NCBI RefSeq assembly: GCF_013114825.1
Contig: NZ_JAAVLX010000001.1
Coordinates: 124,001-188,000, forward strand
Direction: 5' to 3'
DNA length: 64,000 nucleotides
Origin: Bradyrhizobium australiense
GTDB lineage: Bacteria; Pseudomonadota; Alphaproteobacteria; Rhizobiales; Xanthobacteraceae
Made by a program: the position numbers and the translations under genes. The notes below the pieces were generated by a model. The model searched no databases, was not told the origin of the DNA, and saw nothing but the letters and a program-made list of their open reading frames with translations. Below, in pieces: positions 1 to 64,000 of this stretch (position 1 is the stretch's first letter; each line of letters starts with the position of its first letter).

Positions 1-1556
1 GTCCCCTGCGCGAGGAACAGGCAGGCGAGCTGGTTCTTGCGAAGCTGCCGGCGCAGCGCCACGATCGCGGCGTCGGTGGTCGGGCCCTCATGGCCGCAAT
101 TGTTGCTGTGGTTGTCGTTGGAGCCGTCGCGGTTGTCCTCGCCGTTGGCCTCGTTGTGCTTCTCGTTGTAGCTGAACAGGTCGGCCAGCGTGAAACCGTC
201 ATGGACGGTGATGTGGTTGATGCTGGCACGGGTTGCGCGGTTATCGTGGTGGAACAGATCGGATGAGGCGGTCATGCGGCGCGAGACGTCGCCGATCAGG
301 CTGCCTTCGCCGCTCCAGTAGCGCCGCAACGCGCTGCGATAACGGTCATTCCATTCCGACCATTGCGAGGGAAACGCGCCGACCTGATAGCCGCCCAGGC
401 CGAGATCCCACGGCTCGGCGACGAGCTTGGCGGTTGCCAGCACCGGGTCCTGCCGCACGGCCGTGAGGAACGCAGAATTGCGGTCGAAACCGTTCGGCCC
501 GCGCGCCAGCGTGGTGGCGAGGTCGAAGCGGAAGCCATCGACGTGGCAAACCTCGACCCAGTAGCGCAGCGAATCCATCACCATCTGCAGCACGCGCGGA
601 TGGGTGAGGTTGACCGAGCTGCCGCAGCCTGTGAAGTCGTCATAGTAGCGCGGATGCTCCTTGTTGAGCCAATAATAGGACGCGTTGTCGATACCGCGGA
701 AACACAGCGTCGGGCCGAGATGATTGCCCTCAGCAGTATGGTTATAGACGACGTCGAGCATCACCTCGATGCCGGCGTCGTGCAGCCGCGCCACCGTGGT
801 GCGGAACGCATCGAGGGCGTTGTCCTGCGCATAGCGCGGCTCCGGCGCGAAGAACGCAAGCGTGTTGTAGCCCCAGTAGTTCGCAAGCTTCCGTTCCACC
901 AGCACCCGGTCGTCGATCAGCCCGTGGATCGGCAATAACTCGATGGTGGTGACGCCGAGCTTCTTGAGATGGCCGATCATCGCCGGCGAGCACAGCCCGC
1001 CATAGGTGCCGCGCCAGCCCGGCGCGACATCGTCGCGCTTCTGTGTCAGGCCTTTGACGTGGGCCTCGTAGATGATGGTGTCTTCCCAGGCGATGTTTGG
1101 CCGAATCTCGCGGCGGCCCCAGTTGAAGCTCTCGTCGACCACGACCGCCTTCGGCATGCCGCGCGCATTGTCGCGGCGGTCGAACGAAAGATCCTCGCGC
1201 GCGCTCCCCGTTCGATAGCCGAAATGCGCGTCGCTCCACACCAGCCGGCCGGCAAGCCGCTTGGCATAGGGATCGAGCAACAGCTTGTTGGCGTTGAAGC
1301 GGTGCCCCCGCTCGGGCGCGTAGGGACCGTGGACGCGGTAGCCGTAGAGCTGTCCGGGCGAGACGTCGTTGAGATAGCCGTGCCAGACGTCCTCGTTGCG
1401 CTCGGGCAATTCGATCCGCTCGAGCTCGCGGCGGCCCTGGCCGTCGAACAGGCAAAGCTCGACCTTTTCCGCGTTGGCCGAGAACAGCGCAAAGTTGGTG
1501 CCCCTGCCGTCCCAGCTTGCTCCGAGGCGGGCGGGGCTTCCCGCGGACAATCGCAT
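1..1556 (-). CDS. glgX: Glycogen debranching enzyme GlgX (3' end cut by window edge)
   Basis: GH13 isoamylase-type debranching enzyme that removes alpha-1,6 branches from glycogen trimmed by phosphorylase; cytoplasmic. About 518 of an expected ~690 residues are visible. The N-terminus (GTNFALFSANAEKVELCLFD) is the CBM48-like domain. The catalytic barrel shows MLDVVYNHTAEG, GFRFDLATTLAR with the nucleophile Asp, LVAEPWDLG with the acid/base Glu, and ITVHDGF with the conserved His-Asp. The ATG at 1556 lies 3 nt after the glgB stop, so it is the third gene of treS-glgB-glgX and probably translationally coupled. The C-terminus lies outside the window. The family is clear; specificity for short phosphorylase-limit chains is inferred from GlgX proteins in general. 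Confidence 0.95.
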   Translation of the reverse strand, partial: MRLSAGSPARLGASWDGRGTNFALFSANAEKVELCLFDGQGRRELERIELPERNEDVWHGYLNDVSPGQLYGYRVHGPYAPERGHRFNANKLLLDPYAKRLAGRLVWSDAHFGYRTGSAREDLSFDRRDNARGMPKAVVVDESFNWGRREIRPNIAWEDTIIYEAHVKGLTQKRDDVAPGWRGTYGGLCSPAMIGHLKKLGVTTIELLPIHGLIDDRVLVERKLANYWGYNTLAFFAPEPRYAQDNALDAFRTTVARLHDAGIEVMLDVVYNHTAEGNHLGPTLCFRGIDNASYYWLNKEHPRYYDDFTGCGSSVNLTHPRVLQMVMDSLRYWVEVCHVDGFRFDLATTLARGPNGFDRNSAFLTAVRQDPVLATAKLVAEPWDLGLGGYQVGAFPSQWSEWNDRYRSALRRYWSGEGSLIGDVSRRMTASSDLFHHDNRATRASINHITVHDGFTLADLFSYNEKHNEANGEDNRDGSNDNHSNNCGHEGPTTDAAIVALRRQLRKNQLACLFLAQG

Positions 1557-1559
1557 GCG

Positions 1560-7156
<5,597 letters not shown>

Positions 7157-7182
7157 AGATAGAAAGCCACTCGCCCCGCTTT

Positions 7183-7216
7183 GGTTCCAGTGGAACCGTT
7201 GGCGGGCCCGAGCGTT
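7183..7216 (+). promoter_or_regulatory. EcfG-type general stress promoter between treS and malQ
   Basis: GGAAC at 7192-7196, a 16-nt spacer and CGTT at 7213-7216 match the alphaproteobacterial sigma-EcfG consensus (GGAAC-N16/17-CGTT), reading toward malQ, whose ATG is 79 nt past the -10. The -35 lies inside a perfect palindrome, GGTTCC-AGT-GGAACC at 7183-7197. The opposite strand therefore also carries GGAAC (7188-7184), followed 17 nt later by CTTT, a three-of-four match, reading toward treS. Stress control of trehalose genes is established for related bacteria; its use here is inferred. Confidence 0.6.
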
Positions 7217-7294
7217 ACACAGCTTCTATCTCCTTCCCGTAATTGGACAATTTCGCGACATCGGTTTGATGTTTGCGTGCAAAGTACGTGCCGA

Positions 7295-9241
7295 ATGGAT
7301 CTTTTTGCTCAAGCCAAGGCCCAGGGAATCCAGACCGAGTTCGTGGATGGTCAGGGCCGTCGCCGTGTGACAGACGCCGCCGCTCTCAAAATTATCCTGG
7401 ATGCCCTGCCGCCGCAGGTGCCGGGGCCGCTGGTTGGCCACCCGGTCGTGGTCCGGTCCGGACGGCCGTCGCGAACCGAAATCCCTGCAGCCAGGCTCCC
7501 GGTGGAGTGGAAAATCGTGGCGGATTCAGGAGTTATCGCCAAGGGCGAGAACTCGGATCATGCCATCGACTGGCCCAGGGACCTGCCGCTCGGCATCTAC
7601 CGGCTGCAGGTGAGCGATACCGCGAGCGCGGAGAATGTGCCGCTGATTTCGGCGCCGGAACGGGCGTTTGGCGGCGAGTTCGACCGCTGCTGGCTGCTCG
7701 CGGCCCAGCTTTACGCCGTTCGCTCGGCGCGCAATTGGGGCATGGGCGACTTCACCGACCTTGCGAGCTTGATCGAACTCGCCGATCAACTCGGCGCGGA
7801 CGGCGTCGGCCTCAATCCGCTACACGTCCTGTTCGACGATCGCCCGGGCGATTGCAGCCCGTATTCGCCAAACAGCCGGTTGTTTCTCAACGCGCTCTAC
7901 ATCGACGTCGAAAAGCTTCCCGAATACCAGCTCGATTCCGAAACAAGCGAGGCGCTGGCGCCGTTGCGGGCAGGCGACATCGTCGATTATGTCGGCGTCG
8001 CCGGTTTGAAGTGGCGCGCGCTTCGTTCCGCCTTTGCTGCCTTCAAGGCCGACGCCAAGCCGGCCCGCCAACAGGATTTCGACCAATTCCGCACCGAGCG
8101 CGGCACATTGCTGTCACACTTTGCCTGCTTCGAGGTACTCCGGCACAAATTCGGCAAGCCGTGGTGGCAATGGCCCGAAGAGTGGCGTCAGCCGGACGAT
8201 GCCAGATGCGCCGCCTTGCGCGAGGGCGCGGACGCCGGTGAAATCGAATTCGTCGAATTTGTGCAGTGGACCGCCGACCGGCAGCTCGGCGCTGCCAGCG
8301 ATCTGGCGAAGAAGCTCGGCATGAAGGTCGGGCTCTATCTCGATGTCGCAGTCGGCGTGCAGGCCGACGGGTTCGATGCCTGGAATGAACAGGTCGCGAT
8401 CTCCCGCCATCTGGGCGTCGGCGCGCCACCCGATCCGCTCAACACCGCCGGCCAGAGCTGGGGCCTCGCCGGCTTTAATGCGGCAGGGCTCGAGCGGCAG
8501 TCCTTTGCGCCGTATCGCGACATGCTGCGCGCCTCGATGCGGCACGCCGGCGCGATCCGGCTGGATCATGTGCTGGGCCTGAAACGGCTCTATCTGGTGC
8601 CGCAGGGCTTCACCGCACGCGACGGTGTCTATGTGCAGATGCCGTTCGAGGCGCTGCTCGCGGTGACCGCGCTGGAAAGCCTCGCCCATCGCTGCGTCGT
8701 GATCGGCGAAGATCTCGGCACGGTGCCGGAAGGATTTCGCGACCAGATCGCCGATTGGGGCATCTGGTCATATCTCGTGATGATGTTCGAGCGCGACGAC
8801 CACGGATCGTTCCGCAACATCGATCATTACCTGACCAATGCGCTCGTCACCTTCAACACCCATGATCTCTCGACCTATGCCGGCTGGCGCTCGTTCGGCG
8901 ATCTCGAGCTGAAGCGCTCGCTCGGGATCGATCCGGGCGAGAGCGACGAGGCGCGCTGGCACGCGCTTGCCATGCTGGACGACGTGCTGCGGCATCACGC
9001 CATCGACCGCAACGATCTTTATTCGGTCGCGAATTTCCTGGCGCGGACCAAATCGCGGCTGCTCGCGGTCTCACTGGAGGATCTGCTCGGGGTGGTCGAC
9101 CAGCCCAATATCCCCGGCACCGTCAACGAGCATCCGAACTGGCGGCGGCGGCTTCCGGTGCCGATCGAAGAGATGGCGTCCACAGTCGACGTCGTCGCAC
9201 TCAAGGCGGCAACCCATGAGCGGTCACGCGCCGCGATCTGA
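7295..9241 (+). CDS. malQ: 4-alpha-glucanotransferase (amylomaltase) MalQ
   Basis: GH77 enzyme that transfers alpha-1,4-glucan segments between malto-oligosaccharides and releases glucose. 648 residues. SPYSPNSRLFLNALYIDVE is the GH77 substrate segment; IRLDHVLGLKRLYLVPQG carries the nucleophile Asp, VIGEDLGTVPEGF the acid/base Glu, and VTFNTHDLSTYAGW the conserved His-Asp. The ATG at 7295 (MDLFAQAKAQG) was preferred to an in-frame GTG at 7181, because the EcfG-type -35/-10 lies between the two and the longer N-terminus looks like untranslated leader. It faces away from treS and is followed 70 nt later by the GH15 gene, so the two probably share a transcript. Confidence 0.94.
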   Translation: MDLFAQAKAQGIQTEFVDGQGRRRVTDAAALKIILDALPPQVPGPLVGHPVVVRSGRPSRTEIPAARLPVEWKIVADSGVIAKGENSDHAIDWPRDLPLGIYRLQVSDTASAENVPLISAPERAFGGEFDRCWLLAAQLYAVRSARNWGMGDFTDLASLIELADQLGADGVGLNPLHVLFDDRPGDCSPYSPNSRLFLNALYIDVEKLPEYQLDSETSEALAPLRAGDIVDYVGVAGLKWRALRSAFAAFKADAKPARQQDFDQFRTERGTLLSHFACFEVLRHKFGKPWWQWPEEWRQPDDARCAALREGADAGEIEFVEFVQWTADRQLGAASDLAKKLGMKVGLYLDVAVGVQADGFDAWNEQVAISRHLGVGAPPDPLNTAGQSWGLAGFNAAGLERQSFAPYRDMLRASMRHAGAIRLDHVLGLKRLYLVPQGFTARDGVYVQMPFEALLAVTALESLAHRCVVIGEDLGTVPEGFRDQIADWGIWSYLVMMFERDDHGSFRNIDHYLTNALVTFNTHDLSTYAGWRSFGDLELKRSLGIDPGESDEARWHALAMLDDVLRHHAIDRNDLYSVANFLARTKSRLLAVSLEDLLGVVDQPNIPGTVNEHPNWRRRLPVPIEEMASTVDVVALKAATHERSRAAI

Positions 9242-9311
9242 CGAGCTCGAGGACGAGGTAAGCGGGATGACAGTTGGAAGAAATGCCGTTCCGCTCTGGT
9301 GGTGAATCATC

Positions 9312-11111
9312 TTGTCGTGCCGGATCGAAGACTACGGGTTGATCGGCGATTGCGAGACCGCGGCACTGGTCGGCCGTGACGGATCGATCGATTGGCTGTG
9401 CTGGCCGGCCTTCGATTCCGACGCGTGCTTTGCGGCCCTTCTCGGTACCCACAAGCACGGCCGCTGGCTGATCGCACCAGCGGAGGAGGTCACCGGCACG
9501 TCGCGGCGCTATTGGGACCATACTCTGATCCTGGAGACACGGTTCGAGACGGCTGACGGCGCGGTCGATCTGATCGATTTCATGCCGCCGCGCGGCAACG
9601 CCTCCGATGTGGTGCGGCTGGTGCGCGGCGTGCGCGGGCGGGTCAGGATGCATATGCAACTGGTGATCCGCTTCGGCTTCGGCATCGACATTCCCTGGGT
9701 CAAGAAGAGCGAGGACGGCTCCGCGTTGCTCGCGATCTGCGGGCAGGACATGACGGTGTTGCGCACGCCGGTCGAAACCCGCGGCGAGGATTTGACGACG
9801 GTGGCCGATTTCGAGGTCGGCGAGGGCGATACCGTTCCCTTCGTGCTCACCTACGGTCCGTCGCATCTGCCGGTGCCGAAGCCGATCGACCCGTCATATG
9901 CGTTGAAGGATACCGAGGCGTTCTGGAGCGAATGGTGCAGCCGCTGCAGCTATCAAAGCGAATATCGCGATCTCGTGATGCGCTCGCTGATCACGCTGAA
10001 GGCGCAGACCTATGCCCCGACCGGCGGCATCGTCGCTGCGCCGACGACCTCGCTGCCGGAAAAGCTCGGCGGCGCCAGGAATTGGGATTATCGCTTCTGC
10101 TGGCTGCGCGACGCCACCTTCACGCTGCTGGCGCTGATGAACTCGGGTTATACCGAAGAAGCCTCCGCCTGGCACCGTTGGCTGCTGCGGGCAGCGGCGG
10201 GTTCTCCCGCCAACATGCAGATCATGTACGGAATCATGGGACACCGGCGTCTGCTGGAATGGGAGGCCACGTGGCTGCCCGGCTATGAAGGGGCACGTCC
10301 CGTGCGGGTCGGCAACGCCGCGCATGCGCAGCTACAGCTCGACGTCTACGGTGAATTGATCGACGCCTTTCACCAGTGGCGTGTGGCCAAGCTCGAAATG
10401 GATGAAACCAGCTGGGCGTTGGAATGCGCCGTGCTGCAGCACCTTGCCGGACGGTGGGACCAGCCGGATCACGGCATCTGGGAGCGCCGCGGCGCGGGCA
10501 AGCATTATGTCTCATCGAAGGTAATGACCTGGGTGGCGTTCGACCGCGGAATCAAGAGCGCCGAGACGTTCGGCCTCAAGGCGCCGCTGGTGAAGTGGCG
10601 GGTGCTGCGCGACGCCATTCACCGCGACGTCTGCGCCAAGGGATTTGATCCCGAACTGAACGCGTTCGTCGAGTCATACGGCTCAAAAATGCTCGACGCC
10701 AGCATCCTGTTGCTGCCGTCGGTGGGATTTCTGCCGCCTGAAGATCCCCGCGTGCGGGGCACGTTGGAGGCGACCGAACGGCATCTCATGCGCGATGGCT
10801 TCGTGCTGCGGCACGATCCTCGTGAAGCGGAGAAACAGCCGGCTGAAGGCGCGTTCCTCGCCTGCACGCTGTGGCTGGCGGATGCCTATGTTCTGGCGGG
10901 TGAGTTCGCCAAGGCGCAAGACCTGTTTGACCGCGTCGTCGCCGTCGCCAACGACCTCGGCCTCCTGGCTGAGGAGTACGATACGGCGGCCCGCCGCCAG
11001 ACCGGCAATTTCCCGCAAGCCCTCACGCATATCGCGCTGATCAACACCGCGCACAATCTTAGCCTAGCGAAGAAGTCGACCGAGAAGCCGGCGATGCAGC
11101 GCTCGAAATAG
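9312..11111 (+). CDS. GH15 family glucoamylase/trehalase-like glycoside hydrolase
   Basis: 599-residue inverting (alpha/alpha)6-barrel glucosidase. The N-terminus (IEDYGLIGDCETAALVGRDG then SIDWLCWPAFDSDACFAALLG) is the family signature, followed by GGARNWDYRFCWLRDATFTL, the acid Glu in GIWERRG, and the base Glu in LAEEYDTAARRQTGNFPQA. GH15 members of this architecture include both glucoamylases and bacterial trehalases, and the sequence alone does not separate them; a trehalase would complete a trehalose cycle with the adjacent treS. A TTG at 9312 is taken as start because a stop precedes it in frame at 9303-9305 and the conserved N-terminus begins three residues later. Confidence 0.88.
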   Translation: MSCRIEDYGLIGDCETAALVGRDGSIDWLCWPAFDSDACFAALLGTHKHGRWLIAPAEEVTGTSRRYWDHTLILETRFETADGAVDLIDFMPPRGNASDVVRLVRGVRGRVRMHMQLVIRFGFGIDIPWVKKSEDGSALLAICGQDMTVLRTPVETRGEDLTTVADFEVGEGDTVPFVLTYGPSHLPVPKPIDPSYALKDTEAFWSEWCSRCSYQSEYRDLVMRSLITLKAQTYAPTGGIVAAPTTSLPEKLGGARNWDYRFCWLRDATFTLLALMNSGYTEEASAWHRWLLRAAAGSPANMQIMYGIMGHRRLLEWEATWLPGYEGARPVRVGNAAHAQLQLDVYGELIDAFHQWRVAKLEMDETSWALECAVLQHLAGRWDQPDHGIWERRGAGKHYVSSKVMTWVAFDRGIKSAETFGLKAPLVKWRVLRDAIHRDVCAKGFDPELNAFVESYGSKMLDASILLLPSVGFLPPEDPRVRGTLEATERHLMRDGFVLRHDPREAEKQPAEGAFLACTLWLADAYVLAGEFAKAQDLFDRVVAVANDLGLLAEEYDTAARRQTGNFPQALTHIALINTAHNLSLAKKSTEKPAMQRSK

Positions 11112-11125
11112 CGGTCGAGGCCGGT

Positions 11126-11241
11126 AGGGTGGGTAAAGGCGCGCAGTGCCGTGCCCACCATCTCACGTCTTGCTCGAAAATGGTGGGCACGCTTCCGCCT
11201 TCCTCGTTGAGCTACGGTCGACAAGTCGCTTTGCCCACCCT
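11126..11241. repeat. Intergenic inverted repeat (GGTGGGTAAAG...CTTTGCCCACC type)
   Basis: AGGGTGGGTAAAG at 11126-11138 pairs with CTTTGCCCACCCT at 11229-11241, one base off perfect, and two further GTGCCCACCAT/ATGGTGGGCAC segments pair inside. I recognise this kind of element from Bradyrhizobium intergenic regions. It lies between the convergent GH15 and HAD genes. I see no gene or other signal in the rest of the gap up to 11480. Confidence 0.6.
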
Positions 11242-11480
11242 TCCGCGCTCGCTATGACGGTAAGGCCGCGCGGTGGCGGCCACGAAAGTCGCGCGAGCCG
11301 GCACCCGTCTTCGCCGCGGCAGGTTCGGGCTGGGGAGCCTGCCTTCATGGGAGGAGACGGCGGTCGGGCACCGGCTCGCGCTTGCCGATCGTGCCGGCCG
11401 ACAGAAACGGATTCGCCGCGCGAAGACTTTGAGAATTGCGCGATTTGTCCTTGAGGCGGGCTTGATACGCCGGCTCTTGC

Positions 11481-12284
11481 CTAACCGAGCCGCAGCACCG
11501 TCTCAATCGCGCGCGCAAACCCGTCGTGCTCGTTACTTTCGGTTACATGCGTCGCGTGCTTCTTGATGCCTTCGGCCGCGTTGCCCATCGCAAACGAGAT
11601 GCCGCTTCGGGCAAACATCGGAAGGTCGTTCTCCATGTCGCCGATGGTCGCGACCGCTGCGGCCGAAATGCCGAGCCGCCTGATCATGGCGTCCACGAAG
11701 GTGCCCTTGTCCTGACCGGGCGGCGTGACGTCGAGATAATAGGTCTGCGAGCGGACCGCGGTCGCCGCCCGGCCGACGGCCTCCTGCATCGCCACCTCGC
11801 AGCGCTGCAACAGCTCGGCGTCCGAACTGGCACCGACGATCTTGCAGGCTTCCGCGAGATGCGGCTTGAAGTCGGCGATGATCGTCGGGTCGGCCTTGAT
11901 GGCCCGCTTCTCGTGCGGGACATACTCGCCATCGGGATTGCGCGTGTACCAGCGCTGATTGGTGAACAGCCACATATCGACGCCGAAGGCATTGAGCACG
12001 TCGAGGCTGCGCTGCGCCACGGTTGCGCCGATCAGATGCTGCTCGATCGGCTTCAATTTGTCATCGACGATCGAGCTGCCGTTAAAGGCACCGACCGGAA
12101 GCGTGATCGAAAGCGGCTCGATCAGAAAGCCCATGCCGATGGTCGGCCGGCTGGAGACGATGGTGAAACCGATGCCGGCCGCATGCAGCTTGCGCACGGC
12201 CGCCTTGGCGCCATCGGTCAGGACCTTGTCGTGCGTCAACAGGGTGCCGTCGACGTCGGAAACAACGAGCGCAATACGTGTCAT
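11481..12284 (-). CDS. HAD superfamily (Cof-type) phosphatase
   Basis: 267-residue HAD hydrolase with a large C2B cap. Motif I is VVSDVDGTLLTHDK (nucleophile and general-acid Asp), motif II lies in GIGFTIVSSRP, and motif IV is IGDMENDLPMFARSGISFAMGNA. Such enzymes dephosphorylate small sugar phosphates or flavin-type phosphates. Its ATG overlaps the gntK stop as ATGA, making it the last gene of tal-pgi/gnd/zwf/pgl/gntK. The position suggests a sugar phosphate of the pentose phosphate or gluconate route as substrate, which is inference only. It converges with the GH15 gene. Confidence 0.85.
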   Translation of the reverse strand: MTRIALVVSDVDGTLLTHDKVLTDGAKAAVRKLHAAGIGFTIVSSRPTIGMGFLIEPLSITLPVGAFNGSSIVDDKLKPIEQHLIGATVAQRSLDVLNAFGVDMWLFTNQRWYTRNPDGEYVPHEKRAIKADPTIIADFKPHLAEACKIVGASSDAELLQRCEVAMQEAVGRAATAVRSQTYYLDVTPPGQDKGTFVDAMIRRLGISAAAVATIGDMENDLPMFARSGISFAMGNAAEGIKKHATHVTESNEHDGFARAIETVLRLG

Positions 12285-12802
12285 TGGGGGACCAGGTTCA
12301 ATTGACCGACGATGTCATCCACGATGTTCTCGACCGTAGCATCGATCGATACCCTGATCGGCCGCTCGCCCGCGCCCGGCGGCTCCAGCGTCCTGAACTG
12401 GCTGGCGAGCAGGCCCGGCGGCATGAAATGTCCCTTGCGGGTGGCAAGCCGGGCCGCGATCAGATCCTGCGTTCCATCAAGAAAGACGATGCGAACATCG
12501 TCGCGGCCGTGTACGAGGATATCGCGATAGGCGCGCTTCAACGCCGAGCAGGCGATCACGGCATGCTCGCTGGATGCGCAAACGCGGTCGATCTCGTCGG
12601 CAATCGCCTGCAGCCATGGCCAGCGGTCTTCGTCGGTCAGCGGATGGCCGGCGCTCATCTTCGCAACGTTGGCTGGCGGGTGGAATTGGTCGCCGTCCTC
12701 GTAGCGCCAGCCGAGGCGCCTGGCGAGATGAGCGGCGATGGTGCTCTTGCCCGAACCGGAAACGCCCATCACCACCAGCGCGCAAGGAGTCCTATCGCCC
12801 AC
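12281..12802 (-). CDS. gntK: Gluconokinase GntK
   Basis: Phosphorylates gluconate to 6-phosphogluconate, feeding the product of the next enzyme upstream in the operon. 173 residues, typical of the family. The Walker A motif is VMGVSGSGKST at residues 12-22, followed by WRYEDGDQFHPPANVAKMSAG (read in two parts), CSALKRAYRD and GHFMPPGLLASQF, all gluconokinase signatures. A GTG at 12802 is the likely start: it overlaps the pgl stop by 11 nt and gives a normal N-terminus, whereas the longer in-frame ATG at 12892 would add 30 residues with no family match. The 3' end overlaps the HAD gene as ATGA. Confidence 0.93.
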   Translation of the reverse strand: MGDRTPCALVVMGVSGSGKSTIAAHLARRLGWRYEDGDQFHPPANVAKMSAGHPLTDEDRWPWLQAIADEIDRVCASSEHAVIACSALKRAYRDILVHGRDDVRIVFLDGTQDLIAARLATRKGHFMPPGLLASQFRTLEPPGAGERPIRVSIDATVENIVDDIVGQLNLVPQ

Positions 12803-13547
12803 CAAAATCCTCCGGAAGCGCTTCCCGGTCCACCAGCCAGACCGTCTCGCCGGTGGATCGCGCGCGGTTGGCAGGCAGGTTCTCGCGGGCAAAGAGGCGC
12901 GTCAAGATCGCGCGCTTCCCGGCGCCCGCAATCTCGAACAGCATTTCGCGGCAGGAGCCAAGGATGGGCAGCGTGAGGGTAATCCGCGGGACGAACGGCT
13001 CGACATTCGCGCGTGGCACGCCGACTACCCAGCGCGCGGTCTCCTCGAGCGCCGGATCGCCGGGAAATAGCGAGGCGGTGTGGCCATCGGGACCTACACC
13101 CATCAGCACGAGATCGAACACGGGGCGGCTTTGATCGAGCGTGTCTGCCCCATAGAACGATTGCAGTTCCTGTTCGTACAGCGCGGCGCACCGGTCGGGA
13201 TCCGCCGGGTCGGCGGTCGCGGTCGGAATCAGATGGATGTTCGCCGCCGGCGCGCATCGATCCAGGAAAGTCCTCCGCGCCATGCCCATGTTGTTGAGTG
13301 GATCGTCCGCCGGCACAAAGCGCTCGTCGCCGATGAACCAGTGCACGCGCTGCCACGGGATGCGGCTTCGATAGGCGTCGGTGGCGAGCACTTGATAAAG
13401 CTGTCTCGGGCTCGATCCGCCAGTCAGGCAAATCGCCACGCGGCCGCTATTGGCCCCGATCCTGGCCAGCACGCGTTCGGCCGCGGCCTCGGCCAGTGCG
13501 GCCGGATCGGCGACCGCAATCACGCGGCGATTGTCGTTCGCTGTCAT
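12792..13547 (-). CDS. pgl: 6-phosphogluconolactonase (DevB/Pgl type)
   Basis: Hydrolyses 6-phosphogluconolactone to 6-phosphogluconate, the second step of the oxidative pentose phosphate pathway. 251 residues. ICLTGGSSPRQLYQVLA near the N-terminus, WFIGDERFVPADDPLNNMGM in the middle and DLVLMGVGPDGHTASLFPGD are the family's phosphate- and lactone-binding loops. It starts 3 nt after the zwf stop and ends 11 nt inside gntK, so the order zwf-pgl-gntK places glucose-6-phosphate oxidation, lactone opening and the gluconate salvage kinase in one translationally coupled stretch. Confidence 0.95.
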   Translation of the reverse strand: MTANDNRRVIAVADPAALAEAAAERVLARIGANSGRVAICLTGGSSPRQLYQVLATDAYRSRIPWQRVHWFIGDERFVPADDPLNNMGMARRTFLDRCAPAANIHLIPTATADPADPDRCAALYEQELQSFYGADTLDQSRPVFDLVLMGVGPDGHTASLFPGDPALEETARWVVGVPRANVEPFVPRITLTLPILGSCREMLFEIAGAGKRAILTRLFARENLPANRARSTGETVWLVDREALPEDFGGR

Positions 13548-13550
13548 CGC

Positions 13551-15062
13551 TCACCCAAGCTTTCGCCAGCTTCGGCCGTCGCGTTCAAGCAAATCGTTGG
13601 CTTCTTCCGGTCCTTCGCTGCCGGGTTCGTAAACCTTCAGTCCTTTGCCGCCGGCCTTCTTCCAGGCATCGAGGAACGGCTGCACCGCCTGCCACCCGGC
13701 CTCGACGCTGTCGGCGCGCTGAAACAGGATGTTGTCGCCGATCATGCAGTCGTAGATCAGCGTCTCGTAGCCGGTGGAAGGCTCGGCCTTGAAGTAGTCC
13801 TTGTAGCGGAACTTCATCTCGACCCCGTCGATGTTGATGTTCGGCCCCGGCACCTTGGTGTTGAATTGAAGCGCGATCCCCTCGGTCGGCTCGGTCGAGA
13901 TGATGAGATAATTCTGCGACAGCCGGTCCACTGGCGTGTCCCGGAACATCGCAAACGGCGCCTGCTTGAACTTGATTGCGATTTCGGTGCGCTTGACGCC
14001 GAGCGCCTTACCGGTGCGGAGATAAAAAGGCACGCCGGCCCAGCGCCAATTGTCGATGGTCAGCTTCAGCGCGGCATAAGTCTCGGTGGTGCTGCCAGGC
14101 TTGACTTCGGGGGTCTTGCGATAGTCCTCGATTTCGACATCGCCGATCTTGCCGCCCCGATATTGACCGCGCACCGAATTCTGCAACGCCTCTTGCTCGC
14201 TCTGCATCTGGATCGCAGCGAGCACATCCGCCTTTTCCGTGCGAACCGAATGTGCATCGAACCGGATCGGCGGCTCCATGGCGACGAGCGAAAGCAACTG
14301 AAAGAGATGGTTGGGCACCATGTCGCGCAATGCGCCGGTAGCATCGTAGAAACTGCCGCGATGGCCGACGCCGAGCTTTTCGTCGACCGTGATCTGAATA
14401 TGGTCGATGTGGTTGCGGTTCCAGATCGGCTCGAACATGCCGTTGGCAAAGCGCAGCACCAGAATGTTCTGCACCGTCTCCTTGCCGAGATAATGGTCGA
14501 TCCGGTAGATTTGGTGCTCATCGACGAGCTTGAGCAGTTCACCGTTGAGCGCTTTTGCCGAAGCGAGGTCGGTGCCGAACGGCTTTTCGACCACCAGTCG
14601 CCGCCATGCGCCGTTCTCCGCCAGCATGCCTGTGCGGCCAAGCTCGCGGCTGATTGGCAGGAAAGCGTTGGGCGGCGTTGCGAGATAAAAAAGGCGATTG
14701 CCGCCGGTATTGCGAGCGGCTTCCAATTTATCGAGCTGTTTGCTCATCGCATCGAACGAGGCCGGGTCTTTGGGATCGGCCTCGATACAAGTTACGCATT
14801 CAAGCAGACGTTGCGCAATTGCATCGTCCACCGGTCGCGTCGCGAACTGGCGCAAGCCTTTCACCAGGCTGCCACGAAGTTCATCGTTTGTCATGCCCTT
14901 ACGGGCAACGCCGACCACGCAGAACTTGTCCGGCAGCAGATTGGATGCCTCGAGGTTATAGAGCGCGGGGATCACCAGCCGATGCGTGAGATCCCCGGTG
15001 ACGCCGAAAATGACGAAGGAGCAGGGATCGGGCTTCTTCTGTGTCGTTTGACCCATCTCCAT
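13551..15062 (-). CDS. zwf: Glucose-6-phosphate 1-dehydrogenase
   Basis: Oxidises glucose 6-phosphate to 6-phosphogluconolactone with NAD(P)+. About 503 residues. FVIFGVTGDLTHRLVIPALY carries the Rossmann GxxGDL motif and RIDHYLGKE is the active-site signature with the catalytic His-Tyr-Lys set. LRDMVPNHLFQL and AGVPFYLRTGKAL are further family landmarks. The ATG at 15062 is taken as start, with a second ATG two codons later (15056) equally possible. It lies 6 nt after gnd and 3 nt before pgl in the tal-pgi/gnd/zwf/pgl/gntK/HAD operon. In rhizobia this enzyme also feeds the Entner-Doudoroff route; edd is not in the window. Confidence 0.96.
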   Translation of the reverse strand: MEMGQTTQKKPDPCSFVIFGVTGDLTHRLVIPALYNLEASNLLPDKFCVVGVARKGMTNDELRGSLVKGLRQFATRPVDDAIAQRLLECVTCIEADPKDPASFDAMSKQLDKLEAARNTGGNRLFYLATPPNAFLPISRELGRTGMLAENGAWRRLVVEKPFGTDLASAKALNGELLKLVDEHQIYRIDHYLGKETVQNILVLRFANGMFEPIWNRNHIDHIQITVDEKLGVGHRGSFYDATGALRDMVPNHLFQLLSLVAMEPPIRFDAHSVRTEKADVLAAIQMQSEQEALQNSVRGQYRGGKIGDVEIEDYRKTPEVKPGSTTETYAALKLTIDNWRWAGVPFYLRTGKALGVKRTEIAIKFKQAPFAMFRDTPVDRLSQNYLIISTEPTEGIALQFNTKVPGPNINIDGVEMKFRYKDYFKAEPSTGYETLIYDCMIGDNILFQRADSVEAGWQAVQPFLDAWKKAGGKGLKVYEPGSEGPEEANDLLERDGRSWRKLG

Positions 15063-15068
15063 GACTGC

Positions 15069-16064
15069 TCACGCCTTCAAAGTGGGCTTCTTCGGCGGCT
15101 CCTTGTGGCCACCGAAGCCGGCCCGCATCGCGGAAAGAATCTTTTCCGCAAAGGTGTGATCCTTGCGCGAACGGAAGCGCGCATAGAGTGCCGCCGTCAG
15201 CACTTCCGCCGGCACGGCCTCGTCGATCGCAGCGTTGACCGTCCATCGGCCTTCGCCGGAATCTTCGACAAAGCCGGAGTAGGTGTCGAGTGTCTGGTTT
15301 TCCGCGAGCGCGGAAGCGGTGAGATCGAGCAGCCAGGAGGGGATCACGCTGCCGCGCCGCCACACCTCGGCGATGTCGGCCATGTCGAACTCGAAGCGAT
15401 GCTCAGGCGGCAGCGCGTCGATATTGGCGTTCTTCAGGATGTCAAAGCCCTCGGCATAGGCCTGCATCAGGCCGTATTCGATGCCGTTATGGATCATCTT
15501 GACGAAGTGTCCGGCGCCCGACGGGCCGGCGTGGATATAGCCCTGCTCGACGCGCGGGTCGCGGCCCTCACGCCCCGATGTGCGCGGGATGTCGCCGACG
15601 CCCGGCGCCAGCGTCTTGAAGATCGGATCGAGCTGGTCGACGACCGTCTTGTCGCCGCCGATCATCATGCAATACCCGCGCTCGATGCCCCAGACGCCGC
15701 CGCTGGTGCCGACGTCGAGATAGTGGATGCCTTTTGCCTTCAGTGCCGCGCCGCGGCGGACGTCGTCCTGCCAGAACGTGTTGCCGCCATCGATGATGAC
15801 GTCGCCGGGCTGCATCAGCTTTGCGAGCGCCTCGATGGTTGCCTCGGTGATCTTGCCGGCCGGCAGCATCACCCAGGCCGTGCGCGGCTTCTCCAGCTTC
15901 GCCACGAAATCTTCCAGCGTGTCAGCGCCGGTTGCGCCTTCGCCGGCGAGGCTGGCCACCGCCTTGGCGTCCTTGTCATAGACCACAGCGGTGTGGCCGT
16001 TCTTCATCAGCCGGCGGACGATGTTGCCGCCCATCCGGCCGAGGCCGATCATGCCGAGTTGCAT
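15069..16064 (-). CDS. gnd: 6-phosphogluconate dehydrogenase, short decarboxylating type
   Basis: Converts 6-phosphogluconate to ribulose 5-phosphate and CO2. At 331 residues it is the short (~33-36 kDa) class rather than the ~470-residue E. coli type. [20 protein letters not shown] is the N-terminal nucleotide-binding fold, [19 protein letters not shown] is the substrate-binding segment, and [19 protein letters not shown] holds the catalytic Lys. Short-class enzymes often prefer NAD+; I cannot judge the cofactor from sequence alone. It starts 12 nt after the tal-pgi stop and ends 6 nt before zwf. Confidence 0.94.
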
Positions 16065-16076
16065 AGCTTGACTTCC

Positions 16077-18923
16077 CTAGCTGAGCGCTTCTGCGATTGC
16101 GGCATCGAGCGCAGACAGCCCCGATCCGAGATCGCCCTTGAGATGGACGCGCAGCGCACGCCTGCCGCGTTCGGTGAGCACGTCGAAATCGCCACGCGCC
16201 TGCGCCGCCTTGATGATGCCGAAACTCGCCTTCTGTCCGGGTACCGGCAAGTCGTCCGCGTCGTCGGCCGTGATCTGCAGGAACACGCCGCTGTCGGGAC
16301 CGCCTTTGTAGGCCTGCCCGGTCGAGTGCAGGAAGCGCGGGCCGAATTCGGCGCAGGTCGCCAGATGATGCGTGTCGCGCACCGCAAGCCGCATCTTTTG
16401 CAACGAGCCGATCGTGCCGGGATTGCGCGCGATATAGGCGAGCAGGGCGACATAGTCGCCGGTGTCGGAGCGTGAAAGATGCGCTTTGATCCAGGAGCCG
16501 AGCGTGCCGTCGGCGCCGGCCTTGCGCAACTCGGCCGCGTTGTGCTCGTCGGTGTAGAGATCAGCCTCGTCGGTCGAAATGACCGGCTCCTCCGCCGGCA
16601 GCGATCCGGTCTTCTCGAACGCACCCGTCAACTCGCGGGTCTTGATCTTGGCCGCTTCCACATCGGGCTGGTTGAACGGATTAATGCCGAGGATCGCACC
16701 CGCGACGGCGGTCGCCATCTCAAACCGAAAAAATTCCTGGCCGATATGGTCGATCGACTTCATGACGATGCGGACCACGGGATGCCCGGCCGCCTCGAGT
16801 GCCTTAAGCCTGTCGTCATGCGAGGCATCGTCCTCGCCTTCGGTCCGGATATCGATGAAGAAGCGGTCGTCGCCGTAAAGTAAGGGATCGCCCAGCGGCT
16901 CGCCGTCGATCGGGATCAGGCCCTTCCCCTCCTTGCCAGTGGATTCGGCGATCAGTTGTTCGGCCCAGGCGCCAAAATCGGCGACCTTCTCCGACGAGGC
17001 AATCGTCACCTTGTCGCGGCCTTCGAGGCCGGCGAGGCCCAGCGCCAGTCCTAGCTGCACGCCCGGATTTTCATGCGGCGGCACATCAGCGCCGCAGGAG
17101 CGCACCATCGCGAGCGCGTGCGTGACCAGACTGCGAACGTCGATGCCGGCGGCAGCCGCCGGCACCAGTCCGAACGGCGACAGCACGGAATAGCGTCCGC
17201 CGATCGTGGGATCGCCGTGAAATATCCGCGCAAAGCCCTGCTTGATCGCCATCTTCTCCAGCGACGATCCAGGATCGGTGACCGCGATGAAGCGATGGCC
17301 GGCCTTGTCCTTGCCGATCGTCTTGGAAATGCGATCGAAGAAATAATCCTTCATCACGTTCGGCTCGGTGGTGCCGCCGGATTTGCTGGAGACGATGAAC
17401 AGCGTGTGGGCGAGATCGATGGTATCCTCCATCGCGCGCACCTGTGCGGGATCGGTCGAATCCAGCACATGCAGCTTCGGAAAGCCGGACTTCTTCGGGA
17501 ACGTTTCCGCCAGCACTTCCGGCCCGAGGCTCGAGCCGCCCATGCCGAGCACGACCGCGTCACTGAAATTCTGCCCCTTCACGCGGCGGGCAAAATCCTC
17601 GTAGTCGGCGACGTTGGCGGCAGCCGCGCTGTTCAGCCAGCCCAACCACTTGTTCTCGTCGTCATCAGTCCAGACCGATTTGTCCTTCTGCCACAGCCTT
17701 CGGATTTTGGCCGACGCGCGCCACTCCTCGGCGCTCTTCTCGACAGCCTTGCGGATGCCATCGCCGAGCGCGAGTTGCTGCTGGTCGATGCCGCCGCCGA
17801 GCGAGGTCGCGCGCTTGTATGCGACCGCGCCATAGAGCTTGTCGGCAGAGTCCGCGAACAGCTTGACACCGTCCTTGACCAGCTCGGCCGTGATGGCGTC
17901 GAGCGAGACGCCGGATTTTTCGAGCTCTTCCAGCACGCGGCTCGCATCTTCTATATTCTCTTCGAGGCTGTCCCTCACCTTGCCATGGTCGCGGAACGCA
18001 TCGAGCGTTGCCGGCGGCACGGTGTTGACGGTGTTGGGACCGATCAATTCCTCGACATACAGCACGTCGCTGTAGTCCTTGTTCTTGGTGCCGGTGGACG
18101 CCCACAACAGCCGCTGCGGCTTGGCGCCCTTGGCCGCAAGCTTCTCCCAGCGGTGCCCTGCGAACCGCCGCTTGTAGTCCTGGTAGGCGAGCTTGGCGTT
18201 GGCGATCGCGACCTTGCCCTTCAGCGCGCTCAGCCGCTCCTTTTCGCTCGGGTCATTGGCTTTCGCAATCTTCTCGTCGAGCTGCTTGTCCACCGCGGTA
18301 TCGATGCGGCTGACGAAGAAAGAGGCGACGCTGGCGACGGATGCGGGATCGCCGCCCTTGGCGACGTATTTTTCCAGGCCGGCGATGTAGGCCTCCGCCA
18401 CCTCGCGATAGACGTCTTGCGAGAACAACAGTGTAATGTTGATGCTGATGCCTTCGCCGATCAGGTGTTCGATCGCGGGCAGCCCTTCCGGTGTGGCCGG
18501 CACCTTCACCATCAAGTTCTGACGCTTGACGTCCTTCCAGAGCCGTTGGGCTTCCGCAATAGTCCCCTTGGTGTCCATCGCCAGATAGGGCGAGACCTCG
18601 AGGCTGACGAAACCGTCATTGCCGTTCAAACGGTCGTACACCGGGCGCAGCACATCGGCGGCGTTCTGGATGTCCTCGACGGCGAGCGCCTCGAACAGGG
18701 CGGCGACGGGGCGGTCGCCCGCTTTCAGGGCGCGGCTGATGGCGCCGTCATATTCGTCCGAACTGCCGATCGCTTTTTCGAAGATCGAGGGATTCGACGT
18801 CACGCCCTTGACGCCGTCGGTATCGATCAGCGCCTTGAGGTCGCCCTTATCGACGAAGCCGCGGGCGAGGAAGTCCAGCCAGATTGCCTGGCCATGATTT
18901 TCGAGTGCTTTGACGGGATTCAT
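16077..18923 (-). CDS. tal-pgi: Bifunctional transaldolase / glucose-6-phosphate isomerase (Tal-Pgi)
   Basis: 948-residue fusion that joins the non-oxidative pentose phosphate pathway to glycolysis. Residues 1 to about 370 are transaldolase, with GVKGVTSNPSIFEKAIG and LMVKVPATPEGLPAIEHLI holding the Schiff-base Lys. The rest is phosphoglucose isomerase, with VLGMGGSSLGPEVLAETF, IVSSKSGGTTEPNVMKDYF and IGGRYSVLSPFGL. The ATG at 18923 gives the normal transaldolase N-terminus (MNPVKALENHGQAIWLDFLA); an in-frame extension to 19373 has no family character and would cross unrelated sequence. First gene of the six-gene leftward operon. Tal-Pgi fusions are known in several bacteria, so the fusion itself is not new. 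Confidence 0.95.
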   Translation of the reverse strand: MNPVKALENHGQAIWLDFLARGFVDKGDLKALIDTDGVKGVTSNPSIFEKAIGSSDEYDGAISRALKAGDRPVAALFEALAVEDIQNAADVLRPVYDRLNGNDGFVSLEVSPYLAMDTKGTIAEAQRLWKDVKRQNLMVKVPATPEGLPAIEHLIGEGISINITLLFSQDVYREVAEAYIAGLEKYVAKGGDPASVASVASFFVSRIDTAVDKQLDEKIAKANDPSEKERLSALKGKVAIANAKLAYQDYKRRFAGHRWEKLAAKGAKPQRLLWASTGTKNKDYSDVLYVEELIGPNTVNTVPPATLDAFRDHGKVRDSLEENIEDASRVLEELEKSGVSLDAITAELVKDGVKLFADSADKLYGAVAYKRATSLGGGIDQQQLALGDGIRKAVEKSAEEWRASAKIRRLWQKDKSVWTDDDENKWLGWLNSAAAANVADYEDFARRVKGQNFSDAVVLGMGGSSLGPEVLAETFPKKSGFPKLHVLDSTDPAQVRAMEDTIDLAHTLFIVSSKSGGTTEPNVMKDYFFDRISKTIGKDKAGHRFIAVTDPGSSLEKMAIKQGFARIFHGDPTIGGRYSVLSPFGLVPAAAAGIDVRSLVTHALAMVRSCGADVPPHENPGVQLGLALGLAGLEGRDKVTIASSEKVADFGAWAEQLIAESTGKEGKGLIPIDGEPLGDPLLYGDDRFFIDIRTEGEDDASHDDRLKALEAAGHPVVRIVMKSIDHIGQEFFRFEMATAVAGAILGINPFNQPDVEAAKIKTRELTGAFEKTGSLPAEEPVISTDEADLYTDEHNAAELRKAGADGTLGSWIKAHLSRSDTGDYVALLAYIARNPGTIGSLQKMRLAVRDTHHLATCAEFGPRFLHSTGQAYKGGPDSGVFLQITADDADDLPVPGQKASFGIIKAAQARGDFDVLTERGRRALRVHLKGDLGSGLSALDAAIAEALS

Positions 18924-19172
18924 GGTGCCTGTTCTGTTCGATCGGTCGATTTTTGGGCTTCCGGCAGCTTTCGGGGGCAGGGCCGGAAAGTCAACATTTG
19001 GTTGGGTATGCACCGGATGGAAGGGGGCTGTCCGGGACAATAACGCCATTCGCTCCGGTTCGATCCCGGAAAATGGCTGCTCTTGCCCGCGGCGATACTG
19101 GCGGATCGGTCGAACCAGCCTTCGAAATGGCGACATCAACGGGCAGATGCACGAAGTCGTGAAGGAGGCGTC

Positions 19173-19440
19173 ATGAGCCGTCCTTTCTCGCCCCCGGGAC
19201 TGTCTCGCGATTTTGTGCGGCCTGATTGCCCTCGGCCCGACCACGGCAGAAGCGGCCGGTACATTTGCGGGTTCACGCGCAAAATATTCCGCAAGCCGTT
19301 GCAGGGGAACGCATCCCACATGTCGGCGTGCGAGCGGGCGCGCCGGCGTCGTCGCAACTGGATCAGAACACAAGAAGTATTCAGCGCGATGGAGCGGGCG
19401 AAAGTGCGGCGACCAAATTGTCCAAATGAGCGATTGACGT
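19173..19440 (+). pseudogene. Possible degraded secreted-protein gene
   Basis: A strong Shine-Dalgarno (AAGGAGG) stands 5 nt before the ATG at 19173. The frame opened there (MSRPFSPPGLSRDFVRP) reads like no known protein, while a second frame over the same bases gives LCGLIALGPTTAEAAGTFAG, which looks like the end of a signal peptide. A one-base shift soon after the start would join start and signal peptide. I do not recognise the protein. The call rests on that pattern and on the two clearly broken genes next to it. The 249 bases between it and tal-pgi show nothing I can name. Confidence 0.3.
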
Positions 19441-19467
19441 GAATTGTTCGCGTCAATCGGCGGCGTC

Positions 19468-19915
19468 TCAAGGCCTCAGGTAAGGATAGTCCTGCATTGC
19501 AGCTCGGCGATCCGCACCACGCCGCCACGATCGGCGGCAATAAAGCCCGGCAGCAAATCCTTCAGCGCGACGTTCTGCGACTTCATGGAGTTGCCACAGG
19601 CAGCGAGCTTACTCCCGGCCTTGGAGAATTGACCGACACGCCGGGAAAGGTCGGGATTGACGGAAGCCGAATGAAACGCGCGCAGCGCCTGGCCGTGTAA
19701 TCACCAGCGCGATCGTGACATGGTCGGGACCCCGACCCCATCGAGATGATTCTGGATGTTGCCGAGCACGAAAATGACCTTGTCGAGATCGTTGAGGTGA
19801 TAGACGACTTTCAAATTTGCCGAAGGTGCAGCTTCGGTAGTCGCGCCGGCGCGAGAGGCGGCAAAGGCTGCACCGAGCGCTGAATCGCGCCCCACAGGAT
19901 ATTGCGCCGGTGCAT
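19468..19915 (-). pseudogene. DsrE-family protein, pseudogene with multiple frameshifts
   Basis: Reading across frames reconstructs a DsrE/DsrF-like protein of about 145 residues. It starts MHRRNILWGA at 19915, shifts to AAFAASRAGATTEAAPSANL and VVYHLNDLDKVIFVLGNIQN, shifts to DHVTIALVI, shifts again to ALRAFHSASVNPDLSRRVGQ, CGNSMKSQNVALKDLLPGF and GGVVRIAEL, and a last shift gives DYPYLRP and a stop at 19468-19470. At least four frame changes are needed, while long genes on both sides read without interruption, so this looks like true decay and not poor sequence. Intact homologues are small exported proteins of the sulfur-relay fold. It lies 30 nt downstream of another broken gene on the same strand. 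Confidence 0.85.
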
Positions 19916-19945
19916 GGCATCCTCCCAGCTCGAAGAATGTGGCTT

Positions 19946-20545
19946 CTATTTGTGCCTGAGGGCCGCAAGTTCCTTGTGATCGGTCACCAGTTCGACGCAT
20001 TCGTTCAAGTCCGCGCGATCGACACGAAAAATACTGTCGTCAGCGCCAGCAACCAGATCGTTGCTGGCATTGTCGCCGACTTGTTGCGCTCCCAGATCCT
20101 GAACCGCTCCAACCGGATCAGCGCGGATCTATCGTCCTTCATCGCCACTTCAATGCCGCCGCCTTCGCAATCGACGCCGCAGCGGAGACGAATTTCGCCG
20201 CCAGTGTTTTCGGCGACAATGTGATTGCAATAGCCGCTGGAATCGAAATTGCCCGCGCGGTGGCGCTATTTGAAGCCGAGGCGGAAGGAATAATTGACGG
20301 TCTTGTCTTTCCGGCGCGTCTTCGGCCGTCACCAAAAGCTTCATCGTGCTGACTTTCTGCTTCGGATGCTGCGCCAGATGGTTGGCGTCATAACGATGCA
20401 CGAAGCAGGTATACGTCTTTTGGCTGAGCAGGCCGCCGAACATCCGCCCGCCGCATGCGGTGGCCCTGGCTTTGACGCCATCCTGGGCGTGACGGGCATT
20501 GGCTCCGACGGAGGCGACGGCGGCGACAGTGATATTTTATGGCAG
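19946..20545 (-). pseudogene. Exported hypothetical protein, pseudogene with frameshifts
   Basis: The conceptual product begins with a signal-peptide-like ITVAAVASVGANARHAQ, continues GGRMFGGLLSQKTYTCFVHR and YDANHLAQHPKQKVSTMKLL to TAEDAPE, then changes frame to TVNYSFRLGFK, reads through one in-frame stop, and goes on with GNFDSSGYCNHIVAENTGGE, IRLRCGVDCEGGGIEVAMKD and SALIRLERFRIWERNKS. A further shift gives DNASNDLVAGADDSIFRVDR, ADLNECVELVTDHKELAALR and a stop at 19946-19948. The start codon is lost, since a TAA stands where the N-terminus should be. I do not know a function. It looks like the upstream partner of the DsrE gene in a former two-gene operon. Confidence 0.75.
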
Positions 20546-20860
20546 ACTCGGATTAAACGCGCGGCCCCTTACTTTAGTTGCAGGTGGGCCGGGATGCGTT
20601 CAACGCCAGATTCACGGAATGAACGGGTGTTAATCTCGGCCTTTGTGGCTGACCGGCCCTCCGGACATGACAAAAAAGGCCGCCATTCTCGCACGTTTGG
20701 GCCGCTCAGAATCCGGAATTCCTCCGCTTTGTCCTGTCAGATTTGCCAGTCCGCCGCCGATTCGAGCAGCGCAGTGCTCAGAATCCCTAAAAAACCCCTT
20801 GCCGTCTGCTCGGTACTAGCCCGGTGCTGAATGTTGCAGCACGGATACATCAGGAGTGAA

Positions 20861-20953
20861 ATGGCACCGTATCATTACGAGGCTGAGGCCGGTAGCACGA
20901 CTATTGCATTGCATTGTGAAGTCGCTCGCGTGTCCAATCGTCATATGTGCTGA
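20861..20953 (+). CDS. Possible 30-residue small ORF upstream of prkA
   Basis: ATG at 20861 with AGGAG 5 nt upstream opens a 30-codon frame (MAPYHYEAEAGSTTIALHCE...) ending at TGA 20951-20953, 90 nt before prkA and on the same strand. I do not recognise the peptide. The only support is its ribosome binding site and position, so it may be chance or a leader peptide. The rest of 20546-21043 shows only short unsupported frames and the weak promoter match given separately. Confidence 0.2.
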   Translation: MAPYHYEAEAGSTTIALHCEVARVSNRHMC

Positions 20954-20991
20954 TGGTGATTCGCGAACGGAAGCTGTGACGCTCCGATACT

Positions 20992-21017
20992 GGAACCCTA
21001 GTGGTGCGTCCGGCATT
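20992..21017 (+). promoter_or_regulatory. Weak EcfG-like promoter before prkA
   Basis: GGAAC at 20992-20996 followed after 17 nt by CATT (21014-21017) is one base off the GGAAC-N17-CGTT stress promoter. A start near 21024 would leave a short leader with GGAGAG (21031-21036) ahead of the ATG at 21044. This is a pattern match only. Confidence 0.3.
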
Positions 21018-21043
21018 TACAGGTGACCATGGAGAGACGGATC

Positions 21044-22987
21044 ATGTACAACGATTCTCTGTTCAATGCTTTCGCCCGGTCCTTCGAAGCTAGAAGCCAG
21101 ACCGATATGTCGATGGCGGAATATCTCGAGTCGTGTCGAAACGATCCGATGCGATATGCCAATGCGACCGAACGACTACTAGCTGCGATCGGCGAGCCTC
21201 AGATGATTGACACGGCCAAGGACCCTCGCCTTGGCCGCATCTTTTTGAATCGCACGATGCGGCTCTATCCGGCCTTCGCGGGCTTCTACGGCATGGAAGA
21301 CACGATCGAGCGCATCGTCGGGTTCTTCCGCCACGCGGCCCAGGGCCTCGAAGAGCGCAAGCAGATACTCTATCTGCTCGGGCCAGTCGGCGGCGGAAAG
21401 TCGTCGCTTGCCGAGCGTCTCAAATCATTGATGGAAGTCCATCCCATCTACGTCTTGAAGGCCGGCGACGAACTTAGCCCCGTGTTCGAAAGCCCGCTCA
21501 GCCTGTTCGATCCGGATTCACTGGGTCCGATGCTCGAAGAGAAGTACGGCATTCCGCGCCGCCGCCTCAGCGGCTTGATGAGCCCGTGGTGCTACAAGCG
21601 CCTTGAATCCTTTGGCGGCGACATCTCGCAATTCCGCGTCGCCAAGATCCAGCCGTCGCGGTTGCGGCAGATCGCGATTGCAAAGACCGAGCCCGGAGAT
21701 GAAAACAACCAGGACATCTCGTCACTGGTCGGCAAGGTCGACATCCGAAAGCTGGAGACCTTCGCCCAGAACGATCCCGACGCTTACAGCTATTCGGGCG
21801 GCCTCAATCGCGCCAACCAGGGCATTCTCGAATTCGTCGAGATGTTCAAGGCGCCGATCAAGATGCTGCATCCGTTGCTGACGGCGACGCAGGAGGGCAA
21901 CTATATCGGGACTGAGAATATCGGTGCGATCCCCTTCACCGGCGTCATTCTCGCCCACTCCAACGAGGCCGAATGGCAAAGCTTCAAGGCCAACAAGAAC
22001 AATGAGGCCTTCATCGACCGCATCTGCGTCATCAAGGTGCCGTACGTCCTGCGGGTTACAGAAGAACAGAAGATCTACGAGAAGCTGATCCAGAGCTCCG
22101 AACTTGCCACCGCACCGTGCGCTCCGGCCACGCTGGAAACGATGGCGCGCTTCTCGGTGATGTCGCGGTTGCGCAAGCACGAGAATTCGACCGTGTTCGC
22201 CAAGATGCGGATCTACGACGGTGAAAGCCTGAAGGAATCCGATCCGAAGGCGCGCAGCGTTCAGGAATACAGGGATGCTGCAGGCGTTGATGAAGGCATG
22301 GACGGCGTTTCGACCCGCTTCGCCTTCAAGGTTCTCGCCGCGACCTTCAACCATGACACCAACGAGGTCGGGGCCGACGCGGTCCACCTGATGTACACGC
22401 TGGAGCAGGCGATCCGGCGCGAGCAGCTTCCCGACGAAGTCGAGAAGCGTTACCTCGAGTTCATCAAGGCCGAACTGGCGCCGCGCTACGCCGAATTCAT
22501 CGGGCATGAGATCCAGAAGGCCTACCTGGAATCCTATGCGGATTACGGCCAGAACCTCTTCGATCGTTACGTCGACTACGCCGATGCCTGGATCGAGGAT
22601 CAGGACTTCAAGGATCCCGACACCGGACAACTGCTCGATCGCGACCTGCTCAATCAGGAGCTGACCAAGATCGAAAAGCCGGCCGGGATTGCCAATCCCA
22701 AGGACTTCCGCAACGAGGTCGTCAAGTTCTCGCTGCGGTCGCGCGCCCAGAACGGCGGCAAAAACCCGTCTTGGACCAGTTACGAGAAGATCCGGGAAGT
22801 GATAGAGAAGCGGATATTCTCCCAGGTCGAGGACCTGCTTCCCGTCATTTCATTCGGCTCCAAGAAGGACGGTGAGACCGAGAAGAAACACGGTGAGTTT
22901 GTCGCGCGCATGGTCGAGCGCGGCTATACCGAGCGGCAAGTCCGCAGACTGGTCGAGTGGTACATGCGCGTAAAACAGGCTGGCTGA
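21044..22987 (+). CDS. prkA: PrkA family serine protein kinase (YeaG)
   Basis: AAA+-like ATPase with a C-terminal PrkA kinase domain, known from Bacillus PrkA and E. coli YeaG, where it acts in starvation and stress. 647 residues from this start. The N-terminus (YANATERLLAAIGEPQMIDT) and Walker A (YLLGPVGGGKSSLAERLKSL) match YeaG closely. GAIPFTGVILAHSNEAEW and the Arg-rich C-terminus follow. Three in-frame starts exist (GTG 21023, ATG 21029, ATG 21044); the last is preferred because GGAGAG stands 7 nt before it and the YeaG alignment begins there. First gene of prkA-yeaH-spoVR, with yeaH 13 nt downstream. Substrates are unknown. Confidence 0.94.
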   Translation: MYNDSLFNAFARSFEARSQTDMSMAEYLESCRNDPMRYANATERLLAAIGEPQMIDTAKDPRLGRIFLNRTMRLYPAFAGFYGMEDTIERIVGFFRHAAQGLEERKQILYLLGPVGGGKSSLAERLKSLMEVHPIYVLKAGDELSPVFESPLSLFDPDSLGPMLEEKYGIPRRRLSGLMSPWCYKRLESFGGDISQFRVAKIQPSRLRQIAIAKTEPGDENNQDISSLVGKVDIRKLETFAQNDPDAYSYSGGLNRANQGILEFVEMFKAPIKMLHPLLTATQEGNYIGTENIGAIPFTGVILAHSNEAEWQSFKANKNNEAFIDRICVIKVPYVLRVTEEQKIYEKLIQSSELATAPCAPATLETMARFSVMSRLRKHENSTVFAKMRIYDGESLKESDPKARSVQEYRDAAGVDEGMDGVSTRFAFKVLAATFNHDTNEVGADAVHLMYTLEQAIRREQLPDEVEKRYLEFIKAELAPRYAEFIGHEIQKAYLESYADYGQNLFDRYVDYADAWIEDQDFKDPDTGQLLDRDLLNQELTKIEKPAGIANPKDFRNEVVKFSLRSRAQNGGKNPSWTSYEKIREVIEKRIFSQVEDLLPVISFGSKKDGETEKKHGEFVARMVERGYTERQVRRLVEWYMRVKQAG

Positions 22988-23000
22988 GGCGGATGAAAAA

Positions 23001-24278
23001 GTGGCCATTCACATCGTCGACCGGCGCCTGAATCCGGGCAGCAAGAGTCTTGAGAATCGCCAGCGCTTTCTGCGCAGGGCCAAGGCGCTGGTCCAGGGGG
23101 CCGTTAAGAAATCGTCGCAGAGCCGGGACATCAAGGATGTCCTGGAAGGCGGCGAGGTCAGCGTCCCGATCGACGGCATGGACGAGCCGCGCTTTCGCCG
23201 CGAAGGCGGCACGCGCGACATGGTGCTGCCTGGAAACAAGAAGTTCGTCGAAGGCGATATCCTGCCGCGCCCGAACCAGAGCGGCGGCAAAGGAAGAGGC
23301 GCGGGCGAGGGCGACAGCGAAGATACGTTCCGCTTCGTTCTCAGTCGCGACGAGTTTGTCGACCTGTTCCTGGATGACCTGGAATTGCCTGATCTTGCCA
23401 AGCGAAAGCTGGCCGAGGTGGAGAGCGAAGGCATTCGCCGGGCGGGGTACACGACATCCGGATCGCCCGCCAACATCTCGGTGAGCCGAACGGTAAGCCG
23501 TGCCCTGGCGCGGCGCGTCGCGCTACGGCGGCCTCGGCCGGAGGTGCTGGAGACCCTCGAAGCGGAGCTTTTGAATTGCAGCGAGGAGCGTCGCGCCGAG
23601 CTCATGGCCGAGATCGAGGCCCTGAAGACCAAGATGCGCCGCATACCGTTCATCGACCCGATCGACATCCGCTACCGGCGTTTCGAGACGGTGCCGAAGC
23701 CCGTGGCGCAAGCCGTCATGTTCTGCCTGATGGACGTCTCCGGTTCAATGACCGAGCATATGAAGGATCTCGCCAAGCGCTTCTATATGCTGCTCTACGT
23801 CTTCCTGAAGCGGCGGTATCGCCACGTCGAGATCGTCTTCATCCGGCATACCGACCGGGCCGAAGAGGTCGACGAGCAGACATTCTTTTACGGGCCGGCT
23901 TCCGGCGGCACGCTGGTCTCGAGCGCGTTGCAGGCGATGCATGATATTGTACGGTCGCGGTTCAAGCCGGCGGACTGGAACATCTATGCCGCGCAGGCTT
24001 CCGACGGCGACAATTCCTACGCGGACGGCGAGGTTACGGGTCGGCTCCTAACCGACATGATCCTGCCGGTCACTCAGTTTTTTGCCTATCTGGAAGTTGG
24101 CCAGGAAAACGGCTTGTCCTACGACATGCCTAATTCGGCGCTGTGGACCCTTTACGAGGGCCTGCGCGCCAGCGGCGCGCCGCTGTCGATGCGCAAGGTC
24201 AACGAACGCAGCGAGATCTTCCCGGTGTTTCACGATCTCTTCCAGCGTCGTGGCCCGCAGGAAAGGACAGCATCATGA
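23001..24278 (+). CDS. yeaH: YeaH/YhbH family protein (DUF444)
   Basis: 425 residues, the usual partner of PrkA/YeaG and of SpoVR. The N-terminus (HIVDRRLNPGSKSLENRQRF) matches the YeaH family; the middle has a charged linker with GGKGRGAGEGDSED; the C-terminal half is a von Willebrand A-like fold with a MIDAS-type AVMFCLMDVSGSMTEHMKDL. A metal-dependent protein-binding role is inferred from that fold. The start is GTG at 23001; the nearby ATG at 22993 is out of frame. The stop overlaps the spoVR start as ATGA, so their translation is coupled. Confidence 0.93.
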   Translation: MAIHIVDRRLNPGSKSLENRQRFLRRAKALVQGAVKKSSQSRDIKDVLEGGEVSVPIDGMDEPRFRREGGTRDMVLPGNKKFVEGDILPRPNQSGGKGRGAGEGDSEDTFRFVLSRDEFVDLFLDDLELPDLAKRKLAEVESEGIRRAGYTTSGSPANISVSRTVSRALARRVALRRPRPEVLETLEAELLNCSEERRAELMAEIEALKTKMRRIPFIDPIDIRYRRFETVPKPVAQAVMFCLMDVSGSMTEHMKDLAKRFYMLLYVFLKRRYRHVEIVFIRHTDRAEEVDEQTFFYGPASGGTLVSSALQAMHDIVRSRFKPADWNIYAAQASDGDNSYADGEVTGRLLTDMILPVTQFFAYLEVGQENGLSYDMPNSALWTLYEGLRASGAPLSMRKVNERSEIFPVFHDLFQRRGPQERTAS

Positions 24279-25819
24279 CCGCGACCGACCAGTTGCTGTT
24301 TGAGGGCGCCGACTGGGACTTCCGGACGCTGCAGCGGATCTGCGACGCCTGCGAGCAGGTTGCGCGGGACGAATTGGGGCTCGACGTCTATCCCAATCAG
24401 ATCGAGGTCATCACCGCCGAGCAGATGCTGGATGCCTATTCGTCGGTCGGCATGCCTCTGTTCTACAAGCATTGGTCGTTCGGCAAGCACTTTGCCTTTC
24501 AGGAGGCGTCCTATCGCAAGGGGCTGATGGGGCTGGCCTACGAGATCGTGATCAACTCGTCGCCATGCATTTCCTACCTGATGGAGGAAAACACCGCGAC
24601 GATGCAGGCGCTCGTGATCGCGCATGCCGCCTTCGGTCACAATCACTTCTTCAAAAACAACTATCTGTTCAAGCAGTGGACCGACGCCGACGGCATTCTC
24701 GATTATCTCGAATTCGCCAAGCGCTACGTGGCGCACTGCGAGGAGCGCCATGGCCGGCAGGCGGTTGAGCATACGCTCGATGCCGCGCACGCCTTGATGT
24801 CGCACGGCATCGATCGCTATCCCGGCAAGAAGAGTCTCGACCTTCGCGCGGAAGAAAAGCGGGCGGGAAGGCGCCGTGCCCACGAGGAGAGCGCCTTCAA
24901 CGATTTGTGGCGCACCGTTCCGACCGGTCCGGCCAAGAGCGGCGCGGTACTGGACGTCGAGCGCCGTCGACAGATGCTTGGTCTGCCGCAGGAAAACCTG
25001 CTGTATTTTCTCGAGAAGACGGCGCCGCGGCTGAAGCCCTGGCAACGCGAGATATTGCGGATCGTGCGGCACATCGCGCAGTATTTCTATCCGCAGAGTC
25101 AGACCAAGGTGATGAACGAGGGCACGGCGACGTACGTGCATTATCGCATCATTAGTCGGCTGCACGAGCAAGGGCGGCTGACGGACGGCAACTTCCTGGA
25201 ATTCCTGCAGTCGCACACCAACGTCGTGTTCCAGCCCGAGTTCGACGATCCGCGCTATTCCGGCTTCAACCCGTATGCGCTGGGATTTGCGATGATGCAG
25301 GATATCGAGCGGATCGTTACCGATCCGGACGACGAGGATCGCGAGTGGTTCCCCGATATCGCCGGTAAGTGCGATGCGATGGGCGTGCTGCGCGACATCT
25401 GGGCCAATTATCGTGATGAGAGCTTCATCAGCCAGTTCATGAGCCCGCGGCTGATGCGGCACTTCCGCCTGTTCCACCTGCATGACGATCCGGAGGATCG
25501 CGCCGGTATTCTGGTCGACGCCATCCACAACGAGCGCGGCTACCGCCGGCTGCGGCGCGAATTGGCGCGGCAGTACGACGTCGGTTTCATCGATCCCAAC
25601 ATCGAAGTCGTCGATGTCGATCTTGCAGGCGATCGTCGCCTGATGTTGCGCCATACCGTGGTAAAGGGTGCCCAGCTCACGGAGGCCGACACCAAGCGCG
25701 TGCTGCAGCACCTTGCCGATCTCTGGAGCTACGACGTGTCGCTCGTCGAGGCCGATGCGTCCGGCACGGTCTTGAAGGAGTATGTCGCAAACCCGCGGAA
25801 GGTCGCCGCGGCAGCCTAG
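24275..25819 (+). CDS. spoVR: SpoVR family protein (YcgB)
   Basis: 514-residue SpoVR/YcgB protein. In Bacillus SpoVR affects spore cortex formation; in non-sporulating proteobacteria it travels with prkA and yeaH and is stress-induced, with unknown biochemistry. The N-terminus (DWDFRTLQRICDACEQVARD) and the central YYPQSQTKVMNEG-like block (QYFYPQSQTKVMNEGTATYV), with HTNVVFQPEFDDPRYSGFNP after it, are family signatures. The ATG at 24275 overlaps the yeaH stop; an in-frame GTG further upstream lies inside yeaH and is not conserved. Last gene of the operon. Confidence 0.94.
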   Translation: MTATDQLLFEGADWDFRTLQRICDACEQVARDELGLDVYPNQIEVITAEQMLDAYSSVGMPLFYKHWSFGKHFAFQEASYRKGLMGLAYEIVINSSPCISYLMEENTATMQALVIAHAAFGHNHFFKNNYLFKQWTDADGILDYLEFAKRYVAHCEERHGRQAVEHTLDAAHALMSHGIDRYPGKKSLDLRAEEKRAGRRRAHEESAFNDLWRTVPTGPAKSGAVLDVERRRQMLGLPQENLLYFLEKTAPRLKPWQREILRIVRHIAQYFYPQSQTKVMNEGTATYVHYRIISRLHEQGRLTDGNFLEFLQSHTNVVFQPEFDDPRYSGFNPYALGFAMMQDIERIVTDPDDEDREWFPDIAGKCDAMGVLRDIWANYRDESFISQFMSPRLMRHFRLFHLHDDPEDRAGILVDAIHNERGYRRLRRELARQYDVGFIDPNIEVVDVDLAGDRRLMLRHTVVKGAQLTEADTKRVLQHLADLWSYDVSLVEADASGTVLKEYVANPRKVAAAA

Positions 25820-25841
25820 CTCGCTTTACTGCCTCGTGAGT

Positions 25842-25999
25842 CCCTCATGGTGAGGAGCGCCAACGGTCCGCGCGGCGCGGCCCGATGACAGTCTCCGCGC
25901 GTCTCCGGACGATGTTTCGCATCGCTCGGAGCCCATGAGGTCCCGCGTGTGGCCTGCATCCTTCGAGACGCCCGCTCTGCGGGCTCTCAGGATGAGGGG
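25842..25999. repeat. Intergenic CCTCATGGTGAGG / CATCCTTCGAGACG repeat
   Basis: CCCTCATGGTGAGGAGCG at the left and CATCCTTCGAGACGCCCGCT...CTCAGGATGAGG at the right are halves of a palindromic element family widespread in Rhizobiales intergenic DNA. It lies between the convergent spoVR and 2-oxoacid oxidoreductase genes and fills most of that gap. Confidence 0.6.
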
Positions 26000-26023
26000 T
26001 TGAGCAGCTTTGACGCAGTAGAG

Positions 26024-27079
26024 CTACCGCAGGCTGGCGTTGATCTTTTCCAGCGCCGCCGAGCCGGGGCAAAGGTCCTTGGCTTCCAGCTTGTTGAGCG
26101 GCGTCTCGACGGTTTCGAGATGGGCATGCAGGTCTTCCGCGTCGGGATCGACATAGAGCAGCCCAGTGACGACCTGACCCTTGGCGGCATGTTTCTGCAG
26201 GAAGGTCATGGCCGCCAGCCGGTCGTTGGCGTCGTAATCGGCGTCGATCTTGCGCAGCGCGAGCCGCGTGCCGTCGTGTTGTTCCACCACTTGCACCGTG
26301 CCCGGCGCATATTCGACTGTGATCGGGTCGCGGCCGGTGAGCACGTCGAGACGGTTCACTGCGTCATTGTGCTCGCGGACGTAATCAAAACTCTTGGTCG
26401 AGCCGGCATGGTTGTTGAAGGCGATGCAGGGGCTGATGACGTCGATGAACGCCGCGCCCTTGTGCCGGATGGCGGCTGCGATCAGCGGCACGAGCTGGCT
26501 CTTGTCGCCGGAGAAGCTGCGCGCCACGAAGCTCGCGCCGAGCTGAAGGGCGATCGCCACCAGGTCGATGGCGTTGTCGGTGTTCATCACGCCCTTTTTC
26601 GACTTCGAGCCGCGATCGGCGGTCGCCGAGAACTGGCCCTTGGTCAGGCCGTAGACGCCGTTATTCTCGACGATATAGGTCATGTTGACCCCGCGCCGGA
26701 TCGAATGCGCGAACTGGCCGAAGCCGATCGAGGCGCTATCGCCGTCGCCGGACACGCCGAGATAGATCAGATCGCGGTTGGCGAGGTTGGCGCCAGTCAG
26801 CACCGACGGCATGCGGCCATGCACCGAATTGAAACCGTGCGAATTGCCGAGGAAATAATCCGGGGTCTTCGACGAGCAGCCGATGCCGGAAATCTTGGCC
26901 ACCCGGTGCGGCTCGATCGATAGTTCGTAGCAGGCCTCGATGATCGAGGCGGTGATCGAGTCGTGGCCGCAGCCGGCGCACAGGGTCGAGATCTTCCCCT
27001 CGTAATCGCGGTGGGTATAGCCGAGCTCGTTCTTCTTCAGGCCGGGATGATGGAACTTTGGCTTTGCAATGTAGGTCAT
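26024..27079 (-). CDS. korB: 2-oxoacid:ferredoxin oxidoreductase, beta subunit
   Basis: Thiamine diphosphate- and [4Fe-4S]-binding subunit of an enzyme that decarboxylates a 2-oxoacid to acyl-CoA and reduces ferredoxin. 351 residues. STLCAGCGHDS and GIGCSSK give cluster cysteines; GDGDSASIGFGQF with IVENNGVYGLTKGQFSAT is the ThDP/Mg2+ site; SPCIAFNNH supplies another Cys. It fits the two-subunit KorAB type, and 2-oxoglutarate is the likely substrate by family, but pyruvate cannot be excluded by eye. The start overlaps the alpha-subunit stop as ATGA. It is the last gene of the leftward FAD-oxidoreductase/korA/korB operon. Confidence 0.9.
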   Translation of the reverse strand: MTYIAKPKFHHPGLKKNELGYTHRDYEGKISTLCAGCGHDSITASIIEACYELSIEPHRVAKISGIGCSSKTPDYFLGNSHGFNSVHGRMPSVLTGANLANRDLIYLGVSGDGDSASIGFGQFAHSIRRGVNMTYIVENNGVYGLTKGQFSATADRGSKSKKGVMNTDNAIDLVAIALQLGASFVARSFSGDKSQLVPLIAAAIRHKGAAFIDVISPCIAFNNHAGSTKSFDYVREHNDAVNRLDVLTGRDPITVEYAPGTVQVVEQHDGTRLALRKIDADYDANDRLAAMTFLQKHAAKGQVVTGLLYVDPDAEDLHAHLETVETPLNKLEAKDLCPGSAALEKINASLR

Positions 27080-28926
27080 GACACGGCCTTGCGGAGAGGG
27101 GTCACTTTCAGATGGTCCTGGTGATCGCCGATCGCGTTGGCGATGAAGCGCGCGGTGATCGGGGTGCCGTCATAGTGCAGGATCGGCACCAGCCGGACTG
27201 GATCGATGCCGTTCTCGTTGACGATCAACTGCCGCAACTGGGCGTCGCGGTTCTGCTCGACGACGTAAACGAAATCATGATCGGCGATGAAGCTCGCAAC
27301 GCTGGAGTGGAACGGGAAGGCGCGGATGCGCAGGCGATCGAGCTGATGCCCGCGCGCCTCCAATAGTCCGATCGCCTCGTCCATCGCAGGCGAGGTCGAG
27401 CCGAAATAGATCACGCCATATTTGGTCGGCTTGGCGGCATTGGCCTGCAACGGCCGCGGCACCATGTCCTGCGCGGTCTCGAACTTGCGCACCAGCCGCT
27501 GCATGTTGTCGGCGTAGATGGCGCCTTCTTCCGAATAGCGCGCGTAACGGTCGCGCGAGGTGCCGCGGGTGAAGAACGAGCCCTTGATGGGGTGCGTGCC
27601 CGGATAGGTGCGGTAGGGAATGCCGTCGCCGTCGACATCGAGATAGCGGCCGAAGTCGCGGCCAGGCTCATCGAGCATCGCAGCGGTCATCACCTTGCCG
27701 CGGTCATACTGCCTCGCATCGTCCCATTTCAGCGGGCGGCACAGCCGGTGGTTCATGCCGATGTCGAGATCGAGCATCACGAAGATCGTCGTCTGCAGCC
27801 GCTCGGCGAGATCGAACGATTGCGCCGCGAATTCGAACGCTTCGGCCGGGTCTTCCGGGAACAGCAGGACGTGCTTGGTATCGCCATGCGAAGCGTAGGC
27901 GCAGGCGATGATGTCGCATTGTTGGGTGCGCGTCGGCATGCCGGTCGAGGGGCCGGCGCGCTGGATGTTCATGATCACGGCCGGAATTTCCGCGAAATAG
28001 GACAGGCCGATAAATTCGGTCATCAAGGAAATGCCGGGACCGGAGGTTGCGGTGAAGGCCCGCGCGCCGTTCCAGGAGGCGCCGATCACGATGCCGATGG
28101 ACGCGAGCTCATCCTCGCCCTGCACAATCGCGTACTTCGCCTTGCCGGTCTCGGGGTCATGCCGCAGCTTCTTGCAGTGGCTCGTGAAGGCTTCCGCCAC
28201 CGACGAGGACGGCGTGATCGGATACCAGGCGCAGACGGTGGCGCCCCCGTAGACCGCGCCAAGCGCCGCCGCGCTGTTGCCCTCCATGAAGATGCGGTCG
28301 CCGACCTTGTCGGACTTCTTCACCTGCAAACCGATCGGGCATTTCAGGTTCTGCAGCGCCCAGTCGCGGCCGAGATGCAGCGCGTGGACGTTCGACGACA
28401 ACAGCTTTTCCTTGCCTTTGTACTGCTCCCCGATCAGTTGCTCGACCAGTTTCGGGTCGAGGTCAAGCAGCGCGCAGAGCGCGCCGAGATAGATGATGTT
28501 CTTGAAGAGCTGGCGCTGGCGCGGATCGGTATAGGTCGAGTTGGTGATCGCGGTCAGCGGCACGCCGATCACGGTGATGTCGCTGCGGAATTTCGACGAC
28601 GGCATCGGCTTGGTGGAATCGTAGAACAAATAGCCGCCGGGCTCGATCGAAGCGACGTCCTTGTCCCAGGTCTGCGGGTTCATAGCCACCATCAAGTCGA
28701 CGCCGCCGCGGGCGCCGAGATGGCCGGCTTCGGTCACCCGCACCTCGTACCAGGTCGGAAGTCCCTGGATGTTCGAGGGGAAGATGTTGCGCGGAGAAAC
28801 CGGCACGCCGTGGCGCAGGATCGAGCGCGCGAACAGTTCGTTGGCGCTGGCCGAACCGGAGCCGTTGACGTTGGCGAAGCGGACGACGAAGTCGTTTACG
28901 CTGCTGATCGGGCTTTGGTCTGGCAT
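27076..28926 (-). CDS. korA: 2-oxoacid:acceptor oxidoreductase, fused gamma-alpha subunit
   Basis: 616 residues. The N-terminal ~200 residues are the gamma domain (RVTEAGHLGARGGVDLMVAM) and the rest the alpha domain with the pyrimidine-binding YPITPSS motif, VQGEDELASIGIVIGAS, SGPGISLMTEFIGL and GPSTGMPTRTQQ. It pairs with the beta subunit next to it. The ATG at 28926 overlaps the end of the upstream FAD oxidoreductase by 31 nt; an in-frame extension to 29190 reads inside that gene and has no family character. Three adjacent genes for electron transfer and ThDP chemistry suggest one complex, an inference from order and overlap. Confidence 0.92.
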   Translation of the reverse strand: MPDQSPISSVNDFVVRFANVNGSGSASANELFARSILRHGVPVSPRNIFPSNIQGLPTWYEVRVTEAGHLGARGGVDLMVAMNPQTWDKDVASIEPGGYLFYDSTKPMPSSKFRSDITVIGVPLTAITNSTYTDPRQRQLFKNIIYLGALCALLDLDPKLVEQLIGEQYKGKEKLLSSNVHALHLGRDWALQNLKCPIGLQVKKSDKVGDRIFMEGNSAAALGAVYGGATVCAWYPITPSSSVAEAFTSHCKKLRHDPETGKAKYAIVQGEDELASIGIVIGASWNGARAFTATSGPGISLMTEFIGLSYFAEIPAVIMNIQRAGPSTGMPTRTQQCDIIACAYASHGDTKHVLLFPEDPAEAFEFAAQSFDLAERLQTTIFVMLDLDIGMNHRLCRPLKWDDARQYDRGKVMTAAMLDEPGRDFGRYLDVDGDGIPYRTYPGTHPIKGSFFTRGTSRDRYARYSEEGAIYADNMQRLVRKFETAQDMVPRPLQANAAKPTKYGVIYFGSTSPAMDEAIGLLEARGHQLDRLRIRAFPFHSSVASFIADHDFVYVVEQNRDAQLRQLIVNENGIDPVRLVPILHYDGTPITARFIANAIGDHQDHLKVTPLRKAVS

Positions 28927-30695
28927 GTTGATCCCGCGAGAGTCATGTCGATGAGATACTTTTGCATGTCCCAGGCGCCGGTGGGGCAACGCTCGGCGCA
29001 CAGCCCGCAATGCAGGCAGACGTCCTCGTCCTTGACCATGACGCGGCCGGTCTTGAGACCCTCGGCGACATAGAGCGCCTGGTCGTGATGCGGCGACGGC
29101 GCTTTCAGCCGCTGCCGCAGGTCCTCTTCCTCGCCGTTCTCTGTGAACGTGATGCAGTCCATCGGGCAGATATCGACGCAAGCGTCGCATTCGATGCAGG
29201 CCGGCGCCGAGAACACCGTTTGCACGTCACAATTCAGGCAGCGCTGCGCCTCGCCAAGCGCGAGCTTGACGTCATAGCCGAGCTCGACCTCGGTCTTGAT
29301 GTCTTTCAGCGCGATCACCTTGTCGCGATGCGGCACCTTGTAGCGCTTGTCGCCGGAGACGTCGTTGTCGTAGCTCCACTCATGGATGCCCATCTTCTGC
29401 GAGGAGACATGCACCTCGGGCAGCGGACGCTCGTTGATGTCTTCGCCCGAGAGCATCTTGTGGATCGACAGCGCCGCGTCGTGGCCGTGCGCCACCGCCC
29501 AGATGATGTTCTTCGGGCCGAAGGCGGCATCGCCCCCGAAGAACACTTTCGGATTGGTCGATGCAAAAGTCTTGGGATCGACCTGCGGCATGTTCCACTT
29601 GTCGAACTCGATCCCGCAGTCGCGCTCGATCCAGGGGAACGCGTTCTCCTGGCCGACGGCGACCAGCACGTCGTCGCAAGGGATGGTCTGGTCAGGCTCG
29701 CCCGAAGGCACCAGGTTACGTCGGCCCTTGGCATCGTATTCGGCCTTCACCTTCTGGAAGGTGACGCCGATGAGCTTGCCGTTCACATGTTTGAATGCGA
29801 TCGGCACCATGTAGTTGAGGATCGGGATATCCTCGTGAAGGGCGTCTTCCTTTTCCCAAGGGCTTGCCTTCATCTCCTCGAAGCCGGAGCGCACGATCAC
29901 TTTCACGTCCTCGCCGCCGAGCCGGCGCGCGGTGCGGCAGCAATCCATCGCGGTGTTGCCGCCGCCGAGCACGATCACGCGGCGGCCGATCTTCTCGACA
30001 TGGCCGAACGAGACTGAAGCCAGCCATTCGATGCCGATATGGACGTTGGCGGTGGCTTCCTTGCGGCCGGGGAGATCGAGCTCGCGGCCGCGCGGTGCGC
30101 CGGAGCCGATGAAGATTGCGTCGTAGTTCTCGCCCAGCAGCTTCTTCAGGCTGTCGACGCGGTGGCCGCCCTTGAACTCGACGCCGAGGTTGAGGATGTA
30201 GCCGGTTTCCTCGTCGATGACCGTGTCAGGCAGGCGGAATTTTGGAATCTGGCTCCGCATCATACCGCCCGCCTTCGGATCGGAATCGAACACGGTGCAG
30301 TGATAGCCGAGCGGCGCGAGATCCCGCGCCACCGCAAGCGACGCCGGCCCGCCGCCGACCAGCGCGATGCGCTTGCCGTTCTTCGCGAGTGGCTTCGGCA
30401 TGCGGTGCTTGACGTCGTCCTTGAAATCAGCGGCAACGCGCTTCAGGCGGCAGATCGCGACGGGAGTTTCCTCGACGCGGCCGCGCCGGCAGGCCGGCTC
30501 GCATGGACGATCGCAGGTGCGTCCCAGAATTCCGGGAAATACATTCGATTGCCAATTGATCATATAGGCGTCGCTATAACGCCCCTCGGCAATCAAACGG
30601 ATATATTCGGGAACCGGTGTGTGTGCGGGGCAGGCCCATTGGCAATCAACCACTTTGTGAAAGTAGTCTGGCGCCGAGATATCAGTCGGTTTCAT
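28896..30695 (-). CDS. FAD-dependent pyridine nucleotide oxidoreductase with ferredoxin domain
   Basis: 599 residues, resembling the small subunit of glutamate synthase with an added C-terminal ferredoxin. The N-terminal cluster domain has CQWACPAHTPVPEYI and GRTCDRPCEPACRRG. Two Rossmann folds follow, ALVGGGPASLAVARDLAPLG (FAD) and VIVLGGGNTAMDCCRTARRL (NAD(P)H), then FFGGDAAFGPKNIIWAVAHG. The C-terminus has two [4Fe-4S] motifs, CIECDACVDICPMDC and CLHCGLCAERCPTGAW. It could pass electrons between NAD(P)H and the ferredoxin-dependent KorAB encoded next to it. First gene of the operon; its end overlaps korA by 31 nt. Confidence 0.88.
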   Translation of the reverse strand: MKPTDISAPDYFHKVVDCQWACPAHTPVPEYIRLIAEGRYSDAYMINWQSNVFPGILGRTCDRPCEPACRRGRVEETPVAICRLKRVAADFKDDVKHRMPKPLAKNGKRIALVGGGPASLAVARDLAPLGYHCTVFDSDPKAGGMMRSQIPKFRLPDTVIDEETGYILNLGVEFKGGHRVDSLKKLLGENYDAIFIGSGAPRGRELDLPGRKEATANVHIGIEWLASVSFGHVEKIGRRVIVLGGGNTAMDCCRTARRLGGEDVKVIVRSGFEEMKASPWEKEDALHEDIPILNYMVPIAFKHVNGKLIGVTFQKVKAEYDAKGRRNLVPSGEPDQTIPCDDVLVAVGQENAFPWIERDCGIEFDKWNMPQVDPKTFASTNPKVFFGGDAAFGPKNIIWAVAHGHDAALSIHKMLSGEDINERPLPEVHVSSQKMGIHEWSYDNDVSGDKRYKVPHRDKVIALKDIKTEVELGYDVKLALGEAQRCLNCDVQTVFSAPACIECDACVDICPMDCITFTENGEEEDLRQRLKAPSPHHDQALYVAEGLKTGRVMVKDEDVCLHCGLCAERCPTGAWDMQKYLIDMTLAGSTCQTKARSAA

Positions 30696-30744
30696 TCCTA
30701 CCTTGTCCGCGCAAGCTTAGGGAACGCGGCCTTATTTTGCCTGC

Positions 30745-30763
30745 GAACGCTTAATGAGCGTTC
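30745..30763. promoter_or_regulatory. Inverted repeat upstream of the 2-oxoacid oxidoreductase operon
   Basis: GAACGC-TTAATGA-GCGTTC is a perfect 6-7-6 inverted repeat 50 nt before the operon's ATG, inside an AT-rich stretch that contrasts with the coding DNA. Spacing and symmetry suit a regulator's operator. No adjacent regulator gene points to a partner. The remainder of 30696-30948 shows nothing else I can name. Confidence 0.35.
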
Positions 30764-30948
30764 TTGTGGTTTTTGAATTGGATCATAGGCTTATCTTATT
30801 AGAGCCATTCCAGACGCGGCACAAAGGCAATTTTGCGCGATCTCCAGCTTTCAATCGCATGGAGACGTGGACTTAGCGTCGCAGCGTTAATGCGGCACTG
30901 CAGCATGTGCAGTGCAGCTTTGATTTAATGCTGACGAACGGCCAGACG

Positions 30949-32151
30949 TCAGATCAGTCGCAGCGCAGCTCCAACCGACGCAAGAATGACGACGACAATC
31001 CATGGCGGCAGCTTCCAGACCGTCAGCAGCAGGAAACCCGCCAGCGCCACGGCGAAGTCACGTGGCGTGAGCACGGCGCTGGTCCAGACCGGATTGTAGA
31101 GCGCGGCGCCAAGGATGCCGACGACAGCGGCATTGGTGCCACGCATCGCGGCCTGGGCCGTGGGGCGCAGGCGTAGCGCGTCCCAGAACGGAAGCATGCC
31201 GTAGACCAGCAGCAGTCCCGGCAGGGACAAGGCGATGAGCGCAACCGAAGCGCCGGCGAGCCCATTGGGGGCGGGCTCTGCGACGGCACCGAGATAGGCC
31301 GCAAAGGTGAAGAGCGGTCCGGGCACCGCCTGCGCCATGCCATAGCCAGCCAGGAAATCCGCGTTGCTGACCCAGCCCGGCGTCACGACTTCTGCCTGCA
31401 ACAGCGGCAGCACGACATGGCCGCCGCCGAACACCAGGGCGCCGGAACGATAGAAGGCATCGAACAGGGCAAGACCTTGCGAGCCGGTCTTGGCGGCCAC
31501 CAGTGGCGTGACCAGGAACAGCACCATAAAAATCACGAGCGCGATTACGCCATGTCGATGCGATACCGAAAAGCCGAGATGGCCGGAAGGCGCGGGCCGC
31601 CCATCTCTCCGGCACAGCCAGAGTCCGGCCAAGGCTCCGAGCGCGATGGCGCCGATCTGTCCGAACGATCCACCGACGAAAACCACGATGGCAACGACGG
31701 CGAGTGCGATTGCGGCGCGTTCGCGGTCCGGCGTCAGGCTGCTCGCCATACCCCAGATGGCCTGTGCGACAACAGCAACCGCCACCAGCTTCAGTCCGTG
31801 GAGAATGCCTTCGGCAAGCGGGCCAGTGAGGACGCTCGCACCGAGCGCGAAGGCGAAGAGAATGATTGCCGAGGGCGTGGTGAAAGCGAACCACGCCGCT
31901 AACCCGCCGAGCAGGCCGTTGCCGCGCAACACGCCAAGCGTGAAGCCGACCTGGCTGGACGCCGGGCCCGGCAGGAATTGGCAGAGCGCAACGATATCAG
32001 CGTAACTGCTTTCGCTGAGCCATTTCCGCCGTTCGACGAATTCCGTCCTGAAGTAACCGAGATGTGCGATCGGCCCGCCGAACGATGTGAGCCCCAGCTT
32101 GAGGAAAGCGATGAAAACCTCGGCGACAGTGCCCGCGGACTTTTCCGCCAT
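30949..32151 (-). CDS. chrA: Chromate transporter ChrA
   Basis: Two-domain CHR family inner-membrane protein of 400 residues with about ten hydrophobic segments. The N-terminal CHR domain shows FLKLGLTSFGGPIAHLGYFR, CQFLPGPASSQVGF and LGVLRGNG. The C-terminal one shows ALVFGGGHVVLPLLQAEVV and GMAQAVPGPLFTFAAYLGA. The family exports chromate, though many chromosomal members have no proven substrate. The ATG at 32151 (MAEKSAGTVAEVFIAFL) was chosen over 32166 because it gives the more usual start. Transcribed alone, with its promoter region facing the 71-aa gene. Confidence 0.92.
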   Translation of the reverse strand: MAEKSAGTVAEVFIAFLKLGLTSFGGPIAHLGYFRTEFVERRKWLSESSYADIVALCQFLPGPASSQVGFTLGVLRGNGLLGGLAAWFAFTTPSAIILFAFALGASVLTGPLAEGILHGLKLVAVAVVAQAIWGMASSLTPDRERAAIALAVVAIVVFVGGSFGQIGAIALGALAGLWLCRRDGRPAPSGHLGFSVSHRHGVIALVIFMVLFLVTPLVAAKTGSQGLALFDAFYRSGALVFGGGHVVLPLLQAEVVTPGWVSNADFLAGYGMAQAVPGPLFTFAAYLGAVAEPAPNGLAGASVALIALSLPGLLLVYGMLPFWDALRLRPTAQAAMRGTNAAVVGILGAALYNPVWTSAVLTPRDFAVALAGFLLLTVWKLPPWIVVVILASVGAALRLI

Positions 32152-32184
32152 GCATCTCAACTCCATGGTCGCCCGAAGATATCG

Positions 32185-32209
32185 GGAACCGGCAATGTCA
32201 CCAAGTGTT
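32185..32209 (+). promoter_or_regulatory. EcfG-like promoter of the 71-aa protein gene
   Basis: GGAAC (32185-32189), 16 nt, then TGTT (32206-32209) is one base off the EcfG consensus. A transcript from about 32216 would carry AAAGGAG (32229-32235) and the ATG at 32245 in normal spacing. Confidence 0.4.
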
Positions 32210-32244
32210 TGTTCAGAAGACCTTTAGCAAAGGAGTAACTGCGC

Positions 32245-32460
32245 ATGGCATCCTCAGCCGATCGGTCGCCCCAGCACCATACCCAGAAGATGAAGAAGCG
32301 CTTTCAGGAGACCATCACGCATTTGAGAGAAGACATCGGGAAGGTCGATGAACCGCAATTGAAAGCGATGTTCGAGACTTCGGCGGAAGTTCTCACCGGA
32401 CTTGCGAAGGCCTTCGACGACTACGAGAAGAAGAACGAAGCCGCTTGGCGCAAGCACTAG
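32245..32460 (+). CDS. Conserved small hypothetical protein
   Basis: 71 residues, hydrophilic and predicted helical (MKKRFQETITHLREDIGKVD; LKAMFETSAEVLTGLAKAFD; DYEKKNEAAWRKH), rich in Lys and Glu, with no Cys and no signal peptide. I do not recognise a named family. AAAGGAG lies 9 nt before the ATG. The EcfG-like promoter upstream makes a role in general stress plausible but unproven. It stands alone between chrA (opposite strand) and an acyltransferase. Confidence 0.75.
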   Translation: MASSADRSPQHHTQKMKKRFQETITHLREDIGKVDEPQLKAMFETSAEVLTGLAKAFDDYEKKNEAAWRKH

Positions 32461-32607
32461 TCTTCTAGCGCATATTCGAGCCGAGCAATCCTTGCCATAA
32501 ACCAACCTCGGCCGCCGGTTTACTCGATATTGCGTTAACACGGCCTTCACGGGTGGTTTCTACGGTCGCGACATTGCCATTTGTTCCCGTTCTGGAACGT
32601 TCCGACC

Positions 32608-33720
32608 ATGCCGCCATCAGCTACCCCAACTTCGCGTGTCGAAGCGCTCGATCTGCTGCGGCTCGTCGCGGTGTTGGGCGTCGTGCTGTACCATTTCGGT
32701 TTCTGGGGCCCGGCCTCGCATGGCGTGCCGCAGGTGGCGCTCCCTTGGCTGACGCCGATTGCCAAATACGGCTTTCTCGGTGTGCCGGCCTTCTTTGTCA
32801 TCTCTGGCTTCGTGATCGCCTATTCGGCCGAGGGCCGCACGGCAACCGGTTTTGCCATCGCCCGGTTCAGCCGCATCTATCCGACCTTTGTCTTTTGCAT
32901 GACGCTGACCTTCCTGGTCATCGTGTTTCTTGGGCCGCCGCACTTCGACGCCTCCGCCCAGTGGCTCGCCAATCTGTTCATCGCGGCGCCCGCCCTCGGT
33001 CCGCCGTATATGGATACGTCGTACTGGTCGCTGGTGATCGAAGTGATGTTCTACGGATGGGTCGCGCTCCTGATCGCGGCCGGATTGTTTCCGCGCAGGA
33101 TCGATACGATCATTCTGGTTGGGCTTGGCATCACCTTCGCCAACAAGCTAACCATGAACGCGCCGCTCATCGAAAAGCTGTTCTTGACGGACGATAGCGG
33201 CTTCTTCGCCGTCGGGCTTTTGATCTATCAATTCTACCGCGGGCGTCGCGGCCCGATTCTCTACGGCATGCTCGCGCTGTCGATCAGCACTGCAGTCTTT
33301 CAGTCCATCCACAAGCTCGTGAAGCTGGCTCCGCACACCGGTGGCACCTTCAGTGAATGGGCGGTGGCAGCGATCTGCCTTGGATCGATCGCGGTGATAT
33401 TCCTGGCAACGCAGGTTCGCCGCGTGCCGCTGCCTGCAGGCGTTACGCTGGCCGTGGGCGGCCTGACCTATCCGCTCTACCTGCTGCACATGCAACTCGG
33501 CTACGTGCTGTTCGATCGTTGGGCACCAGCCAATTCCGTGCCATTGGTCGTGACGATCGTTCTGACCACGACGCTGCTGGCATGGGCCGTGTGGCGTTAT
33601 GTCGAAGGACCGGCGCAGCGCTGGACGAGGGAATTCCTGACGGGGCAGGCCAGCAGACTCGGATGGCCTCTGAAGCTGCGCACAGCGGTCGGAAGCGGGG
33701 CAGGTGGCGGAGCCGCCTAG
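32608..33720 (+). CDS. Acyltransferase 3 family membrane protein
   Basis: 370 residues with about ten membrane segments. The N-terminus (RVEALDLLRLVAVLGVVLYH) contains the family's motif before the catalytic His, and GVPAFFVISGFVIAYS and YWSLVIEVMFYGW are further acyltransferase 3 landmarks. The family O-acetylates or O-acylates surface polysaccharides, lipopolysaccharide or Nod factor-like sugars; the substrate here cannot be told. The ATG at 32608 gives the normal N-terminus; a TTG at 32581 is less likely. The gene ends at the palindromic repeat at 33721. Confidence 0.9.
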   Translation: MPPSATPTSRVEALDLLRLVAVLGVVLYHFGFWGPASHGVPQVALPWLTPIAKYGFLGVPAFFVISGFVIAYSAEGRTATGFAIARFSRIYPTFVFCMTLTFLVIVFLGPPHFDASAQWLANLFIAAPALGPPYMDTSYWSLVIEVMFYGWVALLIAAGLFPRRIDTIILVGLGITFANKLTMNAPLIEKLFLTDDSGFFAVGLLIYQFYRGRRGPILYGMLALSISTAVFQSIHKLVKLAPHTGGTFSEWAVAAICLGSIAVIFLATQVRRVPLPAGVTLAVGGLTYPLYLLHMQLGYVLFDRWAPANSVPLVVTIVLTTTLLAWAVWRYVEGPAQRWTREFLTGQASRLGWPLKLRTAVGSGAGGGAA

Positions 33721-33822
33721 AGCCATTTCCGTTCCGATTGAATCGGAACGGGGCTCTAGATTGTCGGTTAGACGCGTTTTCCTGACGCGGACCGGTCGCC
33801 ACACCGCTGGAAAACGCTCTAG
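33721..33822. repeat. Palindromic repeat, ATTSAAT family (copy 1)
   Basis: The core at 33729-33751 is a perfect 11-1-11 palindrome, CCGTTCCGATT-G-AATCGGAACGG, followed by GACGCGTTTTC and a closing GAAAACGCTCTAG. A related element lies at 55385-55484. Its core has the same ATT-N-AAT centre but a different stem that still pairs perfectly. It starts right after the acyltransferase stop and touches the 3' end of the next, convergent gene. Confidence 0.7.
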
Positions 33823-34484
33823 CGGCCGATATCGCTCTTGGCGATATCCCACATCAGCCGGTAAACACCGCTCGAGATCATGAGCGGCTTCAATGCCGCG
33901 TTGTCCACAAATCGCGCGACCGCGGGCGGGATTGCGCTCTCGTCGGTGCCGTCGATCAGCACAAACCAGTCGCCGGCGCCGGGATTGGGCGTTGATGGAT
34001 CGTCGGTGATCGGCTTCGACAGCGCCGGATCGCTCTCGAGCAGATGCAGGGAGATGATCCCGTCGAGTTGAGCGGGATCGAGCTGCTCATGCAACGCGGC
34101 GCGCAACTTGTCCTCGCCTCCCGAAGGTCGCAGACGGATGATGCCGAGCGCCGCGCCGCGGCCGGTGCCTTGGCTGATCGTGATGCGAGCGACCGCGCGG
34201 ATCATGTTCTTGAAGCGAGCGATGTTGGTCATCGACCACGCGGTCTGGTTTGCCAGCGCGGCACGGTAGGCCGGGCTGTCCAGCACCTCAAAAGTTTCGG
34301 TGGAATAGAGGCTGAGATATTTCGGATTGCCGTCATGCGCGACATAGCGGCGCGCCTCGAGAAAGCCATCGATGGCAACGCGCTCTTCGAGGTGTTCGCG
34401 GTCGTACCAACGATTGAACTCGGCTTCGTGCTCGGCATCGATATTCATCGACGTCAGCAGCATGCCCTTTCCGGCAATCGGCAT
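33819..34484 (-). CDS. Conserved hypothetical protein, dimeric alpha-beta barrel-like
   Basis: 221 residues. The first half (MLLTSMNIDAEHEAEFNRWY then DREHLEERVAIDGFLEARRY) resembles the ferredoxin-like dimeric barrels of EthD/DUF-type proteins, with an early Trp-Tyr and a His-Leu-Glu pair; the second half repeats the fold more loosely. No catalytic motif stands out. The ATG at 34484 was chosen because the longer frame to 34652 reads into the peptidase gene. It follows that gene by 11 nt and so would be the last gene of the pqqABCDE operon; a role in PQQ chemistry is not shown. Confidence 0.7.
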   Translation of the reverse strand: MPIAGKGMLLTSMNIDAEHEAEFNRWYDREHLEERVAIDGFLEARRYVAHDGNPKYLSLYSTETFEVLDSPAYRAALANQTAWSMTNIARFKNMIRAVARITISQGTGRGAALGIIRLRPSGGEDKLRAALHEQLDPAQLDGIISLHLLESDPALSKPITDDPSTPNPGAGDWFVLIDGTDESAIPPAVARFVDNAALKPLMISSGVYRLMWDIAKSDIGR

Positions 34485-34495
34485 TTTCTTGTTTC

Positions 34496-35485
34496 CTATT
34501 TGTTGCCAGTTCTCGAAGCTATGTCCGCGATCGCCTTCATCACGGCGTCGCGGACGCCGGTATCGTACAGCGTGTGGCCGGCGCCCTCGACCAAGCGGAC
34601 TTCGGCTTCCTGCCACACGGCGGCAAGCGCATGCGAGGTCGCAGGCGGGCACAGCAGATCGTAACGGCCCTGCACGATGATGCCGGGAATGCCGGCAAGC
34701 CTGGCCGCTTCGGCCATCAATTGATCCGGCTTCATGAAGCAGTCATTGGCGAAGTAGTGCGCTTCCATGAAGGGGGTGGCGGGCATGTTACGCGACGAAT
34801 TCAGCGCCGCCAGGTCGAGACGTGTGCGGTTCGGCGTGTGTTCGGAAAGAATGCGTTCGGTTTCGCCCCATGCAAGCGCGGCAGGAATATGCACGTCGGG
34901 ATTGGAATTGAGGATGCGACGGAAATAGGCCGGCAGCGGTTGCGCACGATCCTCTTCCGGCAACACGCTCATGAAGTCGTCGTAAAGCCCGGGATAGAAC
35001 CGCGGCAGCACTTTTAAAAAGCCGTTTTCGATTTCCGCGATCGTGCCGAGGAAAGTGGCGCGAAGCACGATGCCGCTGACGCGGTCGGGATGGGCTTCCG
35101 CATACGCCAACGCCAGCGTGGCGCCCCAGGAGCCGCCAACGATCATCCAGCGCTCAAACCCGAATTTCTCGCGGATCATTTCCATGTCCGCGATCAGATG
35201 CGGCAAGGTATTGGCTTCGCGGCCTCCCTTCGGGCGGCTGCGGCCGGCACCGCGCTGGTCGAACAGCACGGCGTGGAAGCGCTCCGGATCGAACAGCCGG
35301 CGATGGTCCGGCTGGCAGCCGCTGCCGGGCCCGCCATGCAGATAGACCGCGGGAATGCCACTGAGCCGGCCGACGCTTTCAACATAGATATCGTGCCCGT
35401 CGCCGACCGCGAGCTGCTCCGACGTCAGCGGCGCAAAGGGGTCGGCGCGTTTGATGGATTTGCCGGCATCGGCATCAGGCGCCAT
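34496..35485 (-). CDS. pip: Proline iminopeptidase-like alpha/beta hydrolase (S33)
   Basis: 329 residues. HGGPGSGCQPDHRRLFDP and VLFDQRGAGRSRP form the oxyanion region, GGSWGATLALAYAEAHP holds the nucleophile Ser, VQGRYDLLCPP the Asp and VEGAGHTLYD the His. The S33 prolyl aminopeptidase signature is clear. The ATG at 35485 overlaps the pqqE stop by 11 nt, so the gene is translationally coupled to PQQ synthesis. The classical PqqF/PqqG proteases are M16 metalloproteases and are not in the window, so whether this serine peptidase trims the PqqA-derived peptide is an open question; it could also be an unrelated passenger. Confidence 0.9.
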   Translation of the reverse strand: MAPDADAGKSIKRADPFAPLTSEQLAVGDGHDIYVESVGRLSGIPAVYLHGGPGSGCQPDHRRLFDPERFHAVLFDQRGAGRSRPKGGREANTLPHLIADMEMIREKFGFERWMIVGGSWGATLALAYAEAHPDRVSGIVLRATFLGTIAEIENGFLKVLPRFYPGLYDDFMSVLPEEDRAQPLPAYFRRILNSNPDVHIPAALAWGETERILSEHTPNRTRLDLAALNSSRNMPATPFMEAHYFANDCFMKPDQLMAEAARLAGIPGIIVQGRYDLLCPPATSHALAAVWQEAEVRLVEGAGHTLYDTGVRDAVMKAIADIASRTGNK

Positions 35486-36683
35486 GCTCGCCTTCTGTCT
35501 CCAGCGTGCCGCCGGCGAAATTGCGGTAGAGGAAGCGGTCCTGATGCGCGGCAGCCTCGCGTTCGGCATCCTTGAAAATCTGCTCGTGCATCGGCGACAG
35601 CGTGCAGGCGGGATCGGTATTGCCGGCGTCACCCGTCAGCGCAAATGCCTGGCAGCGGCAGCCGCCGAAATCGATCTCGCGAAACTCGCAGCTCTTGCAC
35701 GGCTCGGGCATCCAGCCGGTGCCGCGGTAGCGGTTGAAGGCTTCGGAATTCTGCCAGATCCAGGCGATCGAATGGTTTGAGCGGACGGATTCGAATTCGA
35801 GCCCGGTGATGCTCTCGGCTGCATGGCAGGGCAGAACCTTGCCGGCGGGCGAGATGTTGAAAAACTGCCGGCCCCAGCCGCCCATGCACTTCTTCGGCCG
35901 CAGCGCGTAATAATCCGGTACCACATAGTCGATGGCGAGAATGCCCTTCAGGCGCGTCGCGGCTTCCTCGACGATGCGGCTAGTCTCCTCGATCTGTTCG
36001 AGCGTCGGCATCAGGGCGGCGCGGTTCTTCAAGGCCCAGCCGTAATACTGGACGTTGGCGACTTCCAGCCGGTCGGCATCGAGATCGACCGCCATCTGGA
36101 TGATGTCGGAAAGCTGGTGCAGGTTCTGGCGGTGCATGACCGCGTTGACCGTCAGCGGCAGGTCGAGCTCGCGCGTCCACTTCGCGGCTTCGATCTTCTT
36201 CTCATGCGCATTTTTCAATCCGGCAACGCGGTCGGCCACCTGGGGCTCGTTGCCCTGGAAACTGATCTGCACGTGGCAGAGGCCGGCATCGGCGAGCGCC
36301 GATAGTTTTTCCTTGGTCAGCAGCACCGCCGAGGTAATGAGGTTGCTGTACAGCCCGACATCGGTTGCGTGCTGCACCAGCTCCACCAGGTCCTTGCGCG
36401 CGGTCGGCTCGCCGCCGGAGAAATGAAGCTGCAGCACGCCGATTTCGGCCAGCTCGCTTAGAACCCTCTTCCATTCCTCGGTGGTGAGTTCGCTGCCGCC
36501 GCGGTCGAGTTCGATCGGGTTCGAGCAATAGGGGCACTGCAGCGGGCAGCGGTGTGTCAGTTCGGCGAGTACGGCAAGCGGAATGCCGAACGTCTCCGCG
36601 GTCGAACGCTTCTGCTCGAGCACCGCGAGCCCGTCACTTGGCGCGGCGCTGGCTGTTTTGCCGTCTGCGAAAATATCGCTCAT
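35475..36683 (-). CDS. pqqE: PqqA peptide cyclase (radical SAM) PqqE
   Basis: Joins the Glu and Tyr side chains of PqqA in the first committed step of PQQ synthesis. 402 residues. The radical SAM CxxxCxxC is C46, C50, C53 (THRCPLQCPYCSNP), with LQLHFSGGEPTARKDL as the SAM GGE motif. The C-terminal SPASM region carries auxiliary cluster cysteines in KKCMGGWGRQF, VLPCHAAES, EPCKSCEF and GGCRCQAF. It starts inside the pqqD stop (ATGA) and overlaps the peptidase gene by 11 nt. It needs PqqD as peptide chaperone. Confidence 0.97.
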   Translation of the reverse strand: MSDIFADGKTASAAPSDGLAVLEQKRSTAETFGIPLAVLAELTHRCPLQCPYCSNPIELDRGGSELTTEEWKRVLSELAEIGVLQLHFSGGEPTARKDLVELVQHATDVGLYSNLITSAVLLTKEKLSALADAGLCHVQISFQGNEPQVADRVAGLKNAHEKKIEAAKWTRELDLPLTVNAVMHRQNLHQLSDIIQMAVDLDADRLEVANVQYYGWALKNRAALMPTLEQIEETSRIVEEAATRLKGILAIDYVVPDYYALRPKKCMGGWGRQFFNISPAGKVLPCHAAESITGLEFESVRSNHSIAWIWQNSEAFNRYRGTGWMPEPCKSCEFREIDFGGCRCQAFALTGDAGNTDPACTLSPMHEQIFKDAEREAAAHQDRFLYRNFAGGTLETEGEHGA

Positions 36684-36991
36684 GACGTCTTCTCACGCGC
36701 TTCGGTCAGAAAGCCCTTGTCGGCGAGGTCCTGCAGCATGGCGACGACGTCGGTTAAAATCGCCTCGCGTGGGGCGGTGTATTTGGCTGCAAGCTGGTCG
36801 ACCATATCTGCAACGCTGCGCACGCCGTCGCAAAGTTGCAGCACTTCCACTGCGATCTCATCCGGCGCCAATACCCGCTCCGGCGCCAGAAGTACCCAGA
36901 CCTGCCGCGTCTCATCGAACTTCAGCCGGGCGTGCCGCGGCAATTTCGGCCGGCTCGCCTCGCTGACGCTGATGTTGCGGCTCAAAGCCAT
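36680..36991 (-). CDS. pqqD: PQQ biosynthesis peptide chaperone PqqD
   Basis: 103 residues. PqqD is a RiPP recognition element that binds PqqA and delivers it to PqqE. PKLPRHARLKFDETRQVWVL and LAPERVLAPDEIAVEVLQLC match the winged helix-like fold, with LLAPERV as its typical beta strand. It lies 20 nt after pqqC, and its stop overlaps the pqqE start as ATGA. Slightly longer than the usual ~90 residues because of an N-terminal tail. Confidence 0.95.
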   Translation of the reverse strand: MALSRNISVSEASRPKLPRHARLKFDETRQVWVLLAPERVLAPDEIAVEVLQLCDGVRSVADMVDQLAAKYTAPREAILTDVVAMLQDLADKGFLTEAREKTS

Positions 36992-37011
36992 CGATCACTA
37001 GTCCCTTCTTA

Positions 37012-37791
37012 TCAGTCCCCTTTGGGCACGAACGCGCCGGGCGGTATATGGCCGTCGACATAGGCGTGATACAGCGCGTCGAGCTGGACCCATAGCACAT
37101 TGGTCTTGAAGATCAGCGCGTTGCAGACCGCCTCGCGTTCCGCCGGCGTCTTCGCGTTGGCCTTGACATAGTCCAGCGCGAAGCCCGCATCGCGCGGGGC
37201 CTGCGTCAGGCGCCGGCTGAAATAGCTCATGATGTCGGGGTTGACGAAATCATAGTGCTGCAGCATCCCGGAGATGCGCTCCTCATGCAGGTTCGGCGCG
37301 AACAGTTCGGTAAGCGAGGAGGCGATCGCCTCCAGCGGCGTCTTGTCGCGGCAGAAATGCACATAGGCCTCCACCGCAAACCGCGTTGCCGGCAGGATGC
37401 CTTCGGTCGATTCGACATAGGCGCTGTCGAGGCCGAGGCCTTCGGTCAGCTTCAGCCAGCGCTCGATGCCGCCTTCGGTACCCACGTCCCCATCGTGATC
37501 CTCGATCCGGTGCCGCCATTCGATCCGGGTCGCACGGTCGCGAAACCGCGAGATCACCATCGCATCCTTCAACGGGATCGTGCTCTGGTAATAATAGCGG
37601 TTCAGCGCCCAGGCCTGCACCTGTCCCTTGTTGAGCTTGCCGCCGTGCAGCAGCCGATGGAACGGATGCAGGCTGTGATAGCGCGTCGCACCGATATGGC
37701 GGAGCGCCGCCTCCAGTTCCTCGGCGCTGTTGAGCGTGATGCCCTTGCCGATCGATAGGGCGGTCATTCCGGGTGCAGCGACGACGTTCAC
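37012..37791 (-). CDS. pqqC: Pyrroloquinoline-quinone synthase PqqC
   Basis: Cofactor-free oxidase for the last ring closure and eight-electron oxidation to PQQ. 259 residues, the usual size. RYHSLHPFHRLLHGGKLNKG, QVQAWALNRYYYQSTIPLKD and RIEDHDGDVGTEGGIERWLK are strongly conserved active-site stretches, and FAPNLHEERISGMLQHYDFV follows. The ATG at 37791 overlaps the pqqB stop as ATGA. Confidence 0.97.
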   Translation of the reverse strand: MNVVAAPGMTALSIGKGITLNSAEELEAALRHIGATRYHSLHPFHRLLHGGKLNKGQVQAWALNRYYYQSTIPLKDAMVISRFRDRATRIEWRHRIEDHDGDVGTEGGIERWLKLTEGLGLDSAYVESTEGILPATRFAVEAYVHFCRDKTPLEAIASSLTELFAPNLHEERISGMLQHYDFVNPDIMSYFSRRLTQAPRDAGFALDYVKANAKTPAEREAVCNALIFKTNVLWVQLDALYHAYVDGHIPPGAFVPKGD

Positions 37792-38717
37792 AGATTGATC
37801 TCCGTTCCGTCAGCGGGGATGTGCCAGCCCGCCTGTTCCACGGCCTTGCGCTCGTCCGAACCGCGCAGCAGAGCGGGGTTGGAGTTATTGATATGCAGGA
37901 ACACCTTCGTTCCGACGTCGAGACCGGCGAGGCTCTCGATCGCGCCATGATTACCCGACATCGAAATATGGCCCATGTTTTGTCCCGTCTTGGTGCCGAG
38001 GCCTTGGACGATTAATTCATCGTCGCGCCACACGGTGCCGTCGAAAAACAGCAATGCAGCGCCCGAAAGCCGCGATTTGAGATCGTCGGTCACGCGTGCG
38101 CAGGCGGCCAGGAAAAAGAAATACTTGCCGCTTCGTTTGTCCAGAATCCGCAAGCCCAGCGTGTCGCCCGCGCCGTCGCCGCCTGCCGGATGCGCCTTGC
38201 CTTCGAGATACCACGCGCCCTTGCCGGGAACCGCGAACGGAAGCACCTCAATGCCTGACGGCTTACCGTTGGGCAACGCCGGCTCGAATGCCCTCTCGAC
38301 CTCGATCGGCCGCTGCTTCACGTTTTGCTCGTTCAGCACATTGAAGATGCTGTTGGATTTGAGAATCGCAAGTACCCGTTCATGCGCATAAAGCGTGAAG
38401 GGTGAACCTTCGCGCATCGACAGCAGCCCTGCGACCGCATCAATTTCGCCGTTGGTCAGGATCACGCCGGCAATCGGGCTGTGCCTGAGCTGTCCCGCTC
38501 GGGGATGAAGCTGCGGCGTTGCGGTCACCTGCTGACGCAGGTCTGGTGAGGCGTTGACGAGAAACCAGTGCTCGCCATCGGCGCTGACCGCGATCGAGGC
38601 CTGGGTGCTCCGCAATTCGGGATGGTCGCTTCGTGCTTTCCGGCACACCGGACATCCGCAATTCCACTGCGGAACGCCGCCGCCAGCCGCGGCGCCCAGG
38701 ACGACGACGCGAAGCAT
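37788..38717 (-). CDS. pqqB: PQQ biosynthesis protein PqqB
   Basis: 309-residue metallo-beta-lactamase-fold protein; it has been shown to hydroxylate the di-amino acid intermediate in some species. MLRVVVLGAAAGGGVPQWNC and CGCPVCRKARSD are the family N-terminus, with a zinc-binding Cys set, and ISMSGNHGAIE lies near the C-terminus. The ATG at 38717 gives this start, with AGGAG 9 nt upstream, and replaces a longer in-frame start at 38792. It is separated from pqqA by 142 nt holding a hairpin. Confidence 0.95.
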   Translation of the reverse strand: MLRVVVLGAAAGGGVPQWNCGCPVCRKARSDHPELRSTQASIAVSADGEHWFLVNASPDLRQQVTATPQLHPRAGQLRHSPIAGVILTNGEIDAVAGLLSMREGSPFTLYAHERVLAILKSNSIFNVLNEQNVKQRPIEVERAFEPALPNGKPSGIEVLPFAVPGKGAWYLEGKAHPAGGDGAGDTLGLRILDKRSGKYFFFLAACARVTDDLKSRLSGAALLFFDGTVWRDDELIVQGLGTKTGQNMGHISMSGNHGAIESLAGLDVGTKVFLHINNSNPALLRGSDERKAVEQAGWHIPADGTEINL

Positions 38718-38780
38718 GATCCGTCTCCTGGAGATTCGATACTTACCGATGCAAACCAAAAACGTCACGAGGTGGCTGCC

Positions 38781-38820
38781 GGCCTCGGACACGGCTCCGC
38801 ACTCGGGAACGTGTCAGGCC
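38781..38820 (-). promoter_or_regulatory. Stem-loop in the pqqA-pqqB spacer
   Basis: On the transcript strand GGCCT-GACACG pairs with CGTGTC-(CG)-AGGCC around a 16-nt loop, an 11-bp stem with a 2-nt bulge. A run of five T follows about 20 nt later. Position right after pqqA suits an RNA-processing or partial termination site that keeps pqqA mRNA in excess over pqqBCDE, as is known for pqq operons elsewhere. The role here is inferred. Confidence 0.45.
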
Positions 38821-38859
38821 CGGAAGTCCACCTGCGTGAGATTTGATGCGCGCTGCCGC

Positions 38860-38940
38860 TTACTTGCGGGTGGCGCACATGTACATGTTGATTTCCATGC
38901 CGACCGAAACTTCGGCGATTCTCGGCGCTTTCCAGGCCAT
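38860..38940 (-). CDS. pqqA: PQQ precursor peptide PqqA
   Basis: 26-residue peptide, the ribosomal precursor of PQQ. It reads MAWKAPRIAEVSVGMEINMY then six more residues (MCATRK). Glu16 and Tyr20 form the conserved E-x3-Y pair that PqqE cross-links. A purine-rich AAAGGGAGAGA stands before the ATG. Too short for most gene finders. First gene of the leftward pqq operon. Confidence 0.96.
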   Translation of the reverse strand: MAWKAPRIAEVSVGMEINMYMCATRK

Positions 38941-39234
38941 TTGTCTCTCCCTTTGCTGCCGGGCGTACTCCGCCCTCGCCCGTTAACCTAACCCGGATCG
39001 GAAACTTCGCCAGTTAAATTTCACAGGGAACTCCGATACTTTATGCTGCGTCGCGAAAGAGTTTCACGGAGTCGTGTGGGGCTCCCGGTCAAAACAATGT
39101 GGGATCAAGCAGTTTCGTGGTTGTCCGGATCGTCGCGAACAACAATTCTCCCGATGGAGCGCACCGGCTCCAGACAATTTGTGAGGAATGGGCCTTCGGT
39201 CGCGGGCCCAAAAGCGAAGTTTAAGGTTCCGCCG

Positions 39235-39492
39235 ATGCCGCGATATTACTTTAACACCCGTATCGGCGATGAGCTGATTTCCGATCCCGACGGCGAAGTG
39301 CTCAGGGATCCCGACCGCGCCTGGGAAATGGCGCGCGCCATGATCCGGGAACTGCTCAAGACCGATGGCGCCGACGGTGCGCTGCTCAGCGCCACCATCG
39401 AAGTCACCGACGACGACGGCGAGATCGTGCTGGAGTTTCCGTTCGCCGAAGCGATTCTCGATGCGCCCGGCGGTTCGGTCACGAGGCATTAG
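39235..39492 (+). CDS. DUF6894 family protein
   Basis: 85-residue cytoplasmic protein with the DUF6894 pattern: PRYYFNTRIGDELISDPDGE, then LRDPDRAWEMARAMIRELLK and a C-terminal EVTDDDGEIVLEFPFAEAI. The family is abundant and uncharacterised in Bradyrhizobiaceae. An in-frame ATG at 39043 would add 64 residues unlike the family, so the ATG at 39235 is chosen. A GGAAC at 39027 followed after 17 nt by CGTC is a distant, doubtful stress-promoter match. Confidence 0.85.
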   Translation: MPRYYFNTRIGDELISDPDGEVLRDPDRAWEMARAMIRELLKTDGADGALLSATIEVTDDDGEIVLEFPFAEAILDAPGGSVTRH

Positions 39493-39497
39493 CCTGG

Positions 39498-39568
39498 GTC
39501 ATCCCGGGGCGCGCGAAGCAGGAATCTCGAGATTCCGGGTCTGGTTCTTCGGACGATCCCGGAATGAC
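39498..39568. repeat. GTCATCCCGG...CCGGAATGAC repeat
   Basis: Outer arms GTCATCCCGG (39498) and ATCCCGGAATGAC (ending 39568) bracket a perfect 16-nt palindrome, GGAATCTCGAGATTCC, at 39521-39536. A REP-like element in the gap between the DUF6894 gene and the sugar dehydrogenase. Confidence 0.6.
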
Positions 39569-39748
39569 ACGGGCCAGTGTCGACACCGCTCATGTCGCTC
39601 CAAGTCCGACCGCGCAACTTCCGTGGGCCATGTTTTCCGGGTTGCACTTCGACGGGAAAATATCGGAGAGTGCCGGCCGGGAAAGCCTCCGGCGCCGGCA
39701 TCATGCGAGCCCGCGCGAAGAGAAAGGCTTCCGCCAGGGAGAACGCCC

Positions 39749-41071
39749 ATGATAAGTTATTTATCGGTGCCGCGCAGCCTGTTGCTGTCCGGTGCATTCT
39801 TCACTGCCCTCACGCTAAGCGCCGCTGCCCAGCAGTCCGCCGAACCGCCGGCCGCCGCCCAGCAGCCGCCCGCCCAACTTCCGGCCGCCGGCGCGCCGCC
39901 CGCCGGTACTGCGGCCTCGCCCTCGCTTCCGCCGGGATCGCCGCTGCTCGGACGTCCCGCGGGCAGCGATGCCGCCGCCAAGCTGGCGCCGATCGCACCG
40001 CCGCCGATCCCCGCGGCGCCGGACAAACTGCCGACGGCGAAGCTCAAGGTGCCGGCCGGTTTCAACATCGAGGTCTATGCCGCCGGCATGGCGAATGCCC
40101 GCTCGCTCGCGGTCGGCGACAAGGGCACGGTGTTCGTCGGCAGCCGCCTCGTCGACAAGGTCTATGCCATCGTTAACAAGGACGGCAAACGCGAGGTCAA
40201 GGTGCTGGCTTCCGGCCTCTACCGACCGAACGGCGTCGCTTTCAAGGATGGCACGCTCTACATCGCCGAACTGTCCAAGGTCTCCAAGATCGAAGAGGTC
40301 GAGGACAATCTGGATAACCCGCCGAAGCCGACCGTGATCTTCGACAAGCTGCCAAAGGACGAAGCCCATGGCTGGAAATTCATCGGCATCGGTCCAGACA
40401 ACAAGCTCTACGTTCCGGTCGGTCAGCCCGGCAACAACGTGCTGCATGACGACGATCACGGCCTGATCCGGCGGATGAATCTCGACGGTTCGGGCGCGGA
40501 AGTGATCGCCCGCGGCGTGCGCAACACTGTCGGCTTCGACTGGCATCCGGAGACCAAGCAGCTCTACTTCACCGACAATGGCCGCGACTGGATGTCGGAG
40601 GACGTGCCGGAGGACGAGCTCAACCGCATGACCCAGGTCGGCGACCATTTCGGCGCGCCGTTCTGCCTGCAGGGCAACATCGTCGATCCCGAATTCGGCT
40701 GGGGTAAATCCTGCAGCGAATACACCGCGCCCGTCGGCCTGTTAGGCCCGCATTCCGCGGCGCTCGGCATGCGCTTCTACACCGGCAACATGTTCCCGAA
40801 GGCCTACAAGAACGTGGCCATCATCGCCCGGCACGGCTCATGGAACCGCTCCAAGAAAGTGGGCGGCGATGTCGTCATTGCCAAGCTGAACAAGGACGGC
40901 ACCATGAAGTCGCTGGAGCCGTTCATCACGGGCTTCCTCGAGGACAACAAATATAACGGCCGCCCAGTCGATGTGCTGCCGATGAAGGACGGTTCGCTGC
41001 TGGTCTCCGACGACTACAACGGCGCCGTCTATCGCATCACCTACGGCAAGCAGAAGATGGCGGGGAAGTAA
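39749..41071 (+). CDS. Soluble PQQ-dependent sugar dehydrogenase-like protein
   Basis: 440 residues, exported. The signal peptide is about residues 1-27 (LLLSGAFFTALTLSAAAQQ), followed by a Pro/Ala-rich linker to about residue 95 and a six-bladed beta-propeller of the sorbosone/glucose dehydrogenase family: KLKVPAGFNIEVYAAGMANA, EAHGWKFIGIGPDNKLYVPV, RRMNLDGSGAEVIARGVRNT and VGFDWHPETKQLYFTDNGRD. It oxidises sugars or aldehydes in the periplasm if it binds PQQ. Being divergent from pqqA, 0.8 kb away, supports PQQ as cofactor, though some propellers of this family are PQQ-free. The ATG at 39749 is the first start in front of a signal peptide. Confidence 0.88.
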   Translation: MISYLSVPRSLLLSGAFFTALTLSAAAQQSAEPPAAAQQPPAQLPAAGAPPAGTAASPSLPPGSPLLGRPAGSDAAAKLAPIAPPPIPAAPDKLPTAKLKVPAGFNIEVYAAGMANARSLAVGDKGTVFVGSRLVDKVYAIVNKDGKREVKVLASGLYRPNGVAFKDGTLYIAELSKVSKIEEVEDNLDNPPKPTVIFDKLPKDEAHGWKFIGIGPDNKLYVPVGQPGNNVLHDDDHGLIRRMNLDGSGAEVIARGVRNTVGFDWHPETKQLYFTDNGRDWMSEDVPEDELNRMTQVGDHFGAPFCLQGNIVDPEFGWGKSCSEYTAPVGLLGPHSAALGMRFYTGNMFPKAYKNVAIIARHGSWNRSKKVGGDVVIAKLNKDGTMKSLEPFITGFLEDNKYNGRPVDVLPMKDGSLLVSDDYNGAVYRITYGKQKMAGK

Positions 41072-41082
41072 CCCAGCAAAAA

Positions 41083-41168
41083 CCGTCATTGCGAGCGAAG
41101 CGAAGCAATCCATTCCTCCACTTGCGGAGACGTGGATTGCTTCGTCGCTGCGCTCCTCGCGATGGCGG
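41083..41168. repeat. GTCATTGCGAGCGAAGCGAAGCAATCC repeat (copy 1)
   Basis: CGTCATTGCGAGCGAAGCGA then AGCAATCCA on the left, and TGGATTGCTTCGTCGCTGCG then CTCCTCGCGATGGCG on the right, form an imperfect hairpin. A second copy is at 44175-44260. This element is very common between genes in bradyrhizobia. Confidence 0.7.
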
Positions 41169-41185
41169 AGTTGCGGAGTAGGTGG

Positions 41186-41752
41186 ATGCATAAAACCATA
41201 ATGGCACTTGCGTTTGTCGTGATCACAACATTCGCGTCCGCCGAGCCCATCGAACAACGCATCGCGCCGTGCCTTGCCTGTCACGGTGAAAAGGGCCAGT
41301 CCGAAACCGAAAACACGCCCTCGCTCGGCGCGCAGCAGGCGCCTTATGCATTGATCCAGCTTTTCATGTTCCGCGAGAAGCTGCGCGTCTTCGAGCCGAT
41401 GAACGAAATGGCGAAGGCGCTGACTGACGAGGATCTCCGCCTGTTTTCCGACTTCATTGCCAAGATGCCGAAGCCTGTGCCGCCAGGAGAAAACGGCGAG
41501 CCGGCGCGGATGCAGCGCGGCCAGGCGCTGGTGCAGCAGCACCGCTGCGACAGTTGCCACAACCCCGACCTCTCCGGCAAGGAAAACGTCCCGCGCATCG
41601 CCAACCAGCGCGAGGACTACCTCGCTAGGACACTTGGCGAGTACAAGGACAACAGCCGCCACGGCTATGACGCCAGCATGGCCGACGTGATGGCGCCGAT
41701 TTCGCCGGAGCAGATCGCTGATCTCGCCTATTTCATCGCCCGCATGCGCTAG
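41186..41752 (+). CDS. Diheme c-type cytochrome
   Basis: 188 residues with a signal peptide ([17 protein letters not shown]) and two CxxCH heme motifs, [10 protein letters not shown] near residue 30 and [11 protein letters not shown] near residue 131. The arrangement of two class I domains resembles cytochrome c4 or the dehydrogenase-linked diheme cytochromes. Following the sugar dehydrogenase on the same strand after 114 nt, it is a good candidate for that enzyme's electron acceptor, inferred from position. An ATG at 41201 is an alternative start that still leaves a signal peptide. Confidence 0.9.
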
Positions 41753-41762
41753 TTTTTAGTCA

Positions 41763-41870
41763 CCTCGCCCCGTTCTTGCGGGGAGAGGTCGGCGCGTAGC
41801 GCCGGGTGAGGGGGCTCTCCACTGCGGGGCTCGCGGATAGTGCCCCTCCCCCCGCAAGAGCGGGGCGAGG
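41763..41870. repeat. GC-rich inverted repeat CCTCGCCCCG...CGGGGCGAGG
   Basis: CCTCGCCCCGTTCTTGCGGGG at 41763-41783 pairs with CCCCGCAAGAGCGGGGCGAG(G) at 41850-41870 with one mismatch-sized offset. A similar element is at 58291-58457. It lies directly after the cytochrome gene and could also act as its transcription end. Confidence 0.55.
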
Positions 41871-41955
41871 GAGCACTGCTCGCCCGCAGTGCACTCCCCC
41901 GCTGGCATTGCCCTGCGCCCGGCGCTACAAGGGCGGCAATCGGATGGAGTTTTGC

Positions 41956-43347
41956 ATGCAGGATTTATGGCGCCTGTCGGCGGCGGAAATGGCCGCGCTG
42001 ATCAGCTCGAAAAAAGTCTCCGCCAGGGAAGCGGCGGCCGCGGCGCTGGCGCGGCTCGATGCGGTCAATCCCAAAATCAATGCCGTCGTCGACCACAGGC
42101 CCGAAGACGTGCTGGCGCAGGCTGGCGCTATCGATGCTGCGATCGCGCGCGGCGAAGATGCCGGTCCGCTGGGCGGCGTGCCCGTTACGGTGAAGGTCAA
42201 TATCGATCAGCAAGGCTTTGCCACCACCAACGGGCTCAAGCTGCAGCGCGACGCCATCGCGAAAGCCAATAGCCCGGTGATCGACAATTTGCGCAAGTCC
42301 GGCGCCGTCATTCTCGGGCGCACCAATTGCCCGGCGTTCTCCTATCGCTGGTTCACCACCAATCTCATCCATGGCGACACCAAGAACCCGCGCGACCCCG
42401 GCATCACCCCGGGCGGCTCGTCCGGCGGTGCGGGCGCTGCGGTCGCGGCCGGCATCGGTCATATCGCGCACGGCACCGATATTGCGGGATCGATCCGCTA
42501 TCCCGCCTACGCCTGCGGCGTGCACGGTCTGCGACCGACCATGGGGCGCATCGCGGCGTTCAACGCGGCGCTCCCCGAACGGCCGATCGGGCCGCAGATC
42601 AGCGCCGTGTCAGGCCCGCTGGCCCGCACCATCGGCGATATCAGGATCGCGCTGGCGGCGATGTCGGCGCGGGACTATCGCGATCCCTGGTGGGTGCCGG
42701 CGCCGCTCGAAGGGCCGGCGATGCCGAAGCGCGTCGCGATGTGTCTCAACCCTGACGGCCTTGATCCCGTACCTGAAGTGAAAGCCGCGGTGGCGGACGC
42801 CGGCAAGCGGCTTGAGCGCGCGGGCTGGACTGTTGAGGAAATCGCCGACACGCCGCCGCTGCGCGAGGCCGCCGATCTCCAGACAAAACTTTGGCTCGGC
42901 GACGGCTATGAGGCGCAGCTGGAAGCGGCCGAGCGCGAAGGCGATCCGGGCGCACTGGCCTGCCTGCGCGGCAACCGCGCCAAGGTGTATCCGTTCGACC
43001 TGTCGAAAGCGCTGACGCGGCGCGCGACGCTGACTCGCGAATGGCTGGCGTTTTTCGAACAATATGCCGTGCTGCTGATGCCGGTCTCAGGCGAACTGCC
43101 GTTCCCCGATCAGCTCGACCGCAAGGACGACGCGTCGTTTACGCGCGTCTGGCATGCGCAATTGCCGCAGATCGCCATTCCCTTCATGGGGCTGCCCGGG
43201 CTAACGGTTTCGACCGGGCTAGTGGGGCGCGTTCCCGTCGGCGTGCAACTGGTTTCCGGGCGTTACCGCGAAGATCTGTGCCTCGCTGCGGGCGAAGCGA
43301 TCGAAGCCGGTGGGACGCCCTCGGCGGCGATCGATCCTGCCGGCTAG
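41956..43347 (+). CDS. Amidase (amidase signature family)
   Basis: 463-residue cytoplasmic amidase. The Ser-cisSer-Lys triad is visible: Lys in GVPVTVKVNID, the Gly/Ser-rich loop TPGGSSGGAGAAVAAGIGHI and the nucleophile Ser in GTDIAGSIRYPA. Substrates range from aliphatic amides to aryl amides and glutamyl-tRNA, but there is no gatB/gatC nearby, so it is not the tRNA amidotransferase. The ATG at 41956 (MQDLWRLSAAEMAAL) is preferred since GGAG stands about 7 nt before it; an ATG at 41944 adds four residues. Stop overlaps the start of the repeat at 43346. Confidence 0.88.
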   Translation: MQDLWRLSAAEMAALISSKKVSAREAAAAALARLDAVNPKINAVVDHRPEDVLAQAGAIDAAIARGEDAGPLGGVPVTVKVNIDQQGFATTNGLKLQRDAIAKANSPVIDNLRKSGAVILGRTNCPAFSYRWFTTNLIHGDTKNPRDPGITPGGSSGGAGAAVAAGIGHIAHGTDIAGSIRYPAYACGVHGLRPTMGRIAAFNAALPERPIGPQISAVSGPLARTIGDIRIALAAMSARDYRDPWWVPAPLEGPAMPKRVAMCLNPDGLDPVPEVKAAVADAGKRLERAGWTVEEIADTPPLREAADLQTKLWLGDGYEAQLEAAEREGDPGALACLRGNRAKVYPFDLSKALTRRATLTREWLAFFEQYAVLLMPVSGELPFPDQLDRKDDASFTRVWHAQLPQIAIPFMGLPGLTVSTGLVGRVPVGVQLVSGRYREDLCLAAGEAIEAGGTPSAAIDPAG

Positions 43348-43398
43348 AGCGTGATCCCGAAAAGTGGGTACCGGTTTTCGGATAAGATCATGCTCCGG
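43346..43398. repeat. AGAGCGTGATCCCGAAAAGTGG repeat
   Basis: GAGCGTGATC and GATCATGCTC at the ends pair (one G-T), and CCGAAAA with TTTTCGG pair inside around GTGGGTACCGG. A known bradyrhizobial intergenic element. It fills most of the 67-nt gap between the amidase and glutathione peroxidase genes. Confidence 0.65.
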
Positions 43399-43414
43399 TA
43401 ACAAATGGAAGGCC

Positions 43415-43891
43415 ATGCCAGGCGTTTATGATTTTACGGCGCAGTCGCTTGCCGGCGAAGACATTCCGCTGAAGCGGTTCGAGGGTCAGGTGCTTCTGAT
43501 CGTCAACACCGCGAGCGCCTGCGGGTTCACGCCGCAATACAACGGCCTGGAGCAATTGCATCGTGAACTGGCGTCGCGCGGCTTTGCGGTGCTCGGCTTT
43601 CCCTGCAACCAGTTCGGTGGGCAGGAGCCGGGCGACGCCAGGCAGATCGAGCAATTCTGTGCGGGCAAATATGGTGTGACATTTCCGATGTTCGCCAAGA
43701 TCGACGTCAACGGCAGCCATGCGCATCCGTTGTTCAACCATCTGAAAAACGCGAAATCGGGATTGTTGGGCTCGTCGATCAAATGGAATTTTACCAAATT
43801 CCTGGTCGACCGGTCGGGTAAGGTGGTCGGGCGTTACGCGCCGACCGCGACGCCCGAGGGAATCAGAAAAGAAATCGAGGCACTGCTGTGA
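43415..43891 (+). CDS. gpx: Glutathione peroxidase family protein
   Basis: 158 residues, cytoplasmic. LIVNTASACGFTPQYNGLEQ has the peroxidatic Cys in place of selenocysteine, LGFPCNQFGGQEPGD the Gln and second Cys, and SSIKWNFTKFLVDRSGKVVG the Trp-Asn of the catalytic set. Bacterial Cys-type enzymes of this family usually take electrons from thioredoxin. The ATG at 43415 gives the family's start (MPGVYDFTAQSLAG). Its stop overlaps the GTG of the DUF3297 gene (GTGA). Confidence 0.93.
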   Translation: MPGVYDFTAQSLAGEDIPLKRFEGQVLLIVNTASACGFTPQYNGLEQLHRELASRGFAVLGFPCNQFGGQEPGDARQIEQFCAGKYGVTFPMFAKIDVNGSHAHPLFNHLKNAKSGLLGSSIKWNFTKFLVDRSGKVVGRYAPTATPEGIRKEIEALL

Positions 43892-44157
43892 GCGAGACCA
43901 ACAAAGCGATGAGCGATCAATTCCCCGACCGTCTCTCGGTCGATCCGAACAGCCCATACTACAATGCCGAGATCCTCGCGCGCGACGTCGGCATTCGCTT
44001 CAAGGGCGTCGAGAAAACCAATGTCGAGGAATATTGCATCAGCGAGGGCTGGGTGCGGGTCACCGCGGGCAATGCAAAGGACCGCTACGGCAATCCGCTG
44101 ACGATCAAGGTGCACGGCCCGGTCGAGCCGTATTTCCGCGACAAGGCGAAGTCCTGA
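43888..44157 (+). CDS. DUF3297 family protein
   Basis: 89 residues from a GTG at 43888 that overlaps the gpx stop; an ATG at 43909 (MSDQFPDRLSVDP) is an equally good start and closer to most homologues. PDRLSVDPNSPYYNAEILAR and ERTNVEEYC-like EKTNVEEYCISEGWVRVTAG are the DUF3297 core. No function is known; it is a small soluble protein coupled to a peroxidase gene. Confidence 0.88.
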   Translation: MSETNKAMSDQFPDRLSVDPNSPYYNAEILARDVGIRFKGVEKTNVEEYCISEGWVRVTAGNAKDRYGNPLTIKVHGPVEPYFRDKAKS

Positions 44158-44174
44158 GCCGAGTCCATATCAAA

Positions 44175-44260
44175 CGTCATTGCGAGGAGCGAAGCGACGA
44201 AGCAATCCATCCATCCCTGCGCGCGGCCCGATGGATTGCTTCGCTTCGCTCGCAATGACG
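44175..44260. repeat. GTCATTGCGAGGAGCGAAGCGACGAAGCAATCC repeat (copy 2)
   Basis: Same family as 41083-41168: CGTCATTGCGAGGAGCGAAG...GAAGCAATCCATC pairs with GATGGATTGCTTCGCTTCGC then TCGCAATGACG, an almost perfect long hairpin just before the D-tartrate dehydratase gene. Confidence 0.7.
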
Positions 44261-44281
44261 GCAGCGACTGAAAGCCGAACC

Positions 44282-45451
44282 ATGTCCGTCCGCATCGTCG
44301 ACGTCCGCGAAATCACAAAACCGATCTCCTCGCCGATCCGCAACGCCTATATCGATTTCACCAAAATGACGACGAGCCTCGTTGCCGTCGTCACCGACGC
44401 TGTTCGCGACGGCAAGCGCGTCGTCGGCTACGGCTTCAATTCCAACGGCCGTTACGGGCAGGGCGGTCTGATCCGCGAGCGCTTTGCGCCGCGGCTGAAG
44501 GAGGCAGATCCCAAGAGCCTGCTCGATGCCTCCGGTAGCAATCTCGATCCTGACAGGGTCTGGACGGCCATGATGTCGAACGAGAAACCCGGCGGCCATG
44601 GCGAGCGCTCGGTCGCGGTCGGCACCATCGACATGGCGGTGTGGGACGCAGTGGCGAAGATCGCGGGCAAGCCGCTGTTTAGATTGCTCGCCGAGCGACA
44701 TGGCCGCGAGGCCAATCCGCGCGTGTTCGTCTATGCCGCTGGCGGTTACTATTATCCGGGCAAGGACCTGTCGGTACTGCGCGGCGAGATGCGGGGCTAT
44801 CTCGACCGCGGCTACAATGTCGTGAAAATGAAGATCGGCGGCGCGCCGATCGCGGAAGACCGCGAGCGCATCGAAGCCGTGTTGAAGGAGATCGGCAAGG
44901 ACGCGCAGCTCGCCGTCGACGCCAACGGCCGGTTCGATCTGGAAACGGCGATCGCCTACGCAAAGATGCTGCGGGAGTATCCGCTGTTCTGGTACGAGGA
45001 GGCGGGCGATCCCCTCGATTTCGCGCTGCAGGCGGCGCTCGCCGAATTCTATCCCGCACCCATGGCGACCGGTGAGAATCTCTTCAGCCATCAGGACGCC
45101 AAAAATCTGATCCGCTATGGCGCCATGCGGCCCGATCGCGACTGGCTGCAGTTCGACTGCGCGCTATCCTATGGTCTGTGCGAATACCAGCGCACTCTGG
45201 CGGTGCTGAAAACGCACGGCTGGTCGCCGAGCCGCTGCATTCCCCACGGTGGCCACCAGATGTCGCTCAATATTGCCGCCGGCCTTGGCCTCGGCGGCAA
45301 TGAGAGCTATCCCGACCTGTTCCAGCCCTATGGCGGCTTCCCGGATGGTGTCCGCGTCGAGAACGGCCACATCACCATGCCCGATCTGCCGGGCATCGGG
45401 TTCGAGGGAAAATCCGATCTCTACAAGGAAATGAAGGCGCTGGCGGCCTGA
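44282..45451 (+). CDS. tarD: D(-)-tartrate dehydratase (enolase superfamily)
   Basis: Dehydrates D-tartrate to oxaloacetate. 389 residues. All residues known from the Bradyrhizobium japonicum enzyme stand at the same numbers: Lys184 (VVKMKIGG), metal ligands Asp213 (AVDANGRF), Glu239 (FWYEEAGD) and Glu265 (ATGENLFS), and His322 (CIPHGGHQMSLN). From memory the two proteins agree along their whole length, including the N-terminus (MSVRIVDVREITKPISSPIR). The ATG at 44282 follows the repeat; an in-frame start at 44180 would run through it. No tartrate transporter or regulator is adjacent. Confidence 0.96.
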   Translation: MSVRIVDVREITKPISSPIRNAYIDFTKMTTSLVAVVTDAVRDGKRVVGYGFNSNGRYGQGGLIRERFAPRLKEADPKSLLDASGSNLDPDRVWTAMMSNEKPGGHGERSVAVGTIDMAVWDAVAKIAGKPLFRLLAERHGREANPRVFVYAAGGYYYPGKDLSVLRGEMRGYLDRGYNVVKMKIGGAPIAEDRERIEAVLKEIGKDAQLAVDANGRFDLETAIAYAKMLREYPLFWYEEAGDPLDFALQAALAEFYPAPMATGENLFSHQDAKNLIRYGAMRPDRDWLQFDCALSYGLCEYQRTLAVLKTHGWSPSRCIPHGGHQMSLNIAAGLGLGGNESYPDLFQPYGGFPDGVRVENGHITMPDLPGIGFEGKSDLYKEMKALAA

Positions 45452-45458
45452 GCAGGCT

Positions 45459-45620
45459 GTCATCGTCCGCGAATTGTGCGCCGTAGCTCGTCAGAGCGAA
45501 GGCGGACGATCAGTACGCCGCAGCCTCTCCGTTCTACCTCTGACGCCAGCGATTATTGGATGCCCGCTGGAGCCTGTCATCGGGCCCGCCGAAGGCGAGA
45601 CCCGGTGGCGGGCATGACGA
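45459..45620. repeat. Two adjacent hairpin repeats
   Basis: GTCATCGTCCGCG...GCGGACGATCAG at 45459-45512 and TGTCATCGGGCCCGCCGAAG...GGCGGGCATGAC at about 45574-45618 are two REP-like hairpins in tandem between convergent genes. Confidence 0.5.
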
Positions 45621-45629
45621 GGCTCACGA

Positions 45630-46061
45630 TCAGTTCTCCGACAACAGCCCTTTCTCGATGGCTGATTGCCGGTTCCTGAAGATCGCCATGGCCGTCTTCA
45701 TCCGCAGGAAGCCGAACTTCGCATACAACGGCTCGCGGCCCGCGACCGCATAGAGAATGATCTTGGCGTGTGACTTCGATTGGGCAAGCAGTCTTTCGAT
45801 GATCTGCTTTCCGAGGCCGAGCCCCTGATGGCTGGGCAGCACGGCAACGTCGCAGAGATAGGCGCAATCGCGTCCGTCAGCCAGAACGCGGCCGGCGCCG
45901 ACGAGGCGGCCGTTGTCGCGGGCAAAGCAGCAGAACATGCTGTTGCCGAACACCACTTCGAGATCGTCCGCATTCTTGTTGCCGAGCGGCGCGGCCCGAT
46001 AGAGCGCTTCGAGTTCCTGCCAATCCACGCCCGCCCGGTCGTCGGTCCAGATGATCGTCAT
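45630..46061 (-). CDS. GNAT family N-acetyltransferase
   Basis: 143 residues. The acetyl-CoA binding segment is DVAVLPSHQGLGLGKQIIER (R/QxxGxG/A form), preceded by the strand YLCDVAV and followed by the family's C-terminal ILYAVAGREPLYAKFGFLRM. Acceptor substrate unknown. Its ATG overlaps the reconstructed stop of the DUF418 gene upstream as ATGA, so the two would be co-translated if that gene were whole. Confidence 0.87.
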   Translation of the reverse strand: MTIIWTDDRAGVDWQELEALYRAAPLGNKNADDLEVVFGNSMFCCFARDNGRLVGAGRVLADGRDCAYLCDVAVLPSHQGLGLGKQIIERLLAQSKSHAKIILYAVAGREPLYAKFGFLRMKTAMAIFRNRQSAIEKGLLSEN

Positions 46062-47241
46062 CGCACGGCCTCAAGTTTCAACAGCGACATCGGTTGCGGC
46101 AGTCCATACATCAGCGTGCGCCACAGCCACTCGACAGGGCCGTATCGGTAATGACGCAGCCACCAGGCGCTGAAAAACACCTGTCCGATGTAGATGGCGA
46201 TACCGATCGCGAGCGCGTGGGCAACACCGAGCCGGCCGAACAGGCCAAGGCCGTAGCCGTAGAAGACCCAGCCGAAGATGAGGGATTGCATGAGATAGTT
46301 GGTGAATGCCATCCGCCCCAACGGCGCAGCCCAGCCGAGCAGCCTCTTTCCGCTGTTGAGGCGATGCCGATGATACCAGCGCCATAGCCCAGCGCCAGCA
46401 GAACCGTGCCGAGGGGTTCTACCAGGGCGCCGATCCGGCCGGCCGCGATAAAGCCGGCGGCGTGGCAAAGGGTCAATGCCGCGCCAAGGCCGATGCAGCC
46501 GGCGGCGATCGAGAAGAGCAGATGGCGAGGCGGCTGTCGCAGAATGCCAGTGCGCCATGCGAAGGCTCCGAGCAGAAACAACCCGATGGTGCGCGGAAAG
46601 ATATAGGCGTGCAGGGGAACGAAAAGGGGAATCTCGCGGAGCCGGAGCGCCAGCACGTCGAGGAAGCTGCCCGTCGGATAGATGCGATGCGCCTCGGCGA
46701 CGGCCTGCGTCATCGCGGCTGCGCTGGGCCACAATCCTGACACCGGAAAGGCCTGCATCGCCAGATACAGCCCGAGAGACGCCAGCGCGGCGACACCCAC
46801 CAGCCAGCGCGGTCCGAACAGCAACGGCAGGACAATCAGGCCGGCGAGCGCATATTCGGTGAGAATATCGCCATTCCAGATCAGACACAGAAGGAGCCCG
46901 AACGCCAGCAACACGGTGAGCCGGCGCACGAGAAGCGCCGTGCGGCGCTCGCTGTTCGCAAGCCGCTCGAACTGGATAGCAAGGCCTGTGCCGAACAGCA
47001 GCGAAAACAGTGCAAACGCCTTCATCTCGACGGCGAACGTCAAAATCGTTTCGATGGCGTGATCGACCGGCGATGCCGCGGGCTCGCGGGCAACAAATTG
47101 CTCGAGGATCGAAACGCGAAATTCCGTAACGACGTTGATTGCCATAACGCCGAGCAGGGCAACGCCGCGCAGCACATCAATGGCGTCGATCCGCTCCGAG
47201 GGGCTTATCGGCCGGGGAGATGCGCCGCCATCGGAAGCCAT
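46058..47241 (-). pseudogene. DUF418 family membrane protein, frameshifted
   Basis: YeiB-like membrane protein of about 394 residues with some ten hydrophobic segments. The N-terminus (RIDAIDVLRGVALLGVMAIN) and middle read in one frame to about residue 295 (GYGAGIIGIAST). The conserved C-terminal domain (KRLLGWAAPLGRMAFTNYLM, then QSLIFGWVFYGYGLGLF and HYRYGPVEWLWRTLMYG) is in another. A single-base loss near 46352-46358 would explain it. The joined gene ends at 46058, overlapping the GNAT start. Either a true recent inactivation or a single sequencing error. Function of the family is unknown, with transport suggested. Confidence 0.8.
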
Positions 47242-47286
47242 TGCAATACGATTTCAATTCAGCGGCCAATGGAATCCGCGGCCGGT

Positions 47287-48639
47287 CTACGACAGCCGCA
47301 TATCCAGCAACCGCCGTCCCTCGGTCTTGAGCAGTTTCTTCACCGCGCTGGAGGCGGCGATTTCGCCCTGATTGGCGTAGGCCTCGTGGTTCTTCTCGAT
47401 GTCCTCCAGCCGGTAGAGGTAATTGACCATGATGCCGGCGGATTCCCGCAGGCCCTTGGGCGAGAGATCGCCGAGCCAGTCGATCTTCTCCAGCCGCGCG
47501 CCGTTGCCGATGTGGAAGCGGGCCACCGAATCGACCAGCCGGCCCTTCGGTGTACGGGCCTTCAGGAAATAATGCGCCGCCAGCGGCTCCAGCACGGCGC
47601 GCAATTGCGCAGTCAGTTCGGCATTCTCGAACCAGTCCGGCTTGTCGAGGGCTTCCAGCAGCGTCCGCTCCTCGTCGCTGACCGGAACATCATCGGCCTG
47701 TTTCAGCCATTGCATGAAGCCCGGCACCGGCGACAGCGTGATGAACGTATCCAGCTTCGGCAATTCGCGCCGCAACTCTTCGACCACCTGCTTGATCAGG
47801 AAGCTGCCGAAGGAAATGCCGCCAAGCCCCTTTTGCGTGTTCGAGATCGAATAGAACACGGCCGTGCGCGCACGCTCGATCGGCACCGGCTGACGCTCGG
47901 CCGCAAGCAGCGGCGCGATCGCAGTCGGAATCGTCTCGGTCAGCGCGACCTCGACGAAGATCAGCGGCTCGTCGTTGAGCTGGGGATGGAAGAAGGCGTA
48001 GCAGCGCCGGTCGGCCGGGTCGATGCGGCGGCGCAAATCGTTCCAGTCGCGGATTTCGTGCACGGCCTCATAGCGAATGATCTGTTCCAGAATATTGGCC
48101 GGCGTCGACCAGTCTATCCTCCGCAGCACGAGAAATCCCCTGTTGAACCAAGAAGACAGCAAATGCACCACGTCGCGGTCGAGCGCGGCCAGATCCTTGT
48201 TGCCCTTCATCAGGGAAAGCAGGTCGGCGCGCATCGCCACCAGTTCGCTGGTGCCGCCGGGCGCGCGGTTGAGGCGGCGGATCAGCTCCTGCCGGCGCGG
48301 CTCTGAAGCAAAATGAAGGTCGCTGGCATCGCTGTCGTTCGGCTGGCTGCGCCAGCTCTCGATCGCCTGCGACAGCTTCTCGCGGTCGGGGCCGAAGTTG
48401 CGGGCCAGCGTTTCGAAAAAGGTGAGCCGGCCTGCAGCGTCGAGGTCGTGGTAGCGATCGAGCACCTCGCGGGCCATCGCGGTACCGGAGGCTTCGCCGC
48501 GGCCCGACAATAGCGCCTCGCATAATTCGATCAGCTCCGAAGCATCCTGGCCGTCGTCGGACGGCCCGGTGCGCCGCAGCAGCGTGCGGCCGCGTTCAGA
48601 TATTGTCGCGAGAAGATCGGAGAAAAAGGCGTTGGCCAT
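47287..48639 (-). CDS. matA: Malonyl-CoA decarboxylase
   Basis: Converts malonyl-CoA to acetyl-CoA and CO2. 450 residues. An N-terminal helical domain (to about residue 160) precedes the GNAT-like catalytic domain, with FHPQLNDEPLIFVEVALTET, SISNTQKGLGGISFGSFLIK, the catalytic Ser in TFITLSPVPGF and the catalytic His in EDIEKNHEAYANQGEIA. In rhizobia matA is usually next to matB (malonyl-CoA synthetase) and matC; neither is seen here. The stand-alone gene may serve malonyl-CoA turnover in general. Confidence 0.94.
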   Translation of the reverse strand: MANAFFSDLLATISERGRTLLRRTGPSDDGQDASELIELCEALLSGRGEASGTAMAREVLDRYHDLDAAGRLTFFETLARNFGPDREKLSQAIESWRSQPNDSDASDLHFASEPRRQELIRRLNRAPGGTSELVAMRADLLSLMKGNKDLAALDRDVVHLLSSWFNRGFLVLRRIDWSTPANILEQIIRYEAVHEIRDWNDLRRRIDPADRRCYAFFHPQLNDEPLIFVEVALTETIPTAIAPLLAAERQPVPIERARTAVFYSISNTQKGLGGISFGSFLIKQVVEELRRELPKLDTFITLSPVPGFMQWLKQADDVPVSDEERTLLEALDKPDWFENAELTAQLRAVLEPLAAHYFLKARTPKGRLVDSVARFHIGNGARLEKIDWLGDLSPKGLRESAGIMVNYLYRLEDIEKNHEAYANQGEIAASSAVKKLLKTEGRRLLDMRLS

Positions 48640-48721
48640 GTGGCAGGTCGAATCCAGCGGGGGTTTTGCGGAATCTTACATCGGATTTAGGCCGGTGCCG
48701 ATCACAATCAAGATGATCGGG

Positions 48722-48813
48722 TCGTCATACCCCGCGCATGCGGGTATTCAGTACGGTTAATCATCGTCCCTCGAATACTGGATTACCCGCTTCGCTGACA
48801 ATGACGACAATAC
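48722..48813. repeat. GTCATACCCCGCGCATGCGGG repeat
   Basis: GTCATACCCCGCGCATGCGG then GTATTCAGTACGG, and CGAATACTGGATTACCCGCT then TCGCTGACAATGAC, pair as a REP-like element between the matA promoter side and the AraC gene's 3' end. Confidence 0.55.
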
Positions 48814-48825
48814 AATGTCGTTACC

Positions 48826-49635
48826 TCACTCTTTGCCGGCGAATTCCGTCGGCGTTTTGCCGGTAACCTGCCGGAAAGCGTGGGAAAACGCCGGCACGCT
48901 GGCATAGCCCAAATCCGAGGCAAGCTGCTTGACCGAGACGACGGCATCGGTCGACAGCTTTTCGATCGCCGTCGCAATCCGGGCGCGCTGGCACCAGCTC
49001 TTGAAGCTCAATTGCGTCTCCGACGAGAACAGCCGCGATAGCGTCCGCACCGAGGTGCCGACCTCGCGCGCCAGCGTTTCGATTTCATGGTCGGCGGTTG
49101 GGTCGTTAAGCACGATGTCCGCGACGCGCCGGCAGCGCGGCTCGCGCGGCAGCGGGATGAAGGTCGTGGAATCTTCCGCCTGGTCGAGCTCCATCATGGC
49201 CAGTCGCAGCAGAAGCTCGGTTCGCTCGCGATCGCCGCGATCGTCGAACAAAGCGAGGATAGTCTGGTGCAGCAGCGGCGACACCCGCACCACGAACTCC
49301 GCATCCAGGCCGTGGCTGCGCACTTCGCGCTGCAGCCAGTCGAGTTCGAAATAGAGCGTCCGCATCTCAATATCGGCGAGCACGTCGATCGCGTGCTCCG
49401 CTAGCGCGGGGACCCACACTGCGCGGTCCGGCGGCACCAGCCAGCGGCCCTTCGGCGTCGTCACCTGCATCGTGCCCCTCGCCGCGTAGACGAGCTGCGC
49501 CTCGCGGTGCATGTGGGTGTCGAGCCGGATGCCCTTCCTGTAGCTGTTGGCGATCATGTGGATGCCGTCACCTGTCGAGATGCGGCGCCCGATAATGGCG
49601 GCAATTGGCTTTTCGGCGATATTCATTGGCGACAT
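48826..49635 (-). CDS. AraC family transcriptional regulator (cupin N-domain)
   Basis: 269 residues: an N-terminal cupin-like sensor domain (DTHMHREAQLVYAARGTMQV then TTPKGRWLVPPDRAVWVPAL) and a C-terminal AraC double helix-turn-helix (IETLAREVGTSVRTLSRLFS, then VSVKQLASDLGYASVPAFSH and AFRQVTGKTPTEF). Divergent from the MFS gene with 59 nt between the start codons, so it very likely controls that transporter. Ligand unknown. A second ATG at 49626 is an alternative start. Confidence 0.9.
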   Translation of the reverse strand: MSPMNIAEKPIAAIIGRRISTGDGIHMIANSYRKGIRLDTHMHREAQLVYAARGTMQVTTPKGRWLVPPDRAVWVPALAEHAIDVLADIEMRTLYFELDWLQREVRSHGLDAEFVVRVSPLLHQTILALFDDRGDRERTELLLRLAMMELDQAEDSTTFIPLPREPRCRRVADIVLNDPTADHEIETLAREVGTSVRTLSRLFSSETQLSFKSWCQRARIATAIEKLSTDAVVSVKQLASDLGYASVPAFSHAFRQVTGKTPTEFAGKE

Positions 49636-49694
49636 CCCGTCAGGACTACCCCGTATAACCTATTTCGGAAAATTGCGGGATTCGGGAATCGACC

Positions 49695-50876
49695 ATGAAC
49701 AGCCCCAGCCGGGTGATCACTTTCGTCAACGCCGCCCATTTCATCGACCATTATGCGATGCTGATCTTTGCCGCCGCCGTCATCATCATGGGCCCGGCGC
49801 TCGGCATGGCCTATTCGGAACTATTACCTTACGCCACCCCGGGATTCGTCGCGTTCGGCGCGGGCTCGCTCGTTACCGGCTGGCTCGGCGATCGCTGGAG
49901 CCGGCGGCACATGATGGTGATTTTCTTTTTGGGCATCGGCGCGTCGATGATCGCGGTCGGCTTCGTGCAAACGCCGCTGCAACTCGGCGCAGCGCTGCTG
50001 GCAATCGGCCTGTTCGCCGCGATCTACCATCCGGTCGGTACTGCGATGATTGTGTCCTATGCCGACAGGCTCGGCCGCGAGATGGGCCTGAACGGCGTCT
50101 GGGGCAATCTCGGCGTGGCGTCCTCGGCGCTGGTCACCGGCGTGATCGGGCAATATCTCGGCTGGCGCTGGGCCTTCATCGCGCCGGGAATCGTCACAAT
50201 CCTGATCGGCGCGGCCTTTGCGCTGATGGTCGTGCACGAGGACCGGACCGGCAGCAAGCAGGCGGCGGCGCAGGCGCGGGTGGCGAAGCAGGATATGTGG
50301 CGGGTGTTTTTGGCGCTATTGATCGTGGTGATCGCGATATCCACCACCTTCAACGCCATCACGGTCGCGATGCCGAAACTGTTCGCCGAGCGGCTGGCCG
50401 GCATGACCAACAGCCCGGCGCTGCTCGGGGTAATCGCGGCCGGCGTCTATGTGTTCGGCGCGATGACGCAATATACCATCGGCAAGCTGATCGACCATTA
50501 TTCGCTGAAGACCGTGATGCTGCCGCTGTCGTTTCTGCTGGCGCCGTTCATGTATTTCGCGGCGACGCTGTCGAACCTGCCGCTGATCATCGCTTCCATC
50601 GGCATCGTGATGGGCGCGTTCGGCCAGGTCACCGTCAACGACGCCATGGTCGGCAAGTACACCACCGAGGAATGGCGCTCGCGCGCCTATTCGGTGCGCT
50701 ACTTCGTCGGGTTCACCGCAGCCGGCGCCTCCGTCGGCCTGGTGGCCTGGCTCTATGAAAAGGGCGGCTTCGTCACCATGCTGCAGGCGTTCGGCGCGCT
50801 GTGCCTTTTGGTGATCGTGGCGGCGATCATCCTGCCGCGCGAGATCAAGGTGCCGGCGGCGCAGACCGCGCCGTGA
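49695..50876 (+). CDS. Major facilitator superfamily transporter
   Basis: 393 residues with about twelve membrane segments. The cytoplasmic loop motif appears as LVTGWLGDRWSRRHMMVIFF. FNAITVAMPKLFAERLAGMT opens the second half. It does not show a sugar or drug subfamily signature that I can name; members with this N-terminus (NAAHFIDHYAMLIFAAAVII) are annotated only as MFS. The divergent AraC-type gene is the probable regulator. Confidence 0.88.
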   Translation: MNSPSRVITFVNAAHFIDHYAMLIFAAAVIIMGPALGMAYSELLPYATPGFVAFGAGSLVTGWLGDRWSRRHMMVIFFLGIGASMIAVGFVQTPLQLGAALLAIGLFAAIYHPVGTAMIVSYADRLGREMGLNGVWGNLGVASSALVTGVIGQYLGWRWAFIAPGIVTILIGAAFALMVVHEDRTGSKQAAAQARVAKQDMWRVFLALLIVVIAISTTFNAITVAMPKLFAERLAGMTNSPALLGVIAAGVYVFGAMTQYTIGKLIDHYSLKTVMLPLSFLLAPFMYFAATLSNLPLIIASIGIVMGAFGQVTVNDAMVGKYTTEEWRSRAYSVRYFVGFTAAGASVGLVAWLYEKGGFVTMLQAFGALCLLVIVAAIILPREIKVPAAQTAP

Positions 50877-51042
50877 CGGCATTCGACACCATGCAGATGG
50901 TGGTTTGGAACCTCCCTCGCGCAAGGGGGCGCGTGCTTGCGCCGCCCGCGACGATTTGTTGCGGCGCAATAGCCCGCCTGAGCGGCCGTGAACTCAAATA
51001 GAGCACTTGACCATCGCCACCCTCCTTGTGTGAGGTGAGCGC

Positions 51043-51459
51043 ATGACCCGAATCCGGCTTTTCCTTTGCATCATTGCGATATCAGCGCCTTCGCTGGCGG
51101 CGGCGCAGTCCATGAAATTCGAGGAGGCCGCGGCCATGCTGGCCGCGAGCTGCGGCAAGGACATCGACGACAATTGCCGTGGCGTCAATCTCGACGCGAC
51201 GCGCCTGAAGGAGTGCCTGGGTCGAAATCAGGACGTGGTATCAGCGAAATGCAAGGCCGATTATCCCCAGGCTTTCGGCGCCATCCAGCAGCGCATTACC
51301 GCGCGCACCTCCCTTGTAAAACTGTGCAATTGGGAATTGAACCATCTGTGCGGCGACGTCCGGCAGGATCCCGTCAAGGGACTGCAGTGTCTGCTGGATT
51401 CGACCAAGAAGGCGACCCCGAACTGCAACAAGGCGATCAGCGCTGCGGGGTATCGCTGA
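51043..51459 (+). CDS. Exported Cys-rich (GLG1-repeat-like) protein
   Basis: 138 residues with a clear signal peptide (IRLFLCIIAISAPSLAAAQ). The mature protein has eight cysteines in two units of the type C-x-x-DI-x-x-x-C...CL...C: SCGKDIDDNCRGVNL/KECLGRNQ and LCNWELNHLCGD/LQCLLDSTKK. This is like the Cys-rich repeat found in GLG1 and many small bacterial periplasmic proteins. Role unknown. Its stop (TGA) overlaps the ATG of the OmpA-like gene, so they form an operon. Confidence 0.85.
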   Translation: MTRIRLFLCIIAISAPSLAAAQSMKFEEAAAMLAASCGKDIDDNCRGVNLDATRLKECLGRNQDVVSAKCKADYPQAFGAIQQRITARTSLVKLCNWELNHLCGDVRQDPVKGLQCLLDSTKKATPNCNKAISAAGYR

Positions 51460-52130
51460 TGCGTTCGGGAAGAAAGCTGCGCGCCATCGGCCTGTTGTTG
51501 GGCGCCTTGTGCCTGGTTGCCTGGCCAATGGCTGCGGCGCGCGCGCAAACGGCTGCGTCGACGGCCGATATCATTGAGAAGCTTGCCGTTGAAGCCGAGT
51601 CGGATATCGATCTGGCCGCCCTGCGCCAACAGGCCGCCGACCGCATCAAAGCAAGAGCGGACGCCCAGCCGCAAAAGCGGCCGCCGATCGCGCCTCAATT
51701 GTCGAAATTGCCGCAAATCCGTTTCGACGTCGTATTCGACCAGGACTCCTCGCTGATCCGGCCGGCCTCCTATCAGACCATCGGCAGCATCGCCGACGCG
51801 CTCACAGATCCGAAGACGCGCCCTTATCGCTATCTGATCGTCGATCATGTCGAATCCGCCGGAAGGCGCGACCACAACCTCATCCTGAGCCAGCGGCGCG
51901 CCGAATCGATCCGGGACGTGCTGGTGAACACCTTCAAGGTGTCGCCGAAACGGCTTCAGGCGCTGGGACTCGGCGAGGAACAGTTGCAGGATATCAATCG
52001 CCCGGCGTCGCCTGCCAATGCGCGCGTCCAGATCATTGCGATCGGCAAGTTCGAAACGGCCGAGCCGGCCAAGCCGGCGACGCCGGCGGCACAAAAAGGA
52101 CCGGCTGCGGCAAAGAAAAAGAAGCGCTGA
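51459..52130 (+). CDS. OmpA-like peptidoglycan-binding protein
   Basis: 223 residues: signal peptide (LLLGALCLVAWPMAAARAQ), a helical linker to about residue 80, then an OmpA C-terminal domain (IRFDVVFDQDSSLIRPASYQ, VDHVESAGRRDHNLILSQRR, AESIRDVLVNTFKVSPKRLQ) and a Lys/Ala/Pro-rich tail. It probably sits in the periplasm bound to peptidoglycan. The ATG at 51459 overlaps the stop of the Cys-rich protein gene. Confidence 0.88.
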   Translation: MRSGRKLRAIGLLLGALCLVAWPMAAARAQTAASTADIIEKLAVEAESDIDLAALRQQAADRIKARADAQPQKRPPIAPQLSKLPQIRFDVVFDQDSSLIRPASYQTIGSIADALTDPKTRPYRYLIVDHVESAGRRDHNLILSQRRAESIRDVLVNTFKVSPKRLQALGLGEEQLQDINRPASPANARVQIIAIGKFETAEPAKPATPAAQKGPAAAKKKKR

Positions 52131-52186
52131 TCATCCGTAAAACGGGTAAGCGCGCCGCCAGCCATCGGCTGGGGAAGGAGCTCCCG

Positions 52187-52990
52187 ATGTTCAATCAACT
52201 CTCGCCGGCAACGGCTACTCTCTTTCTGGGATTGACGGTGATGATGACGATGCCCGCTGCAGCGGATGCCTTGAAGGACGAGATCGCGCCGACCGGCAAG
52301 CTGCGGGTGGCGATCGCGATCAGCCCGGCCGGCGGCGCGTTCTGGTCGACCAGGACCGAAACCGGCTATGCCGGCGTGCCGGTCGATCTCGGCAGGGAGA
52401 TGGCGGCGCAGCTCGGCGTCCCCGTCGAATATGTCGTGCACAACAATTCCGGGCAGATCGTCGATGCGGTGTCAAAGGGCACCTGGGACATCACCTTCCT
52501 GCCGAAAGATCCCGAACGCGAGGGCAGGATGTCGTTTGGGCCGATCTACGAGGTTGCGGACGCGACCTACATCGTCAAGCCAGGCTCGACGGTCACGAAT
52601 TTCGCATCGTTGGATCAACCCGGGATCAAGGTCGCCGCGGTCAACAACACGACCACGATGCGCGGCGCGATCGCGCATCTGAAGAATGCTGAGGTCACCG
52701 GCTACCAGACCTATGACGAAATCTTCGGCCTGCTCAAGAACGGCGAGATCGACGCGTTCGCGCTGTCGCGCGACCAGCTTAACGCCATGGCAAAGCAGAT
52801 TCCGGGCACGCGCGTGCTGGACGAAACCTTCAAGCAGACCGTGACGGCGGTGGCAGTGCCGCCCAATCATCCGCTGTCGCTGGCGTTTGCGCTCAAGTTT
52901 CTGAACGAAGCGATCTCCGACGGCACGCTGCGCAAGGCCTACGACAATAACGGACTTAAGGATCGGCCGGTGCGGACGCAGACCAAATAG
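52187..52990 (+). CDS. ABC transporter substrate-binding protein, family 3
   Basis: 267 residues with signal peptide (TLFLGLTVMMTMPAAADA). The fold of family 3 solute-binding proteins is clear: PTGKLRVAIAISPAGGAFWS, GVPVDLGREMAAQLGVPVEY, GTWDITFLPKDPEREGRMSF and a C-terminal LAFALKFLNEAISDGTLRKA. Such proteins bind amino acids or other small polar molecules. No permease or ATPase gene is adjacent, so it is an orphan or serves a transporter encoded elsewhere. Confidence 0.88.
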   Translation: MFNQLSPATATLFLGLTVMMTMPAAADALKDEIAPTGKLRVAIAISPAGGAFWSTRTETGYAGVPVDLGREMAAQLGVPVEYVVHNNSGQIVDAVSKGTWDITFLPKDPEREGRMSFGPIYEVADATYIVKPGSTVTNFASLDQPGIKVAAVNNTTTMRGAIAHLKNAEVTGYQTYDEIFGLLKNGEIDAFALSRDQLNAMAKQIPGTRVLDETFKQTVTAVAVPPNHPLSLAFALKFLNEAISDGTLRKAYDNNGLKDRPVRTQTK

Positions 52991-53030
52991 CTGGGACTCG
53001 CCTCCTGACGGCGATCTATCCCCACGTCAC

Positions 53031-53159
53031 TTGGAAGGCAGGGTCATTGGCCGCTGCATGCAGCGCCACCGCCATCAGGAGTTCATCCGCTTTCTGAACA
53101 CCGTCGAGCGCGAGGTCCCGGCCGGCAAGGCTGTGCCCGCCATCGCTTCACGGCCTTAA
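53031..53159 (+). mobile_element. IS630-family transposase remnant
   Basis: The 43 codons ending at TAA 53157-53159 read GRVIGRCMQRHRHQEFIRFL then NTVEREVPAGK, the segment of an IS630-type transposase before its DNY active-site motif. The motif itself is gone, and no terminal repeats are visible. An old scrap between the binding-protein gene and the GST gene. Confidence 0.7.
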
Positions 53160-53193
53160 GGTGACGGAATCTTTGACCCTGAGCGGACGGCTA

Positions 53194-53844
53194 TCAGCCG
53201 CTCGACGCGGCGGTGAAAACCGCCAATTGAGCGTCGAAAGCACGCTTGAAGGCGGGCCGCGCTTCGCCGCGGGCGACATAGGCGGAGAGGTTCGGATATT
53301 CGTCCAGTATTCCCGATCCCTTCGACCTGAACAGCACCGCCGCCATCAGAAGGTCGCCCGCGTTGAACGCGCCATCGAGCCATTCGGCATCGCCAAGGCG
53401 AATGGAAAGTTCGCCCAGCGGTTTACGGGCGCGATCCTCGACAATACGCAGGCGCGCCTCGTACCAGGACTTGTCGCGCTCCTCGCGCATGGCGATTTCG
53501 CGATCGACAAGCGGCGGCTCCACCGTGTTAAGCGCGGCAAACATCCATGAGATCGCGCGCGCCCGGGCATTCGCATCGTCTGGCAGCAGGCCCGCATGGC
53601 GCTGCGCGATATGAAACACGATCGCCCCCGACTCGAACAGAGCGAGATCGCCTTCTTCATAGGTCGGAATCTGCCCGAAAGGATGCAGCGCAAGATGCGC
53701 GGGTTCCTTCATCTCACGGAACGAGACAAGACGAACGTCGTAGGGCTGGCCCACTTCCTCAAGCGCCCAGCGAACGCGCATGTCACGCGCCAGGCCTCTG
53801 CCGCGATCGGGCGACTGCTTGAAGGCGGTGATGGTGGGGGTCAT
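53194..53844 (-). CDS. Glutathione S-transferase family protein
   Basis: 216 residues. The thioredoxin-like N-domain is recognisable in RVRWALEEVGQPYDVRLVSF, HPFGQIPTYEEGDLALFESG (cis-Pro and the glutathione-binding Glu-Ser) and AIVFHIAQRH, with a helical C-domain to the end. Substrate unknown. The ATG at 53844 overlaps the stop of a 23-codon DHFR-like fragment (ATGA), so translation may be coupled to it. A longer frame to 54219 is not credible. Confidence 0.88.
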   Translation of the reverse strand: MTPTITAFKQSPDRGRGLARDMRVRWALEEVGQPYDVRLVSFREMKEPAHLALHPFGQIPTYEEGDLALFESGAIVFHIAQRHAGLLPDDANARARAISWMFAALNTVEPPLVDREIAMREERDKSWYEARLRIVEDRARKPLGELSIRLGDAEWLDGAFNAGDLLMAAVLFRSKGSGILDEYPNLSAYVARGEARPAFKRAFDAQLAVFTAASSG

Positions 53845-53912
53845 CGGGAGGCTCCGGGCGACGGCATGATGCCGTCCAGCGTGACATGGGTGATGGCGAT
53901 GATCTTCCGCAT
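53841..53912 (-). pseudogene. Truncated N-terminus of a DHFR/RibD-like protein
   Basis: ATG at 53912 opens MRKIIAITHVTLDGIMPSPG then ASR and a TGA at 53841-53843. The first 17 residues match the start of dihydrofolate reductase-like (RibD C-terminal) proteins, which begin MRKIIxxxHxSLDGxMQxPG. The rest of that ~180-residue protein is missing. The GST ATG overlaps this stop. It may be a remnant that now acts as a coupled leader. Confidence 0.6.
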
Positions 53913-54537
53913 TGTCTCTCTCCGGGTTCTGCGTACCCGAGGACGAACGACCGGCGGGCCTCACGACACGCGCTCGAATTTTTCTCGCGGGCCGCCAACG
54001 CCCGCAAACCACCCATCTCGGTCCCCTGGAGGGTCCGCTCGTCGGCTGGGGATCATCCGTCAGATTCTCAGCACTAGTGAGGCGGCACGCCAGGCGCCAA
54101 CATCTGTGCAACTGCACAAATACAAGGCATGTCGCCTGTCCCTGGGCCGCGCAACTGTGGATTAAACTCGTAGAATCACGAGGTATTTCCGAGCTAACCC
54201 CCGAAATCGGGGTTGGCACATCGATTGCTTATTTGCTTCTCAGTCAATGACGACTGCCGTCCTACGGATGCCGAAGCCAGCGTTGGCGAAGGCACAGGGA
54301 TCAAGCGACCTCACCGAGGCGCTTGGAGCAGTCATCGGGACCATTTGCCACGAATTGCGCATCTCTGTTTCTGATCGAGCGTGACCGTGTCACCGGCCGT
54401 GCCGAGGCAGACCTGTTTGGTCCTGCGGAAGGCGACGCCCGGCACGCGCGCGAGGACGGCTTGGCTCACTTTACATCGGCGCGGCTGTGGTCGCCGGCGC
54501 TGGATTGAACCGTTTTTTGCGAACAAGGGGAACTGTA
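53913..54537. other. Gap without a recognisable gene
   Basis: About 600 bases between the DHFR-like fragment and the FNT channel gene. Short frames occur on both strands (for example 54323-54508 plus and 54332-54526 minus), none with a convincing start or family match. Base composition is lower in GC than in the neighbours around 54070-54250. It may be debris from the event that truncated the DHFR-like gene and left the IS scrap. Confidence 0.5.
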
Positions 54538-55350
54538 ATGGCCTATCTCGTGCCTTCGGAATTCGTGACCAAGATGGTCGATGCCGGAGAATCCAAGATC
54601 TTCATGTCGACGCGCGACACGGTCATCCGCGCCTACATGGCGGGAGCCATTCTGGCGCTCGCCGCCGCCTTTGCCGTTACGGTCAACGTGTCGACCGGCG
54701 TTCCGATCGTCGGCGCCGCGCTGTTTCCGGTCGGCTTTTGCATGCTGTATTTGTTCGGCTTCGATCTCCTGACCGGCGTGTTCGTTCTGTCCCCGTTGGC
54801 CTGGATCGACAGGCGTCCGGGCGTGACGCTGGGCGGCGTGCTGCGCAACTGGACGCTGGTGTTCATCGGCAATTTTCTCGGCGCCTTCACCGTCGCCGTG
54901 ATGATGGCGATCGTCTTCACTTTCGGTTTCACCTCACCACCCGACAAGGTCGGCCAGGTGATCGGAACGATCGGCGAGGGCCGCACCGTCGGTTACGCGG
55001 CGCATGGCGCAGGCGGCATGCTGACGCTGTTCGTTCGCGGCATGCTGTGCAACTGGATGGTCTCGGCCGGCGTCGTCGGTGCGATGATTTCGACCACTGT
55101 CAGCGGCAAGGTGATCGCGATGTGGATGCCGATCATGCTGTTCTTCTTCATGACGTTCGAGCATTCGATCGTGAACATGTTCCTGTTCCCGTCGGGCCTC
55201 CTGCTCGGCGGCAAGTTCACGATCATGGATTACCTGATCTGGAACGAGATCCCGACCGTGGTCGGCAATCTCGTCGGCGGCCTCGCCTTCACCGGCCTGA
55301 CGCTCTACGCCACGCACGTCAAGACCGCGCCGAAGCGCGTCGCCGCCTGA
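54538..55350 (+). CDS. Formate/nitrite transporter family channel
   Basis: 270 residues with six membrane segments in the FNT fold. AYMAGAILALAAAFAVTVNV is the start of the first repeat, GNFLGAFTVAVMMAIVF the second, and LFVRGMLCNWMVSAGV carries the conserved N-W of the central region; FFFMTFEHSIVNMFLFPSGL holds the FNT histidine motif. The pentameric family passes formate, nitrite or hydrosulfide. Placed directly before the phosphatase-kinase fusion, which in pseudomonads I recall next to nitrate/nitrite genes; nitrite is therefore the favoured substrate, not proven. Confidence 0.92.
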   Translation: MAYLVPSEFVTKMVDAGESKIFMSTRDTVIRAYMAGAILALAAAFAVTVNVSTGVPIVGAALFPVGFCMLYLFGFDLLTGVFVLSPLAWIDRRPGVTLGGVLRNWTLVFIGNFLGAFTVAVMMAIVFTFGFTSPPDKVGQVIGTIGEGRTVGYAAHGAGGMLTLFVRGMLCNWMVSAGVVGAMISTTVSGKVIAMWMPIMLFFFMTFEHSIVNMFLFPSGLLLGGKFTIMDYLIWNEIPTVVGNLVGGLAFTGLTLYATHVKTAPKRVAA

Positions 55351-55384
55351 CCGGCGATTGACTCGAGCGGGCCTCGACCGTCCA

Positions 55385-55484
55385 TAGCGTTTTCGAGCGA
55401 AGTGGATACCGGTTCGCGTGAAGAAAACGCGTCAAAACAGAAGTCTAGAGTTCGGTTCTGATTCAATCAGAACCGAAGCACTAG
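55385..55484. repeat. Palindromic repeat, ATTSAAT family (copy 2)
   Basis: TAGCGTTTTCGAGCGAAGTG, then GATACCGGTTCGCGTGAAGA and AAACGCG, form the first half. The second half holds a perfect 13-1-13 palindrome at 55451-55477 with arms TTCGGTTCTGATT and AATCAGAACCGAA. Related to 33721-33822. It lies between the FNT gene and the phosphatase-kinase gene. Confidence 0.7.
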
Positions 55485-55511
55485 TCGAGACCCTGCTCAC
55501 TGGTCGTGAAC

Positions 55512-57251
55512 ATGCCGCGCGAACTGAAAATCTCGGTTGGGCAATATTCTGACAAAGGTCGCAAGGAGACCAATCAGGATTTTCACGGCGTTCTGATTCC
55601 GGAAGAGCCGCTCCTCAGTCTGAAGGGCATCGCCATCGTGCTGGCGGACGGGATCAGCAGTAGCAGTGTCAGCCGGGTCGCGAGCGAGTCGGCTGTCAAA
55701 GGATTTCTCACCGACTATTACTGCACCTCGGAATCCTGGTCGGTGCGCACGTCGGCGCAGCGCGTGCTGGAGGCAACCAATTCCTGGCTGCACTCTCAGA
55801 CCCGGCGAAGCCAATACTCCTATGACAAGGACAGGGGATACGTCTGCACGCTGAGCGCAATGGTCCTCAAGTCGACCACCGGCCACATCTTTCACGTGGG
55901 CGACAGCCGGATCTACCGCCTGTCCGGTAACTCGCTCGAACAATTGACCAACGACCACCGCGTCGTCATTTCGTCCGAGCAGAGCTATCTCGGCCGCGCG
56001 CTCGGCGTGAACCCGCAGGTCGAAATCGACCATCTTACGTTCAGGATCGAGAAAGGCGACACTTTCGTGCTGGTCACCGACGGCATCTACGAGTATGTCG
56101 GCGACCGCGTCATTGCAAGGGCGATCAACGATAGCGCCGCCGATCTCGATCAGGCGGCCAAGGCGATCGTCGAAATGGCGTTCGATCTCGGCAGCACGGA
56201 CAATCTCACCGTCCAGATCGTCCGCGTCGATGAGGTGCCGGACGGCGGGGCGAGCGAAGTGTTCGCGCAACCGCATGAACTGCCGCTGCCGCCGCTTTTG
56301 GAGGCGCGGGCGGTGTTTGACGGCTACCGAATTGTCCGCGAGCTGCACGGCTCCAGCCGCAGCCACATCTATCTGGCCGTCGACATCGAAACCGACGCGG
56401 TGGTCACCATCAAGATCCCGTCGATCGATTTGCGCGATGATCCCGCTTACCTGAAGCGGTTCATGATGGAGGAGTGGGTGGCGCGGCGGATCGACAGCCC
56501 GCATGTGCTGAAACCGTGCCTGCTGCAGCGCAAGCGCAACTTCCTCTATGTCGCGACCGAATACATCGAGGGGCAGACGCTGACGCAATGGATGATCGAC
56601 AATCCGAAGCCAAGCCTGGAAACCGTGCGCGGCATCGTCGAGCAGATCGCCAAGGGCTTGCGCGCCTTCCACCGCAAGGAGATGCTGCACCAGGACATCA
56701 GGCCCGACAACATCATGATCGACGCCACGGGAACGGTGAAGATCATAGATTTCGGTTCGACGAAGATCACGGGCGTAGTCGAGGCCGAGCCATCGGGCAT
56801 GCGCAATGACATTCTTGGTACCCAGCAATACACCGCGCCCGAATATTTTCTCGGCGAGCCGGCGACGATGCGCTCCGACCTGTTTTCACTCGGCGTCATC
56901 ACCTATCAGATGTTGACCGGAAAACTGCCCTACGGTGCGCAGATCGCAAACGCGCGGACGCGCTCGCAATTCAACAAGCTGGTCTACCGCCCGGCGTCCC
57001 ATGGCGACCGAGAATTGCCGCAATGGATCGACGGCACGCTCGAGAAAGCCGTGCACCCCAATCCCAACAAGCGCTACGACAGCTTCTCCGAATTATTGTT
57101 CGACCTGCGCCATCCCAATGCGAACTATCTCTCGACGTCATCGACGCCGCTGATCGAGCGCAATCCGCTGCTGTTCTGGAAAAGCACAACGGTGGTGCTG
57201 GCACTGGCCGTGATCGTGCTGCTCGCCATCCAGCACGGCGTGCACTGGTAG
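55512..57251 (+). CDS. PP2C phosphatase-Ser/Thr kinase fusion, membrane-anchored
   Basis: 579 residues. Residues 1 to about 245 are a PP2C phosphatase with metal-binding Asp residues in SDKGRKETNQDF, VLADGISSS, HVGDSRIYRL, LVTDGIYEYV and GSTDNLTVQI. From about 275 to 540 a protein kinase follows: loop LHGSSRSHIYLAVD (poor Gly-rich loop), VTIKIPS (ATP Lys), HQDIRPDN (catalytic loop, with HRD changed to HQD and the usual Lys to Arg), IIDFGST and YTAPEYF. One membrane helix ends the protein (TVVLALAVIVLLAIQHGVHW). ATG 55512 (MPRELKISVGQYS) fits homologues; GTG 55506 adds two residues. Kinase and opposing phosphatase in one chain suggest a self-resetting switch, probably for nitrogen metabolism given the FNT neighbour. 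Confidence 0.93.
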   Translation: MPRELKISVGQYSDKGRKETNQDFHGVLIPEEPLLSLKGIAIVLADGISSSSVSRVASESAVKGFLTDYYCTSESWSVRTSAQRVLEATNSWLHSQTRRSQYSYDKDRGYVCTLSAMVLKSTTGHIFHVGDSRIYRLSGNSLEQLTNDHRVVISSEQSYLGRALGVNPQVEIDHLTFRIEKGDTFVLVTDGIYEYVGDRVIARAINDSAADLDQAAKAIVEMAFDLGSTDNLTVQIVRVDEVPDGGASEVFAQPHELPLPPLLEARAVFDGYRIVRELHGSSRSHIYLAVDIETDAVVTIKIPSIDLRDDPAYLKRFMMEEWVARRIDSPHVLKPCLLQRKRNFLYVATEYIEGQTLTQWMIDNPKPSLETVRGIVEQIAKGLRAFHRKEMLHQDIRPDNIMIDATGTVKIIDFGSTKITGVVEAEPSGMRNDILGTQQYTAPEYFLGEPATMRSDLFSLGVITYQMLTGKLPYGAQIANARTRSQFNKLVYRPASHGDRELPQWIDGTLEKAVHPNPNKRYDSFSELLFDLRHPNANYLSTSSTPLIERNPLLFWKSTTVVLALAVIVLLAIQHGVHW

Positions 57252-57293
57252 CGTCTGATGATTCTTCACTGAAATTGTCTCCTGTCCCGGACG

Positions 57294-57330
57294 CGGTGCA
57301 GCGTGAAACGCTGCTCCGCAGAGCCGGGAC
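57294..57330. repeat. GTCCCGGACGCGG...GCCGGGAC hairpin repeat
   Basis: GTCCCGG (57294) pairs with CCGGGAC (57330), and GCAGCGT pairs with ACGCTGC around GAA, a cruciform REP-like unit common in bradyrhizobia. Located between two convergent genes, it may also end transcription. Confidence 0.6.
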
Positions 57331-57403
57331 GGATCAGCAGCGCATCACGCCGCAAGAGCGGCGCCCTGCGCAGCATCCGGGGAACGCATCCGGCTTCAGG
57401 AGT

Positions 57404-58198
57404 TTAATTCGTGGTCCCCGCCGCAATCGGGTCCATGCCGCTCTTGACGATCTCGGTACGCGCGGTGGGTGAGGCGAGGAACTTGATCAGCGCCTTGCCG
57501 GCGTCGGGCTCCTTCGAGACCGTGGCGATTCCTGCGGAGAACACCGTGATCTTCTGCAATTCGTCCGGCAGCGGGCCGACGATTTCGATGCCTTCCACCG
57601 GCTTCAATTCGCTGATCTGCTGGAAGCCGATCTCGGCGTCGCCGCGCGCGACGATCTCGCCGACCGGCGTGGCCGGGATTTTCCGCGCCTTGTCCTTCAT
57701 CTCGTCGGCAATGCCGAGCTTGCCGAACATCTCGGTCGAGACATAGACGCCGCTGGCGCTGTCGGAATAGGCGACCGTCTTCACCGCGAGCAGGACGCGC
57801 TTGAGCGCGTCGGCCGTGCTGATATCGGGCTTCGGCATGCCCGACTTGACCGCAACGCCGATCGGCGACTTGACGAGATCGACTTTGCTGTCGGCGATCG
57901 CCTTGCCGTTCTTGACGAGATCGTCGAGCGCATAGCCGACCATGATCAGGACGTCCGCAGGCTCGCCGCGCTCCAGCCGCACCGGAATGGCATTGGTCGT
58001 CGTGCCCATCGACGGCCCGTACGCGGTCAGCACCTTGTGGCCTGTGGCGCGCTCGAATTCGGGCACTAGCGCCTTGTAGGCAGCCGTCAGCCCTCCCGAG
58101 ATCATCACCCGTACCTCGGCGGCAGAGGCTGTGGCAGATAGCAGGATGGCGCTGAGAATGCCGAGTGTGAGCGCGCGGAGATTTGCAGAAAGTCGCAT
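57404..58198 (-). CDS. Periplasmic molybdate-type substrate-binding protein
   Basis: 264 residues with signal peptide (LGILSAILLSATASAAEVRV). SGGLTAAYKALVPEFERATG and LTAYGPSMGTTTNAIPVRLE correspond to the ModA-like N-lobe, VLIMVGYALDDLVKNGKAIA and FGKLGIADEMKDKARKIPAT to the later strands, and GEIVARGDAEIGFQQISEL to the anion-site region. It lacks adjacent modB/modC. This branch of the ModA family is common as orphan genes in bradyrhizobia, and the ligand may not be molybdate. Confidence 0.85.
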   Translation of the reverse strand: MRLSANLRALTLGILSAILLSATASAAEVRVMISGGLTAAYKALVPEFERATGHKVLTAYGPSMGTTTNAIPVRLERGEPADVLIMVGYALDDLVKNGKAIADSKVDLVKSPIGVAVKSGMPKPDISTADALKRVLLAVKTVAYSDSASGVYVSTEMFGKLGIADEMKDKARKIPATPVGEIVARGDAEIGFQQISELKPVEGIEIVGPLPDELQKITVFSAGIATVSKEPDAGKALIKFLASPTARTEIVKSGMDPIAAGTTN

Positions 58199-58290
58199 GG
58201 TGGTTCCTCCCGGACGACTCTTGAACGTCGGCCTTGAGAGGATGTTAGCGTGAGGAGCAAAGGACAGCTAGTTCGTCAATGGTGGTCCGT

Positions 58291-58457
58291 TCCCTCTCCC
58301 GCTTGCCGGCCGCTTGCCGGGGAGGGCTAGGGTGGGGGTGCCGCCTCATAACGGATGCCGGCATTCCGCGAGAGATTTCCCCCACCCGCCGTGCTCTTCG
58401 AGCACGTCGACCTAACAGCGAGCTTCGCTCGTCTCGACCGCCCGCAAGCGGGAGAGG
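58291..58457. repeat. CCCTCTCCCGCTTGC...GCAAGCGGGAGAGG repeat
   Basis: Left arm TCCCTCTCCCGCTTGCCGGC and right arm CGCCCGCAAGCGGGAGAGG pair across a spacer with GGGTGGGGG and CCCCCACCC arms inside. It fills the gap between the binding protein's promoter side and the 3' end of phaZ. Confidence 0.6.
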
Positions 58458-58467
58458 TGTATACAGA

Positions 58468-59691
58468 TCACGCATTCACATGCACGAAATCCCTGAGCAG
58501 CGGGTAGATCTCGTTGTTCCAGCGCTTTCCCGAAAACACGCCGTAATGGCCGACGCCGGCCTGCATGTGGTGCACCTTGCGATAGGCGCGCACGCCGGTG
58601 CAGAGGTCTTGCGCGGCCAGCGTCTGGCCAATCGAACAGATGTCGTCCTTTTCGCCTTCGACCGTCATCAGCCCCATGCGCCGGATCGCGGCCGGGTTCA
58701 CCGGCCGGCCGCGATGCATCAATTTGCCCTGCGGCAACAGGTGCTCCTGGAACACGTCGCGCACGGTCTCGATGTAGAACTCAGCGGGCAGGTCCATCAC
58801 GGCGAAATATTCGTCATAGAAGGTCTTTATGATTTCGGCCTTTTCCTTCTCGCCCTTGGCGAGATGATTGGCGAGCTCGATATGCTGCTTGATGTGGCGC
58901 TCCAGATTCATCGAGACGAAGGCGGTGAGCTGCACGAAGCCGGGATAGACTTTTCGGAACGCGCCCTTGCACTGCACCGGCACGTAATTGATCAGGTTCT
59001 TTTCGAACCAGTTGATCGGCTTGCTCTTGGCGAACTCATTGACCTTTGTGGGCTGGATCCGCGTGTCGATCGGGCCGGCCATCAGGGTCAATGTGGCCGG
59101 GCGGGCAGGGTGATTGTCTTCCGACATCACGGCGGCGGCGGCCAGCGCCGATACCGACGGCTGGCAGATCGCTACCACGTGCGCGCGGGGGCCGATCTTG
59201 TCCAGGAACGTGATCACATGGTCGGTGTAATCCTCCAGCCCGAAGCGGCCGGCATGAAGCGGAATGTCGCGCGGGTTGTGCCAGTCGGTGATGTAGACGT
59301 CGTGGTCCTGCAGCAGCGTTTTCACGGTGGCGCGGAGCAGCGTCGCGAAATGCCCGGACATCGGCGCCACCAGCAACAGCCGCGGCTGCTCCGGTGCGTT
59401 CTCCTTCTTGAAGTGCAGCAGCGAGCCGAACGGGGTGGCGAAGGTAACTTCCTCAGTTACTTCCAGCTCCTGATTGCCGACCAGCAGCCGGTCGATGCCA
59501 TAGGCAGGCCGGGCATAGGTGAGGGAAGAGCGCGAGATCAGTTCGAGCGAGGCAGCCAGTCGTCCGAACAATTTGTCCGAGACACCCTGCGGCACGAGAT
59601 TGAGATAATTCAGGGTCGCCGCGGCCCCGGTCCGCCATGGCGCCGTCAGGTCCATGTGGTTCTGATAGGCCTGGTACATCATTGACATCAT
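58468..59691 (-). CDS. phaZ: Intracellular polyhydroxybutyrate depolymerase PhaZ
   Basis: Degrades PHB granules inside the cell. 407 residues, no signal peptide. The nucleophile is the Cys of VVAICQPSVSALAA, the form seen in intracellular depolymerases, with PRLLLVAPMSGHFATLLRAT as oxyanion segment and KVHHMQAGVGHYGVFSGKRW carrying the catalytic His. An ATG at 59691 is used, although starts at 59682 or 59679 (MYQAYQNHMDL) are closer to homologues. Single gene; no phaC or phasin adjacent. Confidence 0.93.
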   Translation of the reverse strand: MMSMMYQAYQNHMDLTAPWRTGAAATLNYLNLVPQGVSDKLFGRLAASLELISRSSLTYARPAYGIDRLLVGNQELEVTEEVTFATPFGSLLHFKKENAPEQPRLLLVAPMSGHFATLLRATVKTLLQDHDVYITDWHNPRDIPLHAGRFGLEDYTDHVITFLDKIGPRAHVVAICQPSVSALAAAAVMSEDNHPARPATLTLMAGPIDTRIQPTKVNEFAKSKPINWFEKNLINYVPVQCKGAFRKVYPGFVQLTAFVSMNLERHIKQHIELANHLAKGEKEKAEIIKTFYDEYFAVMDLPAEFYIETVRDVFQEHLLPQGKLMHRGRPVNPAAIRRMGLMTVEGEKDDICSIGQTLAAQDLCTGVRAYRKVHHMQAGVGHYGVFSGKRWNNEIYPLLRDFVHVNA

Positions 59692-59870
59692 TCACATCAG
59701 CCCCTGTCCGGTGATGCCATGCAATATCGACGCCACAGTCGGCCCGGCCGCCTCTAAAACTGGCACGTGGCTTGCTGCGCAAATGCCCGACGCACAGGCA
59801 TTGGGCGGCGGCGCGGTCGGCCGTCCTCGCCTCGGCAAAGGCATTTTGGGGTTCGAGGGGAAGGGGCCAT

Positions 59871-60524
59871 ATGGCAAAGACCACGCTGACCATCTCCAGC
59901 AAGAATTACTCGTCCTGGTCGCTGCGCGGCTGGCTGTTGGCGAAATTCTCCGGCCTGGAGTTCGAGGAGGTCGTCACCGCTCCCGACGATGCGTCGGCGC
60001 GGGCTGAAATCCTGTTGCTGTCGTCGTCAATCCTGGTGCCGTGCCTGCGCCATGACGGGGCCACCGTCTGGGACACGCTGGCGATTGCCGAATACCTCAA
60101 CGAAATCATGCCGAACGCCGGCCTGGTGCCCGCCGACCGCGTCCAACGCGCCCATTGCCGATCGATCTGCGGCGAAATCCATTCCGGCTTCACCACGCTG
60201 CGCGCCTCGCTGCCGGTCAACCTGAAAGGCCATTTCCCGGGCTTCAAGATCTGGTCGCGCGCGCAGGCCGATATCGATCGGGTTTGCACCATCTGGGGCG
60301 AATGCCTCGCGGAATCAGGCGGGCCGTTCCTGTTCGGCGAGCGCACCATGGCGGATGCGATGTACGCGCCCGTCGTCACCCGTTTCATGACCTATGACGT
60401 GAAGCTCGAACCCGCGCTCGCGGCCTATGCCGGGACCATCATGGCAATGCCGGAAATGCAGGCATGGATCGAAGCTGCCAAGGCCGAGCCCGCCGATATC
60501 GAAGAACTCGAGGTCGAATATTAG
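59871..60524 (+). CDS. Glutathione S-transferase family protein
   Basis: 217 residues. TLTISSKNYSSWSLRGWLLA is the N-terminal thioredoxin-like start with the active-site Ser region, SSSILVPCLRHDGATVWDTL the cis-Pro and glutathione contact, and the helical C-domain ends in EAAKAEPADIEELEVEY. The ATG at 59871 begins MAKTTLTISS; a longer frame to 59772 has no family character. Divergent from phaZ with 179 nt between them. Substrate unknown; it is not closely like the GST at 53194. Confidence 0.9.
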   Translation: MAKTTLTISSKNYSSWSLRGWLLAKFSGLEFEEVVTAPDDASARAEILLLSSSILVPCLRHDGATVWDTLAIAEYLNEIMPNAGLVPADRVQRAHCRSICGEIHSGFTTLRASLPVNLKGHFPGFKIWSRAQADIDRVCTIWGECLAESGGPFLFGERTMADAMYAPVVTRFMTYDVKLEPALAAYAGTIMAMPEMQAWIEAAKAEPADIEELEVEY

Positions 60525-60542
60525 GCAGGCCCGGCGCACCCT

Positions 60543-60572
60543 TGCCCGCCTGAAGGGCTCAGGCAACGGGCA
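60543..60572 (+). terminator. Hairpin after the GST gene
   Basis: TGCCCG-CCTGA pairs with TCAGG-(CAA)-CGGGCA around AGGGC, an 11-bp stem with one bulge, 18 nt past the stop. No clear T-run follows, so terminator function is uncertain. The rest of the gap to 60831 shows nothing I can name. Confidence 0.35.
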
Positions 60573-60831
60573 GGCTTGCTCAACCCCGTGTCGGTCGTGA
60601 CCTGTGTGCGGCCGGCCCCTTGGCCACTTTCGCACGTCGCTGAAGCCGGATTTCTGTCTCCACCCAAGCGGTTCACTGCGTGGATGCCGACTCGGTAGCT
60701 CCATAGCAACGCGACTGGCGCGGATTTCGCATAGCAACATGCAGCCGTGAACGCGACGATGCGAGGCTGCCGAAAATTTGGACGCTCTCCGCCTGGCCGC
60801 GTTCTCGCGAACAGGAACCGTGGAGGCTTCA

Positions 60832-61266
60832 ATGAACAAGCAGGCTGTCGTCAGCAAATTTTCTCACGTCAAACCCGGGGATACCGAATTCAAAGGCGGA
60901 GGTCTGCGCGACTTCTTCCTGTATCGCGATCTCGGCATCGCCGACGCCACCGGCGGGCAGGTGATCTGTCATCTGGTCAAGGCCAATCCCGATTTGCCGC
61001 CGGAAGAGGGCACCGGCTGGCACAAGCACGAATGCGAATTCCAGATCGTCATCATGACCAAGGGCTGGGCGCGCTTCATGTATGAGGACAAGTCGACCTT
61101 GGTGCAGGCCGGCGATGTCGTGCACCAACGGCCCGGCATCATGCATTACCTCTACGATTATTCGGAGGACATGGAGTACCTCGAGATCGTCAGCCCCGCC
61201 GACTTCAAGACCGTCGACGTGCCGCCGGCCGCCGACAAGGTGCCGCCGCCCACTCCTTGGAGGTGA
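60832..61266 (+). CDS. Cupin domain protein
   Basis: 144 residues. Cupin motif 1 is TGWHKHECEFQIVIMTKGWA (metal His-His-Glu), motif 2 DVVHQRPGIMHYLYDYSEDM (distal His), so a single-domain RmlC-like barrel with an intact metal site is likely. The N-terminal stretch (FKGGGLRDFFLYRDLGIADA) is shared with uncharacterised bradyrhizobial cupins. The ATG at 60832 (MNKQAVVSKFSHVKPG) is preferred to one at 60778. Function unknown. Confidence 0.88.
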   Translation: MNKQAVVSKFSHVKPGDTEFKGGGLRDFFLYRDLGIADATGGQVICHLVKANPDLPPEEGTGWHKHECEFQIVIMTKGWARFMYEDKSTLVQAGDVVHQRPGIMHYLYDYSEDMEYLEIVSPADFKTVDVPPAADKVPPPTPWR

Positions 61267-61271
61267 CCGCC

Positions 61272-61409
61272 ATGTCATCCCCTGAGGAATTAACCTTTGT
61301 CGTCGGCCGCTGGCTGCGGCCGATCGTTGTGGTGCTTGATGTGGTGCGCCGGCTGGGATGGCGTCCGGTATCTAGCCGTGAACAGGAGCGTACGGCCTTA
61401 AATCAGTGA
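61272..61409 (+). CDS. Possible 45-residue small protein
   Basis: An ideal Shine-Dalgarno (GGAGGTGA), overlapping the cupin stop, stands 5 nt before an ATG that opens 45 codons (MSSPEELTFVVGRWLRPIVV, VLDVVRRLGWRPVSS...). One hydrophobic stretch could be a short membrane helix. I do not recognise it; the support is the ribosome binding site and coupling to the cupin gene. Confidence 0.35.
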   Translation: MSSPEELTFVVGRWLRPIVVVLDVVRRLGWRPVSSREQERTALNQ

Positions 61410-61488
61410 TTCGGGCGCGGTTCGTTCCATCGCTGTTCCGAACCTTAAAGCTCCGCGCGCGCCCGTCGCGTTTTGACACATTGGCGGC

Positions 61489-61722
61489 TCAGGGCCTGTC
61501 TGCGGCGTTTTCAGATCTCGGCCGCGGCAGCCGCCAGCCGACCACAGTGGCCTCGACCATGCCGCCGGTCCTGTCGTTGCGCCATTGACCGTCGATCCAG
61601 CGGCAGGCGAAGGGCAGTTGATAGGTTCCGCTGTGATCCTCGCAAAGAACTTCCACCGGCAGGTTCGGCGGCGGGTCCCCGTTGCCGTCGAACTGTGCCA
61701 GTCGTTTTTCACGCGTTGCCAT
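61489..61722 (-). CDS. Conserved hypothetical protein
   Basis: 77 residues. PPPNLPVEVLCEDHSGTYQL and PFACRWIDGQWRNDRTGGMV resemble a small family I have seen in Bradyrhizobium, with a conserved Cys-Glu-Asp-His, an aromatic pattern and a final GWR. No function known. The ATG at 61722 was chosen over 61809 because the family begins near MATREKRLAQFDG. Confidence 0.65.
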   Translation of the reverse strand: MATREKRLAQFDGNGDPPPNLPVEVLCEDHSGTYQLPFACRWIDGQWRNDRTGGMVEATVVGWRLPRPRSENAADRP

Positions 61723-61919
61723 ACAATCAATCTCCACTGCCGCAGCCGGCAAACACACCAGTTCGAGGTCGCGGCGAAATCCATCCATTGTTAACGGGAT
61801 GAAGCACAACGCCGGAATGAGGTATCAGTATGGTATCTCTGCAGACGGGGGTTTGCTTCGTGCAAATTGCCGTGATGGACGTTCCCCCTGCGTGAGATGC
61901 TTTTGGAACGAGGATTTTG

Positions 61920-62315
61920 ATGATTGCTCCGACGCCCAGGATCACCATCGTCGCTTTCGCGCTGCTGATGGCTTTGTTGCCAGCGACCGTCCACGCGCAG
62001 GACGTTCCCGGCATCGAGATCTGCACCGTCGAAAAAACCATGGAACGGCGCACCTCTTGCCTGCAGAGCAATGTCGATTTCCTGCAGAAGACGATCACCA
62101 AGCTGACGACCGACCATCAGCAGAAGCTGGATGCCGCCAACCGGCAGATCGAGGCGCTGAAGAACGCGGTCATTGGCTTGCAGAAGCTCGTCGTCGAGTT
62201 GCAGGTGGCGCAGAACAAGGCGGCGGAGGATGCCAAGAAGGCCGCAACGCCGGCTGCGAAGGATGCCGCACCTGCTGCAAAGGATGCGGCGCCGGCGAAG
62301 GACGGCACGAAGTAG
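61920..62315 (+). CDS. Exported hypothetical protein with coiled coil
   Basis: 131 residues: signal peptide (ITIVAFALLMALLPATVHAQ), a short region with two Cys (GIEICTVEKTMERRTSCLQS), a coiled-coil heptad stretch (about residues 50-100, QKLDAANRQIEALKNAVIGL) and an Ala/Lys tail of AAKDA-type repeats. Probably periplasmic or envelope-associated; no named family. A TTG one codon earlier (61917) is possible, but the ATG is used. Confidence 0.75.
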   Translation: MIAPTPRITIVAFALLMALLPATVHAQDVPGIEICTVEKTMERRTSCLQSNVDFLQKTITKLTTDHQQKLDAANRQIEALKNAVIGLQKLVVELQVAQNKAAEDAKKAATPAAKDAAPAAKDAAPAKDGTK

Positions 62316-62329
62316 CGGCCATCGGGCGG

Positions 62330-63436
62330 TTATGACACGCAGTATTGCTCCATGACGGCCTTGTCCGGCTCATAGCCGAGCCCCGGTCCCTGTGGCACTT
62401 CGATGTTGCCATTGGCATCGACGTCGATGCGGCCGCGCCACAGGCATGCGGCGCGTTTCATGGAGAACACTTCGACAAAGGTCGCGTCGTCGCGCAGCGA
62501 CATCAACTGCAGCGTCGCCAGGAAGCCCGGGCCGAAATACGGTGAATGCGGTGCAAGCCTGACGCCGAGTTCGTCGGCCAATGCAGCTACCTTCAGATAT
62601 TCGGTGATGCCCCCGACCTTTATGACGGAGGGTTGCGCATGGCTCACCGCGCCGGCCGTTATCATCTGCCTGAACTGATGAACGGTGCAGGCATTCTCGC
62701 CGGCCGCCACATTAAGCCCGCCCTTGATCCGCACTTCGGCCAGTGCTGCAAAATCCTCCGGGGGCCAGACCGGTTCCTCAAGGAACATCGGCGCAGCGTC
62801 GCGGCAGGAATGCGCGAAGGCAATTGCATCCTCGCCATTCAGCGGACAGTTCAGGTCGACCATCAGCGGAACTCCGGGACCGATCTCCTGCCGTGCAGCA
62901 AATACCGCAGGCGTTGTGGTCTCATGAAGCTTGATCGCCTTGTAGCCCTGCCGCAGCACCGTCTCGCATTCGCGTGCGATCAGCTCGGGCTTGCCGATCC
63001 GCAACAGGCTTGCATAGGCGGGAATCCGCGTGCGCCTGGCCTCGCCGATCAGCCGGTACAACGGCACGCCCTTCGCCTTGGCGGCAAGGTCCCACAGGGC
63101 AATATCGAGCGCCGATATCGCGAACATGGTGATGCCATAGCGGCCGAACAGATGCAGGTTGCGCTGGATCTGTTCCATGAAGGCGGGAATGCCCGCCGCT
63201 TCGGGAACCTCAAGGCCCATCGCCTGCGGCGCGATCATTTCCTCGATGGCGGCGTAGCTGGTTCGCGGGCAGACATAGGCAAAGGCATCGCCCCAGCCGG
63301 TGATGCCGGCATCGGTGGAAACCTCGATCATGACGATTTCCAGCGCCGAGATAGCAGAAGCGCCTTGCTTGAAACTAGCCACCCCAGCGTCATACGGAAT
63401 CCGGATGTGGTGGGCCCGAACCTTTGTGATGAGCAT
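62330..63436 (-). CDS. Enolase-superfamily dehydratase/racemase of unknown substrate
   Basis: 368 residues, MR/MLE-type barrel. Metal ligands appear to be Asp194 (LMVDLNCPLN), Glu220 (MFLEEPVWPP) and Glu247 (AAGENACTVH). Base candidates are Lys169 and His171 in AIKLHET, a KxH pattern in place of the usual KxK, and His297 in RLAPHSPYFGPG. It therefore differs from the D-tartrate dehydratase in this window, and the exact reaction (acid-sugar dehydration, racemisation or cycloisomerisation) cannot be assigned. The AraC gene 118 nt away on the other strand may regulate it. Confidence 0.85.
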   Translation of the reverse strand: MLITKVRAHHIRIPYDAGVASFKQGASAISALEIVMIEVSTDAGITGWGDAFAYVCPRTSYAAIEEMIAPQAMGLEVPEAAGIPAFMEQIQRNLHLFGRYGITMFAISALDIALWDLAAKAKGVPLYRLIGEARRTRIPAYASLLRIGKPELIARECETVLRQGYKAIKLHETTTPAVFAARQEIGPGVPLMVDLNCPLNGEDAIAFAHSCRDAAPMFLEEPVWPPEDFAALAEVRIKGGLNVAAGENACTVHQFRQMITAGAVSHAQPSVIKVGGITEYLKVAALADELGVRLAPHSPYFGPGFLATLQLMSLRDDATFVEVFSMKRAACLWRGRIDVDANGNIEVPQGPGLGYEPDKAVMEQYCVS

Positions 63437-63554
63437 GGTACCCTCCCAAAGCGTTCCCTACCTTGTCAGTGGCACGATCGAAGAGCAAGGACTGTCAAAT
63501 GAAGCGGGGCGCAACGGCCGATAATACGAAAGCTTCGCATGAGAGCTGTCAGTC

Positions 63555-64000
63555 ATGAATCCAGCCCAGAAAGCGCTCTGGTACATCGAAAGCCATCTCG
63601 CCGAGCCGCTGACGCTCGACGACATCGCCGATGTTGCCGGCGTCTCGCGTTTCCATCTGGTGCGGGCGTTTGCCGCCGCGACCGGCTTTTCGGTCATGCG
63701 TTATGTGCGCGTCCGCCGTCTGACCAAGGCCGCGCAGGCGCTGGCCGCCGGTGCGCCCGATATTCTAAGTCTTGCGCTGGATGCGGACTACAGCTCTCAC
63801 GAAGCTTTCACCCGCGCGTTCCGCGACCATTTCGGAACAACGCCCGAAGCGGTTCGCGCCGCAACGTGCCTTGATCATCTCAAGCTTCGGGAGCCAATCA
63901 TGATGGATTCAACCCTGCTCGATACGCTCACGCCACCGCGTTTCGAAACTTCCGAGCCGTTGCTCATCGCCGGCATCAGCGAACGCTGCACGCACGAGAA
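63555..64000 (+). CDS. AraC family regulator with N-terminal HTH (cut by window edge)
   Basis: The first 148 residues are visible. Two helix-turn-helix motifs stand at the N-terminus (LTLDDIADVAGVSRFHLVRA then ILSLALDADYSSHEAFTRAF, ending RDHFGTTPEAVR), the arrangement of Rob/SoxS-like proteins that carry a C-terminal GyrI-like effector-binding domain. The following PPRFETSEPLLIAGISERCT reads like the start of that domain. The ATG at 63555 has no close rival. Divergent from the enolase-family gene. Confidence 0.88.
   Translation, partial: MNPAQKALWYIESHLAEPLTLDDIADVAGVSRFHLVRAFAAATGFSVMRYVRVRRLTKAAQALAAGAPDILSLALDADYSSHEAFTRAFRDHFGTTPEAVRAATCLDHLKLREPIMMDSTLLDTLTPPRFETSEPLLIAGISERCTHE

Follow-up and report, generated by a model that had tools for sequence, protein, structure and literature searches.

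The locus raises the question of what a single protein carrying both a PP2C phosphatase and a protein kinase does beside an anion channel, and whether the one acts on the other. In the window, i.e., the whole stretch of 64,000 nucleotides of Bradyrhizobium australiense that was analysed, a channel of the FNT (formate/nitrite transporter) family is followed on the same strand by such a fusion. The original prediction had proposed this arrangement, with a membrane anchor and a catalytic loop of HQD and Arg in the fusion; Pfam recovers both genes, an AlphaFold2 model places a helix at the C-terminus, and the loop reads HQDIRPDN. The reading to which we lean, by a modest degree, is that FNT and fusion form one nitrogen-controlled uptake module, in which the fusion reversibly phosphorylates the co-encoded transporter. 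The features concerned are as follows.

54214..54229, + strand: sigma-54 (-24/-12) site TGGCACATCGATTGCT, an exact TGGCAC-N5-TTGCW, some 310 bp ahead of the FNT gene
54538..55350, + strand: FNT channel, 270 aa (Pfam PF01226, E 2.8e-60), with S24, T25 and T28 (N-terminal segment) and T263 (C-tail) as candidate cytosolic phosphoacceptors
55402..55438, + strand: copy of a dispersed repeat between the FNT and kinase genes (genome repeat search)
55451..55477, no strand assigned: perfect inverted repeat in the same gap, 13-bp arms and 1-nt loop (read by eye)
55506..57251, + strand: PP2C phosphatase, protein kinase and C-terminal transmembrane anchor fused in one 581-aa frame
55527..56234, + strand: PP2C domain, about aa 8-243 (profile match, AlphaFold2 model)
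56313..57113, + strand: PknB/StkP-like kinase domain, about aa 270-536
56688..56711, + strand: catalytic loop HQDIRPDN, aa 395-402, in the context LHQDIRPDNIM
57165..57239, + strand: transmembrane helix at the C-terminus, aa 554-578, in which P554 and W558 are conserved (alignment, AlphaFold2 model)

With 204.1 bits for a curated cut-off of 34.6, the channel belongs to PF01226, which no other protein of the genome matches, and it falls below the NCBIfam equivalog cut-offs for FocA (TIGR04060, 112.5 of 290.1) and NirC (38.2 of 293). By sequence, the solved structure that it matches best is LCIA, an algal bicarbonate/nitrite channel. The repeat in the gap downstream has 12 copies at no more than 3 mismatches in the genome (control 0). 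Both Pfam matches of the fusion (PP2C_2, E 2e-15; Pkinase, E 8.6e-38) lie in a single frame, for which the family alignment suggests a start at ATG 55512 rather than GTG 55506; the AlphaFold2 model, from a 17-row alignment, has a mean pLDDT of 88.7. The fusion likewise falls below the equivalog cut-offs for Stp1/IreP (111.9 of 230) and PASTA PknB (178.9 of 450). A role as anti-phage kinase was discarded, the PADLOC matches being those of a kinase domain to many models, with none for the FNT.

Regarding the active sites, the aspartates D25, D48, D192 and D232, the metal-site residues of the PP2C domain, are intact in the window and in 121/121 FNT-linked homologues. The Hanks-type residue set of the kinase domain is complete, K303 (catalytic Lys), D397 (HxD), N402 and D415 (DFG) being retained in all 121 copies and E322 (alpha-C Glu) in 120, and the peculiar loop is itself conserved, with R399 in 118 and Q396 in 116 of them. 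The glycine-rich loop, which had escaped the original prediction, reads LHGSSRSH instead of GxGxxG, the first two glycines missing, and is degenerate in nearly all FNT-linked copies. Judging from these residues, the fusion probably works as kinase and as phosphatase, with a kinase activity that is possibly low given the degenerate glycine-rich loop.

The pairing extends far beyond one strain. Within the genus, orthologues of the FNT and of the fusion occur, adjacent, in the same 74 of 98 genomes, which disposes of the idea that the channel neighbour might be unique to this strain, and in 71/71 loci with a full-length fusion the FNT directly precedes it on the same strand. In the family of the source organism, a fusion is found beside 22/22 FNTs at 76% identity or above and beside 0/8 at 42-45%. 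More widely, a transporter gene lies within 1.5 kb of 159 of 171 fusion homologues, namely an FNT for 121 (77 from the source organism's own family, 44 from outside) and a NarK-type MFS transporter for 38, and for 153 of these 159 the transporter gene precedes the homologue in the same orientation. The counts exclude homologue ORFs of at most 330 aa or at most 150 bits and repeats that share an identical 300-aa tail; 102 of about 150 listed rows were taken with their flanks, top-scoring first and then by choice, and small-genome members of one family are therefore under-sampled. A scan of genome contigs with one generic kinase motif gave few members among the matches listed and was left out of the counts. 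The genus and phylum surveys rule out a strain-specific coincidence. Among the plasmid matches listed, 25 of 30 bear the RefSeq name “bifunctional protein-serine/threonine kinase/phosphatase,” which gives no function; of five plasmid regions inspected, three have an annotated FNT beside the fusion, one is unannotated and one starts at the end of the record.

FNT-linked and NarK-linked copies separate on a quick tree of 82 rows (rows at least 80% identical to a kept one, or with fewer than 400 aligned residues, were dropped) with only two partner changes, and what is constant is therefore a transporter rather than one pathway; rooted at the midpoint and poorly supported in its deep branches (SH-aLRT 61), the tree does not tell which partner, FNT or NarK, came first. 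Loop position 399 is K in 38/38 NarK-linked homologues. As a marker that would repeatedly track the partner, this K/R difference was rejected, for there are two changes on the tree and only 2 independent pairs; since two FNT-linked copies (L089 and L100) moreover keep K, the motif is a mark of lineage and not a proof of co-adaptation. L082, the third K copy among those counted with an FNT, stands in tandem with another fusion; the FNT nearest to it precedes that neighbour, and L082 has a NarK upstream too. No transporter partner was found for three homologues whose catalytic residues are intact (L093, L127, and L162), the first being an HQDxR copy beside NasA and the last lying near a contig end.

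The control of the locus points to nitrogen. Over both strands of the 7.4-Mb genome, TGGCAC-N5-TTGCW matches exactly at 35 places and the reversed pattern at 7, and an exact site precedes both transporter-fusion operons of the genome. In relatives too, sigma-54-like sites precede the FNT. Among 148 upstream regions, 47 have an exact site and 59 one with a single mismatch, for null rates of 0.03% and 1.5%, respectively. A -24/-12 element thus stands at a conserved place, which is the sequence mark of a sigma-54 (RpoN) regulon. A search for an NtrC-like site before the promoter of the window found none, and an exact one occurs in 31 of 107 related upstream regions. In the available text of PMC13207237, fnt and the kinase gene that bears the following locus tag, “prkC,” are expressed lower in rpoN mutants of Bradyrhizobium sp. 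DOA9; “prkC” is read there as a cell-division kinase, and a weak site different from TGGCAC-N5-TTGCW is predicted for the two genes, which we infer to be orthologous to those of the window.

Neighbour counts were made on the 77 loci remaining once those under 8 kb were dropped, NarK, NirB, NasA and NrtA standing for reference proteins that match MFS_1, NIR_SIR, Molybdopterin oxidoreductase and NMT1_2, respectively. After dereplication, cynS is near 14 and NirB near 12 of 39 FNT-linked loci, cynS being near 0/31 NarK-linked loci (Fisher 1.2e-4, kinship ignored), and the order nirB-FNT-fusion on one strand recurs in 9 loci of the source organism's family. No nitrogen enzyme genes were seen in the flanks of the pair in the window; the cynS of the genome is on a different contig, and its second fusion copy adjoins the nitrate-assimilation genes, again behind a sigma-54 site. 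The cyanase and NirB neighbours point to nitrite and cyanate as likely FNT substrates, of which cyanate had not been foreseen. The suspected tie to the channel and to nitrite or nitrogen metabolism is upheld by the conserved pairing, the nirB, cynS or nas neighbours of some loci, the sigma-54 sites and the rpoN study.

From the anatomy, pairing, promoter site and neighbours observed, we infer a substrate, two enzyme activities, a phosphorylation target and a signal. A sigma-54 promoter, probably active under nitrogen limitation, would drive the FNT, which would admit a small monovalent nitrogen anion, i.e., nitrite and/or cyanate, for conversion into ammonia by NirB or cyanase. Tail-anchored in the membrane beside the channel, with both catalytic domains in the cytosol, the fusion would probably phosphorylate and dephosphorylate its partner, and this phospho-switch could quickly shut out a toxic anion when ammonium becomes abundant. 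The most plausible phosphosites would be in the N-terminal S24/T25/T28 segment, given that PflB binds FocA at its N-terminal helix and presumably gates it there, or at T263 in the C-tail. Ser/Thr occupies these positions in 90-97% of 31 dereplicated fusion-linked FNTs; the unlinked comparison set (n=40) consists of 39 FNTs hand-picked from listings and one in L117. In this set, the close FNTs without adjacent fusion gene have T25, T28 and T263 in 5/5 and S24 in 3/5, and roughly one in three of the 21 intermediate ones has S24 or T25. The argument is suggestive only, as descent alone possibly explains candidate residues that close unlinked FNTs mostly keep. The NarK-linked branch may do likewise for NarK-type nitrate transporters. 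More tentatively, and short of an even call, one membrane-tethered protein with both kinase and PP2C would be a widespread post-translational switch that gates a co-encoded nitrogen-anion transporter and moved once between NarK-type and FNT partners, which belong to two unrelated transporter superfamilies.

The strongest competitor, still unlikely, has the fusion acting on NirB, cyanase, nitrate reductase, PII or NtrBC, with the transporter merely co-transcribed. NirB, NasA and CynS genes are indeed often nearby and a cyanobacterial PP2C reportedly acts on PII, but the enzyme neighbour varies (nirB, cynS, nas, or none) where the transporter is nearly always upstream on the same strand, and 15/39 FNT-linked loci hold none of cynS, NirB, NasA and NrtA in the stretch examined. 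The weak or inactive kinase of the original prediction finds no support in residue conservation, and a pseudokinase domain that would steer the phosphatase by sensing some nucleotide or metabolite is improbable: the non-RD loop, the K-to-R change and the loss of glycines from the glycine-rich loop speak for it, yet neither the catalytic Asp nor the catalytic Lys is lost, and inactivity is unlikely because kinase and phosphatase alike retain their catalytic residues. Non-RD loops occur in active kinases, Arg at the loop K position is known from active Src-type kinases, and the 8 truly dead homologues look different, having lost E322 and D397 along with PP2C residues. Least probable is a channel that carries, e.g., formate or bicarbonate instead and belongs to carbon metabolism; FNT proteins carry formate, LCIA is the solved structure closest in sequence and cyanase also uses bicarbonate, but the sigma-54 sites, the nirB/cynS neighbours, the nitrate-cluster paralogue and the reported rpoN dependence indicate nitrogen.

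In the literature searched, no description was found of a module of transporter and kinase-phosphatase, nor of the FNT branch, the HQDxR signature or the transporter rule. PknB/StkP and Stp1/PrpC pairs share the kinase and PP2C folds and are encoded by separate genes, with PASTA sensors outside the cell and a role at the cell wall, whereas the fusion is one chain without extracellular domain. In plants, the nitrate transporter NRT1.1 is switched by the kinase CIPK23, opposed by the PP2C ABI2 (PMC7348705, PMC9778958). The likeness is that of a nitrogen transporter with a kinase and an opposing PP2C, but these are separate, calcium-dependent proteins around another transporter family, and no homology of the modules is implied. 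In E. coli FocA, of the same channel family as the window FNT, the N-terminal helix on the cytosolic side is bound by PflB, which presumably gates the channel (PMC11841067, in part), a control by enzyme binding and not by phosphorylation. For nitrifiers, an FNT was proposed as cyanate transporter from its proximity to cyanase (PMC10753782, citing Spang 2012 and Palatinszky 2015), the available text of which contains neither “kinase” nor “phosphatase.” PA1782, one of three Ser/Thr kinases of P. aeruginosa in the accessible part of PMC8560001, lies between nirB (PA1781) and nasA (PA1783) by the numbering in that of PMC9866376, and this kinase type of the Pseudomonas nas region is a candidate relative of the fusion, likened by gene position.

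What is new here is the conserved sigma-54 site before the channel and the cyanase and NirB neighbours in part of the loci. To our knowledge, many bacterial Ser/Thr kinases have no known substrate; gene order here singles out one candidate partner, even between genomes that are far apart, and the question is therefore directly testable. It also suggests that the “prkC” of the Bradyrhizobium rpoN study, as far as its available text goes, belongs to nitrogen uptake, and it is relevant to the FNTs encoded next to cyanase, for which a function in cyanate transport has so far only been proposed. We know of no phospho-gated FNT before; if true, this would be the first and a bacterial counterpart of NRT1.1/CIPK23/ABI2, tying nitrogen control to fast gating of the entry of toxic nitrite and cyanate in rhizobia-like and many other Pseudomonadota. 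By this analogy, phosphorylation may switch the nitrogen-uptake channels of bacteria on and off, as it does a plant nitrate transporter.

The locus consists of two genes:

54538-55350, + strand: FNT channel (Pfam match)
55506-57251, + strand: PP2C, PknB/StkP-like kinase and C-terminal transmembrane helix in a single chain (the fusion)

The genome has no PF01226 match besides the channel gene. The catalytic loop of the fusion kinase reads HQDIRPDN, so that the altered motif named in the original prediction is borne out. Since the aligned family begins at M3, the ATG at 55512 is the likelier start of the fusion. The gap between the two genes, 155 bp here and near 60 bp in many relatives, holds a dispersed repeat with 12 copies in the genome (at most 3 mismatches) as well as a perfect inverted repeat; in this strain, repeat and palindrome occupy 55402-55477, where they could attenuate read-through.

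Of 98 genomes of the genus, taken to be Bradyrhizobium, 74 encode a fusion orthologue at 65% identity or above, and precisely these 74 also encode an FNT orthologue, at 81% or above. All 71 loci having a full-length fusion show the FNT as the next gene upstream, in the same orientation; in the remaining three genomes (G077, G049, G030), the fusion is split over frames or contigs and its N-terminal part, by match coordinates, adjoins the FNT. Among the 30 loci returned for same-family FNTs, the fusion is adjacent in 22/22 at 76% identity or more and in 0/8 at 42-45%. A fusion homologue (E 1e-60 or better) is present in 128 of 398 genomes of a phylum sample. The pair, or the fusion with cynS (cyanase), is also found on plasmids typed as mobilizable (L325, L326, L329), one of which, from Psychrobacter, has only 17 kb.

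In a set of 171 distinct homologues, the window protein not included, an FNT lies within 1.5 kb of 121 (77 in the window's family and 44 outside), a NarK-type MFS transporter within 1.5 kb of 38, and neither transporter near 12. Eight of these 12 are dead enzymes, L202 stands at a contig edge while its other half, L303, adjoins an FNT, and L162 is situated near a contig end, the true exceptions being L093 (HQDxR, adjoining NasA) and L127. Of the 159 linked homologues, 153 are preceded by their transporter gene in the same orientation, and the loop residue is K in 38/38 NarK-linked and R in 118/121 FNT-linked copies. The same genome encodes a paralogue of the fusion (32% identity, loop HRDIKPDN) whose gene directly follows that of an MFS transporter. 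NirB and a molybdopterin nitrate reductase are encoded in the same cluster, and from this context the MFS gene is called NarK-type. At L082, in a small genome, FNT-type and NarK-type fusions stand in tandem.

The catalytic residues of both enzymatic domains are conserved: kinase residues K303, D397, N402 and D415 as well as PP2C residues D25, D48, D192 and D232 are kept in 121/121 FNT-linked copies, and E322 in 120/121. Because the HRD arginine is missing, the kinase is by its sequence a non-RD kinase, a type usually needing no activation-loop phosphorylation; Src-family kinases have Arg at the K position. As the first two glycines of the glycine-rich loop are missing from nearly all FNT-linked copies, kinase activity could still be low. 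Unlike these copies, the eight dead homologues (L144-L149, L151, L156; e.g., L146:5986-7701) have lost D397, E322, D25 and D192 together and are apparent double pseudoenzymes, with D25S, D192Q, E322Q and loss of D397 in 8/8; of four reference genes, i.e., FNT, NarK, NirB and NasA, none was found nearby. An inorganic pyrophosphatase-like gene adjoins them in 8/8 and a phosphofructokinase-like gene lies on the other side in 7/8 fetched stretches, with the Pfam check made on L146.

Candidate phosphosites on the channel lie at positions 24, 25 and 28, where the first helix begins, and at position 263 in the C-terminal tail, which are Ser/Thr in 90, 97, 90 and 97%, respectively, of 31 dereplicated linked FNTs; in 14 distant FNTs, Ser/Thr occurs at position 24 in 4, 25 in 2 and 28 in 1. 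This conservation is a pointer to phosphorylation, not proof, because 5/5 close FNTs without an adjacent fusion keep T25, T28 and T263. In FocA, the N-terminal helix is bound by PflB and is the presumed gating point, according to PMC11841067. Other FNTs (L290-L296, 48-54% identity) directly adjoin NirB with no fusion adjacent, retain the STRD motif and a tail Thr, and could have a fusion partner encoded at another locus.

Upstream of the window's FNT lies an exact match to the sigma-54 consensus, TGGCACATCGATTGCT (54214-54229). Across 148 distinct upstreams of FNTs of at least 60% identity, a few without a linked fusion, the site is exact in 47 and has one mismatch in 59, where a Markov-shuffle null gives 0.03% and 1.5%, respectively. 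A site is present in 85/94 upstreams of the window's family, whose members are not independent, and in 21/54 outside it (2 exact); the nine family upstreams without one are those with nirB directly upstream, as expected where the FNT is inside a longer operon. NtrC-like GCAC-N7-GTGC sites (n = 107 upstreams) are exact in 31 versus 0.4 expected and one-mismatch in 37 versus 15.7, none being found upstream in the window's own locus. Genome-wide, the exact sigma-54 pattern occurs 35 times on the two strands and the reversed control 7 times. Two of the 35 matches precede the two transporter-fusion operons, the one at C43:202887 standing some 120 bp ahead of the NarK-type start; among 15 NarK-linked upstreams, 2 hold an exact and 6 a one-mismatch site. 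In PMC13207237, nrtA (tag 41484), fnt (41483) and 'prkC' (41482) are reported among the genes lowered in rpoN mutants of Bradyrhizobium sp. DOA9, the discussion places 'prkC' in cell-wall function or cell division, and one site at -74 is predicted for fnt and prkC together; that site is a weak match and differs from the one in relatives here. The layout of L068, in which an NrtA-like gene (NMT1_2) is divergent from the FNT-fusion pair, fits the DOA9 gene order, and we infer that DOA9 prkC is a fusion of the type described here. A second exact site in the window (59761-59776, +) overlaps the beginning of frame 59772-60524; the glutathione S-transferase encoded there probably starts further in, and a glutathione S-transferase with a similar site is among the rpoN-dependent genes given in PMC13207237.

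Neighbouring genes were counted in 39 dereplicated FNT-linked loci of at least 8 kb and 31 NarK-linked loci.

Neighbours of the fusion (number of loci)
FNT-linked (n = 39): cynS 14, NirB 12, NasA 4, NrtA-like 3; at least one 24, none 15
NarK-linked (n = 31): cynS 0, NirB 20, NasA 15, NrtA 6

The enrichment of cynS beside FNT-linked versus NarK-linked fusions gives a Fisher value of 1.2e-4, uncorrected for kinship. NirB and cyanase each make ammonia from a toxic monovalent anion. On plasmids, cynS adjoins the FNT-fusion pair in Psychrobacter and Acinetobacter johnsonii and the fusion in Sulfitobacter; on an Azospirillum plasmid, the pair has no adjacent cynS. In the window's family, nirB, FNT and fusion follow one another on one strand in nine loci, and cynS lies opposite the FNT in three. 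The mere presence of cynS is uninformative within the genus, since 94/98 genomes have it; in the window's genome, it is on a different contig from the pair. In the literature, nitrifier FNTs are proposed as cyanate transporters on gene proximity, without experiment (PMC10753782), and cyanate uptake via nitrate/nitrite transporters is considered possible in Pseudomonas pseudoalcaligenes (PMC6627978).

Among 30 listed plasmid matches, 25 bear the RefSeq product name 'bifunctional protein-serine/threonine kinase/phosphatase'. PMC8560001 counts Pseudomonas PA1782 among Ser/Thr kinases, and PMC9866376 gives PA1781 as nirB and PA1783 as nasA. No description of the transporter-fusion rule, of an FNT phospho-switch or of cyanase together with the fusion kinase was found in the titles, opening parts of abstracts and passages brought up by full-text searches of open-access literature, subscription papers being mostly outside it. 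In a tree of 82 rows, built by a quick method with the loop columns left out, a branch with SH-aLRT 100 sets off 42/43 FNT-linked rows and one row with neither transporter from the rest, and the partner label requires two changes. Rooted at midpoint only and weak in its deep branches, the tree gives no direction for the switch. The loop motif marks one lineage, and the feature that persists across the partner switch is a neighbouring transporter.
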